Positions 1 to 64,000 of a DNA stretch of 64,000 nucleotides are shown here, in pieces. Location of the stretch: positions 1 through 64,000 of the forward strand of contig JAXHVO010000130.1 in assembly GCA_034189135.1 (NCBI GenBank), in the 5' to 3' direction. The notes under the pieces were generated by a model that saw only the letters and a program-made list of their open reading frames with translations, was not told the origin of the DNA and searched no databases. Position 1 is the stretch's first letter. Every line of letters begins with the position of its first letter. This DNA is from Thermodesulfobacteriota bacterium. GTDB taxonomy: Bacteria; Desulfobacterota; Desulfobacteria; Desulfobacterales; JAUWMJ01. The position numbers were made by a program, and so were the translations under genes.

Positions 1-2
1 CC

Positions 3-398
3 CACGTTAAACTGCAGCCCATCGACTTTTCTACCAAGGGGGTATTTGTCTGCGGCCTGGCCCATTCGCCCAAACCGGTGGACGAGGCCATCGCTCAAGG
101 CCTGGGCGCGGCGTCTAGGGCCTCGGTCATACTTTCTAAAGACAACACTACGGTTGAAGGCATTGTCTCTCATGTGGATGAGCATTTGTGTCGGGGCTGC
201 GGCGAATGTGTTCAAGCCTGTCCTTATGGTGCTATTGAAGTCGAGGATAGAAAAGAGGATAAAAAAGTGGCCCATGTGCAGGAAGCGCTTTGCAAAGGAT
301 GCGGCGCCTGCTCTGTCGCCTGCCCCACCGGCGCAGCCTCGGTTTTTCACTATGAAGACCAGGAGGTGCTGACCATGGTGGAAGCCGCTTTGAATTGA
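3..398 (+). CDS. HdrA-like protein, C-terminal part (5' truncated by window edge)
   Basis: The reading frame is open from the window edge to a TGA at 396-398. It starts with the end of an FAD/NAD-binding domain (the ...GVFVCGLAHSPKPVDEAIAQG stretch is typical of the last beta-alpha unit of HdrA flavoproteins). Two [4Fe-4S] motifs follow, CRGCGECVQACP and CKGCGACSVACP. This matches the C-terminus of the heterodisulfide reductase A family, which passes electrons between FAD and ferredoxin-type clusters in the cytoplasm. It is followed after about 57 nt by mvhD and further hdrA genes, so it is probably the upstream part of the same operon. The N-terminal portion is outside the window, so it cannot be told whether it carries its own Sec. 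Family assignment is firm; the exact subtype is not. Confidence 0.9.
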   Translation, partial: HVKLQPIDFSTKGVFVCGLAHSPKPVDEAIAQGLGAASRASVILSKDNTTVEGIVSHVDEHLCRGCGECVQACPYGAIEVEDRKEDKKVAHVQEALCKGCGACSVACPTGAASVFHYEDQEVLTMVEAALN

Positions 399-455
399 AG
401 ATTGACGATTGAATTACCGATCAATCAACAAGCATTGATACAAACAGGAGTATGT

Positions 456-875
456 ATGACCGAAGAATTCAATCCAAAAATTATCGCTTTTGCCTGCAAC
501 TGGTGCGCCTATTCTGCCGCCGACCTGGCAGGTGTGTCTCGGTTGCAGTATCCGTCAAACGTTCGCATCATCCGTGTGATGTGCAGCGGTCGGGTCACAC
601 CCGGTTTTATTCTCAAAGCCCTTCAAAAGGGTGCCGACGGTGTGCTGGTGGCCGGGTGACACATCGGTGACTGCCATTACCTGGATGGTAATGTAAAGGC
701 CGAAAAAATGTTCCAAACGACACAAGAACTGGTAAAGCTTCTTGGTATTGACCATGAAAGAATTCATCTCGAATGGATTTCGTCTGCAGAGGGCGCCCGT
801 TTTGCCGAAGTCGTAAGAGATTTTACCGAAAAGATTAAATCTAAAGGGCCGGCCCAGCTAAGGCAGGCAGCTTAG
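456..875 (+). CDS. mvhD: Selenocysteine-containing MvhD/FrhD-type electron-transfer subunit (1 Sec)
   Basis: Translation runs from ATG 456 (AGGAG at 446-450) through an in-frame TGA at 657-659 to TAG 873-875, giving 139 aa. The family's N-terminal motif appears as [13 protein letters not shown]. The second conserved motif, normally G-C-H-x-G-D-C-H-Y, reads [10 protein letters not shown], so UGA codon 68 replaces a conserved cluster-ligating Cys. Both flanks of the TGA stay homologous in the same frame, which rules out a simple stop. A 7-bp hairpin lies 16 nt after the TGA. MvhD proteins carry a [2Fe-2S] cluster and link hydrogenase or formate dehydrogenase to HdrA; VhuD of some methanogens is a known selenoprotein. 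Located between hdrA genes, it should carry electrons into the Hdr flavoprotein. Confidence 0.93.
675..693 (+). promoter_or_regulatory. Probable bacterial SECIS hairpin of mvhD (first copy)
   Basis: CATTACC (675-681) pairs with GGTAATG (687-693) around loop TGGAT, starting about 16 nt after the UGA at 657-659. Bacterial SECIS elements sit in the coding region just 3' of UGA and are bound by SelB. The second mvhD carries the same ATTACC/GGTAAT stem after its second UGA. Confidence 0.7.
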
Positions 876-944
876 ACAGTAGGTTAATGGAAAAAGAGCC
901 GTTTGGCTAAAAACAATTGCCAAATGTTTCAAAGGAGATAGATT

Positions 945-2477
945 GTGAGTAAAAACATTCTTGTTATCGGAGGAGGAATTGCCGGAATCCAGGCATCCCT
1001 TGACCTTGGCGAAATGGGGTTTAAAGTTCACCTAGTGGAAAGTCTGCCCAGCATCGGCGGAAAGATGGCCCAACTGGACAAAACCTTTCCCACCAATGAC
1101 TGTGCCATCTGAATTCTTTCGCCCAAGATGCTGGATGTCGGTCGACATCCCAATATCGAGCTTTTGGCCTATACCGAAGTGGAAAAAGTAGCAGGCGAGG
1201 CAGGCAATTTTAAAGCAACCATTAGAAGAAAAGCCCGTTTCGTGGAAGAAGACAAATGTACCGGATGCGGGGCCTGCACGGAAAAGTGCCCGACAGTTGT
1301 TCCCGATGCATTTAATGTCGGCCAGGGGTCTCGCAGTGCCATTTACAGCTGGTTCGCACAAGGAATCCCCTCCACCCACACCATCGATCCCGATCATTGC
1401 CGTCAGCTAAACGGCAAGAAGTGCGGTATCTGTGCAAAGACCTGCCAGGCCGAAGCAATCAATTTTGATCAGCAAGATAGGACGATCAAACTCGATGTGG
1501 GGGCTATCATTGTTGCGATCGGTTATGATGTTTTTGATCCTTCACGAATCCCGGAGTATAATTATAAGGCCCTGCCCAACGTTATCACCGCACTTGAGTT
1601 CGAAAGATTCTTAAGTGCCAGCGGGCCCACCGGTGGCCATCTGGATCGCCCATCGGACCGGGCCATTGAAGCTGAAATTAAAGGGCTGGAAAAGAAAGTG
1701 AAGAAATCACAAAAAATGCTGGACAAATTTGAAAAGAAATATAATGAAAATTCTGCAGATTTTTATAACGCATTTTTAAACGGTGAATATAAAGATGAAA
1801 AAGATCATAAAAAATGGGCGGACAAATATGCCGCACATGTGGCCAACGCCACTCCGCTCGAAGCTTTGAAGAAAAAGGCCGAAAGCTTTACCTCAGCGAA
1901 AAAACTGGCTTTCATCCAGTGCGTCGGTTCGCGTGATTTCAGGTTCTACCCGTTTTGTTCCGGATACTGCTGCATGCATTCCATCAAGGAAGCGATCATT
2001 GCTCACGAGCATGGCCCTGAAACCACCTCCACCATTTTTGGAATGGATATCAGAGCGGTGGGAAAAGGATTTGAAGAATACAAGGTTCGTGGCGGAAATA
2101 ATTCCAACATCAGCTATCGCCGTGGCAGGGTTGCCGAAATCAATGAAGGTGCGAATCATAACCCGATTGTAATCTATGAAGATACTTTAGCGCAAACAGT
2201 CAAAAGAGAAGAATTCGATTTGGTAATACTGGCCACAGCCTGCGCACCGAGCAAGGGAACAACGCAGTTGGCCCAACTTCTTGACATTGAAGTCAACGAG
2301 TTCGGATTTTTCCAAACCACATCTTCCCACCCCCTTGATACCACCCGGCAAGGCATTTTCGTATGCGGCTGTGCTCACGGTCCCATGGATATCCCGGAAT
2401 CCGTTGCCCAGGCCAGTAGCGCTGCATCCAGGGCGGTACAGACAGTGGTGGGGGAAGAAATGCGTAAAGCGTCGTAA
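945..2477 (+). CDS. hdrA: Selenocysteine-containing HdrA-type FAD/iron-sulfur protein
   Basis: Start GTG 945 follows AAAGGAG. The 510-aa product begins with an FAD Rossmann motif ([13 protein letters not shown]) and a TGA at 1110-1112 is codon 56. HdrA proteins have the motif NDCAxCILSPK here; this one reads N-D-C-A-I-U-I-L-S-P-K, so Sec replaces the second Cys. HdrA is a known selenoprotein family in some methanogens. A ferredoxin motif ([12 protein letters not shown], near residue 105) and a second Cys cluster (CGICAKTC, near 165) are inserted, followed by a Lys/Glu-rich helical insert and [18 protein letters not shown]. It ends at the last FAD-domain helix without C-terminal ferredoxin domains; the next gene supplies those. 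It is an electron-bifurcating flavoprotein candidate in the formate/Hdr complex. Confidence 0.93.
1133..1150 (+). promoter_or_regulatory. Probable SECIS hairpin of hdrA
   Basis: A perfect 7-bp stem GGATGTC/GACATCC (1133-1139 with 1144-1150) with loop GGTC starts 20 nt after the UGA at 1110-1112. Position and G/U in the loop fit a bacterial SECIS. Confidence 0.7.
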
Positions 2478-2491
2478 AGGAATCGTACAGT

Positions 2492-4162
2492 ATGAGCAAA
2501 AAAGATAAAGACCCTGAAAAACTTCGTGTTGGTGTTTTCATCTGTGATTGTGGTTCTAATATTGCCGGACATCTGGACTGCCCGGAGGTAACTGAATATG
2601 CCTCCACTCTTCCGGGGGTTGTGTTTACCAAAGAAAATCTCTACACATGTTCCGAGGCAGGAATCTCTGAAATTCAAAAAGCGATTAAGGAAAACGATTT
2701 GAACCGTGTGGTGGTTGCTTCATGCTCACCACGCACACACCAGCCGCTTTTTTCCAGTTCATGTGCCCAGGCAGGACTCAATCCATATCTTTTTGAAATG
2801 ACGAACATACGGGATCAGTGCTCGTGGGTACATATGGGCCAGCGTGAAAAAGCCACCAAGAAGGCAAAAGATCTTGTGCGCATGTGTGTGGCAAAAAGTG
2901 CTTCACTGGAGCCTCAGCAGGAGATTGAAACCTCTCTGATCCGCAAGGTACTTGTGATCGGCGGCGGGGTTGCCGGCCTGTCGGCAGCCGAAGCCCTGGC
3001 CTCCATGGGCCTTGATGTAATACTGGTAGATAAAAAACCTGAGTTTGGCGGACTTCTTCGCAAGGTCAACCGTCTTTCCAATGGCGCACTGGCGGCTGAC
3101 CGCATTTCAGAGCTGGTTGAACAGGTTAAGGCAAAATCCAATATCACTATTCATCTCGATGCCGAGGTGAAAACAGTGGGGGGGTATATAGGAAATTTTG
3201 ACATTGCCATAAAAACAAAACAAAACACTGTGGAAGATAAAGTTGGCTGCATAATAGTGGCGACAGGTGCATTGCCGTTAATCCCCACCGACATGTTCAG
3301 TTACGATGGCAAACAGGTCATTACCCAGATAGAACTGGAACAAAAGCTGAAAAAAGGAGCCCTTGATGCCCAGCGTATTGTAATGATTCAGTGTGTCGGA
3401 GCACGCACCCAGGAAAGGGAATACTGCTCACGAATCTGCTGTATGACCGCAGTTAAAAATGCGCTTTTGATTAAAGAGCAAAACCCCGATGCAGATATCC
3501 ATATCCTGTATCGTGATATGCAGATGTATGGTACGGAAAATGAAAAGATGCTGTGGGAGGCAAGAGGAAACGGGATCAAGTTCGATGTATACCGTGCCGA
3601 CCAACCGCCTGAAGTTAATAAAGGAAAGGTCCGCTTTAATCACTCCTTACTTGGAGAAAACATGGATATCCCCTGTGATCTGGTGGTTCTGTCAACCCCT
3701 TTGGTTTCACGGGAAGATGCGGGAGTTGTTTCCCAAATGTTACGGGTTCCCATGAATCAGGACGGATTTTTTCTTGAAGCTCACGCAAAGCTAAGACCTC
3801 TTGACTTTGCTGCAGATGGTATCTTCGTATGTGGCAGTGCACGTTATCCGGCCACAGTTTCAGAAGCCATGTCCCAGGGCATCGGTGTCTCCTCCAGGGT
3901 GGCAAGCATTCTTTTTAAAGACAAGTTGATCACAAGCGCAATTGTTGCCCAAATAAACCCGGAAACATGTGTGGGATGCATGGGATGCATGGACGTATGT
4001 CCGTTTCAGGCCATTTCTTTTAATCAAGAAAAAAATATTTGTGAGATAAATGAAATCCTATGCAAGGGATGTGGAAATTGTGCCGCTACATGCCCCTCTC
4101 AAAGTGCAATGCTTAAAGGATTTAAACCGCCGCAGCTTTTGTCTATGATAAGAGCGGCATAA
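2492..4162 (+). CDS. hdrA: HdrA-like protein with N-terminal Cys domain and two C-terminal [4Fe-4S] clusters
   Basis: The 556-aa protein starts at ATG 2492, 14 nt after the previous stop. The N-terminal region (VGVFICDCGSNIAG... and VASCSPRTHQPLF) is the domain that precedes the flavin domain in full-length HdrA. An FAD-binding motif (VLVIGGGVAGLSAAEALASM, near residue 150) follows, then CVGARTQEREYCSRICC, a closing GIFVCGSARYPATVSEA motif, and two ferredoxin motifs (CVGCMGCMDVCP, CKGCGNCAATCP). It lacks both the CAxC/U-ILSPK motif and the internal ferredoxin that the preceding hdrA has, so the two look complementary and may work as a pair or as a split/duplicated HdrA. Cytoplasmic, no signal peptide. 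Confidence 0.92.
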   Translation: MSKKDKDPEKLRVGVFICDCGSNIAGHLDCPEVTEYASTLPGVVFTKENLYTCSEAGISEIQKAIKENDLNRVVVASCSPRTHQPLFSSSCAQAGLNPYLFEMTNIRDQCSWVHMGQREKATKKAKDLVRMCVAKSASLEPQQEIETSLIRKVLVIGGGVAGLSAAEALASMGLDVILVDKKPEFGGLLRKVNRLSNGALAADRISELVEQVKAKSNITIHLDAEVKTVGGYIGNFDIAIKTKQNTVEDKVGCIIVATGALPLIPTDMFSYDGKQVITQIELEQKLKKGALDAQRIVMIQCVGARTQEREYCSRICCMTAVKNALLIKEQNPDADIHILYRDMQMYGTENEKMLWEARGNGIKFDVYRADQPPEVNKGKVRFNHSLLGENMDIPCDLVVLSTPLVSREDAGVVSQMLRVPMNQDGFFLEAHAKLRPLDFAADGIFVCGSARYPATVSEAMSQGIGVSSRVASILFKDKLITSAIVAQINPETCVGCMGCMDVCPFQAISFNQEKNICEINEILCKGCGNCAATCPSQSAMLKGFKPPQLLSMIRAA

Positions 4163-4177
4163 AAAAGGATAAAAAAC

Positions 4178-4633
4178 ATGAGCAATAGTGATTTTGAACC
4201 CAAGGTTATTTGTTTTCTATGTACCTGGTGAGCGTATGCCGCTGCTGACCTGGCCGGGGTTAGTCGTATGCAGTACCCGTCGAATATTCGGATCGTCCGG
4301 GTAATGTGCAGTGGAAGCGTGTCCCCCCATCATATCATCCGTGCTTTTCAGCAGGGTGTGGATGGTGTTTTTGTGGGCGGGTGACGTCTGGACGATTGCA
4401 ATTACCTGTATGGTAATTATTCAGCCCAGAAGCGGGTACGCTTTTTAAGACCGTTGCTAAAGTTCAGCGGTATTGAAGAAGACCGCCTGCGGGCCAGATG
4501 GGTTTCTTCCGCTGAAGCCCCTGAATTTGTCGAAGAGATCGAAGATTTCATTAAGGCGTTGTGCGAAATGGGGCCTTCGCCGCTGAACAAAGAGTCTGTT
4601 GAAAACAATATGCTGTCTGTTGCCACCGGATGA
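4178..4633 (+). CDS. mvhD: MvhD/FrhD-type subunit with two selenocysteines
   Basis: ATG 4178 opens a frame with two in-frame TGA codons (4229-4231, codon 18; 4382-4384, codon 69), ending at TGA 4631-4633 (151 aa). The first UGA falls in C-T-W-U-A-Y-A-A-A-D-L-A-G, where the first mvhD copy has CNWC; the second falls in G-U-R-L-D-D-C-N-Y-L, aligned with Sec68 of the first copy. Homology to that copy continues through all three segments ([20 protein letters not shown] and WVSSAEAPEF), so neither TGA is a real stop. Hairpins follow both. The final TGA is read as the stop because it lies after the family's C-terminal region and 13 nt before the next ATG. Role: [2Fe-2S] electron carrier between FdhA and HdrA. 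Confidence 0.93.
4245..4263 (+). promoter_or_regulatory. Probable SECIS hairpin after first UGA of second mvhD
   Basis: CTGACC (4245-4250) pairs with GGTTAG (4258-4263) with one G-U pair and loop TGGCCGG, 13 nt after the UGA at 4229-4231. The pairing is weaker than in the other elements. Confidence 0.5.
4400..4418 (+). promoter_or_regulatory. Probable SECIS hairpin after second UGA of second mvhD
   Basis: AATTACC (4400-4406) pairs perfectly with GGTAATT (4412-4418), loop TGTAT, 15 nt after the UGA at 4382-4384. Stem and position match the element in the first mvhD copy. Confidence 0.7.
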
Positions 4634-4646
4634 ATAAGGGAAAACC

Positions 4647-5447
4647 ATGATTGAAAAGGTAAAAGAAAAAGTACAGGAGCTTTTAAAGTCGGAAAAAATA
4701 ACGGGATTTCTGGGCCTTGGCGAAAAAAACGGCCATATCGGTCCCCATCTTTTTTGTGATGAAACTGATCTTGACAACCTGGTTTTGGGAGACTGGAAAA
4801 AGCCGGGAGATACACGTTATCCCCTTAATAAACTGCTGGTTCATCTCGCCCGGAAGTATCCTGAAAAAAGTTTTGGAGTGCTGGTGCGCGGTTGTGACGA
4901 ACGTGGACTTAAAACCCTTTATATCTGGAACCAGCTTAATCCGAACAATGTCGTTCCGGTGGGCATTGCCTGCCCCCAGGAGCTTGCGGACGCCTGTGAA
5001 TGCAGCCAACCTTTCCCAGAGGAGTTTGTGGCCGGAGACAAGGCAAAAAAATCCACGGCTGTTTCGGTGGCCAATGTAGATGAGCTTGATCTTAACGCAC
5101 GATTTGCCCACTGGATGGAAGAGTTTTCAAAGTGCATCAAATGTTACGGTTGTAGAGACATCTGTCCCATGTGTTTTTGCAAAGAATGCAGCCTGGAAAC
5201 GGATGAACTGATCAGTACGGGCAATATTCCACCTGAAATACCCGTTTTTCATCTGACCCGGGCCATACATATGGCAGGCCGATGCATCGATTGCGGCCTT
5301 TGCGAGGAAGCCTGTCCCGCGGATATCCCTTTGAGGACCCTTTATAAAAAAGTTGCTGCAATCATGGAGAAAGAATTTGACTACCGGACCGGGTTTATGG
5401 ATGAAAAATCACCTTTGAACATTTTAGACCAGGCGTCTGGAGAATAA
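4647..5447 (+). CDS. FrhB/FdhB-like iron-sulfur electron-transfer protein
   Basis: The 266-aa protein starts at ATG 4647, 13 nt after mvhD. Its first ~150 residues (GFLGLGEKNGHIGPHLF..., GVLVRGCDERGLKTLY, VGIACPQ) resemble the N-terminal region of the FrhB/FdhB (coenzyme F420 hydrogenase/dehydrogenase beta) family. The C-terminal half holds two Cys sets, CIKCYGCRDICPMCFCKEC and CIDCGLCEEACP, expected to bind [4Fe-4S] clusters. Lying directly between mvhD and fdhA, it probably bridges the formate dehydrogenase catalytic subunit to the MvhD/HdrA module, as in Hdr-linked formate dehydrogenase clusters known from sulfate reducers. Whether it binds a flavin, and which one, cannot be read from the sequence. 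Confidence 0.8.
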   Translation: MIEKVKEKVQELLKSEKITGFLGLGEKNGHIGPHLFCDETDLDNLVLGDWKKPGDTRYPLNKLLVHLARKYPEKSFGVLVRGCDERGLKTLYIWNQLNPNNVVPVGIACPQELADACECSQPFPEEFVAGDKAKKSTAVSVANVDELDLNARFAHWMEEFSKCIKCYGCRDICPMCFCKECSLETDELISTGNIPPEIPVFHLTRAIHMAGRCIDCGLCEEACPADIPLRTLYKKVAAIMEKEFDYRTGFMDEKSPLNILDQASGE

Positions 5448-5463
5448 AAAAAGAGGAGTTTAT

Positions 5464-7503
5464 ATGGATTACAGGACCGTACTTACAACCTGCACCCACT
5501 GTGGTTGCGGATGTAATTTTTATCTGGAGGTGCTGGACGGTCAAATTATCGACACGATTCCCTGTAAAACCAGCCCTACCAATGAAGGAAAGCTCTGTAT
5601 AAAAGGGTGGAATGTTCACCAATTCATCCAGAGCGAAAAAAGACTGACCAAACCCCTGGTACGTAAAAAAGGTGAGCTGGTCGAAGTCTCCTGGGATGAG
5701 GCACTCGATTACACGGTTTCCAAACTTAAAGAGATCAAAAAAGCCAACGGGCCGGACAGCATTGCCTTTTTAACTTCCGCCAAGGTCACCAACGAAGAGA
5801 ATTATTTGCTGCAAAAGTTTGCCCGGGCTGGGGTGGGTACCAACAACGTCGATCACTGCGCACGTCTCTGACATTCTTCAACGGTGGCAGGTCTTGCCGC
5901 CGCATTCGGCAGTGGCGCAATGACAAATTCTGTAGCGGAGCTGGAAGATTCGGACTGTATTTTTGTCATCGGCTCAAATACGACTTCGTCTCATCCCCTG
6001 GTAGCCACCCGCATCTTTCGGGCCAGACAAAAAGGGGCCAAGATTATTGTGGCCGATCCCAGAAAAATCCAACTGACCCTGTTTTCCGATATACATGTCC
6101 GGCAAAACCTGGGAACAGATGTGGCACTTTTAAATGGAATGATGAATGTCATCATAGAGCAAGGATGGCATGGCCAGGGTTTTATTGAAAATCGTACCGA
6201 AAATTTTGACGAGTTTAAAAAAGTAATTAAAGGCTACCCTCCGGAAAAGGTTTCTGAGATTACCGGTATTTCCGCCGATGATATTATTAAGATGGCCGAA
6301 TATTACTCTCATGCCAAGGCAGCATCAATTGTTTACTGCATGGGAATTACCCAGCACACCACCGGGGTGGACAATGTTAAATCCCTTGCCAATCTGGCAA
6401 TGCTTACGGGTAATTTAGGCAAAGAATCCACCGGTGTAAATCCTCTTCGGGGTCAAAACAATGTTCAGGGTGCCTGTGATATGGGTGGACTTCCCAATGT
6501 ATTTCCCGGATATCAGCCGGTAAATGATATTCCGTCTAATCAAAAATTTTCCCAGGCCTGGGGAGTAGACCTCCCCCGGGAAGTGGGACTTACCATTCCT
6601 GCAATGCTTTCCGGCCTTGCCGAAGGCACTGTTAAAGCTCTCTATGTGCTTGGTGAAAATCCTATGGTCAGTGACCCGGATATTAACCATGTTGAAAAAG
6701 CCCTGAAAACTGCTGAACTGCTTGTGGTTCAGGATATCTTTCTCACTCCAACAGCGAAGCTTGCCCATGTGGTACTTCCCGGATCTTCCTTTGCCGAAAA
6801 AGACGGCACCTTTGCCAATACAGAGCGACGGGTGATGCGTGTCAGGGAGGCTATTGCGCCTGTAGGAGATGCCCGTGTGGACTGGAAAATCATTCAGGAT
6901 ATTTCCAACCGGTTCGGATATGAAATGAAGTTTGATTCACCGGAAGATGTAATGAAAGAAATTGCAAGCCTTACACCTTCTTACGGTGGAATTAGCTATG
7001 ATCGTTTGGAAGGTGAGGGCCTCCAGTGGCCGTGTCCCACCGCTGATCATCCTGGAACCAAATTTCTCCACAAAGATGCCTTTTCTCGTGGAAAGGGTCT
7101 TTTTCACGCCATAGAATTCATACCGCCTGACGAAAGTGTTGATGAGGAGTTCCCCTTTTGGCTTACCACCGGTCGTGTATTTGCTCATTATCACACCAGA
7201 ACCATGACCCAGAACTGCCCCTCTCTGGATAGCGAAATTTCTGAAGGCTACCTGGAAATAAGTCCTGCAGATGCACAACAAATGGGCGTATGCCAGGATG
7301 ATGAAGTGAAAATAACCTCGCGTCGTGGCCAGATTACAGCCAAAACCATGGTGACCGAACGGGTTAAGGAGGGTCTGGTATTTATGCCGTTTCATTTTGT
7401 GGAAAACTGCGCCAATATCCTAACAAACCCGGCCAATGACCCCGTTGCCAAGATTCCGGAGTTTAAAGTTTGTGCCGTAAATGTTGAGAGGGCAACCGAT
7501 TAG
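5464..7503 (+). CDS. fdhA: Cytoplasmic selenocysteine formate dehydrogenase, catalytic subunit
   Basis: Start ATG 5464 after GAGG; 679 aa with an in-frame TGA at 5869-5871 (codon 136), in the context C-A-R-L-U-H-S-S-T-V-A-G-L, the hallmark active site of molybdopterin/tungstopterin formate dehydrogenases where Sec ligates the metal. The N-terminus has the [4Fe-4S] ligands CTHCGCGCNFYLE...C and no Tat signal, so it is cytoplasmic. Later motifs include the bis-MGD region (GNLGKESTGVNPLRGQNNVQ), a substrate-channel region and the C-terminal molydopterin dinucleotide-binding domain (FPFWLTTGRVFAHYHTRTMT). It is the last gene of the hdr-mvhD operon, followed by a terminator. It should oxidise formate (or reduce CO2) with electrons passing through the neighbouring iron-sulfur and MvhD subunits. 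Confidence 0.95.
5882..5902 (+). promoter_or_regulatory. SECIS hairpin of fdhA (cytoplasmic)
   Basis: CGGTGGC (5882-5888) pairs with GCCGCCG (5896-5902) around loop AGGTCTT, 10 nt after the UGA at 5869-5871. The AGGUCU loop is the same as the SelB-recognised loop of the E. coli fdhF SECIS, which makes this the clearest of the elements here. Confidence 0.85.
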
Positions 7504-7538
7504 AAAAAAGTATCCGCTCTTTTATTGAATTGTTAACA

Positions 7539-7570
7539 CCCGGTCTTTTTTACAAAAAGCCGGGTTTTTA
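7539..7570 (+). terminator. Rho-independent terminator of the hdr-fdh operon
   Basis: CCCGG (7539-7543) with a T-rich inner arm pairs with AAAAAG-CCGGG (7555-7564), followed by a run of T. It lies 36 nt after the fdhA stop. Confidence 0.8.
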
Positions 7571-7702
7571 TTTACGCTCTCTTATATATGGATTTTTTAT
7601 CGTTTAAAACAGAATATATTTTCCAGAATTACTATAGAATTATAAAAGGGACCAAGAATTAATGGCCTGCCACCTTTCTTGCTTAAGATAAAGTAGAAAA
7701 AT

Positions 7703-8575
7703 ATGAGCAACCATGAAATTAAAAAAGAAGAATTGCAAGCCGAAGATATCGCAGTGTTAGGCGTTCCGTATGACAAAAATTCATCATTTCTAAGAGGGAC
7801 AGCATTAGCACCTGCGCGAATCCGCGAAGCGCTGTTTAGTGAGTCATCAAACATGTGGACAGAGAATGCGATTAACTTGGGATTAATGGCCGGCTGGCAA
7901 ATATTAGACGACTTAAAACTGGAAGATCATGGGAAGGCATTTGGGCAAATTGAAAACAAAATAACTGAGTTACTGAAAAGAACGGCTCGAGTCATTTCGC
8001 TTGGTGGGGACCACTCAATCACTTATCCCATCATCCGGTCATATGAAAAGAAGTTTAGCAACCTAAGTATCCTACAGTTGGATGCACATCCGGATCTCTA
8101 TGATGAATTAGATGGCAATCGCTATTCCCATGCTTGTCCCTTTGCCCGGATAATGGAAGAAAACCTTGTTAAGAGATTGGTGCAGGTGGGAGTTCGCGCC
8201 CTGACCGGCCACCAGCGCGAGCAAGCCAAACGATTCGATGTTGAGATAATTGAAATGAAAGAGATCAACAAGGCAAACGGAATTATGTTTAGCGGGCCTG
8301 TATACCTGTCGATAGACTTGGATTGCCTGGATCCAGCTTTTGCTCCAGGGGTTTCCCATTACGAGCCAGGAGGAATGAGTACTCGAAACGTTTTGCAAAT
8401 AATCCAGAATCTGAAAGGGCATTTAGTGGGTGCCGACATCGTAGAATACAATCCAAAAAGGGACCCGCAAGGGATTACAGGAATGGTTGCAGGAAAGTTT
8501 TTGAAGGAAATAATTGGTAGGATGATGGAAGAAAAATCAGCGGCAATACGGATCTTGGGAAAGAATCGAAGTTGA
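7703..8575 (+). CDS. speB: Agmatinase / arginase-family ureohydrolase
   Basis: This 290-aa protein has the complete set of ureohydrolase metal-binding motifs: GGDHSI (Mn ligand His), DAHPDLYDE with following H-A-C-P-F, and SIDLDCLDPAFAPG. Ureohydrolases use a binuclear Mn centre to hydrolyse a guanidino group; agmatinase releases urea and putrescine. The length is typical of SpeB. Substrate cannot be settled from motifs alone, since formiminoglutamase, guanidinobutyrase and agmatinase share them. It is separated from the fdh operon by a terminator and ~130 nt, and is followed 7 nt later by a small gene that may be co-transcribed. No strong Shine-Dalgarno is visible before ATG 7703. Confidence 0.85.
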   Translation: MSNHEIKKEELQAEDIAVLGVPYDKNSSFLRGTALAPARIREALFSESSNMWTENAINLGLMAGWQILDDLKLEDHGKAFGQIENKITELLKRTARVISLGGDHSITYPIIRSYEKKFSNLSILQLDAHPDLYDELDGNRYSHACPFARIMEENLVKRLVQVGVRALTGHQREQAKRFDVEIIEMKEINKANGIMFSGPVYLSIDLDCLDPAFAPGVSHYEPGGMSTRNVLQIIQNLKGHLVGADIVEYNPKRDPQGITGMVAGKFLKEIIGRMMEEKSAAIRILGKNRS

Positions 8576-8582
8576 CAATATT

Positions 8583-8876
8583 GTGGAAAGTACCTATTAT
8601 GAAAGAATGGATGCCTTAATGAAAAAGAAACTGCAATCAGTGCTTGACAGGGTGAAAGAGCCCGAGACCAACATGGCGCTCTCCGAGCTGGGTCTGGTTG
8701 AAAGGTTTCGTTTTTATCCAGAGCAAAAGAAACTCTCCGTTTTTCTCAATCCAATAAAACCCGGCAAAGTCTGCTGCGCGATCATTTCCAGTCTTCTCCT
8801 GTCATCAACCATTAAAGATCTCATGAATGAACTCCAAAAGGAATTTTCGGATCTTCATGTGGAACGAGCCCAATAA
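8583..8876 (+). CDS. Small protein, possibly DUF59/MIP18-like
   Basis: A 97-aa frame starts at GTG 8583 just after the ureohydrolase stop. The segment from about residue 20 (DRVKEPETNMALSELGLVER...) has the pattern of DUF59/MIP18 domains: an acidic V-x-x-P-E start, an S-x-x-E-L-G-L-V motif, then a short hydrophobic strand. DUF59 proteins take part in iron-sulfur cluster assembly or sit as fusion domains in related proteins. The usual catalytic Cys is uncertain; a Cys pair occurs in GKVCCAIIS. An internal ATG at 8607 is an alternative start. The match is by pattern only, so function should be treated as unknown. Confidence 0.55.
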   Translation: MESTYYERMDALMKKKLQSVLDRVKEPETNMALSELGLVERFRFYPEQKKLSVFLNPIKPGKVCCAIISSLLLSSTIKDLMNELQKEFSDLHVERAQ

Positions 8877-8990
8877 CATGGTGTAATCATTTTTTGTTAG
8901 AACTATTCAATGTGCCGAAACATGAGCAAGTGTTCTTTCGGTCATGGCTTCTTGATAAAAAGTCTCCACCCACATACAAAGGAGGTAGTT

Positions 8991-9455
8991 ATGTTTAGGC
9001 TCACTATTGCTTCAAAGCGTGTTTTTTTACTCATTATGCTTATGGTGGCTCTCTCTGTTCTGGGATGTGCTTCTAATCAGTTCGTTCCTGACGCTGACAC
9101 AGAGAAGTGGATTGGAAAAATTAGTGGAATGGCCCAGGGCGATTTGGAGCTTTATATTAAAAAAACAAAAAGCCAGAACAATTTTTATTCAGTTACAGGC
9201 CCTTTTACTATGAATTTAGCGACAACGGGAGGGTATGGTAGCGCTTCAGCCAAGGGCAAGGTGAACGGTAACATCAAAGATGGAAGCATCAAGGCCAAAC
9301 TTTCAGGACATGCTCAAGCCGAGGACGGCACCTCGCATATATCCGGTAAAATGATCGGCAGTATATCCGAAACACAGGCAGTGGGAACTTGGGAGTTGGG
9401 ACATATAGAAGGCTTCCTTTCGGGAAAATGGGCTGCAGAAAAGGTGGCAGAATAA
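8991..9455 (+). CDS. Predicted lipoprotein of unknown function
   Basis: ATG 8991 is chosen because AAGGAGGTAG lies 8 nt upstream and a clean signal peptide follows; an upstream in-frame ATG at 8910 would bury it. The 154-aa product has a basic start, a hydrophobic stretch and a lipobox (LSVLGC) with Cys near residue 23, so it is a lipid-anchored envelope protein. The mature part is polar and glycine/serine-rich with alternating beta-type segments (GYGSASAKGKVNGNIKDGS, GTWELGHIEGFLSGKW), suggesting a small beta-sheet domain. I do not recognise a named family. It stands alone, convergent with the next lipoprotein gene. Confidence 0.7.
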   Translation: MFRLTIASKRVFLLIMLMVALSVLGCASNQFVPDADTEKWIGKISGMAQGDLELYIKKTKSQNNFYSVTGPFTMNLATTGGYGSASAKGKVNGNIKDGSIKAKLSGHAQAEDGTSHISGKMIGSISETQAVGTWELGHIEGFLSGKWAAEKVAE

Positions 9456-9588
9456 ATCGGTCGCAATAAATAATCCACCCATCCCTTTATAAAGAAAACA
9501 TAGCCGTCTCGATTCACATCTGATTTTATATGTTATAAGCTGTCAGCACATCTTTGTTTTTATAAACCGGCAGGAAGAGAAACAGTAT

Positions 9589-10011
9589 TTATTTCATGAA
9601 GTATCCAGAGACTCGCCACTTCCCGTCTTTGTCCCGCATGGGGGTGACGGTTTCAAGAGCATGTCTCTTGTTCTCGAAGGAGGAATCGTATTTGATTACA
9701 ACATATTCTCCGTCCGGAGCTCCCGGCAGGGAAGTAAGATAGAGCTTTGACTGGAGTTTTCTTGAGATGTTTTTCCCCATAGGCCTTCGCACCGATTTCA
9801 TTGATTGCAGCCACTGCTCTTTGGGTACAGCGCCTTTAAAAAACCCGGCTGTCTCATACCAGCTTTCTTCATATTTTTCACTATCCACCAAAGCCAGCCA
9901 GGCTTTTGCCGATTTTTCCGCTGCTTCTTTGGCTTCCGAGTTGCCAGATGGGGAACACCCGACAACGCTGATCATTCCAATTCCCACCAGAACCCAGACG
10001 AATTTTTTCAT
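9589..10011 (-). CDS. DUF4019-like lipoprotein
   Basis: The start is placed at the ATG at 10011 (MKKFVWVLVGIGM...), with AAAGGAG about 9 nt upstream. The lipobox VVGC lies near residue 18, predicting a lipid-anchored protein of 140 aa. The mature region (AEKSAKAWLALVDSEKYEES..W...FKGAVPKEQW, ending in a DKDGKWRVSGY motif) has the layout of DUF4019 domains, small alpha+beta domains of unknown role. An upstream in-frame ATG at 10098 would overlap the next gene and spoil the signal peptide. It faces the preceding lipoprotein gene convergently. Confidence 0.7.
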   Translation of the reverse strand: MKKFVWVLVGIGMISVVGCSPSGNSEAKEAAEKSAKAWLALVDSEKYEESWYETAGFFKGAVPKEQWLQSMKSVRRPMGKNISRKLQSKLYLTSLPGAPDGEYVVIKYDSSFENKRHALETVTPMRDKDGKWRVSGYFMK

Positions 10012-10075
10012 ATTCATGCTCTCCTTTAATATGACAGCTACCCAATCAAAGAATAGTATTTTGCAAAACCTTCTG

Positions 10076-11215
10076 TTATTTCGTTTCGCCGGAATCATTT
10101 AAACGTACTACAGCCTTTTTTATTTTAGAAAAGCCGGGAATCAGGGTGTTGGTACTACTCACCCCCGGTATGAGGCGTACTTTTTCATGCACAAACTGAG
10201 AAATGGTTTCGGCATCTGAACTGAGCAAATCACGGGTTAATTCAACTTTCACCAAAAAATCCACATCTCCATGAACGGAATAGATCTCTCTTACCTCTTC
10301 AAGCTCATAGAGCCTGTCGATGATTTTAGACTCTTTTTTGGCCTGAACGTTCATTAAGATGAAAACGGTTATTCTACTTTTCATTTCCGGATATTTGATC
10401 CCTTTTAGATTATTCATTTTCGTTCGAAATTCCTCCATATTTTGCTCAATGAGTTTTGCGATATTAATACCATAACGTCGTTTACGGCCTTTTCCCCATT
10501 GGTGAAACGTAATATAGGAATACAAATCGGCATCGGTGCGCCCGGGAAAAGAAGCGACCAATTTCTCCCGTTTAATAATGGTACAAAGTGGACGGTAAAT
10601 CGTTTTGTACCAATCCAGGGCCGCCTTTTCAAAAGGAATCATATCCCCCTTTTCCTGCTGAAGGTATTCCTGATGCTTGGTAATCTGATCTATAATATGT
10701 GAATATTGTCCGACCTCAGTCAGATTGATTTCAGCAGGTAAATTTGTTCGATCGGCAAATTCCGCCCGTTCACGGTAAAGGATGTTGGCAAGGGTATCTT
10801 CCGAAGGGATAAACTCGACAATACGAGCCAATATTTCATCGTGACCAAATTCCTTGGCTGCTGCTATCCGGTGATTTCCATCCAGCACATAGTATTCGTC
10901 TTTGATCTGAAAAAGCTCAACCGGCTTCAGTGACCGACCAAGGCGCATGGATTCTTTGATCCATTGCAACCGTTCCGATGAGCTGCTCTGCTTGAAGCGA
11001 AACTGGTTGTCAAAATCCTGGTAACGACAGACACTGCCGACAACCCGGCTCAAAGGGACCGTTCGGATTCCACGGTCTCTGGAGTCAAATGCCGCTTCCT
11101 TTTTCTGCTGATCCTTGAAGCTCTTTACCTCTAACGGCTCAGCACTTTTCTTTGGAGAATCCGCAGATTTATTGAATATCTGCAGGAAACGCGATTTCCA
11201 GGAGGTAATACCCAT
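10076..11215 (-). CDS. ParB-N domain protein fused to a C-terminal AsnC/Lrp-type RAM domain
   Basis: The 379-aa protein has a ParB/sulfiredoxin-like domain at about residues 45-135 (VPLSRVVGSV..., ending in the VLDGNHRIAAAKEFG motif). A middle helical region has aromatic and basic residues (YSYITFHQWGKGRKRRYGIN). The C-terminal ~90 residues are a Lrp/AsnC ligand-binding (RAM) domain (ITVFILMNVQAKKESKIIDRL, then SVHGDVDFLVKVE). ParB-N domains can bind DNA or act as CTPases or kinases; RAM domains oligomerise and bind amino acids. No helix-turn-helix was identified. The start overlaps the end of the metallophosphoesterase gene by 47 nt, with AAGGTGGTG upstream, indicating co-expression. The combination suggests a ligand-responsive nucleotide- or DNA-binding protein; actual function unknown. 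Confidence 0.75.
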   Translation of the reverse strand: MGITSWKSRFLQIFNKSADSPKKSAEPLEVKSFKDQQKKEAAFDSRDRGIRTVPLSRVVGSVCRYQDFDNQFRFKQSSSSERLQWIKESMRLGRSLKPVELFQIKDEYYVLDGNHRIAAAKEFGHDEILARIVEFIPSEDTLANILYRERAEFADRTNLPAEINLTEVGQYSHIIDQITKHQEYLQQEKGDMIPFEKAALDWYKTIYRPLCTIIKREKLVASFPGRTDADLYSYITFHQWGKGRKRRYGINIAKLIEQNMEEFRTKMNNLKGIKYPEMKSRITVFILMNVQAKKESKIIDRLYELEEVREIYSVHGDVDFLVKVELTRDLLSSDAETISQFVHEKVRLIPGVSSTNTLIPGFSKIKKAVVRLNDSGETK

Positions 11216-11798
11216 ACGTGTTCACCACCTTGGTTGAATTAACCACCGTTAACCGGTCGGAGTCATCGGGAAATATTTTATGGATGTGTCCATGGATGAA
11301 ATAACTCGGTTGATATTTATCAATCAGGCGGCGAAAGCATTCAAAACCCTGATGACACGGGTCTTCAGCATCGTGTACATATCGAGGTGGCGCATGGGTA
11401 AAAACGATATCAACACCGCCCTGCCACCAGATTGTCGGTCGAAGCCAACGTATAATGGAGCACATCTGCCTTTGTGTGTATTGATAAGGACCGCCATTGT
11501 ACCAGTGGGATCCTTCCAAACCAAGAATATTTATTCCTCCAACCTTGACCAATTTGCCGTGTAAGTCATGCCCCCCTTCAGGCTGTTTATCTTTATAACG
11601 AATATCATGGTTGCCTTTGACATAGTACAGGGGGGCCTCCAGATAATGAACCAGACGGGAAAGATATTCAGGAGGCAGATCACCACAGGAAACAATCAGG
11701 TCAATTTCTGAAAAAGGTGCGGAATCGATCCGCTGGTCCAATATCGGATCAACAACGTCCGAGACCGTTAAAATTTTTATCTTCCTGCCGGTATTCAA
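11169..11798 (-). CDS. Calcineurin-like metallophosphoesterase
   Basis: This 209-aa protein starts at a TTG (11798) 12 nt after the amidohydrolase stop. It contains the metallophosphoesterase signature in degenerate first motif form (LTVSDVVDPIL, Asp retained), then IVSCGDLP, VKGNHDIR, TFTHAPPRY-type THAP, and HGHIHK, which together make the binuclear metal site. The family acts on phosphomonoesters or phosphodiesters and has very varied substrates. It lies in a four-gene minus-strand cluster (helical small protein, amidohydrolase, this gene, ParB/RAM fusion), probably one transcript. Substrate cannot be inferred. Confidence 0.8.
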   Translation of the reverse strand: MNTGRKIKILTVSDVVDPILDQRIDSAPFSEIDLIVSCGDLPPEYLSRLVHYLEAPLYYVKGNHDIRYKDKQPEGGHDLHGKLVKVGGINILGLEGSHWYNGGPYQYTQRQMCSIIRWLRPTIWWQGGVDIVFTHAPPRYVHDAEDPCHQGFECFRRLIDKYQPSYFIHGHIHKIFPDDSDRLTVVNSTKVVNTYGYYLLEIAFPADIQ

Positions 11799-11810
11799 TT
11801 TAATCCGCTT

Positions 11811-12665
11811 TCAATCAGTGGATTTTTTCCTTTTTACCAAGGTGGCTGCATTCTTGCCGCAAATGCGATCCATTTCAGCTTTGGATAAACCCGCTTGTTT
11901 CATTTCGTTAAAATATCTTTCCGGCTTAATGAGGGGAAAATCACTTCCGAAAAGAATCTTGTTTTGTCCGGCCAGCTTTATTGCATACCGGTAAACTTCA
12001 GGGTCATAAAGAAACGGAGAGGCTGCTGTGTCGAAATAGACATTTTTCAGGCTCTCTTTTACTTCCTTTTTTAGAATATTATACAAAAAAATTCCACCGC
12101 CCCAATGAGCCAGCACGATTTTATTTTCAGGAAACCTTTTAACCAGATTGTATATCTGGATCAGCGTATTTGGGGTTTTGCCCGCATAAATGTGTCCAAT
12201 GGGTTCATTGGTGTGAATCAGTGCAGGTAAGTCATTTTCCCGGCAGATTTCAAAAAGGGGTGCCAGTTTATCAAGGGCGGTTTCATCAATTCCGGATTCA
12301 TAAAAGGCAAGTTCACCTATTCCTGCAAGTCCTTGCTCAAGGCATCGCATCACCTCATTAACCGCAAATTTGTTGAACGGGTCAAGACAGCAAAGGCCGA
12401 TCAGTCTACCAGGGTACCTTTCCACCGCATCCAGAATATAGTCGTTTTCTTTTCTAAAGATATCGGAATTTTTCCATGGAAACCCGAAAACAACAGATTG
12501 GTCCACACCGTGTTGGTCCATTGAGCGTATGACTTCACTTGCGCCCACAATCTTCGATTTTGGCGATTTATACAAAAGCTTGAACGCAGGTTCGGGAATA
12601 AAGTGTTTTTCCCTGTTTTCACGGATTTCCTTAGAAAAAATGTGAGTATGAAAATCGATAATCAT
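11811..12665 (-). CDS. Amidohydrolase-family (TIM-barrel) protein
   Basis: The 284-aa product begins with IDFHTHIFS, the H-x-H metal-binding motif of the amidohydrolase superfamily, and continues with GIGELAFYES, PALIHTNEP (metal His), VLAHWGGG and ILFGSDFPL, the last containing the catalytic Asp. This pattern matches the Amidohydro_2 group (PF04909), which includes decarboxylases and lactonases as well as amide hydrolases. ATG 12665 follows GGAGAG. It is the second gene of the minus-strand cluster. Substrate unknown. Confidence 0.85.
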   Translation of the reverse strand: MIIDFHTHIFSKEIRENREKHFIPEPAFKLLYKSPKSKIVGASEVIRSMDQHGVDQSVVFGFPWKNSDIFRKENDYILDAVERYPGRLIGLCCLDPFNKFAVNEVMRCLEQGLAGIGELAFYESGIDETALDKLAPLFEICRENDLPALIHTNEPIGHIYAGKTPNTLIQIYNLVKRFPENKIVLAHWGGGIFLYNILKKEVKESLKNVYFDTAASPFLYDPEVYRYAIKLAGQNKILFGSDFPLIKPERYFNEMKQAGLSKAEMDRICGKNAATLVKRKKSTD

Positions 12666-12703
12666 AGGTCTCTCTCCGTTTATAACTTAAATTATTTCCA
12701 CCT

Positions 12704-12940
12704 TTAGCCGTGCTTGAGATTGTGCTCCCTGAGTACCTGACAGTCAGCATTCCATTTTTCAGCAATATTGATAATATCTTTTCTTAATTCAAGATGCTGA
12801 ACTTTGCAAGAGTCCGGTATCTCTCCACGAAGCTGGCTGCTCGAATTCTCAACCAGTTGAATAAGCTCAGTGGCGATGATCGAGTTGATCTTAACCAGAT
12901 CTTTCATAATTTCAATTAGGTCGGTTCGATTTTCGCTCAT
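12704..12940 (-). CDS. Small helical protein of unknown function
   Basis: ATG 12940 is preferred because GGAGGA lies 6 nt upstream; the frame is open a few codons further. The 78-aa product is predicted mostly helical with heptad-like hydrophobic spacing (LIEIMKDLVKINSIIATELIQ) and one or two Cys. No signal peptide. It is the first gene of the minus-strand cluster and 39 nt upstream of the amidohydrolase. I do not recognise a family. Confidence 0.6.
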   Translation of the reverse strand: MSENRTDLIEIMKDLVKINSIIATELIQLVENSSSQLRGEIPDSCKVQHLELRKDIINIAEKWNADCQVLREHNLKHG

Positions 12941-13060
12941 GTATTCCTCCAAATCTAGCAAAAGAAAAAAGGATTTGTAAATGTTGACGGTTTATGTTCT
13001 TTTTTTATAGTATTTAGTCACATTTAATAGCATGTTTTATATTCATATGCCATCATTATC

Positions 13061-13375
13061 ATGTTTATCATCGCTGGTGTTTCACCAAAGACAATAATTA
13101 TAGATAAAAACCCAAGGCGGTGCCCTGTATGCGGGTTGCACCAGGCCTATTTTACCAGGGTGGATCATTATTTCAGCCTGTTTTTTATTCCGTTAATACG
13201 GGTTAAAAAGGGCGAGCCTTTTATTATGTGTGACCGATGTAAAGGCCAGGTGAGTGAATTTGGTAAAGAACAAAATGTCCGACCGGGAAGACAACAGCAT
13301 CGATGCAAAAACTGTGGACGAAGCATAGATAAGGATTTTAAATTTTGTCCCCACTGCGGTAAACATGTGTCATAA
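13061..13375 (+). CDS. Zinc-ribbon protein
   Basis: The 104-aa protein has three CxxC-type pairs: CPVCG near residue 25, CDRC near 57, and a C-terminal ribbon CKNCGRSIDKDFKFCPHCGKH. The middle has a hydrophobic turn (YFSLFFIPLIRVKKGEPFI) that resembles zinc-ribbon family 15 proteins. The C-terminal ribbon is a classic zinc-binding domain of the DZR/zinc_ribbon type. It is cytoplasmic, and its end overlaps the trmL start by 11 nt. Function unknown beyond zinc binding. Confidence 0.8.
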   Translation: MFIIAGVSPKTIIIDKNPRRCPVCGLHQAYFTRVDHYFSLFFIPLIRVKKGEPFIMCDRCKGQVSEFGKEQNVRPGRQQHRCKNCGRSIDKDFKFCPHCGKHVS

Positions 13376-13874
13376 ACCCAATAAAAATGCGAAAAGCAGT
13401 TTTGAACGTCATGTGGTGCTGGTTTCTCCTGAAATACACTGGAATACCGGAAACATAGGACGTACCTGCCTGGCAGCAGGGGCATATTTTCATCTGATTA
13501 AACCCCTTGGATTTTCCCTTGAAAGCCGTGAGGTGAAACGGGCGGGATTGGACTACTGGAATAAAGTCAAGTTAAGTGTCTGGGACAATTTTGAAGATTT
13601 TAAAAGAAACATGGCACCACAAAAAGACGAGGTGGTCCTATTGACGAAAAAAGGAGCTCAGCCTTTTTGGTCAATGCCCATATGCGACCGGATGTTTCTT
13701 GTTTTTGGCTCAGAAACCTTAGGGCTTCCTGAAAAAATCCTTTTAATGTACAAACAGTCCACCTTCCATATCCCCATCACCCAACAGACCAGAAGCTTAA
13801 ATTTATCCACCGCGGCAGGAATTGTGCTGTATGAAAGCCTGCGGCAAGTAAAATTTAACCATTTTTGGGCCTGA
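13365..13874 (+). CDS. trmL: tRNA (cytidine/uridine-34-2'-O)-methyltransferase TrmL
   Basis: The 169-aa protein is the size of TrmL and has the SPOUT family order: an N-terminal strand VVLVSPEIHWNTGNIGRTC (the NxGNIGRTC motif), the middle FLVFGSETLGLP motif and the C-terminal IPITQQTRSLNLSTAAGIVLYE motif that forms the trefoil knot and binds S-adenosylmethionine. TrmL methylates the ribose of nucleotide 34 in tRNA-Leu isoacceptors. The start at 13365 overlaps the zinc-ribbon gene, so translation is probably coupled. Confidence 0.92.
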   Translation: MCHKPNKNAKSSFERHVVLVSPEIHWNTGNIGRTCLAAGAYFHLIKPLGFSLESREVKRAGLDYWNKVKLSVWDNFEDFKRNMAPQKDEVVLLTKKGAQPFWSMPICDRMFLVFGSETLGLPEKILLMYKQSTFHIPITQQTRSLNLSTAAGIVLYESLRQVKFNHFWA

Positions 13875-13924
13875 TTTTGCAATATAGCTATCTGAGGGGT
13901 CAGGGTGCTTTTCTATCTCTACTC

Positions 13925-14168
13925 AGCTCGTCCGGGGAAGCGACCCTATGCCGGTACAAGCCTTAACCAATGAGCATATCACTCTGTACACGCCCCCTAT
14001 CCTTTGCGTTAAACCGATACAGGCAGTAATGATCATTGTCACCGTGGGAATCTGTTTGATGGGGCTGGTTCAAATCCAGTCTCAGTCCGCCTAGGCGGAC
14101 CGTACGTAAGTATCTCGGTATTATTTTTAAGGCTTGTACCGGCATAGGGTCGCTTCCCCGGACGAGCT
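13925..14168. mobile_element. MITE-like element with perfect 42-bp terminal inverted repeats
   Basis: Positions 13925-13966 and 14127-14168 are perfect inverted repeats of 42 nt (ends AGCTCGTCCGGGGAAG...). The 160-nt interior has no ORF, but it contains a tRNA T-arm-like stem-loop (14065-14079, CTGG-TTCAAAT-CCAG) and a perfect 16-nt palindrome GTCCGCCTAGGCGGAC at 14085-14100. No transposase is present. No convincing target-site duplication is visible, so a large structured RNA or fold-back element is also possible. Confidence 0.65.
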
Positions 14169-14170
14169 TC

Positions 14171-14231
14171 TATAGTGGTTGTCAAAAAAACGTTCCGTTA
14201 TCGAAACGTTTTTTTTCTACAACCACTTATA
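14171..14231. mobile_element. Short palindromic MITE related to the ends of the IS630 element
   Basis: A near-perfect palindrome runs from TATAGTGGTTGTC to its complement at 14218-14231, with inner arms AAACGTTCCG and CGAAACGTTT. The left arm closely resembles 58336-58366 beside the IS630 transposase. It starts and ends in TA, the target of IS630/Tc1-mariner elements. When transcribed it could also work as a bidirectional terminator for trmL and the peroxiredoxin gene. Confidence 0.6.
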
Positions 14232-14339
14232 CCGCAATTCCAGATTTCTGAACATATTTATGGCAAGCGGTATAACAATCATTAAAGCGCAAATGGTTCA
14301 CCAAAAAGGCCATTGATGAAAAACTCCCAAATTCCTCAG

Positions 14340-14942
14340 CTATTTGTTTTTCAGCTTTTCCAGCTCTTTTGCCAGATCTTCTAAATCCGGCCTTTTGTTA
14401 ATATCCCCCACATGAGCATATTGCAGAATTCCTTCTTTATCTATCACAAACAGCGCTCTTTCGCTGCTACCATCAGAGCGAAAAACACCGAACATGTCCG
14501 CCACTTTACCATGGGGCCAAAAATCAGAAAGCACATGAAACCATAATTTCCCCATCTGTTTTGTCCAGGCAAATAGGGTGGGAATATTATCAACCGTAAT
14601 CCCCAGAAGAATCGCATCATGCTCGTCAAATATGGATTTTGCGATATTATATCCCGGCCATTGATCGGAGCATACAGGGGTCCAAGCAGCCGGAACAAAG
14701 GATATAACCACATTTTTTTCCCCTTTAAATTGATGGAGGGAAATCTTCTCTCCCGATATAGAAGGGAGTGTAAAATCAGGGATTTTTTCACCGACTTTAA
14801 CTTTCAGAACGCTGTCTATCGGTTTTAAGTTGCCCGGGTTATAGATGTTATCTTTAAATGCTGCTGAAAATCCATCGGCATGACCACCTAACAGCCCAGA
14901 AACTACAAAGAACATGGTAATAATGAATATGTTTTTCCCCAT
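14340..14942 (-). CDS. Exported peroxiredoxin-like (AhpC/TSA) protein
   Basis: The 200-aa protein begins with a hydrophobic signal-like segment (NIFIITMFFVVSGLLGGHADGFSA), so it is probably exported. The catalytic motif reads VPAAWTPVCSDQWPGY, with the peroxidatic Cys in the TPVC context; the GEKISLHQFKGEKNVVISF strand and the GVFRSDGSSERALFVIDKEG region are typical of the AhpC/TSA fold. No obvious resolving Cys is seen, so it would be 1-Cys type. It is preceded by the TlpA-like gene 16 nt upstream; together they suggest envelope redox defence. Many Desulfobacterota peroxiredoxins carry Sec, but this one has Cys (TGC). Confidence 0.85.
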   Translation of the reverse strand: MGKNIFIITMFFVVSGLLGGHADGFSAAFKDNIYNPGNLKPIDSVLKVKVGEKIPDFTLPSISGEKISLHQFKGEKNVVISFVPAAWTPVCSDQWPGYNIAKSIFDEHDAILLGITVDNIPTLFAWTKQMGKLWFHVLSDFWPHGKVADMFGVFRSDGSSERALFVIDKEGILQYAHVGDINKRPDLEDLAKELEKLKNK

Positions 14943-14958
14943 GGCAAATACCTCCTTA

Positions 14959-15528
14959 TTATAATCCTGAGCGTTTTAAAAGCCTGTTTAGAAACTGCTG
15001 GGCATTCTTGGGGCCACCAAGCTGTGAATAAAATATGATCGCTTTTCCCTTGTCCGTTATTTTAAGAGCGATAAAATAGGGTGTTCTGACCTCGCCGATT
15101 TTTTGGTGAATGAGAAAGTCTCCATCGGGAAAAAGCGGAAACGGAACGTCATACTTCTTTTGAAAAACCCCCATTTCAAAACTGGAGTTACCCGCACCAA
15201 TTCCGATAAGCTTGACTTTACCTTTTAATTTTTTACTATTTTCAATTTTTCGATAAAATTCATTTATAGTCGGCGCTTCCCTTTGACAGTGAGGACAGTA
15301 CATACTCAAAATCTCAATGATCACCACCTTGGCTTTTATCTGGGGTACTTTGAAGGTTCCCTCACCTGTTAGGCCGAGATACTGTTGGTGTCCCTGATTT
15401 TTGGGAATGGTCAGCTCCATGTCAGGAAGCTCGTTGCCCTCAGTCAGTGGGCTGCCATATAAATAAGCAGGATATATTGATGAAGCCAGAAAAACCAGAA
15501 TATATAGCAAGATAAATTTTATTTTCAT
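14959..15528 (-). CDS. TlpA-like exported thioredoxin-fold protein
   Basis: The 189-aa protein has a signal peptide (FILLYILVFLASSIYPAYLYG) and a thioredoxin-like domain with the active site CPHC (in SMYCPHCQREAPTINEF). The later cis-Pro region (GEVRTPYFIALKITDKG) fits the TlpA/DsbE group, which act as thiol oxidoreductases on the outer side of the cytoplasmic membrane. It is the first gene of a two-gene unit with the peroxiredoxin and may supply its reductant. The 5' region upstream is long (>800 nt to the divergent fdhA) and partly structured. Confidence 0.85.
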   Translation of the reverse strand: MKIKFILLYILVFLASSIYPAYLYGSPLTEGNELPDMELTIPKNQGHQQYLGLTGEGTFKVPQIKAKVVIIEILSMYCPHCQREAPTINEFYRKIENSKKLKGKVKLIGIGAGNSSFEMGVFQKKYDVPFPLFPDGDFLIHQKIGEVRTPYFIALKITDKGKAIIFYSQLGGPKNAQQFLNRLLKRSGL

Positions 15529-15539
15529 AATGCTCCCCT

Positions 15540-16390
15540 CCGTTTATTTCAAAAATATTTAATTGATATTTCAGTTAAAATTTAGCGGTTCCTTAATCCA
15601 GCCCGGCGAGACCGCGTGGCGCTGTATTGCATAACCATTCAAGGGGCGATATACAACTCATGGTTATCCGGCTTTAGCAAGGCAGGCCTTTTTATGCCGT
15701 TGCTTTTTAGCAGGGGAATTCAAATTTTCTACAGATTCGTCACAATTTGTCTAATAACAAAAATTTTGAGAAATTTTATCAATGCGTAGTTAGAAGATTA
15801 GCCGTGGAAAGCAATAATAACTAAGTAGCGTAACCGGTAAATGAGGAATGCTGGACCAAGAATGTATTGCGAATAAAATGTAGGGTTAAATAAATACGCA
15901 AAATTTATGTTGACATCTAACAAAAATTATAATTAGTTGGGGACATTGTCAAGTGTTGTGTGTGGAAAATTCAGGCGGTGATCCGTTTTTCTTCAACTCC
16001 TTTGGCAAATTTCACTTCATTAATGACTTCTCTTATTCTTGCTGAAAGATGTAGGGTCACTTATTCTCAGCACACCATCACCGTTTTAATTCCACCGTTA
16101 AAACCATCTTTGATGAAAAACTACTTCTTACTTTAGCTGTTTACGGATCTATAAGTGTTGATAGTTGGGGATTTTTAGTTCGTATATTTACTCAGTGCTT
16201 GGCTGAGAAATGATTAAATGGCTTTGGCTTCATCCTCATCCGGTCCCATTCAGATCCGATATTATTTTTCCACACATCTTCAGCTGCCGAGATTAAAACA
16301 AGAAGTGTCTCGGTTACCGGCTTTGAGCTGAAAAATTCAGCGAGTCCTTCTATGCCTTAACCGAGGAATAATAACCCATAACTTAAAATG
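15540..16390. other. Long intergenic region, no gene seen; candidate structured RNA at about 15594-15720
   Basis: No reading frame of convincing length occurs between the divergent tlpA-like and fdhA genes. At 15594-15720 several paired segments are visible. On the minus strand, GGC/AAGG/CCUU/GCUAAAGCC is followed by an 8-bp hairpin AUAACCAU/AUGGUUAU and a GC-rich stem ending GCCGGGCUGG. This would be the 5' leader of the tlpA/peroxiredoxin transcript and could be a riboswitch. The GCUAAAGCC part is faintly like class-I c-di-GMP riboswitches but other conserved parts do not fit. The remainder is AT-rich and holds the fdhA promoter region. Confidence 0.35.
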
Positions 16391-16402
16391 GAGGTGATGG
16401 CT

Positions 16403-19400
16403 ATGAAGGTAACTCGGCGAGAGTTTATCCAGGTCACAGGTGCAACGGCCGCGGGTCTTGCAGTCAGTGGACTGGGTTTTGACCTTAAGCCGGTCAAGGC
16501 CCACGCCCAGATGCTTAAGACCAAGTATGCCAAGGAGACCACCACAATCTGCTGTTACTGTGCAGTGGGATGTGGGGCAATTGTGCATACAAGCAAGAGA
16601 GGGGACGGCCGTGTCATAAACATCGAAGGTGACCCGGATCATGTGATCAACCGGGGATCGCTTTGTTCCAAAGGGGCTTCACTTAAACAGCTCACGGAAA
16701 ATTCAAATCGACTGACCGAACCCATGTACAGAGCTCCCTATTCCAAAGAATGGAAACAGGTATCATGGGACTGGGCACTTTCAAAAATCGCTAAAAAAGT
16801 AAAAGAAACACGCGACGCCACTTTTCAGGTAAAAACCCAAAAAGGACAGGTGGTCAACCGTACCGAAGGAATTGTGTCTGTGGGCAGTTCGGCACTGGAC
16901 AATGAGGAGTGCTGGATTTACCAGGCCCTTATGCGTTCTCTCGGGCTTGTATATCTTGAACACCAGGCGCGTATCTGACATAGCGCAACTGTTGCGGCTC
17001 TGGCAGAGTCGTTCGGACGCGGCGCTATGACCAATCATTGGATTGACATCAAAAACAGTGACTGTATTTTAATCATGGGGAGCAATGCGGCAGAAAATCA
17101 TCCCATATCCTTCAAGTATGTGACCGAGGCACAGCAAAATGGTGCCAAACTCATCAGTGTGGACCCCAGGTTTACCAGAACATCCTCCAAGGCGGACATA
17201 TACACTGCCTTGCGCTCCGGAACAGACATCGCCTTTCTCGGCGGGATGATCAAGTACATCCTTGATAACCAGCTTTATAATAAAGAGTATATAAAAAATT
17301 ATACCAACGCCCCCTTTATAGTTGGCAAGTCTTTTAAATTTAAAAACGGTCTGTTTTCAGGGTATGATAAGAAAAAGAGAAAATATGATAAAAAGCAATG
17401 GGCCTTTGTCATGGATAAAAAGGGAGTCCCCAAAATGGATCGGTCATTAAAAAATGGCCGCTGCGTTTTTCAGCTCTTAAAGAAGCATTATAAGCGGTAT
17501 AATACAAAGCTGGTTTCTAAAATTACAGGCACACCCAGAGAGGATCTTTTAAAAGTTTATAAAACCTATGCTGCGACAGGGGCAAGGGGCAAAGCAGCAA
17601 CAATCATGTATGCCATGGGCTGGACCCAGCACACAGTGGGGGTTCAGAATATTCGAACCATGGCCATGATTCAGCTCCTCCTTGGCAACATGGGTGTTGC
17701 CGGTGGTGGTGTGAATGCGCTGCGCGGCGAATCGAACGTACAGGGCTCTACGGACCATTGCTTATTGTTCCACATCTGGCCGGGTTATTTGGCTACGCCA
17801 AGCACTAAATGGCCCACTCTGGGAGATTATCTGAAAAGAAGAGCCAAAAGCAACGATCCCCTTTCCGCTAACTGGTGGCAAAATGAGCCAAAATACATGG
17901 TGAGCCTGTTAAAATCGTTCTTTGGTGAAAAGGCAACTAAAAACAATGATTTTGGCTATAACTGGGTGCCGAAGATTGATGCCGGTAAAACGTATAGCTG
18001 GCTTGACCTGTTTGACAAAATGTACAGAGGCTCAGTCAGGGGTTTATTTGCATGGGGTATGAACCCGGCCTGCAGCGGTGCCAATGCAGGGAAAAACAGA
18101 AAAGCCATGGCAAAGCTTGACTGGATGGTCAATGTGAACCTCTTTGACAATGAAACCGGTTCTTTCTGGAAAGGGCCGGGAGTAAATCCTGCCAAGGTCA
18201 AAACCGAGGTTTTCATGCTGCCGGCGTGCACATCGGTTGAGAAGGAAGGAAGCATTACCAACAGCGGCCGCTGGATGCAGTGGCGTTACCAGGGGCCAAA
18301 GCCTCTTGGCAACAGCCTCTCCGACGGCGATATCATCATGAGGCTGGGCAACAAAATTAAAAGTGAATATAACAGCAGCGGGGTTTTTCCTCAAGCCATC
18401 CGAAACCTGAAATGGGATTATATGACTCACGGTGAATATGATCCGCACAAGGTAGCCAAAGAGATTAACGGGTATTACCTTGAAGGCCCGAAGAAAGGAA
18501 AACTGGTAGAGTCTTTTGGTAAACTTAAAGCGGACGGCTCGACATCTTCCGCCAACTGGCTTTACTGCCACAGCTATACGGAGAAAGGAAATATGTCCGC
18601 CAGGCGCAGCAAGAAAGATGCGCCAAACAACATCGGCCTGTATCCCGAGTTTGCCTGGTGCTGGCCGGTAAATCGCAGGATTATTTATAATCGCGCTTCC
18701 GTCGATCTTAAAGGACAGCCCTGGGACAAGAAAGATTGGGTGATTAAATTTACCGGTGATGTTAAAGATGGCAAGTATGTTTCAAAAAAATGGGTCGGTG
18801 ATGTCCCTGACGGTGGGTGGTATCCTCTGGAAAACCCGGACGGATCAAAGCGAAAGGATGCCAAATATGCCTTTATCATGAAACCCCATGGGCATGCGAA
18901 CATATTCGGGCCCGGTCGTGCAGATGGGCCGTTCCCGGAACATTACGAGCCTTTGGAGTGTCCGGTTGAAAAGAACCTGATGAATAAACAGAGGGTCAAC
19001 CCGGTAGCACCTATTTATACTACGAAAGCAGATGCTTTTGCCACTTGCGATCCCAAGTATCCTTTTGTCGGCACAACTTACAGAGTGTCGGAGCACTGGC
19101 AGACCGGTCTGATGACTCGTCCTCAGCCGTGGCTCCTTGAGCTCCAACCACAGGTTTTTGTGGAGATGAGTGAAGAACTTGCCAGGCTGAAAGGGATCAA
19201 AAACGGGGAACGGGTTTTGGCTATGTCGGCTCGTGGATCTCTTAAGTGCACGGCTATTGTAACCAAACGATTTAAGCCTTTCACGATTGCCGGCAACACG
19301 GTATATCAGGTTGGCTTTCCATGGAATTTCGGATGGCGTTGGCCTGAAAGTGGGGAAGAGGAGAGCGCAAACCTCCTGACACCATCCACCGGCGATCCAA

Positions 19401-19453
19401 ACACCCGGATTCCGGAAACCAAGGCTTTTATGGTCAATATTAAAAAAATATGA
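16403..19453 (+). CDS. fdhA: Periplasmic selenocysteine formate dehydrogenase, catalytic subunit
   Basis: Start ATG 16403 is chosen over 16388 and 16397 because GGAGGTGAT sits 8 nt upstream. The protein is 1016 aa and opens with a Tat signal (VTRREFIQVTGATAAGLAVS, twin Arg at residues 5-6), so the folded enzyme is exported. [4Fe-4S] ligands CCYCAVGCGAIVHTS follow. An in-frame TGA at 16976-16978 (codon 192) lies in A-R-I-U-H-S-A-T-V-A-A-L, the conserved Sec position. Homology continues after it (GAMTNHWIDIKNSD, GNMGVAGGGVNALRGESNVQG), with long family-specific inserts and the C-terminal MGD-binding domain. The next gene is the iron-sulfur subunit; no membrane cytochrome follows, so it resembles soluble FdhAB of sulfate reducers, which passes electrons to periplasmic cytochromes c. 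Confidence 0.95.
16989..17006 (+). promoter_or_regulatory. Possible SECIS hairpin of periplasmic fdhA
   Basis: CTGTT (16989-16993) can pair with GGCAG (17002-17006) with two G-U pairs and loop GCGGCTCT, 10 nt after the UGA. The position is right and the loop resembles the fdhF-type loop, but the stem is weak. Confidence 0.4.
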
Positions 19454-19470
19454 AAGGGAGGTGATCTGAT

Positions 19471-20190
19471 ATGAGTAAGTCATTTTTTATTGATACAACA
19501 CTGTGTACGGCCTGCAGGGCTTGCCAGGTGGCATGCAAACAATGGCACGATCTTCCTGCAGAAGAAACCAACAACCGTGGAACTTACGAAAACCCCGCAG
19601 ATCTCTCCTTTGACACCTATAAGCTGGTGAGAATGCGTGAAGAGGTAATCGGCGGTAGGTTGAAATGGCTTTTCTTTCCTGAACAGTGCAGGCACTGCGT
19701 TGAGGCGCCGTGTCTTGATACAGCAGGAGATGCGTCAGCTATTTACAGAGATATGGCAACCGGAGCGATTATTTTCACAGCCAATACAAAGGGCATGAAT
19801 GTTGATGAAATTATCGAGTCCTGTCCGTACAATATCCCACGGAAAGGACCGGACGGTGCTTTGGCAAAGTGCGACATGTGCCTTGACCGGGTTCATAACG
19901 GCCTTTTACCGGCATGTGTTAAAACATGCCCCACAGGCGCCATGAATTTCGGTGAACGTGAGCAAATGGTTTCTCTGGCTAAAAGTCGCCTTTCCATAGT
20001 CAAAAAGGCGAATCCAAATGCAGCACTTTTAGATCCCGATGATGTGAATGTCATTTATCTTGTGGCTGAAAAACCAAGCCTGTATCACAAGTTTGCGGTT
20101 GCTTCCAATACGGCATTCGATATTACCAGACAGGTTGCCCTGCAAAGGATGTTTAAACCGCTGACAAACTTTGTTTCACGACTTCTATAA
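19471..20190 (+). CDS. fdhB: Formate dehydrogenase iron-sulfur subunit
   Basis: The 239-aa protein starts at ATG 19471 with GGGAGGTGAT upstream, the same type of strong ribosome site as fdhA. Four sets of Cys ligands are visible: CTACRACQVACKQWHD, CRHCVEAPC, CPYNIPRK...CDMCLDRV and CVKTCPTGA, enough for four [4Fe-4S] clusters as in FdhB/FdnH proteins. There is no signal peptide; it is expected to ride out with the Tat substrate FdhA. It lacks the C-terminal transmembrane helix of membrane-bound FdnH, so the complex is probably soluble in the periplasm. Terminator follows. Confidence 0.93.
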   Translation: MSKSFFIDTTLCTACRACQVACKQWHDLPAEETNNRGTYENPADLSFDTYKLVRMREEVIGGRLKWLFFPEQCRHCVEAPCLDTAGDASAIYRDMATGAIIFTANTKGMNVDEIIESCPYNIPRKGPDGALAKCDMCLDRVHNGLLPACVKTCPTGAMNFGEREQMVSLAKSRLSIVKKANPNAALLDPDDVNVIYLVAEKPSLYHKFAVASNTAFDITRQVALQRMFKPLTNFVSRLL

Positions 20191-20216
20191 TAAGGGCATC
20201 GCAGCATAACCAGGAA

Positions 20217-20249
20217 GAGGGGGGAAGATTTATTTCTTTTCCCCTTTTT
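20217..20249 (+). terminator. Terminator after periplasmic fdhAB
   Basis: GGGGAAGA pairs with TCTTTTCCCC around TTTAT-type loop, followed by TTTTTC. It lies ~27 nt after the fdhB stop. Confidence 0.65.
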
Positions 20250-20379
20250 CTATTTTTTATGATAGGGTAAGCAAAAATTTTTTCTTGCCGGTCATCACCA
20301 CACCAGGGAAGAATGCTAAGAAATTTTGTCTTAATTTAAACAGTTTATATTAAGGGGGACATTATCTTAAGGAGATCTC

Positions 20380-21264
20380 ATGATAGACAATATAGCTCTT
20401 ACTTCAGACCATATCAAACAGGCAGTAACCGCATTAAGGAGTCTAAGACCCGTATATAGGGATCTGCTCGATTTTTATCAGCAAATTTTCATTGCCCAGG
20501 AAGATTCCAAAAGCCACGTACAGATAGAGCCTATTCAAATTCCCCACGATATTATTTCAGTTAAGGCTAAGGATGATTTTCCCTTAATCAATATATCGGA
20601 TTTCGTTATTGATATACAGGCATCAAAGGATCTGCTGATACAAATATGCAATATTATCAAAAAGATGAAAGGTGATATGGCTGCTTCAGCTCAAGCCGTT
20701 TTACAAGGAATTGAGACAGGAAAACTAGATCCTGAATCGCTTTTTTTCAGCCTTTTTGAAGGGGGGGCTTCCTTCTTCGAAAAGACGGCCACCAGGCTTA
20801 AAATCGATAAAAGTGCACTGGCGTTCATCACTTACAACAGCATAAAGCCTTCCTTAACTATCTGTGCAGCCCAGTTGTCCACTTATCTGGAAAAGGAAAG
20901 TATGTGGGAAAAAGGTTATTGCCCCGTTTGTGGGAGCATGCCGGGGCTATCAATGTTTATGGAAAAAGGAGAGCGTTTTTTATTTTGCAGTTTCTGCTGG
21001 CATCAATGGTCTTCCCAACGGCTGCATTGTCCTTTTTGTAATAATACAGACAGTAAAACACTAAATTATTTTTACAGCGAAGAAGAGAAAGAGTACCGGG
21101 TCGATCTTTGTGACAGCTGCAAAAAATACATAAAAACAATAGACACACGAGAAACTCAGCGTTATATTTACCCGCCCCTTGAAGCCGTCTCCACGCTTCA
21201 TCTTGATATCAAAGCACAGGAAAAGGGCTTTGAAAGCGGTGTAGCGCTTGATTTGAAAATATAG
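20380..21264 (+). CDS. fdhE: Formate dehydrogenase accessory protein FdhE
   Basis: The 294-aa protein has the FdhE layout: a helical N-terminal domain and a C-terminal part with four CxxC motifs (CPVCGSMPGLSMF, CSFCWHQW, CPFCNN, CDSCKKY). FdhE is a rubredoxin-like metal-binding factor needed for maturation of Tat-exported formate dehydrogenases. Placement just downstream of the exported fdhAB pair fits. It has its own ribosome site (AAGGAGATCTC) and follows the fdhAB terminator by ~130 nt, so it is probably separately expressed or served by readthrough. Confidence 0.9.
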   Translation: MIDNIALTSDHIKQAVTALRSLRPVYRDLLDFYQQIFIAQEDSKSHVQIEPIQIPHDIISVKAKDDFPLINISDFVIDIQASKDLLIQICNIIKKMKGDMAASAQAVLQGIETGKLDPESLFFSLFEGGASFFEKTATRLKIDKSALAFITYNSIKPSLTICAAQLSTYLEKESMWEKGYCPVCGSMPGLSMFMEKGERFLFCSFCWHQWSSQRLHCPFCNNTDSKTLNYFYSEEEKEYRVDLCDSCKKYIKTIDTRETQRYIYPPLEAVSTLHLDIKAQEKGFESGVALDLKI

Positions 21265-21441
21265 CCAAACAAGAAAAGCACAATATCTTCAATCATCACG
21301 TTTTTAATGCTTGCTACACGCCATGATTATACGGATAATTCCAGGCGAGTCGCCTTATTTTTCGGCCGCAAATTCCACTTTCTTTGTTGACATGTTTAAG
21401 ATAGACAAATCAAAAATAAAATCAGCAAAGGGCAGGTTTAT

Positions 21442-23334
21442 ATGAAAAAGATTCTGGCATATGTTGCTGCAATGCTCCTGATACTAAGCGCTGCTTGTGG
21501 TCCGTCTGAAACGATCGCCGGAGACATGGAAGATCTCCTGTCACCGATTTCAACCAAAACTGCCGGCGACGTTGTTAAAGTACGAACGGCCTGGTCGCTG
21601 GACAGGGTGCATCCTGGAAGTCATATTATACTGGCTGTTATTTTTAATATTGCAAAAGGTTTTCATATCAACGCAGACGAAAGCCAGATTATTCCGCTTA
21701 AAGATTTAACCCTGTTCCCCACCAGAGTGAAGGTTATAGAAATCCCTGAAGGAATAGCGGCGGAAACCCCTCGATTTCCACGGGCTCACCCAATAAAGGT
21801 CGAATATGCAGACAAACGTATGATGTTCTTTACCGGGCAGGTGGTCGTTTATCTTCCCATAAAAATCGATGAGAAAGTCAAGCCCGGACTCCGGCATGTT
21901 AAAGTTCAAATCGATTATCAGGCATGTGATGCGCGGACCTGTTTATTGCCCAAGAAGGCTGCAGTGGAAGAGACTCTTGAAGTGATTGAATTAGATCAGG
22001 AGCCAGTAGAGATTAACACAGAACTTTTTGCGGACTATAAAACCCGGCACACAGACGTATTCCGAAAAGCAGTCGGGTTTGATCTTTTTGGCTGGAGATT
22101 CTCGGTTAACGTTTCATCATGGTTTGGCAAAATTCTGCTGATGCTCACCGCAGTACTTGGAGGTTTGTTGCTCAACTTTACCCCCTGTGTTTTGCCGATC
22201 ATTCCGATCAAGATTATAAGCTTATCAACAGCTGCAGAAAACAGGAAGCGATGTTTTATACTTGGTCTGACCATGTCTTTCGGCATCCTGGCCTTCTGGC
22301 TGATGCTGGGCATGATGGTTGCCCTGGTAAGCGGATTCACTGCGGCGAATCAGCTTTTCCAGTATCCGGTTTTTACCATTTTAATCGGTGGAATGATCGC
22401 AGTGATGGCCGCAGGCATGTGCGGGCTGTTTTCCCTTCGTCTGCCCGGCTTTATTTACCTGATTCACCCAAGACAGGACAGCCTTCAGGGGTCTTTTGGC
22501 CTTGGCATTTTGACCGCCATTTTGTCCACGCCGTGCACGGCTCCTTTTATGGGTGCTGCAGCGGCATGGGCGGCAACCCAGCATCCGCTGACTACCATAA
22601 TCACATTTGCATTTATCGGGTCTGGAATGGCTTTGCCCTATCTGGTACTTTCAGCTTCACCCGGGCTGGTTAAAAAGATGCCAAAAACAGGACCGGCCAG
22701 TGCATTAATAAAACAGGTAATGGGTCTGTTTATGCTGGCTGCCGCAGCATATTTTATCGGCAGCGGCTTAAGCGCACTTTTATCATCCCCACCTGACCCG
22801 CCGGGCACATCATACTGGTGGGGCGTGATGTGTTTTTGTGCTACTGCAGGCGGGTGGTTTGCTTATCGAACTGTTCAAATCGCTTCCGCAAAGGGGCAAA
22901 AAATATTTTTTGTGGTCCTCGGCATTGTTATGATTGTCATTTCCGTCATTGGCGGCGTGCGTCTCACCGCCAGGGGACCCATCGACTGGGTTTATTATAC
23001 CCCGGAACGTTTAAACAAAGCTTTCCAACATCGAAAAATTGTGGTGTTGGATTTTACCGCCGAATGGTGCCTGAACTGCAAAGCACTGGAACACGGGGTT
23101 TTAAACACCCGCAAAATAACTGATCTTTTTGCAAACGACGATATTGTGGCCATCAAGGTGGATATCACCGGCAAAAACCCGGCGGGTAAAAGAAAATTGA
23201 AGGAGGTCGGCTCTCTGACCATCCCTTTGCTGGTGATCTATTCTTCGAATAACAAGCTGATTTTTAAAAGCGATTTTTACACTGCGGATCAGGTGGTGAA
23301 TGCAATTAAAAAAGCAAGAGAAAAGAGGAAATGA
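21442..23334 (+). CDS. dsbD: DsbD-type thiol:disulfide interchange protein
   Basis: The 630-aa protein has an N-terminal signal with lipobox-like LSAAC, a DsbD-alpha domain carrying the CDARTC Cys pair (near residue 158), a membrane domain of about eight helices from ~residue 220 with the paired Cys motifs TPCVLPIIPIK and STPCTAPFMG, and a C-terminal thioredoxin domain with AEWCLNCKALE. DsbD carries reducing power from cytoplasmic thioredoxin to periplasmic thiol proteins; it would serve TlpA-type partners and cytochrome c maturation. Length is slightly above the E. coli protein. Located ~180 nt after fdhE on the same strand. Confidence 0.92.
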   Translation: MKKILAYVAAMLLILSAACGPSETIAGDMEDLLSPISTKTAGDVVKVRTAWSLDRVHPGSHIILAVIFNIAKGFHINADESQIIPLKDLTLFPTRVKVIEIPEGIAAETPRFPRAHPIKVEYADKRMMFFTGQVVVYLPIKIDEKVKPGLRHVKVQIDYQACDARTCLLPKKAAVEETLEVIELDQEPVEINTELFADYKTRHTDVFRKAVGFDLFGWRFSVNVSSWFGKILLMLTAVLGGLLLNFTPCVLPIIPIKIISLSTAAENRKRCFILGLTMSFGILAFWLMLGMMVALVSGFTAANQLFQYPVFTILIGGMIAVMAAGMCGLFSLRLPGFIYLIHPRQDSLQGSFGLGILTAILSTPCTAPFMGAAAAWAATQHPLTTIITFAFIGSGMALPYLVLSASPGLVKKMPKTGPASALIKQVMGLFMLAAAAYFIGSGLSALLSSPPDPPGTSYWWGVMCFCATAGGWFAYRTVQIASAKGQKIFFVVLGIVMIVISVIGGVRLTARGPIDWVYYTPERLNKAFQHRKIVVLDFTAEWCLNCKALEHGVLNTRKITDLFANDDIVAIKVDITGKNPAGKRKLKEVGSLTIPLLVIYSSNNKLIFKSDFYTADQVVNAIKKAREKRK

Positions 23335-23351
23335 CGGTGTCGTGAAGGCCA

Positions 23352-24992
23352 TTAATCGGCAAGCATACTCAGGTAATACCTGATCACAGCGATCTGGTCT
23401 TCGTATTCCGCAACATTTTCGCTTTGATGGATGGCATCTATCAGGTGCCGGGAAATCGATCTGGCAAGCTCCGGTTTTCCGAAATCTGCAAATTTCCGGA
23501 ACAGGTAACCGTAAATTGCTATTTGGGAGGAAAGGGAGCCTGCTAAAAAACTTGCCGCAGCCTCATCCCACCTGCTCTGATCTGCCAGGTAAGCACATGC
23601 CAAGGTCTCAAATCTGTTGTTATCATAATTGTTCTGATAATCGATGGAAAAAGGGAGAAACCGTTCCAGGTAATTTTTGATAATCGGCGGACTATCAGGA
23701 GAACAGTAATAGTAAGGCTGAAGGTATCCTTTGGATTTTTCTCCATACAAATGTTCATCATGACCAAGTTGTTCAACCAAACGACTTAAAGGGGTGCCCT
23801 GGTAAATTCTTCCACCTATGGTATATTCGTATCGTCTGATTGCATTGGGAGGGTATTTCACCATTTCTCCGACGGTGTGATCCATGGTTTTATAAGATTC
23901 ACCAGGCAAACCGAAAACAAGATTTACCGTGCAGTCAATATTGAATTTTTCGCACAATTCAATGGTTCCGGTGATGTCTTTTTGGCGATAGGATGTCCGG
24001 TTTTTCGATAGAACACTGTCTGCAAAACTGTCACAGGTAAGGATAACGGAAAAGCCGGTTTCGGCCAACAGTTTGGCAAAATTTTCATCAAAGGGTTTAG
24101 GCAAAAATTGAGAAGAGAATCTGAGATAGTTATGTAACCCTGCCTCCAGGATTTTTTTAACCAGATGGGAACAATCTGTAAGGTCGGGTAGATTAAATTC
24201 AGTATCGGTAAAGAAAATGTTTTTAATGCTGGTGTAATTTTCCAATATGGTGTTAAGTTCTGCAATAATGTCACCATGGTTCCGGAAAATAAATTTAGTC
24301 CCTTCAATCATGGGCTCCACACAGTATGAGCAATGCTGATTGCATCCCCGTTTTATCGTTACGGGCAATCCATGGGTTTCATGGGCATAGTTGAATTTGC
24401 TGTTTCTTTTATTTAGAAAACTGTTTTTGTTAAAAACGTAAGTCTGTCTCCGGTTTACCTGAAACCCGGGACTTACTTTAAATACCATGTTGGGAATCTT
24501 ATGTATTTTTTTCTTATCCGGGTACGCCTTAAGAAACTGCACCAGAGAATTTTCGCCTTCACCGATAATTCCGTATTCCATTTCCAAAAATTCTAAAATG
24601 GCTTCAGCGGATACGGTAAAAGCCCCTCCACCGGCAACAATTGGAATGTGAGGGGAGACCTTTCGAATAATTTCAACGATTTTTTTAATATCGTGGAGGA
24701 AGTAAAAGGTTTTGTAGCCTGACCCCTCAAGGTTGCCAAATTTCTCACAGGACATGGCGGTATCAATATTTCTGATACCCAGACCGATTGCGTCAGGCTG
24801 GCAGCGCTTTATGGTCTCAATCAGATTGGTTTCAATGTCCGGCAGCGGAAGGAAGGGATAGTCGATGGTCACATTAAAATGATGACGCCTTAAATGATTG
24901 GCAACCAAATCAAGCCCAAAGGGATAGACCTGTTTTATGAGATAGTACTTATCTGTATAAAGGAGTAGTACATTTTTAAGGTTGCGAGGCAT
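23352..24992 (-). CDS. B12-binding radical SAM protein
   Basis: The ATG at 24992 is preferred over an in-frame TTG at 25025. The ~546-aa protein has an N-terminal cobalamin-binding-like Rossmann domain (VLLLYTDKYYLIKQVYPFG, then GIRNIDTA, AGGGAFTVSAEAILE, GEGENSL) followed by a radical SAM core with the CxxxCxxC motif in KRGCNQHCSYCVEP near residue 220, and a NLVFGLPGESY motif. This domain order is the B12-dependent radical SAM class used for methylations and rearrangements. No pathway neighbours are visible; it stands convergent with dsbD. Substrate unknown. Confidence 0.85.
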   Translation of the reverse strand: MPRNLKNVLLLYTDKYYLIKQVYPFGLDLVANHLRRHHFNVTIDYPFLPLPDIETNLIETIKRCQPDAIGLGIRNIDTAMSCEKFGNLEGSGYKTFYFLHDIKKIVEIIRKVSPHIPIVAGGGAFTVSAEAILEFLEMEYGIIGEGENSLVQFLKAYPDKKKIHKIPNMVFKVSPGFQVNRRQTYVFNKNSFLNKRNSKFNYAHETHGLPVTIKRGCNQHCSYCVEPMIEGTKFIFRNHGDIIAELNTILENYTSIKNIFFTDTEFNLPDLTDCSHLVKKILEAGLHNYLRFSSQFLPKPFDENFAKLLAETGFSVILTCDSFADSVLSKNRTSYRQKDITGTIELCEKFNIDCTVNLVFGLPGESYKTMDHTVGEMVKYPPNAIRRYEYTIGGRIYQGTPLSRLVEQLGHDEHLYGEKSKGYLQPYYYCSPDSPPIIKNYLERFLPFSIDYQNNYDNNRFETLACAYLADQSRWDEAAASFLAGSLSSQIAIYGYLFRKFADFGKPELARSISRHLIDAIHQSENVAEYEDQIAVIRYYLSMLAD

Positions 24993-25104
24993 AGGTATTA
25001 GGAGAGCTTTGAGAGGCCTTTGCAAAAAGTGCCATTTTGCAAAGGCTTCGAAGGAAGACGCTATTTTTCTTCAGTGTCTTTCCGTGATAATCCGTGGTGA
25101 CCTA

Positions 25105-25407
25105 TCATTCAAGAAGGGACGCCCCTAAAAGATACTCTTCGTATTCGGTGGGTCCATCTTGATAAATTTCCATCATCGCATCAAATTCTTTTCTTTTACT
25201 ACTGTTTATCCAGGTATGCCAGCTTTCAATATTTTCCCACGTGGTGATCACCAGCATATGCTGAGGGTCGTTATGTTCCAGCAGGGTCTCACCGGAAATA
25301 TATCCCGGCTGACTCAAGGCTGCAGAGCGCAATTTTTTAAACAAAGCAAATATTTCTTTTTTTTTCCCTACTTTAAAGCGTCTTCTGATTAAAATCTTAG
25401 CAACCAT
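25105..25407 (-). CDS. Antibiotic biosynthesis monooxygenase (ABM) domain protein
   Basis: The 100-aa protein starts at ATG 25407 with GGAGGATAC upstream. Its sequence (KKEIFALFKKLRSAALSQPGYISGETLLE... VITTWENIESWHTW) matches the dimeric alpha+beta barrel ABM fold; members include heme-degrading and quinone-forming monooxygenases and many uncharacterised proteins. It lies 12 nt downstream of the oadB-like gene and so is probably co-transcribed with the decarboxylase subunits. Function unknown. Confidence 0.75.
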   Translation of the reverse strand: MVAKILIRRRFKVGKKKEIFALFKKLRSAALSQPGYISGETLLEHNDPQHMLVITTWENIESWHTWINSSKRKEFDAMMEIYQDGPTEYEEYLLGASLLE

Positions 25408-25419
25408 GGTATCCTCCTT

Positions 25420-26544
25420 TTATACCAGAAAACTCCACAAAATACCGGCGCATATTGCGGAACCGATCACACCGGAAGAGTTACATGCCATGGCATGCAT
25501 CAAAAGATAATTGGTAGGATCTTCATGTTGTCCGACCAGGTGAACTTCCCGGGCGGATCCGGGTACGGCTGACACACCGGCAGCACCCAATAAAGGATTG
25601 ATTTTATCTTTAAGGAAGAGATTCATTATCTTGGCAAATATAACCCCTGATGCAGTGGCTATACTGAACGCAATGGCGCCTAGGCAAAAAATACCAACCG
25701 ATTTTCCGGTCAAAAACACATCCCCCTGGGTGCTCGCTCCAACGGTGAATCCAAGGAAAATGGTGGCAATATCGATAATGGCTGTGCGTGCAGTTTGAAC
25801 CAGGCGTTTGGTTACACCGCACTCTTTCATAAAATTTCCAAAAAAGAATGTTCCCAGCAGAGGGATAGAGGCCGGAGCCAGAAAACAGCAAAGGATCATA
25901 CCGACGACAGGAAAAATGACCAGTTCCTTCTTGGACACCTCGCGCGGTTCCGACATGTGGATCAGCCTTTCCTTACGGGTGGTCAGCAACCTCATGATGG
26001 GAGGCTGAATGACCGGTATCAGTGCCATGTAGGAATATGCAGCGATGGCAACCGGTCCGATAAGATGCGGTGCCAGTTTTGCCGTAAGGAATATGGATGT
26101 GGGCCCGTCAGCGCCACCGATAATTGCGATGGATCCGGCTTCCTTGGGCAAAAACCCAAGCGCAAGGGCACTCAACAGAGTAAAAAATATACCCATTTGA
26201 GCAGCCGCTCCCAAAAGCATCAGTTTGGGGCGCGCAAGCAAAGAGGAAAAATCGGTCATTGACCCAAGCCCAAGAAAAATAATAGACGGGTAACATCCGG
26301 TGGTAACTCCAAAATACAAATAATGTAAAACACTATTCGGTTCATATATACCCAGTCCAAAACCTTTAAAAAAGGGTACATTACCCACGAGAATACCGAA
26401 GCCAATGGGTACGAGAAGAAGAGGTTCAAATTGCTTGGCTGTGCCCAAATAGATAAATATAGACCCCACCACCAACATGATTATGTTGCGATAATCTGCA
26501 AGATAATAGCCTGTATTTGTTAAGAATTGAATTAGAAGTTCCAT
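25420..26544 (-). CDS. Sodium-pump decarboxylase beta subunit (OadB/GcdB/MmdB family)
   Basis: The 374-aa membrane protein has about ten predicted hydrophobic segments and the family motifs LGAAAQMGIFFTL, IIGGADGPTSIFL (the conserved Asp used in Na+ transport) and GAAGVSAVPGSAREV. Beta subunits of oxaloacetate, glutaconyl-CoA and methylmalonyl-CoA decarboxylases couple biotin decarboxylation to Na+ export across the cytoplasmic membrane. The gamma-like gene lies 24 nt upstream, but no alpha carboxyltransferase or biotin carrier gene is in this window, so the substrate is unknown. Confidence 0.92.
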   Translation of the reverse strand: MELLIQFLTNTGYYLADYRNIIMLVVGSIFIYLGTAKQFEPLLLVPIGFGILVGNVPFFKGFGLGIYEPNSVLHYLYFGVTTGCYPSIIFLGLGSMTDFSSLLARPKLMLLGAAAQMGIFFTLLSALALGFLPKEAGSIAIIGGADGPTSIFLTAKLAPHLIGPVAIAAYSYMALIPVIQPPIMRLLTTRKERLIHMSEPREVSKKELVIFPVVGMILCCFLAPASIPLLGTFFFGNFMKECGVTKRLVQTARTAIIDIATIFLGFTVGASTQGDVFLTGKSVGIFCLGAIAFSIATASGVIFAKIMNLFLKDKINPLLGAAGVSAVPGSAREVHLVGQHEDPTNYLLMHAMACNSSGVIGSAICAGILWSFLV

Positions 26545-26568
26545 TTATTTACCTTTTTTCATAAATTC

Positions 26569-26991
26569 TTAGGGTTGGTTCCAGGTAAACCGGCCATCTC
26601 CAGCGGGTGCCAGGATACGGGCCTGTCTGAAGTTTGAAATCGTTATATGCGGATGCGGAAAGCCCTTTTGCTGACAAATTTCATAAAGCCGGGTTAGCTC
26701 AAAAGGCTGTTCAAGTTCTTCAATCAAATGAGAATAATAACGCGCAGCTTCATTGATGTCTGCAGGAAAACGATGGGGGATCACGGAAGTATCTTCATCC
26801 TGCACTTCTTCGGTTTGTTCCGGGGGATGATTATGGTTGAATTTTGATATGAAATTTTCCCAGAACCTTAAAACTCTATTAAGCTGGGAAACCACAAAAG
26901 ACAAAACCACCAGACCGGAAAAAACGATGATGGCTCCGGTATAAGCCATGGCCCATCCATTGGCATTATTTATTGCTTCTAAACCGTACAA
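26569..26991 (-). CDS. OadG-like membrane subunit with C-terminal extension
   Basis: A TTG start at 26991 follows GGGAGG. The 140-aa protein has one N-terminal transmembrane segment (WAMAYTGAIIVFSGLVVLSF), as in OadG/MmdC gamma subunits that anchor the decarboxylase complex. After a proline/acidic linker (HPPEQTEEVQDEDT) comes a ~75-residue soluble domain (INEAARYYSHLIEELEQPFEL...YEICQQKGFPHPH) that is longer than a classical gamma tail and resembles a small alpha+beta domain. This extension may dock a carboxyltransferase encoded elsewhere. Pairing with oadB 24 nt downstream supports the role. Confidence 0.75.
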   Translation of the reverse strand: MYGLEAINNANGWAMAYTGAIIVFSGLVVLSFVVSQLNRVLRFWENFISKFNHNHPPEQTEEVQDEDTSVIPHRFPADINEAARYYSHLIEELEQPFELTRLYEICQQKGFPHPHITISNFRQARILAPAGDGRFTWNQP

Positions 26992-27247
26992 TTTAAACCT
27001 CCCTGTTTAACTAAAGAAACCGTGGTAAATGCTAAATCAGCAGTACCTTTAATAGAACATCGGTTAAAATAAACAAAAGAGTTAGTTGCTCATAAAACAT
27101 AAAAGATGTCAACAGAAATGATACTTTTTAATAAGGAAAAAACCGTTTGCAGCAGACAGGAATGATGATACCCTTGTTATATTTTCTATTGTAAAAAAAA
27201 ATTGCCCGGCATAAATAAAAAACGGATAGAAAGGATACGACTTGCCC

Positions 27248-28231
27248 ATGTCTACTTCCGCATCTGAAAAATTGCGCCGTTTTTATGATCAGTTTTCCAG
27301 CAATGACCATGTGCTAATCTTGATTAATGCTGATCCGGACGCCATTGCATGTGCCATGGCGGTGAAAAGGCTGCTGTGGAGAAAAACAGCCGGTGTAACC
27401 CTATCCAATATCAATGTGATCAAGAGGCCGGATAACTTAGCCATGATACGCCTGTTGGGAGTAAGCCTTGTTCATGTGGATGAAATTGATGAAAATGCGT
27501 TTAGTCGAATAGTGATGGTGGATTCTCAACCGGATCATCACCAATCCTTCGCAAGATTCAGACACGATGTGATTATAGACCATCATCCGGATACCGGGGT
27601 TGATGCACCTTTTACCGATATCCGCCCCAATTACGGCGCTGCTACCAGCATATTGACCGAATACCTTCGTACCGCGAAAATCAAGCCTTCAGCCAAACTG
27701 GCAACCGGCCTGTTTCTCGGCATTAAAGCAGATACGGATAATTTTAAACGGCAAACGCAAATTGAAGATGTCAGGGCATTTCAATATCTTTTTAAATATG
27801 CCAATATCCACCTTGCCAGAAAGATCGAACAGGCGGAACTGAGGCTTGATTTTCTTAAATATTTTAAGACCGCCCTGCAGACCAGGCGCATGCGCAAAGG
27901 CAAGGTCTTCGTCCACCTAGGGGCTGTGGCCAACCCTGATGTTTGTGTGCTTGTGGCTGATTTTTTTATGAGGGTTGATTCAGTCACATGGAGCATTATC
28001 TCAGGTACCTATGAAAAGAAACTGGTGGTCATCTTTAGAAATGACGGTATCAGGAAAAATGCAGGCACCGTGGCACAAAAAGCTTTCGGCTTTATCGGTT
28101 CAGCCGGCGGTCATAAAAGTATGGCCCGTGCCGAGATGCCTGTGGTCGAAATAAAGGAGTACACCGATTACAAAGATGAAAAAAAACTGCTCAGGTGGAT
28201 CATAAGCAGGATTGAAAGAAAGGCTGGGTAA
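27248..28231 (+). CDS. DHH-family phosphoesterase (NrnA-like)
   Basis: ATG 27248 is used. The 327-aa product has the DHH-family order: INADPDAIA, MVDSQPDHHQSF, VIIDHHPDTG (the DHH motif), and a C-terminal DHHA1-type region ending with GSAGGHKSMARAEMP (the GGH motif). NrnA-like enzymes are Mn-dependent and degrade nanoRNAs and 3'-phosphoadenosine-5'-phosphate. The first motif reads NADPDAI instead of the usual HxDxDxx, with the leading His replaced by Asn, as seen in a subset of these proteins. It is followed 5 nt later by an MBL-fold hydrolase gene. Confidence 0.88.
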   Translation: MSTSASEKLRRFYDQFSSNDHVLILINADPDAIACAMAVKRLLWRKTAGVTLSNINVIKRPDNLAMIRLLGVSLVHVDEIDENAFSRIVMVDSQPDHHQSFARFRHDVIIDHHPDTGVDAPFTDIRPNYGAATSILTEYLRTAKIKPSAKLATGLFLGIKADTDNFKRQTQIEDVRAFQYLFKYANIHLARKIEQAELRLDFLKYFKTALQTRRMRKGKVFVHLGAVANPDVCVLVADFFMRVDSVTWSIISGTYEKKLVVIFRNDGIRKNAGTVAQKAFGFIGSAGGHKSMARAEMPVVEIKEYTDYKDEKKLLRWIISRIERKAG

Positions 28232-28236
28232 CCCGC

Positions 28237-29019
28237 ATGGAATCAACTGAAATAACCGTTACCATTCTCGGTTCCGGGACGTGTGTTCCATCACTTAAGC
28301 GAAGCGCCTGTTCCGTTCTCCTTGACATTAACGGGTCAAAGCTGCTGTTCGATTCAGGACCGGGCACCATGAGAAGGCTCCTTGAAACCGGAACAACCAT
28401 ATCCGACATCTCTTTTATATTTTACAGTCACCTGCACCCGGATCACACCGGAGAGCTGGTTAACTTTTTGTTTGCCACCAAATATCCGGATGAAAACAGC
28501 CGAACCATTCCATTAACGATCATCGCAGGACACGGCTTTTCCACCTTTTATAAAAAGCTTAAAAACATTTATGGGAACTGGATAGAGCTTTCTCCGGGTC
28601 TGCTAACCATACTTGAGCTGGACAACACCTCCCCTGATTCGATTGGTTTCGATCACTTTACCGTAAAATCAATCCCGGTTGAACACACTGAGGAAAGTAT
28701 CGCATACAGGGTAAACACCGTGAGGGGAAAATCCGTGGTCTATTCAGGTGATACGGATTTTAATGAAAATCTGATTACACTCGCCAAAAAGGCGGATCTG
28801 CTTATCTGTGAATCTGCCATGCCCGATGAATTAAAGGTCACGGGCCACCTGACCCCTTCCCTGTCCGGTGAAATTGCCACCCGGGCAAATGTCGGCAAGC
28901 TGGTTCTCACCCATTTTTATCCCGAATGCGACCACACCGATATTAAAAAACAATGCCGCAAAACCTGGTCCGGTCCACTTGTGCTGGCAGAGGACCTGAT
29001 GAATATCGATTTTATATAA
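28237..29019 (+). CDS. Metallo-beta-lactamase-fold hydrolase (RNase Z-like)
   Basis: The 260-aa protein has the MBL metal-binding series: YSHLHPDHTGE (HxHxDH), then VEHTEESIAYRV, VYSGDTDFNE (Asp ligand) and VLTHFYPE (His ligand). The GSGTCVP start and lack of extra domains put it near RNase Z/arylsulfatase-type members. It begins 5 nt after the DHH gene, so both are in one transcript, which suggests RNA or nucleotide turnover. Substrate unproven. Exosite features of true RNase Z were not identified. Confidence 0.85.
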   Translation: MESTEITVTILGSGTCVPSLKRSACSVLLDINGSKLLFDSGPGTMRRLLETGTTISDISFIFYSHLHPDHTGELVNFLFATKYPDENSRTIPLTIIAGHGFSTFYKKLKNIYGNWIELSPGLLTILELDNTSPDSIGFDHFTVKSIPVEHTEESIAYRVNTVRGKSVVYSGDTDFNENLITLAKKADLLICESAMPDELKVTGHLTPSLSGEIATRANVGKLVLTHFYPECDHTDIKKQCRKTWSGPLVLAEDLMNIDFI

Positions 29020-29233
29020 ATAACTCTTATAGTTTGAGCCGGCAGGTCAATCCTGCTTTTGTCCTTTTGCTCAACCTTGCATAGATCCGGCAAAGTCTCC
29101 ACCGTTTTTAAGGCAGCAAGTGCAATCTTAACCAGGCAGTTAATGTGTCTATTTTTCTCCCAAATGTACCGGCACCGGTTTTACAAAACTGCTGTATCTA
29201 ATACTAAATGTAATATCAAGCGGACATGTTTAT

Positions 29234-29767
29234 TTAAGACAGTTTTTCCGATCCAGTCATGTGTGTGGCTTTTAGTATCGGTTCGAAATCTTTTAATGCT
29301 TTTTCACTCAGCATGTTCAGTTTTTTTGCCACTTTTGGTTCGAAAAGGACATAGATACCCTTTGATTCGGTGCAAAGAACACCTTCTTCGTTGTATATCC
29401 TGCCCTGCATCACGGCTTGCCTTTCGCTCTTCTTTTCAAAAACATTCCCCGCGATTTTAAGCTCCATTCCATGGTATACGGGTTTGATAAAATCTATCGT
29501 CATGGATTTGGTTAGAATCATTTTTTTTAACAGATAGATGGCTGACCAGCTCATAATTTCATCCAGCATGGTGGATAATATGCCGCCATGAACCAGGTTG
29601 TCCCAGCCGACCAGATGATCAGGCACCTTCACCCATGAAAACACGGACTTGTCATCAGAAAAGAATTTCATCCTCAGCCCGCTGGGATTTGCCGGACCGC
29701 ACCCGAAACACATATGATCATCGCGATTATGAAGCTGTTTGATTCCAGTTTTGATATGATTGTCCAC
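29234..29767 (-). CDS. PaaI-type hotdog thioesterase
   Basis: The GTG start at 29767 follows CGGAGG. The 177-aa protein has the 4HBT/PaaI layout: a short lead with CFGCGPANPSGLRMKFF, then the core helix motif LVHGGILSTMLDEIMSW with the HGG and Asp/Glu of the active site, then SMTIDFIKPVYHGMELKI. Hotdog thioesterases hydrolyse acyl-CoA or aryl-CoA esters as homotetramers or hexamers. It is an isolated minus-strand gene; the substrate cannot be inferred. Confidence 0.85.
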   Translation of the reverse strand: MDNHIKTGIKQLHNRDDHMCFGCGPANPSGLRMKFFSDDKSVFSWVKVPDHLVGWDNLVHGGILSTMLDEIMSWSAIYLLKKMILTKSMTIDFIKPVYHGMELKIAGNVFEKKSERQAVMQGRIYNEEGVLCTESKGIYVLFEPKVAKKLNMLSEKALKDFEPILKATHMTGSEKLS

Positions 29768-30155
29768 GTTTTTCCTCCGTCATGCTTCAATGGATTGTAA
29801 AATCTTTGCCGCTGAAAACGGGATGCCCGATATATAGGCGCAAGACCAGGGCGGCCCAACCTCGAAATTGGGCGCATGGGGAGGTTTTGAAGCCCCCTGC
29901 TACATGTCGAACCGTTCAATAATTATCTCAAATAATCTATTATGATAAAAAACGGGTAAAAATGCAAGGTTATATCGCAGTCGAATTAAAATACTGTTGC
30001 AGAATGGGTGGCGTTGATTTAAACATCAGGATTATTTTAAAAAGTTTAGCTTTGCAATAGAACATAATGGATTTAAGGCCTCAAGGGTAAGAACCGGAAA
30101 GGTTTTGACACCATTTCAGCTTATTATTCATCCCTCTGAAACACAGGAGAAATTC

Positions 30156-30479
30156 ATGAAAAAACTAAACGGGCAGCAAAAAAAATATTTAAGGGGGCTT
30201 GCACACAACCTAAAACCGGTGGTCTTGATCGGGCAGAGCGGTTTACCCGGCCCTGTGATAAAGGCCATCGATGAGGCACTGGTTGCTCATGAACTGATTA
30301 AAATTAAGTGTAATGCACATAAGGAAAAAGAAAGTAAAAAAGATATGGCGATGACCATTGAAAACAGTACACATTCCCAACTGGTAGGGATTGTGGGTCA
30401 TACCATCATTTTTTTCAGACAGAACATTGATCCGGAAAAACAGAAAATTCATTTTCCCCAACGGTCTGACAATGATTAG
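30156..30479 (+). CDS. yhbY: YhbY-family (CRM domain) RNA-binding protein
   Basis: ATG 30156 is chosen because AGGAG lies ~8 nt upstream and MKKLNGQQKKYLRGLAHNLKP is the usual start. The 107-aa protein carries the CRM signature: VVLIGQSGLPGPVIKAIDEAL, then ELIKIKCNAH, and VGIVGHTIIFFRQN. YhbY binds the pre-50S ribosomal particle. It stands alone with ~240 nt of upstream spacing. Confident family call. Confidence 0.92.
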   Translation: MKKLNGQQKKYLRGLAHNLKPVVLIGQSGLPGPVIKAIDEALVAHELIKIKCNAHKEKESKKDMAMTIENSTHSQLVGIVGHTIIFFRQNIDPEKQKIHFPQRSDND

Positions 30480-30554
30480 AATCTCTTGCTGAGATGGAAA
30501 CCAGTAAAGATTAAGAGGGTGCGCTGAGGCCTTGGCAAAATGGTAATTTTCCTG

Positions 30555-31265
30555 TCACCGATACAACGTTTTTAATTTTATCATTTTATTCCGCACCTGT
30601 TCCTTCAGAGTATCGATTGCAAGGTCCTTAAATGACGCGTAAGGAATCGGTTTGCCGAAAATGACTGAAACGGTTTGCGGATGCAAGTGCCAGCTGTTCT
30701 TATTGTTAAATTCATACAACCCGTTAAACGCGAAGGGAAGAATATCCGCCTTGGCTTCTCTGGCAAGGTGAAACGGGCCTTTTTTAAACGATCCGATTTT
30801 TCCTGTCAGCGTGCGGTGACCTTCCGGAAGAATTATAATGGATGTACCGGATTTAATCACCTGTTTTGCTTTTTCCAGAGCTTTGACTGCCTCGGTGATA
30901 TTTTTCCGCTGTATGGGAATGTTACCCCATTTCCGTGTTAAATATCCAAACAAAGGTAAAGAAAAATGGGATGCTGCCTCCACACCCACCCAGTACTTCG
31001 GAAAAGCTGCGGGTAATGTAAAAATATCAAAAAGACTTTCATGATTTCCCATGAATATGTATGAATGGTTTGGGTCAACATTTTCAACCCCAAGGGTTCT
31101 CAAATTCACACCCATGATCAGCAGTTGCATTCTCGCCATGATACGAATAGCCGGATAGATTGTTTTGGTAGAGAACAGGATCATACCGAAAACAATGATG
31201 CAAAATATTACCATAAAAAATAATGCCCCTATTGCCCAGAGTAACGCTGAAATAATCGATCTCAC
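30555..31265 (-). CDS. plsC: 1-acyl-sn-glycerol-3-phosphate acyltransferase
   Basis: The 236-aa protein starts with a transmembrane segment (LLWAIGALFFMVIFCIIVFGM) and has the acyltransferase motifs GNHESLFD (HX4D), GNIPIQR and ILPEGHRT. PlsC acylates lysophosphatidate to phosphatidate at the cytoplasmic membrane. A GTG start at 31265 overlaps the stop of the lipid kinase gene (GTGA, 4 nt), so the two are translationally coupled and both act in phospholipid or glycolipid metabolism. Confidence 0.92.
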   Translation of the reverse strand: MRSIISALLWAIGALFFMVIFCIIVFGMILFSTKTIYPAIRIMARMQLLIMGVNLRTLGVENVDPNHSYIFMGNHESLFDIFTLPAAFPKYWVGVEAASHFSLPLFGYLTRKWGNIPIQRKNITEAVKALEKAKQVIKSGTSIIILPEGHRTLTGKIGSFKKGPFHLAREAKADILPFAFNGLYEFNNKNSWHLHPQTVSVIFGKPIPYASFKDLAIDTLKEQVRNKMIKLKTLYR

Positions 31266-32149
31266 GAGAAGTACCTCACACGCCCCGATAAAATGGTGAC
31301 CTGTGTCGGTGTGGCCCCGAAAATTTCTCCGTCCGGGAGCAGTGTTTTTCCTGGTGTGGTGCGAATAGATACGGTTTTTGCCTGGTAAAATAATACGGCA
31401 GGATTCTCGCCATGGGTTCCCTTAAATATCTTGGGAAATGTGGATATCAGGTTGGTTCTGCTTAGGGGTGACAATACCACCACGTCGAAAAGACCGTCAT
31501 CGATTTTTGCCCCGGGTGCCATCAGCATTTTGCCACCGGTAAATCTTGAATTGCAGATTTCCACAAAACAGTTTTTTGCTGAAATGTTTTGGCCATCTAT
31601 TTCCATTTCCAGGGAGTGGAATTTCAAGTTCATGGTGCGGTACAGTACGCCGATGATATAACTCAGATCGCCTGTCCATCCAAACCGTGCGGCTGTTTGG
31701 GCCACGTCGGTAACAAATCCCAACCCCATCAAATTAACAAAAAAATACACATCTTCACCCTGGGTAAAGCGGCACACATCGACCGCCATTGTGGTCCCAC
31801 GGCAAAGAGCCGCAAATCCGTCTTCTTCGGTAAAAATCTCAAGATCCCTGGCAAATGAGTTTCCGCGTCCGGCCGGGATGATTCCCAGCGACGGCAACTC
31901 AGTGTCATGGTGGTATTTAAGCAACCCGTTCAATAAATGGTAGTTCGTTCCGTCCCCGCCCACACTAACAATTCCGTCATATTCCGCTAAAGATATGTGT
32001 TTCATTATTTCAGCGGCATGACCGTGGTACTGGGTGACAAACACATTAAACCGAATATTGGCTTCTTTCAGCCGTTTTTCAGCTAACTTCATCAAATTTT
32101 TGGCTTTTTTCGCGCCTATCCGCGGATTGAGGACCAATGCAATTTTCAT
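31262..32149 (-). CDS. Diacylglycerol/lipid kinase family protein
   Basis: The 295-aa protein has the DAGK catalytic domain: LVLNPRIGAKKAK, the nucleotide-binding VSVGGDGTNYHLLNGL (GGDGT motif), GIIPAGRGNSFARDL, then C-terminal LMAPGAKIDDGLFDVVVLS. It is in the YegS/DgkB group, phosphorylating diacylglycerol or a related lipid. It is immediately upstream of plsC with overlap, which fits recycling of diacylglycerol to phosphatidate. ATG 32149 is the first Met of the conserved frame. Confidence 0.9.
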   Translation of the reverse strand: MKIALVLNPRIGAKKAKNLMKLAEKRLKEANIRFNVFVTQYHGHAAEIMKHISLAEYDGIVSVGGDGTNYHLLNGLLKYHHDTELPSLGIIPAGRGNSFARDLEIFTEEDGFAALCRGTTMAVDVCRFTQGEDVYFFVNLMGLGFVTDVAQTAARFGWTGDLSYIIGVLYRTMNLKFHSLEMEIDGQNISAKNCFVEICNSRFTGGKMLMAPGAKIDDGLFDVVVLSPLSRTNLISTFPKIFKGTHGENPAVLFYQAKTVSIRTTPGKTLLPDGEIFGATPTQVTILSGRVRYFS

Positions 32150-32955
32150 GGGTTATGCATCTCGACAAAGAATCCGGAGCCTCATATTCACTTTAACCGA
32201 GGGTTTCCTTTTCAATAAGAAGTTGAGCATAGTTTGGACTTCAATCTTTTCAGATCTCAAAATTACTTTAAAGCTTGCCAGCCCCTAAGGACTGAGCTGT
32301 GGTGCCGTTACTCCCTTTTACTGATAAAAAATGGATTCTATCATTATGGTTTTGGGAAAGCAAGTAACCGCCATGATCTTTTTTACTAAGTCGTTTATAT
32401 ATCATTTGGGTATTACAACATTCTGTATAACTCTGATACTGGCAAGATGGCTTATGAATTCAAAAGGCCGGTTTTTATAGGGCACTCTCAATATATTACC
32501 CGTCTGAATTTTCTTGACATTAAGAGGTGTCCCATAATATTTAAACTTTAATATGGTCCTCACCTAAAGCTTAATCTCACTTTTACAATTACTTTCCTTT
32601 ATTTTGGCAATTTCTATCCATCGTTGAATCGATGCTCAACTTCTAAATGCTCTTCCCTCTTAAAGATACTGGTTTTTTCTTATATAACCTATAACTTATG
32701 TAAAGATTAATATGGAGAAACCCCTCAAAATGTGCCAGCCTTGCTCCTAACAGGACGTTTGTTCTGTTGGGAGCTAAATCACTTCTACAAAAAACCAAAT
32801 CCAGAGAAATCAGCCACAGATCTTCACTAAATTATTGTATCAAAGAGTCTGTCGCATTGCCAAAGCAACTAAAATTCAAAAGATAAGGAAGTGATATAGC
32901 TTTTGGTCTTTAGGGCTGAATATTACAATTTCTTAGAAAACAAGGAGGCTACACT
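32150..32955. other. Non-coding stretch upstream of an IS3 insertion
   Basis: About 800 nt with no supported reading frame. It contains a 10-bp hairpin CTCCTAACAG/CTGTTGGGAG (32744-32773). At the right end is a well-formed ribosome site AAGGAGG (32942-32948) with ATG 32956, whose frame runs straight into the IS3 end and stops soon after, so it may be a gene start cut off by the insertion. Confidence 0.5.
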
Positions 32956-33038
32956 ATGAAAAGGGGCGATGGACCCCATTGTATGGACAGCCTGAGCAGA
33001 GAGTTAAGCTTTTAATCAGCAGGTTGAAAGAGGAGGCA

Positions 33039-33872
33039 TCAGGCAGCCTCTGCAAATGGATGAGGAAGGTTGTAATAAACTTCATCCGGTGTCAGATTGT
33101 CAAGGGCCTGGTGAGAACGTTCCTGGTTGTAAAACCTAAACCATTCCTTGAGTCCGTTTCGTAATTGCATGCCATGATCGAAAGCATGCAGGTAAAGATA
33201 GTGATACTTAACCGTCCACCACAGGCGTTCAATGAAAATATTGTCTTGGACACGGCCTCTGCCGTCCATGCTGATTTTGATATTCTGATGTTTTAAAACA
33301 TCGGTAAAAGCACTGCTGGTAAACTGGGCTCCTTGATCCGTGTTGAAGATTTCAGGTGCACCGAATCGATGAATAGCTTCTTCCAAAGCCTCAACACAAA
33401 AGTCAGCATCCAGGGTATTGGAGACACGCCAGGATAAGACTTTACGGCTGTTCCAGTCCATGACAGCCACAAGATACATAAAACCACGGCTCATGGGAAC
33501 ATAGGTGATATCTGCCGCCCACACTTGATTTGGGCGGTTAATATTTAAGTTTCTAAGGAGATAGGGATATACCTTGTGAGCCGGATGTGGGCGACTGGTC
33601 CTGGGTTTTGGATAAATAGCTTCAAGGCCCATGAGGCGCATCAGCCGCTGAACACGCTTGCGATTGATTTTATATCCCAGCCTGCGCAGATGGTTCCTCA
33701 TGGAGCGACTGCCCCATGTGGGTGTTTTTAGATACTGTTTATCGATGAGTTCCATCAGTTTTAAGTCTTCGGGCTTTATCGGTTTCTTTTTATAGTAATA
33801 CGTGGATCGATTGATATTCAGCAGTGGGCATTGTCGGAAGATACTCAGATTCTGGCAGGCAGGATCGACCAT
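33039..33872 (-). CDS. IS3-family transposase orfB (DDE)
   Basis: The 277-aa protein has the N-terminal HTH_21 region (YYYKKKPIKPEDLKLMELI) and the rve integrase core with the DDE triad: WAADITYVPM (D), NTDQGAQFTSSAF (D) and DNIFIERLWWTVKYHYLYLH (E). The open frame extends upstream of ATG 33872 (FLKRKQRQG), as expected for an orfB normally made as an OrfAB fusion by -1 frameshifting. It appears intact. Confidence 0.92.
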   Translation of the reverse strand: MVDPACQNLSIFRQCPLLNINRSTYYYKKKPIKPEDLKLMELIDKQYLKTPTWGSRSMRNHLRRLGYKINRKRVQRLMRLMGLEAIYPKPRTSRPHPAHKVYPYLLRNLNINRPNQVWAADITYVPMSRGFMYLVAVMDWNSRKVLSWRVSNTLDADFCVEALEEAIHRFGAPEIFNTDQGAQFTSSAFTDVLKHQNIKISMDGRGRVQDNIFIERLWWTVKYHYLYLHAFDHGMQLRNGLKEWFRFYNQERSHQALDNLTPDEVYYNLPHPFAEAA

Positions 33873-33892
33873 TCCCTGCCGCTGTTTGCGTT

Positions 33893-34174
33893 TCAGAAAC
33901 CGAGTTTGCGTGATAAAAAATCGTTTTCAACCTTCAGTTGTCCGATTTGCCGGTGAAGTTCATCAATCTTAGCATCCACCTGTTTGCGAGATTTATTGCC
34001 TTTGCCAAATGAGTCGGCGGCATTTTAAACCAGAGCTCGCTTCCAGGCGGCGATCATAGTCGGATGTACGCCAAATCGTTGAGATAATTCTGCGGTTGTC
34101 TGTTCGTTTCTTAAAGCCGCTAACGCGACTTTGGCCTTGAATTCGGGACTATACTTTTTTCGCTTGTTGCTCAT
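33893..34174 (-). pseudogene. IS3-family orfA interrupted by a nonsense codon
   Basis: From ATG 34174 the frame encodes a helix-turn-helix (SPEFKAKVALAALRNEQTTAE, LSQRFGVHPTMIAAWKR) and then meets TAA at 34025-34027 after 49 codons. Homology continues in the same frame past it (NAADSFGKGNKSRKQVDAKI, then the leucine-zipper end VENDFLSRKLGF) to TGA 33893-33895. A single AAA-to-TAA change explains this, so the transposase fusion is probably no longer made from this copy. Confidence 0.85.
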
Positions 34175-34257
34175 GTCAGCTCCTTTCTGTTTATGCTGAC
34201 TCAGAGCTTAACACGTTGTACTAATTTGTCCAATTTTATGGGTCCACCGCCAGGTAC

Positions 34258-35019
34258 ATGAATTTTTTTTTGATGATAGTGTGTTTTTTTCTTCTGTTAG
34301 GAACAGCGAATGCCCAACACATGACCGAGGTGAATGTTAGATATGATTCTCGTTATTTTCCAGAATTTGTTTATGGCAGAGGAGGATCTGAGGGGCATTC
34401 GGGTGCATACATTCAAATTGTTGCTGGAATAGACGGATACAATGATTTCAGTAAAATCAGAGTTAAAGCCAAACATATAGCCAGTGACTTTGAGGTTAGC
34501 CTTGTAGAACAACCCTCTGCATGTATTGGAGGATGGCCTTTTGATAATGTTGATCAATACTTTGTTATTTGGCTTCGACCAGATCAATCGTGAATGACAG
34601 GTAAATGGAGAATTATTTTAAAATACGAGAAAAATGGTACAAAAGAAAAAGAGACAAAGGCCGTTATGGTTCCTCGTTTCAACTTTCCACCAGAGCCAAC
34701 GGGGATTCAGCTTGCGAATTGGAATGGAAAAACTTGGATTGTTTGGAATAGAATTGGAGATCCGGGTAATTCTGGAAAACACGTTGAGTACCGAATTGCC
34801 CATTTTACAACACCTGCCCCGCATTGCATGGACGACTGGTTAGTTATTCAGGAGGGAGGACCAACGTATTATGAGTTGTGGAGCGGCAACAGAATTGCAG
34901 TGGAACTTCCCACTAATTGGGTATCAGGAGATTTAATAAGAATTGAGAACAGGGTTTACGACGACATGGATGGAGTCTATCGAAATGACAGGGGAACCAG
35001 ATTTTTCTTTTTGCCCTAA
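34258..35019 (+). pseudogene. Exported protein gene interrupted by in-frame TGA
   Basis: ATG 34258 begins a signal peptide (MNFFLMIVCFFLLLGTANAQ) and a beta-rich region. At 34591-34593 a TGA follows IWLRPDQS, then the same frame continues without break as MTGKWRIILKYEKNG... to TAA 35017-35019 (253 codons in all). The sequence reads best with Trp at the TGA (QS-W-MTGKW), so a TGG-to-TGA nonsense change is likely. No SECIS-like hairpin is seen just after it and there is no redox motif, which argues against Sec. No family recognised. The gene starts 12 nt after the IS3 end and its original promoter may have been displaced. Confidence 0.65.
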
Positions 35020-35074
35020 ATGGATTGATGAAATGTTTTAAGGATCTTTGTCTACACGAAGGTAAAATCATCCA

Positions 35075-35105
35075 AAAGGCAGGGTCAGAAATTGACTCTG
35101 CCTTT
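35075..35105 (+). terminator. Terminator after the exported-protein gene
   Basis: A 13-bp stem AAAGGCAGGGTCA/TGACTCTGCCTTT (35075-35087 with 35093-35105, one G-U pair), loop GAAAT. T-rich sequence follows. Confidence 0.65.
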
Positions 35106-35272
35106 CGTCTTTGCCCTACCTTTCATTAAAAAATATTATCCAATATACACCATCTCACGGCCTTTTAAAACCGCATGATAAATCAATACAAATAATATCT
35201 TATGATTATTGATGTTTTGTTTTTACAGGTTGGATATACGGTTGGAAATTGTATTTTCAGACATGAAAAAAG

Positions 35273-35380
35273 GGCTTACAATTTCTTGTAACCCCTTTAT
35301 TAAGTAGTGGCGGCGACGATCCCGCTTTTCGGCGGGAAACTCGCGACCTTCCCGTCAGGACTGACGGGAAGGTCTAACCA
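35273..35380 (-). pseudogene. tRNA-Asp-like 3' copy with two palindromic insertions and terminator
   Basis: Read on the minus strand, TGGTTAGA (35380 end) leads into a 20-nt palindrome TCCCGTCAG-TC-CTGACGGGA (35350-35369) where the anticodon arm should be, then GGTCGCGAGTT, a second palindrome TCCCGC-CGAAAA-GCGGGA (35320-35337) in place of the T loop, then an acceptor-like end with CCA (35308-35310). A terminator hairpin follows (to 35273). It cannot form a working tRNA. Confidence 0.7.
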
Positions 35381-35386
35381 GTTTTT

Positions 35387-36050
35387 CAATGAATATTTTG
35401 CTTTTACGGTTTTTTACGTATGCTTCTCTTTGTTTTCATCTCTAAACGCTCTGATTTAATTTCCTAAGCCCTTTTTTCAGCTCAATCATAAGTAGCTCCT
35501 TGAGTCCTCATTTGAAGAAGTTGTTGAAATAGGATATGGGGTCGGTCACTCGTATTTTACCCTTGTCATAGGGTCTCTTTATTTCCGCAACAATCTGTAT
35601 GGCCTTTTTGGGGTTAAAGTTGTTTTGTCAACCTGCCGGGGACCTCCTACTAAAACCATCTTTCTTTTCAGATCATTCAGAATATGTGATGCTATATAGC
35701 GCATATGTCTATTTTACCCATAGTTCCAAAACAGCCAAGGCTATTTTGGATTCAAGGTACAGAAATAAAAAACTCCACCGGCATTTTAGATGAACCTGAT
35801 GGGGTTATATATATCAAATCCTAGCCTCAGGCAGAAAAAAGATTTACCCATTAAAAAGTGCGAAAGGTTCTTGACACTACCATAATCAAGAATTTTCCCC
35901 ATTGCCCATAGCTCAAATATGATCTGCAATTCTCCACCACTTTAAATCTGAAAGCGCTATCATATACGACTGCCAGCACAAAATAATTTACCCTGAATTG
36001 TCCCCTTTTTATGGTGGGGATAGTTGTGGGGACGGCAAAAAATAGCCATT
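35387..36050. other. Intergenic stretch without a supported gene
   Basis: Between two tRNA-Asp-like copies. A 64-codon frame at 35599 exists but has no ribosome site or recognisable domain, so I see nothing coding here. The sequence is AT-rich. Confidence 0.5.
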
Positions 36051-36052
36051 AA

Positions 36053-36156
36053 AAAAGGGCTCACAATTTCTTGCAAACCCTTTATTTAGTAGTAGCGGGG
36101 ACGACGAGACTCGAACTCGTGACCTTCCCGTCAGGACTGACGGGACGTTCTAACCA
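36053..36156 (-). pseudogene. tRNA-Asp-like 3' copy with palindromic anticodon arm, fused to the GIY-YIG gene
   Basis: On the minus strand it begins in the D-loop (TGGTTAGAACG, 36156-36146), continues with palindrome TCCCGTCAG-TC-CTGACGGGA (36126-36145) replacing the anticodon arm, then matches tRNA-Asp exactly or nearly so through the T arm and acceptor end (36093), with CTA instead of CCA. A terminator (AAAGGGTTTGCAAGAAATTG..., 36053-36085) follows. The TAG in TTAGAACG is the stop codon of the upstream GIY-YIG gene. Confidence 0.75.
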
Positions 36157-36404
36157 GTGCAATCCTTAATCAAGGTTTTTATATAATCTTTATTCTTTCT
36201 ACGTTTAATTGCATTTTCTCTTTTCATTGCACTGGATCTGTCCGGATGTTCTTCATGGTAAACCAACTTCCAGGGGCGCTTTGGTTTAGTATATTTTGTA
36301 CGGCCCTGGTTGTGACGTTCAATCCGGGATTGCAAATCCTGTGTTGAACCGACATAGTAGGTTCCATCCTTAAAGCTTTTCAGTATGTAAACATAATAAG
36401 CCAT
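36150..36404 (-). CDS. Small GIY-YIG nuclease
   Basis: ATG 36404 gives an 84-aa protein that is nearly just the catalytic domain: YYVYILKSFKDGTYYVGSTQD (the GIY-YIG strands appear as YVYIL and YYVG), then Arg in LQSRIERHNQG, Lys/Arg-rich TKYTKPKRPW and the metal-binding Glu in MKRENAIKRRK. It belongs to the UPF0213/YhbQ-like stand-alone group. It starts right after the tRNA-Asp terminator and ends inside a tRNA-Asp-like copy: the TAG stop at 36150-36152 lies in copied D-loop sequence. This placement suggests a nuclease that moves with, or creates, tRNA duplications. No ribosome site is obvious. Confidence 0.88.
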   Translation of the reverse strand: MAYYVYILKSFKDGTYYVGSTQDLQSRIERHNQGRTKYTKPKRPWKLVYHEEHPDRSSAMKRENAIKRRKNKDYIKTLIKDCTG

Positions 36405-36410
36405 AAAAAG

Positions 36411-36446
36411 AAAAGGCCTGTCACTTATGATATATGACAAGCCTTG
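36411..36446 (-). terminator. Terminator of tRNA-Asp
   Basis: On the minus strand AAGGCTTGTCA pairs with TGACAGGCCTT, followed by TTCTTTTT, about 10 nt after the tRNA-Asp 3' end and directly before the GIY-YIG start codon. Confidence 0.7.
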
Positions 36447-36454
36447 TTGATTAC

Positions 36455-36533
36455 TGGCGGGGACGACGAGACTCGAACTCGCGACCTCCGGCGTGACAGG
36501 CCGGCGTTCTAACCAAAACTGAACTACGCCCCC
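36455..36533 (-). tRNA. tRNA-Asp (anticodon GTC)
   Basis: The 79-nt minus-strand sequence folds as a cloverleaf: acceptor GGGGGCG with CGTCCCC (one G-U), D arm GTAGTTCAG...GGTTAGAAC, anticodon arm CCGGC-CTGTCAC-GCCGG, T arm GCGAG-TTCGAGT-CTCGT-like, and encoded CCA at 36455-36457. It is the intact model for the degenerate copies around it. Confidence 0.92.
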
Positions 36534-36579
36534 GAATGATAATGTGGTAAAATATTAATAAATTAAATCAGTAAATCTT

Positions 36580-36640
36580 AACTCGCGATCTTCCCGTCAG
36601 TCCTGACGGGACGTTCTAACCATAACTGAACTATGCCCCC
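36580..36640 (-). pseudogene. tRNA-Asp-like 5' copy with palindromic anticodon arm
   Basis: The 5' part (GGGGGCATAGTTCAG..., 36640 down) matches tRNA-Asp through TTAGAACG, then palindrome TCCCGTCAG-GA-CTGACGGGA (36592-36611) replaces the anticodon arm, followed by GATCGCGAGT where homology stops. The acceptor 3' strand is missing, so no functional tRNA results. Confidence 0.75.
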
Positions 36641-36653
36641 TAAACGAGGGATA

Positions 36654-36729
36654 TGGTAGGCGGAACAGGGCTTGAACCTGTGACCCTCGGCTTGTAAGGC
36701 CGATGCTCTCCCAACTGAGCTACCCGCCC
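36654..36729 (-). tRNA. tRNA-Val (anticodon TAC)
   Basis: The 76-nt sequence has acceptor GGGCGGG with TCCGCCT (two G-U), D arm GCTCAGTTGGGAGAGC, anticodon arm TCGGC-CTTACAA-GCCGA, T arm ACAGG-TTCAAGC-CCTGT and CCA at 36654-36656. Confidence 0.93.
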
Positions 36730-36754
36730 GTGAAAATATCTGCCACTTTATTGT

Positions 36755-36835
36755 AGCTTGTGAGTGAAACAGGCTTGAACCTGTGACTCTCCCGTCTGGA
36801 AAGACGGGATGCTCTCCCAACTGAGCTACCCGCCC
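36755..36835 (-). pseudogene. tRNA-Val-like copy with palindromic anticodon arm
   Basis: It matches tRNA-Val from GGGCGGGTAGCTCAG (36835 down) to GAGAGCA, then TCCCGTCT-TTCC-AGACGGGA (36790-36809) replaces the anticodon arm. The T arm CACAGG-TTCAAG-CCTGT is kept, but the acceptor 3' strand is degenerate and there is no CCA. The replaced arm has the same outer stem as in the tRNA-Asp-like copies. Confidence 0.75.
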
Positions 36836-36908
36836 CTGATTTCTTTTTAGCGTTTCCGCCGAAAAGACTGTTTTGCTAACAACTAAACAAAATAAAGTCA
36901 AGCTTAAT

Positions 36909-39356
36909 TTATATTAAAGACGTTCTTTGTTCCGCCTCGTCTGCCACTATCTCAAGTGGCATGTCATTTTTCTGAAAAAGTGTATCCTCTTCGCCCCGAA
37001 TCAGAGCCAGAGTAAGGACCTCGTCCATGTGCTCAACCGGAAAAATATCGATATGCTTGGATATGCTTTTGGGGATATCTTTTAAATCTTTTTCATTTTC
37101 CTTGGGAATAATGACCTTTTTAATTCCTCCGCTGTGAGCGGCCAGAAATTTTTCCTTTAAACCGCCGATGGGAAGTATACGACCCCTTAGGGTAATCTCA
37201 CCGGTCATGGCAAGGTCGCGATGAACCGGCCGCTTGGTCAATGCCGACACAATTGATGTGCACATTGAAATACCTGCCGAAGGGCCGTCTTTAGGAATCG
37301 CCCCTTCAGGGATATGAATATGCATATCATACTTTCGGTAAAACTTCTTGTCGATCATAAGGCTATCCGAACGTGAACGCACATAGCTAACCGCAGCCTG
37401 GGCGGATTCTTTCATCACATCTCCCAATTTGCCGGTGACGGTAAGCTTTCCCTTGCCCGGCATGATCAGGGTTTCGATACAAAGGAGTTCTCCGCCCACC
37501 TGTGTCCAGGCCAGTCCGGTAACAATTCCTATTTGGTCCGTCTCTTCTATCTGCCCCTCTCTGAAACGATAGGGCCCTAAATATTTTTGCACAGTTCTTG
37601 CGGTAATTTTATTTTCTCTGTCGTCATTATTTTTAACCACTTTACGGGCAATTTTTCGGCAAATGGAAGATATTTCCCGCTCCAGATTTCTTACTCCTGC
37701 TTCGCGCGTATATCGATGGATAATCGAATAAATTGCTTTTCTGTTATACTGCACATTTTTATCCGCCAGTCCGTTAGCTTCAATTTGCTTGGGAACCAGA
37801 AAGTCTTTGGCGATATTATATTTTTCATAGTCGGTATATCCTGACAGACGGATGATTTCCATCCGGTCCTGCAGAGGAAGCGGTATTTCCGGCAGGGTGT
37901 TGGCGGTGGTGATAAAAAGGATATCGGAAAGATCATAGTCCACATCCAGATAGTGGTCGTTAAAACTAAAGTTTTGTTCAGGATCAAGCACTTCTAACAG
38001 AGCTGCCGAGGGGTCACCCCTGAAGTCCATACTCATTTTATCCACTTCATCCAGACAGAAAACAGGGTTATTCACTCCCGCTTTTTTCAGGGACTGGATT
38101 ATTTTACCCGGCATTGCCCCTATATAAGTCCTCCGGTGGCCCCGAATTTCCGCTTCATCCCGAACCCCTCCAAGTGAAAGACGAATATATTTTCTTCCGG
38201 TTGCCCGGGCCACTGATTTGGCAAGAGACGTTTTCCCCACACCAGGTGGACCCACAAAACACAATATCGGCCCTCTTATTTTTTTAACCAGACACTGAAC
38301 CGCCAGATATTCAAGTATTCTTTCTTTGGGTTTTTTAAGCCCGTAGTGGTCTTCATCTAAAATTTTTTCTGCTTTATCAAGGTCATCCAATATCTCACTG
38401 GTTTCAAACCAGGGAAGGCTGATCATCCACTCTATATAATTTCTCACCACAGTGGCTTCAGCCGACATGGGTGTCATTTGCTTTAATTTTTTAAATTCCT
38501 GTTTGGCCTTTTCCGTGGCCTCATCAGACATCTTTTTTTCTTCGATCTTCTTTTCCAGCTCTTTGAGCTCATCCCGCCCATCATCTTCGCTGCCCATCTC
38601 CTTTTTTATGGCGCGCATCTGCTCGTTAAGGTAATATTGCTTCTGTGTTTTTTCCATCTGTTCCTTAACCCGGCTTTTTATCCTTTGGTCCATGGAAAAA
38701 ATTTCAATTTCCATCTTCACCAGTTTAAGGAGAAGCGAAAGCCGCTTGGTTGGAGATGCTGTTTCCAGCAGACGTTGTTTATCTTCAATTTTAAAGGAAA
38801 AATGGGAGGCCAGGGTATCGGCCAGTTTGGAAAAATCTGAGATGGCGGAAATATTGTTTACCAGATCCTCGGAAATATTTTTGTTAAGGCCGGCATACTC
38901 TTCGAAACTCTCCATAACACCCTTTGACAGGGCAAAGCCTTCTGCGGTGTTTACTTCCGGTTCAACGACAGGTTCAATCTCCACCTGAAAAAAATCTTCT
39001 TGCTGAATAAAACGGGAGATATGACCACGAATTTTCCCCTCAACCAATGCTTTCACTGTTCCATCCGGAAGGCGAAGAAGTTGAAGAACCTTTCCTATTG
39101 TTCCGGTCAAACTAATGTCTTTTTCAGAAGGATTGTCCACACCGGCTTTTTTCTGTGTCGCCAGAAAAACACTTTTGTCCTTATTCATTGCATCAGAAAG
39201 CGCATTTACGGACTTTTTTCTGCCCACAAAGAGGGGAGCAACCATATAAGGAAAGACCACGATATCTCTTAGGGGCAACAGGGGAAGAATTAACTTTGAT
39301 GAATCCATTTCGTTATCTTTTTCATTTTCTTTAAAAATTTTAGGCAAATTGACCAT
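36909..39356 (-). CDS. lon: ATP-dependent protease Lon
   Basis: The 815-aa protein has the whole Lon order: N-terminal substrate domain ([20 protein letters not shown]), a helical linker, the AAA+ module with Walker A ([13 protein letters not shown], near residue 370) and FCLDEVDKM, and the C-terminal Ser-Lys protease domain with the [11 protein letters not shown] active-site motif. Lon degrades misfolded and regulatory proteins in the cytoplasm. It is downstream of clpX with ~105 nt between, forming the usual tig-clpP-clpX-lon order. The tRNA locus lies just 3'. Confidence 0.97.
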
Positions 39357-39461
39357 ATCCTTAATCTTATTTATAAATTTTGCCGGGACCGTAATCCGCC
39401 GCGGATCAAATTCCCCCGCTTAAAATCAGCGGGCTAAAAAGGCGTGCAGCACAACATCCCG

Positions 39462-40703
39462 CTATGCTTGTTTTTTTGTCTGTTCATACAGCAATATTGG
39501 ATCTTCTTTATTCAGCACCACATCTTCGCCAATGACACATTCTTTGACATTCTCTTTGGAAGGGATCTCATACATAATATCAAGCATACATGTTTCAAGA
39601 ATTGCACGCAGCCCCCTTGCGCCTGCTTTTCGTTTTACCGCTTCTGCGGCAACCGCAGAAAGGGCGCTGTCGGTCAATCTGAGATTTACATTCTCCATTT
39701 CAAAAAGCTTTTGGAATTGCTTTAGCAGGGCGTTTTTAGGTTCGGTTAATATCCTTATCAACGCGCTTTCATTCAGTTCGGCAAGTGTGGCAATGACCGG
39801 CAAGCGACCTAAAAACTCCGGGATCAATCCGAACTTAATTAAATCTTCGGGTTGAATCATTTGCAGAATCTCTCCAATATTTTTTTCTTCCCGTTTGACT
39901 ATTTTCGCTCCAAAGCCCATTATTTTGGCTCCGAGTCGGCGCTGAATGATTTTATCAAGGCCATTGAACGTTCCACCGCAGATAAAAAGTATGTTTGAAG
40001 TGTCCACCTTTACAAAATCCTGCTGGGGATGTTTTCTGCCACCTTTGGGAGGCACGCTTGCCGTGGTTCCTTCAATGATCTTTAATAAGGCCTGCTGCAC
40101 ACCCTCCCCTGAAACATCACGGGTAATGGAAGGGTTGTCGGACTTGCTGGCAATTTTATCAATTTCATCAATATAGACAATTCCCCGCTTTGCCTTTTCC
40201 ACATCATAGTCAGCGTTTTGCAGGAGAGAAAGAATAATGTTTTCCACATCTTCTCCAACGTAGCCGGCCTCTGTCAGACTGGTTGCATCCGCGATGGTAA
40301 ACGGCACATTTAAAAACCTGGCAAGGGTTTGTGCCAGAAGAGTTTTCCCGCAGCCTGTGGGTCCGATCAGAATAATATTGCTTTTGGCAATCTCCACATC
40401 TCCTGTATTGATGGGAGAGTCGAGGCGTTTGTAGTGGTTATAAACTGCGACGGCAAGAATTTTTTTGGCTGCTTCCTGTTCAATGACGTAATCATCAAGC
40501 ATCGATTTAATTTCTTTGGGAGTGAGCAGATTCTCGATATCCCGGGAATCCTTTTCGGTCTCCTCGTCAATGATTTCGCTGCAAAGCTGAATGCACTCAT
40601 CACAGATATAGACTGCCGGTCCGGCGATAAGTTTGGTAACCTCTTTCTGATTTTTCCCGCAAAATGAACAGAAAAGATTATTGTCTTCTTCTTTTTTTGC
40701 CAT
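39462..40703 (-). CDS. clpX: ATP-dependent Clp protease ATP-binding subunit ClpX
   Basis: The 413-aa protein starts with the C4 zinc-binding domain ([14 protein letters not shown]...CDECIQLC), followed by the AAA+ core with Walker [13 protein letters not shown], Walker [12 protein letters not shown], and pore/sensor regions typical of ClpX. It unfolds substrates and feeds them to ClpP. ATG 40703 follows GGAGGCG and lies 1 nt after the clpP stop, so clpP and clpX are tightly coupled. Normal length. Confidence 0.97.
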
Positions 40704-40704
40704 T

Positions 40705-41319
40705 TTACGCCTCCGTTTTGTCTAATTTGTCAAGATCATCTCGATTAACGATCACATGGTCGACAATCCCGTAATCTTTGGCCTCTTCACCGGACATAAA
40801 AAAGTCACGGTCCGTATCCTCTTGGACTTTCGCCAGGTCATTATCCGTATGAAATGCCAACACGTTGTTCAGTGTATCCCTCATTCGAAGAATTTCCTTG
40901 GCCTGGATGGCGATATCAGATGCCTGTCCCTGTGATCCCCCCATGGGCTGGTGGATCATAATTCTTGAATTGGGCAGACAATAGCGCTTTTTTTTGGCTC
41001 CTGCGGCAAGAAGCAAGGCGCCCATGCTGGCTGCCTGACCAATACATACGGTTGCAATGTCCGGCTTAATATACTGCATGGTGTCATACACGGCCAATCC
41101 TGAGGTCACCACACCACCGGGAGAATTTATATAAAAGTTGATATCCTTATCAGGGTCTTCTGATTCAAGAAAGAGAAGCTGTGCGATTAAAAGATTTGCA
41201 ATATCATCATTTACAGCGGTTCCAAGAAATATAATCCTGTCCTTTAGCAGCCTTGAGTATATATCATATGCACGCTCTCCTCTGCTGGTCTGCTCTATTA
41301 CCATAGGTACTAGTGTCAC
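40705..41319 (-). CDS. clpP: ATP-dependent Clp protease proteolytic subunit ClpP
   Basis: The 204-aa serine protease has the Ser in [13 protein letters not shown], the His in IMIHQPMGG and the Asp in [13 protein letters not shown], the catalytic triad of ClpP. The start is a GTG at 41319 with AAGGAG 7 nt upstream; an internal ATG at 41304 is less well placed. It forms the barrel partner of ClpX and sits 69 nt downstream of tig. Confidence 0.97.
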
Positions 41320-41388
41320 TGATCGTCTCCTTTATTATGTTTAAGCGAAACAGCACTCTCCGGCTCCCTCTTCAGGCGGAGCTGAGTT

Positions 41389-42729
41389 TCATTTCGTCTT
41401 ATCCGATTCTTTTTTTTCAGGTTTCTCACCGGCCTCGGGCTTTACCTCTTCAACGGTACTACTATCAATAATAAGTCCAATCGCCTGTTTTTCAAGCAGG
41501 GTATGTTTAAAAAACTCCACTTTATCCTTATTCTGGCTGTAAAAATTCTTTATTTCTTCAACCGGTTGGTTAAAGCTGTCCGCCATCTCCTTGAATCCAT
41601 TTTCCAGATCTTCATCAGATAAAGTCAGTTTTTCCTGGTCAATCAGCTTTTTTAAAATCAGATGCCTTTTTACCTGTTTCAAAGCCGTATCGCGATATTT
41701 TTCAGCAAGACCTTCCCTGGTAAGTCCCATATCCTCCATAGACATATTTTGGGATGCAAAAGATCGTTCTGCTTCTGCTATAATGCCTTCCAGTTCATAA
41801 TCCACCATGGTGTCGGGCACTTCAAAATCTGATTTTTCGATTAACGCCTTAAAAATTTGCTCGTTGAGTTCCTGTTCCACCCTTTTTTCATAACCCTGTG
41901 TTAAATTATCGGTGATTGTTTTCTTTAACTCATCCAATGTGTTCATGTGGCCAAGATTCTTTGCCATCTCGTCATCGATTTCAGGCAACACTTCCTCTCT
42001 GATCTCATTGAGCTTGATGTTAAATGTTATATCCAACCCTGCCAGCTTGGCGTTAAAATAGTCTTGGGGAAAAGTGACTTTAACCTCCCTGGTTTCGGAA
42101 GGTTTCATACCGATCATGCCGCTGTCGAACTCCTTTAATATTTGTCCGTTTCCGACTTTCAGGGTAAAATTTTCAGTCATCTGTGTTTCGGCATAAGGCT
42201 TCCCGTCTTTAAATCCCTCATAATCGATCAGGGCAAAATCGCCTTCTTTTACAGGTCGATCTTCTTCAACGGTTTTTTGCTGGGCAAGGCTTTTTTGAAG
42301 CATCTTGAGTTGCGCATCAACCTCTTCCCCACTGATCTTGTACAGTGTTTTTTTCAGCGTTAATCCTTTAAAATCAAGATCTTCAATCTCAGGGCTGATC
42401 TCTATGGTCGCATTATATTTATAAGGCCCTTTTTCTTCCAGTCCGGGTGGGTCCACCTTGGGGTTTCCGACCATATTGAGCCCGGTCTCCTTAAGGGCAT
42501 CTAAAAAAGAGTCCTGAATCAATCTGGAAGATACATCGGCATGCACGTCTTTCTGAAACATACGTTTAAGAACTGAACGGGGTGTCTTACCCGGACGAAA
42601 ACCTTTCACCTTTGCGTTTTTCTTAAGATTTTTATACGATGCATCCAGTTCATTTATCACCTTTTCTTCAGGTATTTCAATGTGGAGTATCTTTTTTACA
42701 CTGCTCAGATCTTCAACAGTAACTTGCAT
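41389..42729 (-). CDS. tig: Trigger factor chaperone
   Basis: The 446-aa protein has the N-terminal ribosome-binding domain with the signature KVKGFRPGKTPRSVLK, a central FKBP-type peptidyl-prolyl isomerase domain (GDFALIDYEGFKDGKPY) and a helical C-terminal chaperone domain. It binds nascent chains at the ribosome exit. It is the first gene of the tig-clpP-clpX-lon group. The C-terminal tail is Lys/Glu-rich. Confidence 0.96.
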   Translation of the reverse strand: MQVTVEDLSSVKKILHIEIPEEKVINELDASYKNLKKNAKVKGFRPGKTPRSVLKRMFQKDVHADVSSRLIQDSFLDALKETGLNMVGNPKVDPPGLEEKGPYKYNATIEISPEIEDLDFKGLTLKKTLYKISGEEVDAQLKMLQKSLAQQKTVEEDRPVKEGDFALIDYEGFKDGKPYAETQMTENFTLKVGNGQILKEFDSGMIGMKPSETREVKVTFPQDYFNAKLAGLDITFNIKLNEIREEVLPEIDDEMAKNLGHMNTLDELKKTITDNLTQGYEKRVEQELNEQIFKALIEKSDFEVPDTMVDYELEGIIAEAERSFASQNMSMEDMGLTREGLAEKYRDTALKQVKRHLILKKLIDQEKLTLSDEDLENGFKEMADSFNQPVEEIKNFYSQNKDKVEFFKHTLLEKQAIGLIIDSSTVEEVKPEAGEKPEKKESDKTK

Positions 42730-42802
42730 GGTTTTCCTTTCTGATAAGTTGCATTTTAATAAGTTTATTGGCTAAATTCATTCGTTTCACCAGAAGTTTT
42801 TT

Positions 42803-42889
42803 TGGTGCGAGAGGGGAGACTTGAACTCCCATTCTGTCTCCAGAGCTGGATCCTAAGTCCAGTGCGTCTACCAATTCCGCCACTCTCGC
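42803..42889 (-). tRNA. tRNA-Leu (anticodon TAG)
   Basis: The 87-nt class II tRNA folds with acceptor GCGAGAG/CTCTCGC, D arm GGCGGAATTGGTAGACGC, anticodon arm CTGGA-CTTAGGA-TCCAG, a long variable arm, T arm GGGAG-TTCAAGT-CTCCC and CCA at 42803-42805. Confidence 0.94.
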
Positions 42890-43105
42890 AATTTTTTTAC
42901 AAACAAACCACCTTTAAAGAAACAGGTGCTTGACTTCTTGATGAAATATATTAAATTAAAGAACTTACAAAAGTCCTTCTTGCTCGACAGTGTTTCCCGA
43001 AATGCAGCTAGGTGTTAAGCAAATCAAAGATATTAAAAACCGTGAGGTCTCTGAAACTGCATATTTTATTTGCGGACAGACGATAAAAGTAATATCAAAC
43101 TATAA

Positions 43106-43897
43106 ATGTGTCAAGTAAAATTGAAGAAAGCGCTTACTGTGTCAACATCTCGGAAATTTTTGATCATTAAATTTTGCCTGATTATCCCCATGATCGCGAT
43201 GATCATTCTCAGCCTGTCACCCCGGCTTTCATACCCAGTCAATCCTTTTTTAGCTGAAAAAAAAACAGTGGTTCTTGATCCCGGACATGGGGGAGATGAT
43301 CATGGCGTACAGGGGCCTGCGGGAACGCTGGAAAAAGAGGTAGCACTCAGTCTGACAAAACTTATGGCAAGCCGGCTACAAAAGGATTACCAAGCGACAC
43401 TTACCCGAAGCGGTGATTACCGGATCGATATCATGAACAGAACAGCCATGGCCAACCATTTGAAAGCCGATCTGTTTATCAGTATCCACTCAGGAGGAAG
43501 TTTTCTTCACCAGGCCAAAGGAATCAATATCTTCTATTTTAAACAACTGTCCGGATTGGCCCTTGAAACTGGTACTGATTCGTCAAAACAGAAAAACGAA
43601 GGTCGCTCCCTGACTCTCTGGAACAATATCCAGGCTAAACATATTGCATCCAGCAAAAAACTGGCTGAAATCATGCAAAAACACCTTAACAGTCAGTTGG
43701 ATTTTTCTATCAGTAACATACAACAAGCCGATCTCATGGTCTTAAAAGGTGCGGATATGCCCGCCATTCTTATTGAAGTGGGCTATCTGACCAATCCCGG
43801 TGATGAAAAAAAATTGCAAAACCCAGAAGTGTTATCCGCTTTTGCCAGGGTAATCTGCAGCGGGATAGATGATTATTTTCAAAAGTCTAAAAGATGA
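43106..43897 (+). CDS. N-acetylmuramoyl-L-alanine amidase
   Basis: The 263-aa protein has one N-terminal transmembrane/signal segment (FCLIIPMIAMIILSLSP) and an Amidase_3 domain with the zinc motifs VVLDPGHGGDDHG, the Glu in LEKEVALSL, ADLFISIHSGG, and the catalytic Glu in ILIEVGYLTNPGDEKKL. The family cleaves the amide between muramic acid and the peptide stem, acting in the envelope during cell separation or wall turnover. No AMIN or LysM domain is present. It precedes tRNA-Pro on the same strand. Confidence 0.93.
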   Translation: MCQVKLKKALTVSTSRKFLIIKFCLIIPMIAMIILSLSPRLSYPVNPFLAEKKTVVLDPGHGGDDHGVQGPAGTLEKEVALSLTKLMASRLQKDYQATLTRSGDYRIDIMNRTAMANHLKADLFISIHSGGSFLHQAKGINIFYFKQLSGLALETGTDSSKQKNEGRSLTLWNNIQAKHIASSKKLAEIMQKHLNSQLDFSISNIQQADLMVLKGADMPAILIEVGYLTNPGDEKKLQNPEVLSAFARVICSGIDDYFQKSKR

Positions 43898-43955
43898 TTG
43901 CATTTATAAATAAGCCGTGATATTTAGACCGTCCATCATCAAAACCTACCTTAAT

Positions 43956-44032
<77 letters not shown>

Positions 44033-44051
44033 CCATCGATTCTATCGATAG

Positions 44052-44070
44052 TGGGGCGGTTATTGCCCCA
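44052..44070 (+). terminator. Hairpin after tRNA-Pro
   Basis: TGGGGC/GCCCCA stem with loop GGTTATT, followed by a T-rich stretch. It may terminate the tRNA-Pro transcript. Confidence 0.45.
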
Positions 44071-44302
44071 TATCCTATTTTCATTTTTTGAACCGCAGAA
44101 AGTCGTTCCGACATATAATTTCAAGCACTTAGGGGTCATCCTAAAATGCTTTTTTTGTGGATTTCGGAGTTGAACAATGCCGCTGTTTTTTAATCCTTTA
44201 ACAATATGTAAAAACGCGTTAATAAAAGTTGCATAATCGCGGTATTTATAATATAAAAATAGCGGTATAAAAAATGACAATATCGCGGCAGGAGAATTCG
44301 AA

Positions 44303-45535
44303 ATGATGGAACGTTACCCAAGATGGCAAAAGGCAACCATCAAAAAACTGATGTTTGAAAGACGTGTGCTGTTATTGAGCGGTCCAAGGCAATGCGGTAA
44401 AACCACACTCGCACGTGAACTGGAATCCAATCAGACTGAATACAGAACACTTGATGACGGTACACTTAGAGAAGCTGCCGAAAATGATCCACAGGGATTC
44501 ATCAAACGTAGCACCAAAACATTGATTGTTGATGAAGTGCAGCGAATCCCGTCCCTGCTTTCAGCAATTAAGAAAGCTGTAGACGAAGACACCCGTCCCG
44601 GGCAGTATCTATTGACTGGATCCACTAACATACAATCGCTTCCAACCGTTAGAGAATCTCTTGCCGGACGAATCGCTAAAATCCGATTGCGCCCACTCGC
44701 CCAGGGGGAAATCGAAAAAAATGCTGCCCGGTTTATTGATTCCGCATTTGAGCAATCGTTCTCGCGCAAACATAGCCACTATGACCGAGATGCTCTTCTA
44801 GAAATCGCTTTCAGAGGAGGCTTTCCAGAGCCGATGTCGCTTCAGGATCGCGGTCGAAAGCGATGGCACTCCGACTACGTTAATGCCATACTGGAACGAG
44901 ACTTGAAAGAGATCGCCAGAATTCATCGAAAAAATACCATTAGAGAACTAGTACACACCCTTGCAGCATGGTCAGGTAAATTTATGGACATATCCGCCAT
45001 CGGCTCTGGCCTATCCATCCGGCGACCCACACTCGAAAGCTACATCAACGCATTAGAGACACTCTATCTGATTGAGCGTGTATACCCTTGGACGAAAACA
45101 GACTATGCCCGTGTCGGTAAACAAAACAGGCTTTTTATGGTCGACAGTGGCCTGATGGCGTCCCAGCTCAGCTGGAAAATGGACCAAGTACGACTAGATT
45201 CCGATCGCTCCGGTAAATTGATTGAAACGTTCGCCTTCAATGAAATCATGGCGCAAGTTGACGCCGGAGAAGGTCGCTATGAACTATTTCACTACCGTGA
45301 CCGTGAAAAACGTGAAATTGATTTCTTAATAGAAAGAGAAGATAATGCATTGCTAGGTATTGAAATCAAAGCCGGATCTGCTGTTGGAAAAAGTGACTTT
45401 AACCATATTCGCTGGTTCCAGAAAAATCTAGTAAAAAAACAAAAGTTTATCGGTATTGTTCTTTACACAGGGGAATTTCCCGCCTCTTTCGGCGATAACT
45501 TGTGGGCAATTCCCTTTAGTCTTTTGTGGTCTTAA
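44303..45535 (+). CDS. AAA ATPase with DUF4143 domain
   Basis: The 410-aa protein has an N-terminal ATPase domain with Walker A GPRQCGKTTLAREL, TLIVDEVQRIPSLLSAIKK (Walker B), YLLTGSTNI, and then the DUF4143 domain (RDLKEIARI..., IEIKAGSAVGKSDF with a nuclease-like D/E-x-K core: EIDFLIERED...GIEIKAG). Such ATPases are scattered by horizontal transfer and their role is not settled. AGGAG lies 8 nt before ATG 44303. It sits in the island between tRNA-Pro and a tRNA-Pro 3' remnant. Confidence 0.9.
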   Translation: MMERYPRWQKATIKKLMFERRVLLLSGPRQCGKTTLARELESNQTEYRTLDDGTLREAAENDPQGFIKRSTKTLIVDEVQRIPSLLSAIKKAVDEDTRPGQYLLTGSTNIQSLPTVRESLAGRIAKIRLRPLAQGEIEKNAARFIDSAFEQSFSRKHSHYDRDALLEIAFRGGFPEPMSLQDRGRKRWHSDYVNAILERDLKEIARIHRKNTIRELVHTLAAWSGKFMDISAIGSGLSIRRPTLESYINALETLYLIERVYPWTKTDYARVGKQNRLFMVDSGLMASQLSWKMDQVRLDSDRSGKLIETFAFNEIMAQVDAGEGRYELFHYRDREKREIDFLIEREDNALLGIEIKAGSAVGKSDFNHIRWFQKNLVKKQKFIGIVLYTGEFPASFGDNLWAIPFSLLWS

Positions 45536-45548
45536 TGCATAATTTAAA

Positions 45549-45728
45549 AATTGGACAGCTACTTTACAGCAAGTACTGGAGATGCTAACATACAACGACA
45601 TCAGTGTTGTTTTCAAACCCAATATTCATCAAAAAATCGCTTGGTATGGCAGCATCAATCTAATGAGTCACGGCAGTGCTCAAAAAAGTATTATGCGCAT
45701 TGAAAGCTCTAATATCGCAAATGAATAG
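45549..45728 (+). pseudogene. C-terminal remnant of a PLD-like domain protein
   Basis: A stop-free frame ending at TAG 45726-45728 reads ...TYNDISVVFKPNIHQKIAW, then YGSINLMSHGSAQKSIMRIES. The H-x-K...G-S-x-N pattern is that of a phospholipase D-like (HKD) domain; I associate this type of C-terminus with helicase/nuclease proteins of genomic islands. No N-terminal part or start is present, so only the tail survives, next to the DUF4143 ATPase. Confidence 0.55.
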
Positions 45729-46114
45729 GAGAACAATTTGTGATAATATTCACATTATATGGACGTAAAAAGTGGTAATTATCACATAATTTGTCTGAAT
45801 TAGGCTTAGAGAATCTTCTTTTTCATAATGAACACCCGGAATGAAATCAGTAGCCTTTTGAGTTTTTGCGGCTGCAGACCCAATAGAAACCCTTTTCAGG
45901 CGATAGTATGCACAACTTATTGATATTATACACCATGCCCATCATACACGGGGAGATGGAAAAGAATAGCTTAATAAATACGATTTAATTTAAAATAGTT
46001 ATGGGTATATTTTTTGAAAAGATCAACTGCATTGAGAGCAGGAAGTCGTCCCACCAAATGGCAGGTTCGCCCCGATCACAAATACAATAGATTCTGTATC
46101 CTTTGATTGGTGTC
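45729..46114. other. Intergenic stretch with tRNA-Pro 3' remnant
   Basis: No gene is seen. At 46032-46079 the sequence repeats the tRNA-Pro 3' half in decayed form: TTGAGAGCAGGAAGTCG, then a 14-nt unrelated insert, then AGGTTCGCCCCGATCA. It could be an old attachment-site duplicate that bounds the island. Confidence 0.55.
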
Positions 46115-46546
46115 TTACCAGACCAGAGATTTATGTATCCAGCCTTTGTCGCCGTCCGCATGTTGAATGTGAATCCATTTGCCTTTTTTCCTTAAAATCT
46201 TAAACGGAATCCCCTTGTCAACGGTAAACAGGATTTTATTGTTAGTGCCCGGGCCCGAACGGATGTTGGCTGTTTCTGATTTGGTAATAACTGTGGGCGT
46301 TTTATTGACCAGAGATTTATGTATCCAGCCTTCATCCGCTTCGAAATCCCGAAAATGGTACCAGGTATCGGTTTTTTCAATTATAAAAATAGGGTGATAT
46401 TTTTCCACCTTCCATAAAATATCATGATCGGTTCCGGGCCCTGAGCGGATGTTGGCGGTGGCGGATGAAACCGCAACACGCTCGGCAAAAGCGACACTGC
46501 TAAGCAGTATCAGAAAAATTACCAAAAAAGCAGAATAATGTTTCAT
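46115..46546 (-). CDS. Exported protein with two bacterial SH3 domains
   Basis: ATG 46546 is preferred because a signal peptide starts there (MKHYSAFLVIFLILLSSVAFA). The 143-aa protein then has two SH3b repeats, each with a TANIRSGPGT motif and a GWIHKSLV end (near residues 25-85 and 88-143). Such domains bind peptidoglycan or peptides in the envelope. The two repeats are near copies at DNA level, including the ~25-nt GACCAGAGATTTATGTATCC stretch, so the gene shows internal duplication. Confidence 0.85.
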   Translation of the reverse strand: MKHYSAFLVIFLILLSSVAFAERVAVSSATANIRSGPGTDHDILWKVEKYHPIFIIEKTDTWYHFRDFEADEGWIHKSLVNKTPTVITKSETANIRSGPGTNNKILFTVDKGIPFKILRKKGKWIHIQHADGDKGWIHKSLVW

Positions 46547-46650
46547 TATAAAAGCTGTTTCCTTTGTAAGCATTAATCTGACGGATAGGTAAAAAGCATC
46601 ACCGTTGGCGTGATAACCAGTATCAACGATGGCTAAGTAAAAAGTTCCAT

Positions 46651-47295
46651 TTATGCGCTGTAAAATACAAGATCCGGTAACCTGACGCAGGTAAGTTTAT
46701 TACCGTAAACTGCTCCGGTATCGATCCCTATTTTGTTGGGAAGCAAAAGTGGTTCCGGAAGCGGTGTGTGCCCGAAAACCACCTGTTTCCCGAAATCGTA
46801 ATCGGTCTTGATGAAATTTTTTCGAATCCAGAGCAGATCTTCAGGTTTCTGTTTTTCAAGGGGAACATTCTTCCTCAGTCCGGCGTGTACAAATATATAA
46901 TGGTCGGTTTCATGATATAGAACCAGCGATTTAAAAAATTCTAGATGTTCGTCCGGAAAAACAGAATGATCTGCCGGATTGTAGTGTCTGCTATAGCTTT
47001 CCAGGGTTTGTTGGCCCCCATTAATAAGATATGTATATCTGTCTGTTTCTGCAAGATATTTCTCCAGCATATCTTCATGGTTTCCTTTTAAGAATATGAT
47101 GTCCGGGTATTTCTTTTTCAAGTTAACTAAATATTCCACCACTTCATAAGAGTCGGGCCCGCGATCGATATAGTCTCCCAGAAACACCAATTTTTCGCTG
47201 TCAAGATCGATATTTATCTTATCCATAAGCGTAATCATTCTGTCGTAGCACCCATGTATATCGCCAATCACATAAGTTGTTTCCATTATTGCCAT
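46651..47295 (-). CDS. Serine/threonine protein phosphatase-type phosphoesterase
   Basis: The 214-aa protein has the PPP-family motifs: YVIGDIHGCYD (GDxHG), VFLGDYIDRGPDS (GDxxDRG), IFLKGNHEDML (GNHE), FVHAGLR and VFGHTPLPEPLL. These metal-dependent phosphatases include protein phosphatases and diadenosine tetraphosphatase-like enzymes. It is a compact single-domain protein, cytoplasmic. Substrate unproven. Confidence 0.92.
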   Translation of the reverse strand: MAIMETTYVIGDIHGCYDRMITLMDKINIDLDSEKLVFLGDYIDRGPDSYEVVEYLVNLKKKYPDIIFLKGNHEDMLEKYLAETDRYTYLINGGQQTLESYSRHYNPADHSVFPDEHLEFFKSLVLYHETDHYIFVHAGLRKNVPLEKQKPEDLLWIRKNFIKTDYDFGKQVVFGHTPLPEPLLLPNKIGIDTGAVYGNKLTCVRLPDLVFYSA

Positions 47296-47578
47296 AGAAA
47301 AAAGCCCTTGCTGAGCGCACAGAAAATGAAGCTTAAAATGACATCATTATCAATATAGGGTGAAAAAAGAGATCACTGTATGCTATTTCGTAATAATTTA
47401 TCATATCTTGCTGGACCTATAAAAAGTGCCACCGACGGCACAGCAGTCCGCCGCGAACCATATACCGGGCACAGCGGTTTTTCAGGTCGAAACCATACAT
47501 GTCATATGCCGGGTATCTGAAAAACCCCGGCAACGCAGTAAATGGGAATTTCCACGACACCATCTTATCTTATTTGCG

Positions 47579-48535
47579 CTACTTTATGACAAACACACGT
47601 TTTGGTTTGTCAAGGCGTTCAATCCCCTCTTCCACAGCTGCCTGGTATGCAGCTGCAAAATCCTTTGGCTTCAGGCGGGTGGAAAGTCCCTCTATCTCAT
47701 CGGCCCTGCCGCAGGGTCTGTACTGGGCCATTATATTTACATAGCTGTTGGCTGAAATATGGCTGGCAATGAATTGCATAATTTCACGCGTCCCGGCAAG
47801 TCCCCCGGGCAGAACAAGGTGACGTATCAACAAGCCTCGCATGGCAATCCCATGTTCATCAACAACAAGATCTCCAACCTGCCGGTGCATTTCAATCAGC
47901 GCATTTCGAGCGATTTCAGGGTAATCTTTTGCCTGGCATGCCGCTTCAGCGATTTCCGGGCTCCAGAATTTAAAATCCGGCATATAAATATCAACCACAC
48001 CTTCAAGCAATTTCAGCGTTTCAATACTGTCGTAACCACCGGTGTTATATACCAGGGGGACATTCAAACCGTTTTCCACAGCAATGGAGAGTGCCGAAAG
48101 AATCTGGGGAACCACATGCGATGGGGTGACAAAATTAATATTGTGACATCCAATATCTTGCAGGTGAAGCATGGTTTCCGCCAGTTGCTCGGATGTGACT
48201 TCTTCCCCGTAGCCCTCATGGCTTATATCGTAATTTTGACAAAAAAGACACAACAGGTTGCAGTGTGTAAAGAAAATGGTGCCGGATCCGCCTGTTCCCA
48301 CCAAAGGTGCTTCTTCACCAAAATGGGGATTATAGCTTGAAACAAACGCTTTTTCGCCTGTATTACATACGCCTGTTTCACCGGCAAGCCTGTCAACCCC
48401 GCATTCCCTGGGACAAAGCCTGCAAGAACCCATAATTTTGCTGGCTGCTTTTATCTTTTCCTGAAGCAGACCATTTTTAAACGTCTCTACATAAGTGGGT
48501 TTAAAAGCCGGCATTGTTTTAACTTTTTTACTCAA
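47579..48535 (-). CDS. Radical SAM protein, PflA-like
   Basis: The 318-aa protein has a leading Cys-rich motif CRLCPRECGVDRLAGETGVC and a radical SAM motif CxxxCxxC in HCNLLCLFCQNYDIS. This matches the PflA-like/YjjW-related group of unknown-substrate activases and AmmeMemoRadiSam-type proteins. The start is a TTG at 48535; an ATG at 48514 is also possible. It is 12 nt downstream of the fur-feoA gene and probably co-transcribed with it, hinting at iron-linked regulation. Confidence 0.85.
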   Translation of the reverse strand: MSKKVKTMPAFKPTYVETFKNGLLQEKIKAASKIMGSCRLCPRECGVDRLAGETGVCNTGEKAFVSSYNPHFGEEAPLVGTGGSGTIFFTHCNLLCLFCQNYDISHEGYGEEVTSEQLAETMLHLQDIGCHNINFVTPSHVVPQILSALSIAVENGLNVPLVYNTGGYDSIETLKLLEGVVDIYMPDFKFWSPEIAEAACQAKDYPEIARNALIEMHRQVGDLVVDEHGIAMRGLLIRHLVLPGGLAGTREIMQFIASHISANSYVNIMAQYRPCGRADEIEGLSTRLKPKDFAAAYQAAVEEGIERLDKPKRVFVIK

Positions 48536-48547
48536 GAATGATCGTTT

Positions 48548-49240
48548 TTAAAATTTTTTATTTCCTTCAGCTGGCTCTACCATTATCTTTTGTGCCAAAC
48601 CCCGTCCGAGTATAAAGCGTTTAAAATCCACCGCAACCACAAGTTGCCCCTGTTTCGGATTGGTGACTACTTCTATTTCATCCTTCAGCCTTAGACCCAT
48701 TGAAAGCAAGCGCATCCTGGCACCTGATCCGCCGGTGATATCTTTAATAATCAGGCGCTCACCCGGTTTTGTCATGACAAGAGGCATCTCTTGTATGCGT
48801 GTTTTAAGGCATTCTGAACAGATACCATATATTTCCATTTTATGCTGAAGCATGTGGAAGCCATGAGCCTTCGCCACCTGTGCCTGAAGATCCTCCAAAC
48901 GATCTTCCCTGAATTCAACAATCTTTCTGCATTTTGTGCAAATCATGTGATCATGGTGTTGGCCAAGGTGCATGTGTTCATAACGGACAGGTCCATTATT
49001 AAACCTGTTTATTTTAGCGAAACCGAAACGGATCATAAGCTTAAGGGTATCCCTGACAAAATCAGGTTCAAAATGATATCCTTTTTCCTCCAGAAGTTCA
49101 ATCAACTCACTGCTGGTCAGGTGCTTTTCGGTTTGCAGAAAAACTTCAAGAATACTGAATCTGTCTTCAAAATCATCTATGTATTCCTGTTTAAAAAGTT
49201 TTTTGAACTGCTGTTTTTCCTGCCGGTGAATATGTCTCAT
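48548..49240 (-). CDS. Fur-family regulator fused to a FeoA domain
   Basis: The first ~150 residues of the 230-aa protein are Fur-like: winged helix (FSILEVFLQTEKHLTSSELI, YHFEPDFVRDTLKLM) and a zinc/iron-binding part with HHDHMICTKCRKIVEF and a second CSEC pair. The C-terminal ~75 residues are an SH3-like FeoA domain (GGSGARMRLLSMGLRLKDEI, EVVTNPKQGQLVVAVDF). Fur proteins sense Fe2+ and repress uptake genes; FeoA domains are found in FeoB partners and DtxR-type regulators. The fusion probably gives an iron-responsive repressor. AAGGAATT precedes ATG 49240. Confidence 0.92.
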   Translation of the reverse strand: MRHIHRQEKQQFKKLFKQEYIDDFEDRFSILEVFLQTEKHLTSSELIELLEEKGYHFEPDFVRDTLKLMIRFGFAKINRFNNGPVRYEHMHLGQHHDHMICTKCRKIVEFREDRLEDLQAQVAKAHGFHMLQHKMEIYGICSECLKTRIQEMPLVMTKPGERLIIKDITGGSGARMRLLSMGLRLKDEIEVVTNPKQGQLVVAVDFKRFILGRGLAQKIMVEPAEGNKKF

Positions 49241-49472
49241 ATCAATTCCTTACCAAACAACCATGATGGTGCCGCATAAAGGTTCATCGACTGCCCGGGT
49301 GCAGCGTAACTCAATTCATGGTTGCCCGCCTCGCTGTATTCAAGCAGGGCATTTAAAATTTTCCTCCCCTGTTCAAGGTCTGAGATCTTCGACCTGACCT
49401 TGAACAGACAAGCGCAGACTTTCAACTGAAACGGTTTGAAACTGGCTCGTTTTTTGGATTTTCAGAAAAAAA

Positions 49473-49718
49473 TCATCTGGTGGGGCCAGGAATGTCGTAG
49501 GTGGTGCATGTTCCAGTTGAACAGGTCCTTGTGGTAGCGGTTGGGCCTTGATTTGCACCGGTGTCGCTTCCTGTCGCGAAGTTGGTCACACTAAGAACAC
49601 GTTCAAATTCTTCTGAATTGCACTTTGGGCATCGAAGCTCGGCTTCATCATCATCGTTTATAATCAGCAATTCAAAAAATTCCTGGCATTTTAAGCATTT
49701 AAATTCATATATCGGCAT
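49473..49718 (-). CDS. FmdB-family zinc-ribbon regulatory protein
   Basis: The 81-aa protein begins MPIYEFKCLKCQEFFELL and continues LRCPKCNSEEFERV, the FmdB zinc-ribbon pattern of two CxxC pairs, followed by a low-complexity Thr/Gly/Cys-rich tail (TTRTCSTGTCTTYD) typical of these proteins. FmdB was named as a possible regulator of formamide/methanogenesis genes; function in bacteria is unknown. Ribosome site AGGAAT precedes ATG 49718. Confidence 0.9.
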   Translation of the reverse strand: MPIYEFKCLKCQEFFELLIINDDDEAELRCPKCNSEEFERVLSVTNFATGSDTGANQGPTATTRTCSTGTCTTYDIPGPTR

Positions 49719-49815
49719 AGTTATATTCCTACATCGGGTAAAATAATAAGTTTTCTCCCCATGAGCTGGGAGAAAAAAGTTAAGTGTTTATTTTATTACG
49801 ATTCTATATATGTTG

Positions 49816-52014
49816 TCAAGAAAATGGATGAGCACCTGATGGCAGCTTCATCACAAAACAGGTGCCCTGTTTATCTGCTTCTTCTAAGGACAAAACGCCG
49901 CCATGTTTTTTAACAATTTCGTGGCAAATATACAGGCCGAGACCGGTTCCCTTACCAACCGCCTTGGTGGTGAAAAAGGGTTTGAAAATGTCCTTCTGGA
50001 TTGATTGGTCGATTCCCGGCCCGGTATCCCGACAGGTAAAAATAACCTGATGGGCATTTTTATCGAAGCGGGTGGCCAGAAAGATCGTTCCCTTGTTACC
50101 GGCAACCGCCTGTATCGCATTTTTAATTATGTTTAAAGCAGCCTGACCTAAATTTGCAAAATTCCCCTGAATATCGGGCAGGTCAGAGTCATATTTTTTT
50201 GATATTTCAAGATCATAGTGTTTGTATTCATTATAAAGAATTCTCAAGGCATCGGTGATCACCATGTTGAGGTTGACCGGCTCCGTGTAGGTCTGTGTTT
50301 GTCTTGAAAGGCCGAGAAGACTGGAAACAATATCCCTTGCCCTGCCAAGCTCTTTGTGGGCAAATTTGAGATCGTCTATCATTTCTTCATCTAAGGTGAT
50401 CTTGTCGGCCATCTGAGATAGGTCCTCTATGGTGGATTGTACCAGGCTGGAAACACTTGTCAGCGGGTTGTTTAGCTCATGAGCTGTGCCTGCAACCAGT
50501 TGGCCAATTGCCGCAAGGCTTTCCGAACGAATTAACTGATCCTGGGTTTTTTCCTTTTCCACCAGGGCATCATTTAACTTGGCCGTTCTTTCCCGGACTA
50601 TTTCTTCCAGATTCCGGTTAAGCTCATCAAGACGCCGGTATGAATTCGCATTTTCTATTGCCAGGGCACTCTGGCTTGATAAAGTTTCCAGCAGGTCAAG
50701 ATCTTCCGGAGAAAAAAGGTCACCGGAAAGTTTTTCACCTAAAACAACAAATCCGCTTAACCTGTCCTTGAAGATCATAGGAAGTACAACCTCAGCGCCC
50801 AGTTTATCCAGATCTGAAAGGAGATGCTGTTCATCCGGACCTTTTTTTCGCCCTGCTATTCGCTTTTTTATAATCGGCTGGTGATGTTCTTTCATAAAGT
50901 GAATAATAAAAGACTTGTCGAGACGGGAGATCGGGTGGGTAAAATTGATATGTTTTTCTTCAGATGAATATTTTTTAAAACCTGTACCGGAAATATCACG
51001 CAAAAAAAGAATACAATGTTCAACCTGCATGGCTTTGAAAACAGTCTGTATGAGAAGCTTGGCAATTTCATCAAAATCGAGTACGGACGCGATCATCCGG
51101 CTAACCTGTTTAATGGTTTTCTGGTAGTCATATTTCCCCTTGGAAAAGATATGGTCTATAACGGTTTGGACTTTTGTTTTCAGCGGCCCGAAAATAAAAG
51201 CAACAAACAGAAATAACAGTATCGGAAAATAAACGGAATCTGAAAAATCAAAATTTTTAAATACCTTGTCGGCAATAATAATGATAAGGGCATAAATGCA
51301 GGTCAGGAAAGCGGTAATCAAAGAATAAAGCAGACTTTTTTTGATCAAAATACCCATATCGAGCAGATCGTGTCTGAAAAGCCCCACGGTAAAAATGATA
51401 AGCAGGATAAAGCTCATATTGCCCGGCGGGTAAACTGAATAGCCCAGAATCGGAAGGACATCTAGGCCGTTGATCAATCCTATAATGCCAAAACCGGCCA
51501 ATACATATTTAAGCCGGTTTTTTCTTGAGCTGTTTTTTTCGTGTCGGATCGCATTGTAGAGTATAAAAAGAATATAGGTGCTGATCATCAGGCCGCCGAT
51601 GCCAAAAAATAGATAGAGCCTGCCTCCCCTGGCAAAATAACCGAAAAAATGCTGTTGCATGGATTCAATATAAAGCGAAGTCGGTACAAGGCATACGAGA
51701 AAAACGGAATAGGCATAAGCCAGATAAACCAGCCATTTTCTGCCCGGTATCTTAAGATAGGTATGAAAAAACTGAATGAATACCGGCCCGGAAAAAACAA
51801 GGAACACATGATCGATGCGGCTGACCCAAAGAGCTCTTTCCGCTGAATGAGTGTTGAAGGCAAAAAGAATGTCCAGGTTAAGAAACGAGCCGAATATGCA
51901 GATGGCTAAAAAGAAGATGTTGGCTTTTGACCAGTGCCCCCTGACGACTGTCAGAACGACAAGCCCGAGAAAGCAACATAAAGTCAATAAAGGAGGAATA
52001 CTGTATAGATTCAT
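49816..52014 (-). CDS. Membrane histidine kinase with 7TM, GAF and HATPase domains
   Basis: The 732-aa protein has ~8 transmembrane helices in the first 240 residues (histidine-kinase N-terminal 7TM type), a GAF domain (VFKAMQVEHCILFLRD...), a coiled coil (YRRLDELNRNLEEIVRERTAK), a HisKA domain with the phospho-His in VAGTAHELNNPLTS, and a C-terminal HATPase domain with N box, GTGLGLYICHEIVKKHGG. No receiver domain, and no response regulator is adjacent. ATG 52014 overlaps the recN stop (ATGA). Confidence 0.92.
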   Translation of the reverse strand: MNLYSIPPLLTLCCFLGLVVLTVVRGHWSKANIFFLAICIFGSFLNLDILFAFNTHSAERALWVSRIDHVFLVFSGPVFIQFFHTYLKIPGRKWLVYLAYAYSVFLVCLVPTSLYIESMQQHFFGYFARGGRLYLFFGIGGLMISTYILFILYNAIRHEKNSSRKNRLKYVLAGFGIIGLINGLDVLPILGYSVYPPGNMSFILLIIFTVGLFRHDLLDMGILIKKSLLYSLITAFLTCIYALIIIIADKVFKNFDFSDSVYFPILLFLFVAFIFGPLKTKVQTVIDHIFSKGKYDYQKTIKQVSRMIASVLDFDEIAKLLIQTVFKAMQVEHCILFLRDISGTGFKKYSSEEKHINFTHPISRLDKSFIIHFMKEHHQPIIKKRIAGRKKGPDEQHLLSDLDKLGAEVVLPMIFKDRLSGFVVLGEKLSGDLFSPEDLDLLETLSSQSALAIENANSYRRLDELNRNLEEIVRERTAKLNDALVEKEKTQDQLIRSESLAAIGQLVAGTAHELNNPLTSVSSLVQSTIEDLSQMADKITLDEEMIDDLKFAHKELGRARDIVSSLLGLSRQTQTYTEPVNLNMVITDALRILYNEYKHYDLEISKKYDSDLPDIQGNFANLGQAALNIIKNAIQAVAGNKGTIFLATRFDKNAHQVIFTCRDTGPGIDQSIQKDIFKPFFTTKAVGKGTGLGLYICHEIVKKHGGVLSLEEADKQGTCFVMKLPSGAHPFS

Positions 52015-53714
52015 ATTGCAGTTTCAAGCATTTCACGGGCATGGTCAAGGGTTGCCTGGGTAATTTCCACTCCGCCAAGCATCCTGGCAATTTCTGTAAG
52101 ACGATCTTTTTCGTTCAGGGGATGAATGGAGGTGCTGGTTCTGCCTGCTGTAACTGATTTTGCTATGCAAAAATGCTGCCTGGCAAATTTTGCAATCTGA
52201 GGAAGATGGGTGATGCAGATAACCTGATGGTGATCGGCAAGGGAAGAAAGTTTTTTCCCCACGACTTCAGCCACACTCCCCCCTATCCCCGCGTCCACTT
52301 CATCAAAAACAACCGTTTCCACCGAATCTGTTTCAGCCAGTATCGCTTTCATGGCCAGCACCACCCTTGAAAGTTCACCTCCGGAGGCAATGCTTGCCAA
52401 AGGCTTAAGCGCTTCTCCTATATTGGGGGCAATCATAAAAGTGGCTCTATCAAGCCCGGTTTCAGTTAACAGGTTTCCTTTCCATGTAAGATACCGGTGT
52501 GTTTTTTCGTCTGCAGGTGTATGCTTAAGTAAAATTTGAAACCGGGTCCTGGACATCTCAAGAGAGTCCAGCTCACTCACCACTTTTTTGGCAAGCATGG
52601 TTGCGGTTTTTTTTCTTTTTTCTGACAGCGTTTCGGCCAGCTGAACGATTTTTTTATGGCGCAATGAAAGCTCTTTTTCGGTATCTGCAATGGTACCGGA
52701 TATATTTTCAATTTGGCAAAGTTCCTGTGAAATTAAATCAAGGTGTTCTGAGACCGCCTCTATGGACCCCCCATATTTACGTTTCAGCCTTTGAAGGGTA
52801 TCGATTCTATCTTCAACGGCTTCGAGACGCTTCTCATCCACCTGTATGGTTTTAAGATATGTTCTCAGACTTTCAACCATATCTTCCAGATTAAATGTCA
52901 CCCCTGCCACACCCTCGGCTTTTAAAGTAAGCTGTGGGTCTATACTGCCGGCTTTTTCCAGATTTTTTTTCACCTCCACCAGTCGTTCAACGATTGAGCC
53001 ATGGGCTGAATAAAGTTCTTCAATACTACCATTTACCGCCTGATAAAGCGCTTCACCGTTTTTAAGGATGGTGTGTTCTTGTTCCAGATCGGCGTCTTCC
53101 CCCAACACCATTGAAGCTTCTGTGATTTCCTTTTGCTGGAATTCAAGCAATTCAATATGTTGGGCCTGTTTTTCTTTTGTTGAAATAAGCTGGTGCAGTT
53201 TTTCTATCATAGGAAGTATTTCATGAAAACATTGAAATACCTCTTCACGCAGGGATATCAGGCCACCAAATTGATCCAGAATCAAAAGATGCTGATCTTC
53301 TTTTAACAGCCCCTGGTGTGCATGCTGCCCCGATATGCTTGCCAGGTTTTCTGTAATAGAATTTAAAATCTGCATGGTAGATAAACGGCCGTTAATGTAT
53401 ATCTTGTTGTGGTCCGTTCTGGATATGAGTCTTCTGACCAGAAGCCCTTCAGCTGGATCGTAGCCCTGTCGCTCCATGATGCTTGCGACATCGCTTGTGG
53501 GGGAAATTTGAAATAAAGCCTCAAGTTCCGCGGTTTCAGCTCCTGTGCGGATGAGGGTTGCATTTGCACGGCTGCCTAAAAGAAGATTAACCGCATTTAA
53601 TATGATCGATTTCCCGGCGCCGGTTTCACCGCTGAGCACAGTGAGATCGCCGGAAAAACTGATATTTAAGTCATCGATGATGGCAAAATTTCGGATGGTG
53701 AGTTCTTGAAGCAT
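52011..53714 (-). CDS. recN: DNA repair protein RecN
   Basis: The 567-aa SMC-like protein has Walker A SGETGAGKSIILNAVNLLLG, a coiled-coil middle, and the C-terminal ABC signature ASGGELSRVVLAMK with Walker B TVVFDEVDAGIGG. RecN bridges DNA in double-strand break repair. It overlaps the histidine kinase start by 4 nt, an unusual pairing. Normal length. Confidence 0.97.
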   Translation of the reverse strand: MLQELTIRNFAIIDDLNISFSGDLTVLSGETGAGKSIILNAVNLLLGSRANATLIRTGAETAELEALFQISPTSDVASIMERQGYDPAEGLLVRRLISRTDHNKIYINGRLSTMQILNSITENLASISGQHAHQGLLKEDQHLLILDQFGGLISLREEVFQCFHEILPMIEKLHQLISTKEKQAQHIELLEFQQKEITEASMVLGEDADLEQEHTILKNGEALYQAVNGSIEELYSAHGSIVERLVEVKKNLEKAGSIDPQLTLKAEGVAGVTFNLEDMVESLRTYLKTIQVDEKRLEAVEDRIDTLQRLKRKYGGSIEAVSEHLDLISQELCQIENISGTIADTEKELSLRHKKIVQLAETLSEKRKKTATMLAKKVVSELDSLEMSRTRFQILLKHTPADEKTHRYLTWKGNLLTETGLDRATFMIAPNIGEALKPLASIASGGELSRVVLAMKAILAETDSVETVVFDEVDAGIGGSVAEVVGKKLSSLADHHQVICITHLPQIAKFARQHFCIAKSVTAGRTSTSIHPLNEKDRLTEIARMLGGVEITQATLDHAREMLETAI

Positions 53715-53795
53715 ATAATTTATGTTTTTATTGATGAATTCGTAAAAAACTATAATATGCCATTTTGTGGCACTGTAGCCAAAATCATCTTTGCA

Positions 53796-54070
53796 ATTAT
53801 ATCAATATGTTATGATTAATTTATTTGAAAGATATTGCAAATACAAGATACAACTATTTGAATATCGAATATCGAACAAGGAATTTCGAATGACGAAGTG
53901 TCGAATCGCTGCGCTCTATCTTTTTAAGATTAAAAATGGTAGAATACCTTACTTCGATATTCATTATTCCTTGTTCGATATTCTGCGGTTCAAAACAGAC
54001 TTGTAAGCTTTATTTTTATTAAAAAAACTTATTTATTATATCAATAGGTTATGATTGAGTTAATTGAAAG
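53796..54070. repeat. Inverted-repeat (REP/MITE-like) element between direct repeats
   Basis: Inside, GAATATCGAACAAGGAATTTCGAATGACGAAGT (53867-53899 region) is inverted at 53950-53982 (ACTTCGATATTC...CCTTGTTCGATATTC), a dispersed palindrome type. It is flanked by a direct repeat of ~35 nt (53796-53831 and 54035-54070, ATTATATCAATA-GTTATGATT...TTGAAAG). No gene is seen in the stretch up to the FGGY kinase. Confidence 0.6.
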
Positions 54071-54159
54071 TCAACTTCATCAGGTTTTAGGTGTTAACCT
54101 TGAACCACAGAACCTCTAAACCGTGAATGGCTACCATAATGTCCGATTTTTGTAAAGGT

Positions 54160-55719
54160 TCATTTCGGATAACCGGTAATTTCGCGGATACGCTCATAGA
54201 ACGGTTTAAGGCGTTTATACATCTTTTTATAGACGTCGTGGTAAAGTTCATTATAAAGCCGATGTGTTTTTACATCAGGCTCAAAAACGTCTCCCACACG
54301 GGTCATTGCTTTCACCGCGGATTTAAAATCTTGGTGCAGCCCAAGACCGACCGCCACATCGATGGACGCTCCCAGACCCGAAGTCTCATAAATATGCGGC
54401 CGGTCCGTGGGTAAACCGAAGATATCCGCCGTAAGCTGCATGGCGCTTCTGCTCTGGCTCCCGCCGCCCGACACTTTTAGGTTTTTGATGGGAATCCCTG
54501 TTCGTTTTTCTATGCGCTCTTTTCCTTCTCTGAGAGCATAGGCCAGCCCCTCCAGAATCGACCGGTAAAGATGCGCCCGGGTGTGAACATCACCGAAACC
54601 TATGATGGCTCCCTTGGCCTCAGGCCCAGGATTTTTTAAACCCGGTGACCAGAAAGGCTGAAGCATTAGACCCATGGAACCTGGAGGAACATTTTCCACC
54701 AATTTCTCAAAAAGCTCTTCGACTTCCAAGCCCTGCCTGGCAGCTTCACGCTGTTCCTCGTATCCGAATTCTTCTTTAAACCAGCTCACCATCCAGTATC
54801 CACGAAAAATCTGCACCTCAATGGTATGATATTTTGGTACCGCGGAGGGATATGGAGGAAGCAGGGGAATGGCTTCAATATATTTTTTGCTGGTGACATT
54901 AATGGTAGCGGTGGTACCGTAACTAAGGCAGCCGATGGAAGGATCGAGACTCCCTGAGCCGATAACCTCGCATGCTTTATCAGCCGCGGCTGCAATCAGC
55001 GGCAGCTCTGCCGGAAGGCCTGTTTCTGAGGCTGCCTTTTGAGTGATTTCCCCAAGTATCTGGCCGGGCGGTATTACTCTAGGCAGTATTTTTGGGTCAA
55101 TATGCAATACTTCCCATTTCCAGTTATGTTTCGCAGCCCAGCGCAGCTTTTTATAGTCAAAAGGAATGTAGCCCACCTGACACCCGATGGAATCAACAAA
55201 TTCCCCGGTGAGCCTGTATGTCAAATAACCGGAAAGAAGCAGGTATTTATAAGTGTTTCGCCACAAATCCGGCTGGTATGTCTGTATCCAGTTGGCTTCC
55301 GCTTCTGCCTGAAAATAGGCAATGGTATCGCTTAAACGGATCAGCTTGAAAAGAAAGCCCCAGGGACCTCCAAGAGACGGCATACCGTGAGTTTTACGCT
55401 GATCAAGCCAGATCATTGCAGGACGGAGAGGGTTTCCGTGTTTGTCTACATTGATCACCGTGCTTCTTTGGGTGGTAACGGCAATTCCGGCTATTCGTTC
55501 TTTAAAATTTTTATCCTGCTCCCACAGTCCCTGACAGGCCTGGCAAAGGGCCTGCCAGAACACCTCCGGATCCTGTTCCGCCCACCCGGGCTGATCAGAA
55601 TAATAAGGCGTAAAGGGAGCGATTTTCTTTGCCACGATCCGGCCTTCAAGATCAAAAATAATGGCTTTAATACTCTGGGTTCCGTTGTCAATGGCCAGTA
55701 ACAGATCTTTATTATTCAT
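54160..55719 (-). CDS. FGGY-family carbohydrate kinase
   Basis: The 519-aa protein has the FGGY N-terminal phosphate motif [42 protein letters not shown], and C-terminal [21 protein letters not shown]. Glycerol kinases of this family phosphorylate glycerol to glycerol 3-phosphate; the placement next to glpD supports that, but xylulokinase or other sugar specificity is not excluded. It ends about 140 nt downstream of glpD on the same strand. Confidence 0.85.
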
Positions 55720-55858
55720 GTATCACCTGTATCGATCTGGTTCGTTCAATTTTTTAAAACCATTTCCTTTGGGCATAGACTCTTTATACCGGTAAAATAT
55801 TTCATAACGGCTCAGGTAGTTAGGTTGAAGGCTGAAGCGCGCTAACCGTCTTCAACCT

Positions 55859-57508
55859 TCAGTCTATCTGACCGAGTCGTTTAACTATTTTTTTAAAAAC
55901 CGCTTTAAATTTATTAATAAATAAAGGTCTGGGTTCATCAGGAGGTGCAGCCTCTGTTGGTACAGGGGCATAACAACGCTCCCATTTTTCAAGGTATATT
56001 TTTATTTCTTTCCTCCAGCGTTTATGATTCCATGGCAAAGAATTTTTACAAAGCCTTCTGATTCGTTTAAGGTACGATTTTCCACCCTGTGGTGTCAACA
56101 GTCCTATTCGCAGGCGTCTTAACAGCAGATCGTCCAGATGTTTAACCTGTTCATGTTCTGCGGCAAAGGGCACCTCCGCCCATAGAGTTTGGGTACCGGA
56201 AATATTAGACAGATCTTCGGGGGAAGCGCTGCCAACCAGCTCTTCTGCTTTTTTACCGTACCGACCGTACAGACGATGCCAATGGGTCAATGACAGGCCA
56301 TAATCCATTTCAGGGCGGTCCGGCACCCGGGAAAGCTCAGGGGCGTTCGGCCCGTTCATTTGACCTGGGCCAAAAAAAGGTTTGGCGGCCTTTAAAGCCT
56401 CCTGTGCCGACCGCCTGAAGGTGGTCAACTTTCCACCGGTGATGGTGACCAGACCTTTATCTTTCCAGATCATATGTTCTCTGGACTCTTCAGAAGGTGA
56501 AAGATTACCTCTGCTGAGTATGGGGCGAACACCGGCAAATGTTGAAATGCAGTCTTTTAATGAAATATCGACTGAGGGAAACATGGCTGTGAACGCATCC
56601 ATCAGGTAGTCAATTTCCTCCTTGCTGATGGTTGGCTCCTTTGAAAGGTCATCATAATGATCCACATCAGTGGTACCAAGCAGTATGGCCCCTTCCCAGG
56701 GAACAATAAAGACAGGCCGGTTATCTGCAGGATGAACAAAACTGACTGCATGGGATAGATCCAAAAGGCTGCCAGGAAACAGAAGATGACTTCCCCGTAA
56801 AGGACGCAGGTGAAGTTTCGATTCCGGTGACGGATGAAGTTCCTCAGCCCATGATCCTGTAGCGTTAATAACTGCCGGTGTTGACAGGTTTTTCACATTG
56901 AGTGTTTCCGTATCTCTTGCGGTGATGCCCACAACTTCTCCATTAACATTGCGGTTTATTTTGATTGCGCTGGTGTAATTTAAAGCTGTGCCACCTGATT
57001 CCACGGCCTCATTGATCAGGCGCAAAACGAGACGGGCATCATCCACCTGTGCATCATAAAAAAGAAATCCCCCTAAAAGTGCTTCCTGTCTAATTTGTGG
57101 GATGAGAGAAGAAAATTTTTCTGCTTCATAATATTGATGCTGTTTTTCCCCGGCGATCATATCATATACTGAAAGACCTACACTTAACATTTTTTTCCCT
57201 GGCTTTTGGTTTTCATATACGGGCATCAGAAAACCTAAAGATTCCACCAAACCGGGTGCGCTGTGAAGCAAATGCTCCCGTTCATTCACAGACGCCCGGG
57301 TAAGCAAAAAACGCTTTTCCTTAAGATAGCGCAACCCGCCATGGATTAATTTGGAAGATCGGCTGGAAGTTCCCCAGGCAAAATCTTTTCTCTCTAACAA
57401 AAGCACATCCAACCCCATGTGGACTGCTTCCCGAAAGACGCCTGCCCCGGTAATTCCACCGCCGATAACGATAAGATCCCAGTTTTTCTTTATGTCTTCA
57501 AGTTTCAT
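55859..57508 (-). CDS. glpD: FAD-dependent glycerol-3-phosphate dehydrogenase
   Basis: The 549-aa protein opens with the FAD motif LIVIGGGITGAGVFREAVHMG, followed by FAWGTSSRSSKLIHGGLRYL, VNATGSWAEE, FAGVRPIL and a C-terminal DAO_C helix region. GlpD oxidises glycerol 3-phosphate to dihydroxyacetone phosphate and gives electrons to quinones. Its ATG overlaps the fadR stop by 4 nt (ATGA), and the FGGY kinase lies downstream, so the operon converts glycerol or lipid-derived glycerol 3-phosphate. Confidence 0.92.
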   Translation of the reverse strand: MKLEDIKKNWDLIVIGGGITGAGVFREAVHMGLDVLLLERKDFAWGTSSRSSKLIHGGLRYLKEKRFLLTRASVNEREHLLHSAPGLVESLGFLMPVYENQKPGKKMLSVGLSVYDMIAGEKQHQYYEAEKFSSLIPQIRQEALLGGFLFYDAQVDDARLVLRLINEAVESGGTALNYTSAIKINRNVNGEVVGITARDTETLNVKNLSTPAVINATGSWAEELHPSPESKLHLRPLRGSHLLFPGSLLDLSHAVSFVHPADNRPVFIVPWEGAILLGTTDVDHYDDLSKEPTISKEEIDYLMDAFTAMFPSVDISLKDCISTFAGVRPILSRGNLSPSEESREHMIWKDKGLVTITGGKLTTFRRSAQEALKAAKPFFGPGQMNGPNAPELSRVPDRPEMDYGLSLTHWHRLYGRYGKKAEELVGSASPEDLSNISGTQTLWAEVPFAAEHEQVKHLDDLLLRRLRIGLLTPQGGKSYLKRIRRLCKNSLPWNHKRWRKEIKIYLEKWERCYAPVPTEAAPPDEPRPLFINKFKAVFKKIVKRLGQID

Positions 57509-58212
57509 GTTTTTCCCTGGATGGTTTTGACTTCGTTCCAGATGACAATGCTGTTTTCCATGGCTTTGCGGACGGTTTCCTCAACGTCTTTGCTGCCCTT
57601 ATGAATGGCATGTATAAGGTCAATATAATATTTTCGGGAGGTCTTACGCGATTTATTAAGGCTGAAATAATGAAACGCCATGGCCATGAAGGCAGAGGTG
57701 AAATCATTAAAAATCAGGGTATATATGGGATTGCAAGAGTGCTCGGCCATAAGAAGCTGCAACTTCCAGTCATAGGTTGCGAAACCAGTTGCTTCATCAT
57801 TAAGACTGTCCGCCATGGCCAAATATTTCAAAAGCACTTCGGCCGCTTTCTCGGCAGACAGGCGGGCAATAATGGGAAGCAGGGTGCATCTTACTTCAAG
57901 GAGATGGGTGATAAATCCATTGGGTAAAAAATCGCTATACTTGGCCATGGTGGCCAGCAGCCTCAACCCGCCGTTTTTCCAGTAATCATTGACCACTGTC
58001 GGTTTTCCCTGTCGTATTTTAATCCATCCTTCGCCGGAGAGGCGCTGCAGGGTTTCCCGTAACGTCGGTCTGGTGACACCCATTTGCGCGGCAAGGCCTC
58101 TTTCATTGGGCAAAACCGTTCCCGGCGGGTATTTTCCGTTGAAAATAGAAGTCAGTAACTCACGTTCAACATACTGTGCCGGACGAATGAGTGAGTTTGC
58201 GTTATGTTTCAC
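57505..58212 (-). CDS. fadR: FadR-type fatty-acid-responsive GntR regulator
   Basis: The GTG at 58212 (AAAGGGAAAAT upstream) gives 235 aa, close to E. coli FadR (239 aa); ATG 58254 is in frame but would place the operator inside the gene. The winged-helix region reads YPPGTVLPNERGLAAQMGVTR and PTLRETLQRLSGEGWIKIRQGKPT, similar over the entire DNA-binding domain to enterobacterial FadR. The C-terminal FadR_C domain (LLEVRCTLLPIIARLSAEKA..., SCNPIYTLIFND, MAFHYFSL) would bind acyl-CoA. It is first in an operon with glpD and an FGGY kinase and probably controls it, and itself, through the operator at 58238-58261. Confidence 0.85.
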   Translation of the reverse strand: MKHNANSLIRPAQYVERELLTSIFNGKYPPGTVLPNERGLAAQMGVTRPTLRETLQRLSGEGWIKIRQGKPTVVNDYWKNGGLRLLATMAKYSDFLPNGFITHLLEVRCTLLPIIARLSAEKAAEVLLKYLAMADSLNDEATGFATYDWKLQLLMAEHSCNPIYTLIFNDFTSAFMAMAFHYFSLNKSRKTSRKYYIDLIHAIHKGSKDVEETVRKAMENSIVIWNEVKTIQGKT

Positions 58213-58237
58213 ATTTTCCCTTTCTTTTTTATGCCAT

Positions 58238-58261
58238 AACTGGTAAGAGGTCATACCAGTT
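58238..58261. promoter_or_regulatory. FadR-like operator before fadR
   Basis: AACTGGTA (58238-58245) and TACCAGTT (58254-58261) form an 8-8-8 inverted repeat just upstream of the fadR start. The half sites match those of the E. coli FadR site, AACTGGT...ACCAGTT, though the spacer is longer here. Confidence 0.55.
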
Positions 58262-58346
58262 TAAAGTAGGTTTGTCAATCATTTTTGATAAACAGGTAAA
58301 AAGAAAAAACCCTTTCCCTTTGGGAGCATAAGCGCTATAGTATTTG

Positions 58347-59372
58347 TCAAAATAACGTTCCGATAGCAGTTGTTTTTTGAGTTGATTTTGGGTTGTCGAT
58401 AATATCCAAAATAGCTAGATCCAAACGCTCAAGTAATTTTTCTTCATTTTTACAGACATGGTTATTAAACCAGCGTGCTTTCATAATATTCCAAATCCGT
58501 TCAATCGGATTCAAGTCTGGTGAATAGGGTGGTAAGTATTTTGGCTGCCAGCCATGCCAGGTGGTCGTATTTTTTCGGTGCCATGAGGCATTGTCCATAA
58601 TCAAAACGTTTTTTGTTCTTTGAAATGAAACGATTTTATTCGCCTCATCCAAGAAAGCCTGGAAGGTAGCCGAATCGGAATGAGATGCTTCAATGGCAAA
58701 AAACTGTCCTGTACGCGGGCACACCATCCCGATTACATTCATTCTCAGGTGACCGCCGTTTTTTGTTATCCGGGTTTTCCTTCCCTTTTTGTCCCATCGT
58801 CTTCGGGGGCGAGGATCCCCTTCAAATCCGGACTCGTCTGCAAACCAGATGTCTACATCCGGTTGATTAAACAACTGTTCGAGCTCTTGCAAAAAGTTTT
58901 CCCGCAATTGCTCGTCTTGTTTATCGGACCATGGTTGAGGTGTTTTTAAGGCAAAACCCTGTTTATGGAAAAAACGAACCACTGTCCGATAGCTGCATTC
59001 GACCTGATACACATCGCTAATGTATCCATGAAAGGCTTTTGCAGTCCAGAATGTTCGCTCCGCCTGTTGCGGTTGATCTATCAGCTCGGCAAGTTCGCTT
59101 TTCTGCTCTGGTCTGATAATTTCGGTCCGGCCGGGTCTTTTTTTAGCGATAATTCCGTCAACACCGGAATGATTGAAACGATTGATCCACTTTCTCAATG
59201 CTCGGTTGGTTATTAAAAGTGAGTTGCGCACCAGTTCTCTGTCAGCACCAGCCAGAAGCATTTGAATGGCTGTACAGCGTATAGTTGTTTCACTGGAGCC
59301 TATCCGGGCAACCTGCTTAAGTTCCTCAATAGAAGCATTTTCCGGATAGGGAATGAGTAAGGGCCGTGCCAT
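58347..59372 (-). CDS. IS630-family transposase
   Basis: The 341-aa protein has N-terminal HTH domains (IGSSETTIRCTAIQMLLAGADR..., NRALRKWINRFNHSG) and the IS630/Tc1-mariner DDE core: WFADESGFEGDPRPRRRW (D), VLIMDNASWHRKNTT (D) and LPPYSPDLNPIERIWNIMK (E). It appears intact. The stop codon at 58347 lies in the terminal inverted-repeat region. It sits between the fadR operator and a PAS sensor gene. Confidence 0.93.
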   Translation of the reverse strand: MARPLLIPYPENASIEELKQVARIGSSETTIRCTAIQMLLAGADRELVRNSLLITNRALRKWINRFNHSGVDGIIAKKRPGRTEIIRPEQKSELAELIDQPQQAERTFWTAKAFHGYISDVYQVECSYRTVVRFFHKQGFALKTPQPWSDKQDEQLRENFLQELEQLFNQPDVDIWFADESGFEGDPRPRRRWDKKGRKTRITKNGGHLRMNVIGMVCPRTGQFFAIEASHSDSATFQAFLDEANKIVSFQRTKNVLIMDNASWHRKNTTTWHGWQPKYLPPYSPDLNPIERIWNIMKARWFNNHVCKNEEKLLERLDLAILDIIDNPKSTQKTTAIGTLF

Positions 59373-59518
59373 AATTTACTATATGGCACATAAATACACA
59401 AAAGTCTAGATTTATTTACAATAAATTCAGCGCGTTATAATATTGTAGAAAGTGTATGATTTCAACCCTTTATGCCCGTAAGCCTTAACGCCAAATCTTG
59501 CTTTCTATCGGAACTGTA
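58353..59518 (-). mobile_element. IS630-family insertion sequence (ends approximate)
   Basis: Left TA-ACGTTCCGATAGC (58353 on) and right complement TA-CAGTTCCGATAGA (59504-59518) are similar inverted ends with TA at both limits, the usual IS630 target. The left side also carries CTATAGTATTTGTCAAAA further out (58336-58352), as in the palindrome at 14171, so the left end could begin at about 58336. Confidence 0.65.
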
Positions 59519-59748
59519 GGGGGGTGATAAATCTAAACCCCTAAAATTGTTAAAAGTGACCGGGGACGGTCTTGACACTGCTTGACAATTCTCCTTTTTA
59601 CCAGCATTTTTCAAAACATCTTTGAAAAAAATAATTGGTTTTAAAATTATATAAGAGTATAATAAACATTGCGGAAAAAAGCGATGAATATTTTATCTCA
59701 ACGGGTATTGAGTATGTGAAAAATCGCCCCAGGAGCATAGTTGCTGTT

Positions 59749-62496
59749 ATGGAAAACATGTTTGATATTATATTAGAAATTACTCAATTCATTATTATTA
59801 GTGCGATCATTTTATTCCTTCATACCAGTAGCAAAAAGGAACATATCCCTCAGCATGCGGGTTGGAGATATATAAAAGCTGGTTTTGCATTGATTCTTTT
59901 TGGGGTATTTGTAGATATTACGGATAATTTTTCAGCATTAGACCGGTTTATCATCATCGGCGATACTCCGTATCAGGCCTTTCTAGAAAAAGTTATCGGC
60001 TATTTGCTGGGTTTTTTCTTACTTGCCATAGGCCTATGGAAATGGATGCCAAATATTATCAAACTCAGAGAAACTGAAAACCGGCTCAAAAAGCTTTACA
60101 AGGAGCTTGAACACAAAGTCAAGGAACGTACGGCTGAACTCAACGAAAGCAACATCAATTTTCAGTTGGAAATCGAAGAGCGCAAACGTTCTGAGGATGC
60201 ATTGCGGGAAAGTGAAACAAAATATAAGACTCTGGTTCAGAATATCCCGGGTATGGTTTATAGCGCTTTACCTGATTGGTCAACGAAGTTTTTAAGCGGT
60301 AGTGAGAGAATCTGCGGTTACACCAGTGATGAGATTGATTCTAAAAAAGACAAATGGCTTAGCCTTATACATCTAGATGATAAGGAAAGAGTCTTTAGAC
60401 AAGGTTCCGAACTAACAAAAGTACCGAAAAATATGGTTCAAATATATCGAATCATAACTAAAGACGGCAATGTTTGCTGGGTTGAAGACTATAAGACGTC
60501 GCTTTTTTCTAAAGAAGGGGAATTTATAGGGATAGAAGGTACTGTATATGATATCACTTCTCTTAAACAGGCAAAGGACGAACTGAAAAATGAGAAGACT
60601 TTCATTGATAATATGCTGGATACCATCACGGATGGTTTTTTGGTGATTGACTTAGAAGGAAAAATTCTCCGATGGAATAAAACCATTAGTCAGGTCACAG
60701 GTTACAGCGACGAGGAAATATCCTTGATGCAAGCGACCGACTTTTTTTCAGGCGAAGACATTCAGCTCGTGATAGATAATATTGGGATAGTGCTACAAGA
60801 AGGACATGCCAGCAACCAGGCATCCGTCGTTACTAAAGAGGGAAAAAGTATCCCTTACGAGTTTACTGGCGACTTGTTTAGGGACCATGAGGGCAATCCT
60901 TTAAATATCTGTGCCGTAGGCAGAGATATTACCGAGCGTATACATGCGGAGAATGCGCTGCGAAAGAGCGAAGAGAAGTATCGCGATCTTGTTGAAAACA
61001 TGAACGAGGTCATTTTTACCGTTGATAAGAGCGGGTTTCTTGTCTATGTCAGTCCTGCTATAGAATCCATTTTGGGTTATAGCCCTTCCGAGGTCATTGG
61101 CAAGTCGATTCAGGAAATCATATATAAAGCAGACCTGAAATTGGTGATGGGTCGTTTCCAGAAAGCTCTCGCCGGAATAAAAGTTCCGACTGAGTACAGA
61201 GTATACAAAAAATCCGGAGAAATATGCTGGGTATACTCTTCCAGCAAGCCGGTCTTCGATGAAAAGGGTGTTTATGGCCTGCAAGGCCTGCTGACCGATA
61301 TTGATGACCGGAAACGAGCAGAAGAAGAAAAAAAGGGTTTAGAGAAAAAGCTGGTTCGCTCTCAAAAAATGGAGGCACTGGGCATTCTTGCCGGAGGTGT
61401 CGCCCATGATCTCAATAATGTATTGTCCGGGATTATAAATTATCCTGAGTTATTGTTAATGACGCTTCCCGAAGAAAGCCCGATGAGAAAACCTCTGCAG
61501 GCCATAATGAATTCGGGCTTAAAATCCGTTGCAATCGTCCAGGATTTATTAGATCTTACAAGAAGGGGTGTTATTGTCAATGAAACTTTGAATTTAAACG
61601 ATATTGTTTCTGATCATTTAAGATCACCCGAAAATAAAAAGGTTATTAGCTATCACCCCGGTGTTGATATTGAGACGAATCTTGAACCTGATCTTCTCAA
61701 TATAATAGGTTCTCCGGTTCACTTAAAGAAAGCGGTGATGAATTTGCTCTCCAATGCAGCAGAAGCGCTGTCCGGTGGCGGTAGGATCATAATCTCTACT
61801 GAAAACAGATATGTTGACAGTCCAATAAAGGGGTATGATCACATAGATGAAGGGGATTTTGCTGTCCTGAGAATACAAGATAACGGGACTGGAATCGCGG
61901 TTGAGGACCTCCAAAATATATTTGAACCCTTTTACACAAAAAAAGAAATGGGCAGAAGCGGTACAGGATTGGGAATGACTATCGTATGGAACACAGTTCA
62001 AGACCATCAAGGATATATAAATTTAGAAAGCACTGTAGGAAAAGGAACCGCTTTTGAACTCTATTTTCCTGTAACAAGAGAAGAAATTGCTAAAGAGAAA
62101 GTCTCGATATCGCTTAAAGATTACATAGGCAAAGGCGAAACAATTTTAGTGGTTGATGATATTAAGGAACAAAGGGAAATCGCATTTCAAATGTTAAAAA
62201 CATTGGGCTATTTTGTCACTTCCGTTTCAAGCGGTGAAGAAGCTGTTGAATACATAAAAAACAATTCAGCAGATTTGCTGGTTTTAGATATGATTATGGA
62301 CCCGGGCATGGATGGCCTTGACACATACCAGAAAATCCTCGAAATACATCCGGGCCAAAAAGCAATCGTTGCAAGTGGATTTTCCGAAACAGACCGGGTC
62401 AAAGAGGTTCAAAGACTTGGCGCCGGAGCATATATTAAAAAACCATACACTTTTGAAAAGATCGGTTTAGCCCTGAAAACCGAATTGGAAAGATAA
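59749..62496 (+). CDS. Hybrid PAS sensor histidine kinase with receiver domain
   Basis: ATG 59749 (AGGAG 13 nt upstream) is preferred to a TTG at 59635, since 59581-59693 is duplicated non-coding sequence. The 915-aa protein has three transmembrane helices (about residues 8-110), a coiled coil, three PAS domains (around 160-270, 285-400, 410-525; e.g. VENMNEVIFTVDKSGFLVYVS), a HisKA with VAHDLNNVLSGIINYPELL, an HATPase (NLLSNAAEAL, GTGLGMTIVWNTV) and a C-terminal receiver with the phospho-Asp in LLVLDMIMDPGMDGLDT. It is a membrane sensor with an internal phosphorelay. The input signal is unknown. Confidence 0.92.
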   Translation: MENMFDIILEITQFIIISAIILFLHTSSKKEHIPQHAGWRYIKAGFALILFGVFVDITDNFSALDRFIIIGDTPYQAFLEKVIGYLLGFFLLAIGLWKWMPNIIKLRETENRLKKLYKELEHKVKERTAELNESNINFQLEIEERKRSEDALRESETKYKTLVQNIPGMVYSALPDWSTKFLSGSERICGYTSDEIDSKKDKWLSLIHLDDKERVFRQGSELTKVPKNMVQIYRIITKDGNVCWVEDYKTSLFSKEGEFIGIEGTVYDITSLKQAKDELKNEKTFIDNMLDTITDGFLVIDLEGKILRWNKTISQVTGYSDEEISLMQATDFFSGEDIQLVIDNIGIVLQEGHASNQASVVTKEGKSIPYEFTGDLFRDHEGNPLNICAVGRDITERIHAENALRKSEEKYRDLVENMNEVIFTVDKSGFLVYVSPAIESILGYSPSEVIGKSIQEIIYKADLKLVMGRFQKALAGIKVPTEYRVYKKSGEICWVYSSSKPVFDEKGVYGLQGLLTDIDDRKRAEEEKKGLEKKLVRSQKMEALGILAGGVAHDLNNVLSGIINYPELLLMTLPEESPMRKPLQAIMNSGLKSVAIVQDLLDLTRRGVIVNETLNLNDIVSDHLRSPENKKVISYHPGVDIETNLEPDLLNIIGSPVHLKKAVMNLLSNAAEALSGGGRIIISTENRYVDSPIKGYDHIDEGDFAVLRIQDNGTGIAVEDLQNIFEPFYTKKEMGRSGTGLGMTIVWNTVQDHQGYINLESTVGKGTAFELYFPVTREEIAKEKVSISLKDYIGKGETILVVDDIKEQREIAFQMLKTLGYFVTSVSSGEEAVEYIKNNSADLLVLDMIMDPGMDGLDTYQKILEIHPGQKAIVASGFSETDRVKEVQRLGAGAYIKKPYTFEKIGLALKTELER

Positions 62497-63041
62497 CAAC
62501 GGGTGTCTGATTATTCATTAAACCCCTTTTCAGTTATGGATACACGTTGTTATCTTCTTTCCAGAATCATGCTTGACAATTTGCCTAATTCGTGACGTTT
62601 TTCAAAGATGTTTTGATAAAAAAAATGCACATAAAAATTATATCCAAATGTAATAAATATTTCGGATAAAAGCGATAAATATTTCAGCATTAGTCAATCA
62701 CCATTTTATGTCGTACAGTGGAAAACTATATCTGGTATCGCTTTTATGACAAAAAGCACATTGAATGGCCATATTTTCCAAAAAGCAACCCATTTCAAGA
62801 CAGAATCAACATCTTAATCCCTCTCCATAATTGAAAATAATTGAAGTTCTGATTTTCTCGTGTTATTCAAATACAAGCACAGAATATAATCTCCTCTACA
62901 AAAGTTAATCCTCTTGTATTCCCTTGAATCTGTGTTGGAAATTTACCAAAACTCTTAGAATAAACCTTTATTTAATAAAGGCTCAAACAAAGCTAAAAAC
63001 GTTTACAAGCCCCTTTATTAAGAAGCATTGGAGGAAATTTA
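62497..63041. other. Intergenic region; duplicated sensor leader
   Basis: No gene in ~540 nt. The block 62572-62684 is a diverged copy of 59581-59693 upstream of the preceding sensor gene; both start CTTGACAATT and end AAGCGAT-AATATTT, with equal length (113 nt). The 3' end holds the ribosome site of the next gene (GGAGG at 63030). Confidence 0.6.
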
Positions 63042-64000
63042 ATGGCCCAAAAACCAACTTATGAAGAATTGGAACAAAGGGTCGAGGAATTAAAAAAAGA
63101 AACATTTGAGCGCAAGCGGGCAGAAGAGGCATTGCTGGAAAGCGAGAAAAATTTGAAGGCAGTTCTATATACATCCCCCGTGGGAATTGGTCTGGTCGTA
63201 AACCGCAAAATGAATTGGGCTAACGATACGGTGTACCACATGGTCGGTTATGACCAAGACTCCCTTTTGGGGCAAGGTGTCAGAATTTTCTACCCGAATG
63301 ATAAAGAGTTTATGCGGGTGGGCAAAGAACTCTACGATGGCATTAAAGAGTCAGGAACCGGTCAGATGGAAACACGATGGGTTCGAAAGGATGGTACTGT
63401 TTTTGATTGCATGCTACGAGGAAGTTCCTTGGACCCATCAGACCCCTCCAAAGGGCAGATCGTAACAGTAACCGACATCACCGAACGAAAACGAGCGGAA
63501 GAGAAGTGCGCACAGCAGCATGACCAACTCCTTGCCCTGTGTGATGGGATGGATGAGGGGATTTACGTCGCCGACCCAGAAACAAAAGAACTGCTTTATC
63601 TAAACAGAGCTGCCAAAGAGATCTGGGGAAACCGGATCGGAGAGACTTGCCATAAAATTCTGCAAAATCGGGATTCCCCCTGCCCATTTTGCTCGAACGA
63701 TGAGATTTTTGGGAAAAACATAGGTAAGACTTATTTTTGGGAGTATCAAAACGAAGTCAATAGAAAATGGTATAGATGCATAGACCGTGCGCTTCGGTGG
63801 CCAAATGAGAAGATGGTTCGTTTTGAGTTGGCGATTGATATTACCGACCGTAAGCAGATGGAAGAGGCACTGCAGGAGAAAACCACCCATCTTGAGGAAG
63901 TCAATGTTGCCCTTAAAGTTCTGCTTAACCAAAGAGATAAAGACATAAAAGAGTTTGGTGAAAATGTAATTTTAAACATTAAGGAACTGATTAATCCCTA
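63042..64000 (+). CDS. PAS-domain sensor/regulator (3' truncated by window edge)
   Basis: ATG 63042 with GGAGG 7 nt upstream opens a frame that runs to the window end (319 codons seen). It has an N-terminal coiled coil (YEELEQRVEELKKETFERKR), a PAS domain (LKAVLYTSPVGIGLVVNRKM...WVRKDGTVFDCML) and a second PAS with a Cys-rich insert (DSPCPFCSNDEIF), then a helical linker (LEEVNVALKVLLNQRDKDIK). The linker type is common in Desulfobacterales PAS proteins that end in a LuxR-type HTH, but that part is outside the window. It has no transmembrane segment, so it is a cytosolic sensor. Confidence 0.88.
   Translation, partial: MAQKPTYEELEQRVEELKKETFERKRAEEALLESEKNLKAVLYTSPVGIGLVVNRKMNWANDTVYHMVGYDQDSLLGQGVRIFYPNDKEFMRVGKELYDGIKESGTGQMETRWVRKDGTVFDCMLRGSSLDPSDPSKGQIVTVTDITERKRAEEKCAQQHDQLLALCDGMDEGIYVADPETKELLYLNRAAKEIWGNRIGETCHKILQNRDSPCPFCSNDEIFGKNIGKTYFWEYQNEVNRKWYRCIDRALRWPNEKMVRFELAIDITDRKQMEEALQEKTTHLEEVNVALKVLLNQRDKDIKEFGENVILNIKELINP

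Follow-up and report, generated by a model that had tools for sequence, protein, structure and literature searches.

Displaced tRNA copies with palindromic anticodon arms as probable footprints of a minimal GIY-YIG insertion element

Here we describe four tRNA-like copies, each with a palindrome in place of its anticodon arm, that lie among intact tRNA genes in a 64,000-nucleotide stretch of a Desulfobacterales genome (the window). These copies are probably the footprints of a minimal tRNA-gene insertion element with GIY-YIG homing. The pattern is real and recurrent, a variant of tRNA-gene insertion in which the inserting element is a minimal GIY-YIG unit, and it is apparently new to the literature: no description of such elements was found in the literature searched, subscription journals and most preprints lying outside its scope. 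An earlier note on this DNA had proposed a tiny palindromic mobile element. The in-place arm swap and a mobile element both hold up, but the palindrome alone does not appear to be the mobile unit, because a GIY-YIG unit of about 0.36 kb inserts in a tRNA gene and restores its 3′ half. If true, this would explain the tiny GIY-YIG genes of unknown function that crowd tRNA genes in Bacteroidota and Desulfobacterota, and would provide a very small tRNA-targeting element without an integrase. It would then be possible to test how a GIY-YIG protein consisting of the catalytic domain alone locates its target, and the exact, shared arm exchange presents a clear molecular puzzle.

Four tRNA-like copies in the window

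All four copies are on the minus strand, where the order is copy 4, tRNA-Val, copy 3, tRNA-Asp, a GIY-YIG ORF, copy 2 and copy 1. Their TCCCGTC-N6-GACGGGA palindromes lie where the earlier note had placed them, at 35350-35369 (copy 1), 36126-36145 (copy 2), 36592-36611 (copy 3) and 36790-36809 (copy 4), against none expected from 100 dinucleotide shuffles. As also described there, a 20-nt hairpin takes the place of the 17-nt anticodon arm (tRNA positions 27-43) in every copy, and the flanks match tRNA-Asp in three copies and tRNA-Val in one.

Copy 4 is a full-length tRNA-Val-like sequence (38.5 bits and alignment) whose anticodon arm has become TCCCGTCTTTCCAGACGGGA; the copy is genuine, but its tRNA-like part spans 36760-36835 rather than the 36755-36835 first given. 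Next come the intact tRNA-Val(TAC) at 36654-36729 and copy 3 (36580-36640), a 5′ part of tRNA-Asp that reaches the T loop and whose palindrome, when reverse-complemented, exactly matches those of copies 1 and 2. The intact tRNA-Asp(GTC) is located at 36455-36533, and its 3′ half was probably supplied by the element. In the gap between this gene and the ORF is a terminator-like hairpin (36413-36445) that is unlike the native tRNA-Asp flank of relatives. The ORF itself (36150-36404) encodes an 84-aa UPF0213-like GIY-YIG nuclease, and its TAG stop falls where copy 2 retains part of its D loop. Both copy 1 and copy 2 are 3′ parts of tRNA-Asp, each with its own terminator. Copy 2 (36093-36156), with the arm TCCCGTCAGTCCTGACGGGA, appears to be the displaced native 3′ part, and the terminator now behind it (36051-36083) matches the tRNA-Asp flank of element-free relatives and is likely the native one. 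Copy 1 (35308-35380) would be a second displaced 3′ part; its arm has been lengthened to a 13-bp hairpin by changes in the flanks, a second palindrome, TCCCGCCGAAAAGCGGGA, replaces its T loop at 35320-35337 as the earlier note had it, and the terminator behind it (35267-35300) is a near-duplicate of that of copy 2. A search for a GIY-YIG remnant ahead of copy 1 found none. The ORF, the 3′- and 5′-part character of the Asp copies, the inverse palindrome of copy 3 and the tRNA-Glu examples elsewhere in the genome are absent from the earlier note.

Only the real tRNAs and copy 4 scored above threshold in an Rfam scan, and no amino acid could be assigned to copy 4. Matches to Teg49, mir-4766 and tmRNA fell far under their gathering scores and were dismissed. 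A normal anticodon loop is absent, most copies having a short loop in a 7-9 bp stem. Copy 1 folds far more stably than its shuffles (z -6.1), and copies 2 and 3 fold no better than theirs (z about -1). Beyond the cluster, the minus strand at 33039-34174 carries ORFs that by sequence resemble an IS3-type transposase (orfA-like at 34025-34174, integrase-core-like at 33039-33872), and the plus strand at 34258-35019 has two abutting ORFs (111 and 141 aa) with a TGAATGA junction, which may be one broken gene.

Insertion into tRNA-Asp and the GIY-YIG unit

Many relatives have intact Val-Asp clusters with neither a palindromic copy nor a GIY-YIG ORF. In these element-free relatives, a terminator of the GGGGTTTAG..CTAAACCCC type commonly comes after tRNA-Asp, together with a flank that can be recognised. 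In seven of eight bearers, the window included, it is the palindromic copy that precedes this native flank, with scores of 27-43 (27 in the window) versus a shuffled maximum of 19; the match failed in the tandem-array bearer L221. Behind the intact tRNA of the bearers we found an unrelated terminator (scores 12-21 versus a shuffled maximum of 17) and, in most, the ORF as well. A native flank behind the copy and a foreign one behind the intact gene therefore indicate an insertion of about 362 bp into tRNA-Asp. In the window the insert runs from 36125 to 36487, as measured from a position in copy 2 to its counterpart in the intact tRNA-Asp. From these flank comparisons, the reading that an element inserted into tRNA-Asp, re-supplied its 3′ half and displaced the native 3′ half is well supported. 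In the corresponding comparison for tRNA-Asn, most copies are without a T arm and the "free" set includes bearers. The native tRNA-Asp flank in many Desulfobacterales also contains a recurring TTTCCAACC..TATTTCCAACC motif that may be an arm site for an integrase, seen at L332, L341, L350 and L357 and behind the pseudo-copy of L223.

The 362-bp insert holds the GIY-YIG ORF alone, with no tyrosine or serine integrase. Its product corresponds to a GIY-YIG catalytic domain (PF01541, 71.3 bits) and matches the UPF0213 structures 1zg2 and 1ywl. Of 36 small GIY-YIG ORFs that lie directly downstream of an intact tRNA, 29 are themselves followed closely by a partial copy of that tRNA, and in 33 of the 34 cases with an assignment the upstream tRNA and downstream copy share their isotype. 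The stop codon of the ORF lies inside the pseudo-tRNA in Pedobacter as in the window, and tandem units of 344-357 bp, each comprising ORF, pseudo-tRNA and terminator, are present in Pedobacter cryophilus and Chryseobacterium. The nuclease clades follow tRNA isotype: the GIY-YIG tree requires 22 isotype changes compared with 57.4 when shuffled (0 of 200 shuffles), although its fine branches are unsure because the alignment has only 85 columns and includes near-copies. The sole informative close pair of tRNA-linked ORFs, L141/L159, gave a dN/dS of 0.06, the others being too diverged.

The palindromic arm and its recurrence

No further copy of the exact TCCCGTC palindrome was found in this genome outside the window locus, and a genome-wide TCCCG repeat was rejected on the same ground; TCCCG..CGGGA tRNA arms do occur in this genome, in relatives and in another phylum. 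A looser TCCCG palindrome gave 40 matches here versus 17 in the control, partly tRNA copies. The genome holds tandem tRNA-Glu 3′ parts in units of about 113 bp, each with a terminator and TCCCGCTTTGCAAGCGGGA arms, and a second tRNA-Glu copy with the arm TCCCGCTTTTCAGCGGGA, all of the TCCCGC..GCGGGA type. The tRNA-Glu array (G000:C6:18288-19015, L032) has no GIY-YIG ORF, and a single 5′-part copy lies across the intact tRNA-Glu from it. At G000:C103:90209-90284 (L361) of the same genome, a tRNA-Asn and terminator precede a further GIY-YIG ORF that begins at the end of the contig. Three further genomes also have Asp or Val copies; one belongs to the same genus and the other two to the same order.

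Public genomes were scanned, without selection for GIY-YIG, for the pattern TCCCG-N8-11-CGGGA with a T arm behind it, which gave at least 116 stretches. Of the 116 matches listed, 51 are tRNA-like loci, mostly from Bacteroidota (Chryseobacterium, Pedobacter, Flavobacterium, Algoriphagus, Marivirga). Among these listed matches, a small GIY-YIG ORF lies within 1.5 kb of 31 of the 51 tRNA-like loci and of 2 of the 65 others, leaving 20 tRNA-like loci with palindromic copies and no nearby GIY-YIG. An assembly artefact, raised as a possibility earlier, is rejected because independent isolates show the pattern too, as do the complete genomes of Marivirga arenosa and Chitinophaga sp. E66.

The replaced interval is exact in most copies. 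When both hairpin flanks were matched to nearby intact tRNAs with no position prescribed, the interval was 27-43 in most TCCCG cases, covering Asp, Val, Glu, Ala, Arg, Pro, Lys, Met and Thr; it reads 27-44 in a few Arg copies. Loci reached through GIY-YIG rather than through the TCCCG pattern have the same arm replacement, so the result has a basis beyond the search pattern. In Asn and Met copies, TCCGC- or TCCCGCC-type palindromes replace 10 nt at 25-34, 56-65 or 38-47. The outer five stem pairs are constant across two phyla, Desulfobacterota and Bacteroidota, and the sixth is complementary in about 95% of 121 copies (AT 75, CG 27, TA 12), 37 of which are of the 5′ type. The interior is similar to the cognate anticodon loop, with the forward sense ahead of the reverse complement by 46 to 9. 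None of 5000 permutations reached this similarity overall or in Bacteroidota, whereas 240 of 5000 did so in Desulfobacterota alone, a weak signal. The cognate anticodon triplet is also found inside 11 of 72 palindromes versus 5.2 expected, again weakly (38 of 5000 permutations). The loop resemblance speaks against simple insertion of one foreign palindrome and fits an arm that has been re-stemmed. Inverted flanking palindromes, present in the window, were discarded as a general rule of the tRNA units. Elsewhere, the tRNA-Ser(TGA) at L056 (minus strand, near 588) has an intact anticodon arm and TCCCGACACTGTGTCGGGA as its variable arm, and around the ORF at 202-480 of L242, tRNA-Asn copies carry one palindrome in both the D arm and the anticodon arm, in opposite orientation.

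Homing, rival explanations and known systems

Around this architecture, with its isotype matching, displaced native flank and exact 27-43 replacement, we infer nuclease-driven homing with predicted cutting of the cognate tRNA gene. The element of about 362 bp carries an isotype-matched tRNA 3′ half, a terminator and the ~84-aa GIY-YIG ORF, together with some ten bases of D-stem and then the palindromic arm. Cleavage by the nuclease would fall at or close to the anticodon arm of the matching tRNA gene, and the unit would enter when the break is repaired from a copy that bears the element. The resident 5′ half, completed by the anticodon arm and 3′ half of the element, would remain a working tRNA, while the native 3′ half and native terminator would be pushed downstream with the palindrome at positions 27-43. 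There, the palindromic arm may protect the displaced copy from cutting or from being read as a tRNA, and cutting and repair at palindromic cores could produce tandem expansion and 5′-type copies such as copy 3. Target choice by the nuclease is supported because its clades track isotype.

Several points weigh on homing. An 84-aa protein has scant space for a separate DNA-binding domain, which counts against it. The shared TCCCG stem across isotypes and phyla stands without explanation in the homing model, and 5′-type copies require one more step. Next to the ORF, the arm of the intact tRNA is still normal; should the arm be the target, another form of protection would be needed. The loci without GIY-YIG, like the tRNA-Glu array, indicate that copies can exist in its absence; such units may have lost it by deletion or may be served by a nuclease acting in trans. 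Recombination within the tRNA 3′ half that integrates a circular unit would fit the topology equally well.

Rickettsia palindromic elements are small palindromes inside functional genes, longer repeats that occur in both protein and RNA genes; here, by comparison, displaced tRNA pieces have one short arm exchanged for another. Among nucleases, the nearest precedent is T4 SegB, a free-standing GIY-YIG homing endonuclease whose gene lies among tRNA genes, between tRNA-Arg and tRNA-Ile, and which targets and spreads the tRNA region (PMC2988022). SegB belongs to a phage tRNA intergenic site, whereas the unit described here splits and restores one bacterial tRNA gene, leaves a palindromic-arm fragment, is isotype-specific and is tandemly repeated. 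Traits of free-standing GIY-YIG homing endonucleases found here are the domain, element-free target sites and a lineage that follows its target. The Islander tRNA-gene islands share the split tRNA, the insert that restores it and the displaced fragment that marks the far end, and anticodon-centred crossover sites are common among such islands (PMC4383910). Islander islands, identified through a tyrosine integrase, peak in length at 13.6 and 39.9 kbp (PMC4383910), while the present unit is about 0.36 kb with space for the GIY-YIG ORF only, and its displaced fragment has a swapped arm.

Homing aside, it is possible but unlikely that a REP-like family of mobile palindromes is primary, with the GIY-YIG protein acting on hairpins or cruciforms and the palindromes invading or exchanging hairpin arms. 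REP/RAYT systems (PMC2817692, PMC3116915) likewise have palindromes beside a small nuclease gene, though the enzyme here is GIY-YIG and that of RAYT is Y1. In other GIY-YIG families the palindromes are sometimes inverted on both sides. Other palindromes do occupy displaced arms: Asn copies have TCCGCC..GGCGGA in the anticodon and T arms and Met copies have TCCGCT..AGCGGA, both as 10-nt replacements, copies at L211 and L218 have GATGCTGA..TCAGCATC, and the Asn T arm at L364 contains CCCTGAGCGTAGCCGAAGGG. Other GIY-YIG families lie between inverted dispersed CGTCATTCCCGC..GCGGGAATCC (L260, L282, L304, L308) or with inverted CCCTGTTAAAT..ATTTAACAGGG (L230, L234, L235, L252-255), and these observations together fit a REP-like partnership. 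The inverse palindromes of copies 2 and 3 and an excess of TCCCG palindromes over a reversed-pattern control in whole genomes point the same way. Against this, the exact palindrome is confined to one locus of this genome, some dispersed TCCCG hairpins resemble ordinary terminators, and the interior favours the cognate loop in forward orientation. Y1 (PF01797) transposase loci also speak against it, as none of 18 had a TCCCG palindrome while carrying other palindromes; RAYT was therefore rejected as owner of the TCCCG palindrome. One of eight genomes has 48 TCCCG palindromes and no Y1 match.

Selection on the arm within a transcribed tRNA-like RNA, which would stabilise or process the nuclease mRNA or act as a decoy, with a host factor binding UCCCG/CGGGA, seems quite improbable. 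The complementary sixth pair with its several pair types, the exact placement, loops similar to cognate loops, terminators behind the copies and the stable folding of copy 1 are all consistent with it. However, many copies lack one tRNA half, the folds of copies 2 and 3 are no more stable than those of their shuffles, palindrome copying predicts stem complementarity equally, and there is no candidate binding protein. Tandem tRNA duplication with neutral decay, in which quasi-palindrome correction by template switching perfects the old anticodon arm, is very hard to credit: tandem units, the grown hairpin of copy 1 and loop similarity to the original arm agree with it, but it cannot yield one TCCCG/CGGGA stem in nine isotypes and two phyla, and leaves both the displaced native flank and the isotype-matched ORF unaccounted for. 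Independent decay, already disputed in the earlier note, is likewise ruled out by the exact 27-43 swap in most aligned arm copies of about nine isotypes from two phyla.

More broadly, we tentatively suggest that the homing unit may belong to a widespread, undescribed class of ~0.35-kb GIY-YIG mobile elements with isotype-dedicated lineages, which would split and restore tRNA genes by an integrase-free, nuclease-driven, hairpin-for-hairpin exchange of the anticodon arm and would be kin to a wider set of palindrome-partnered GIY-YIG genes resembling RAYT/REP. Separately, the GIY-YIG ORFs at L260, L282, L304 and L308 sit between inverted CGTCATTCC[CG]GC..GC[CG]GGAATCC, a dispersed palindrome, in a RAYT/REP-like architecture. 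In another GIY-YIG clade, at L230, L233, L234, L235 and L252-L255, the ORFs are bounded by inverted repeats of 11-13 bp (CCCTGTTAAATA..TATTTAACAGGG). As a positive control, the Y1 (RAYT-type) genes at L315, L319 and L322 lie amid inverted palindromes of other sequence, for example TCCTCGTTTGTAACGAGGA.
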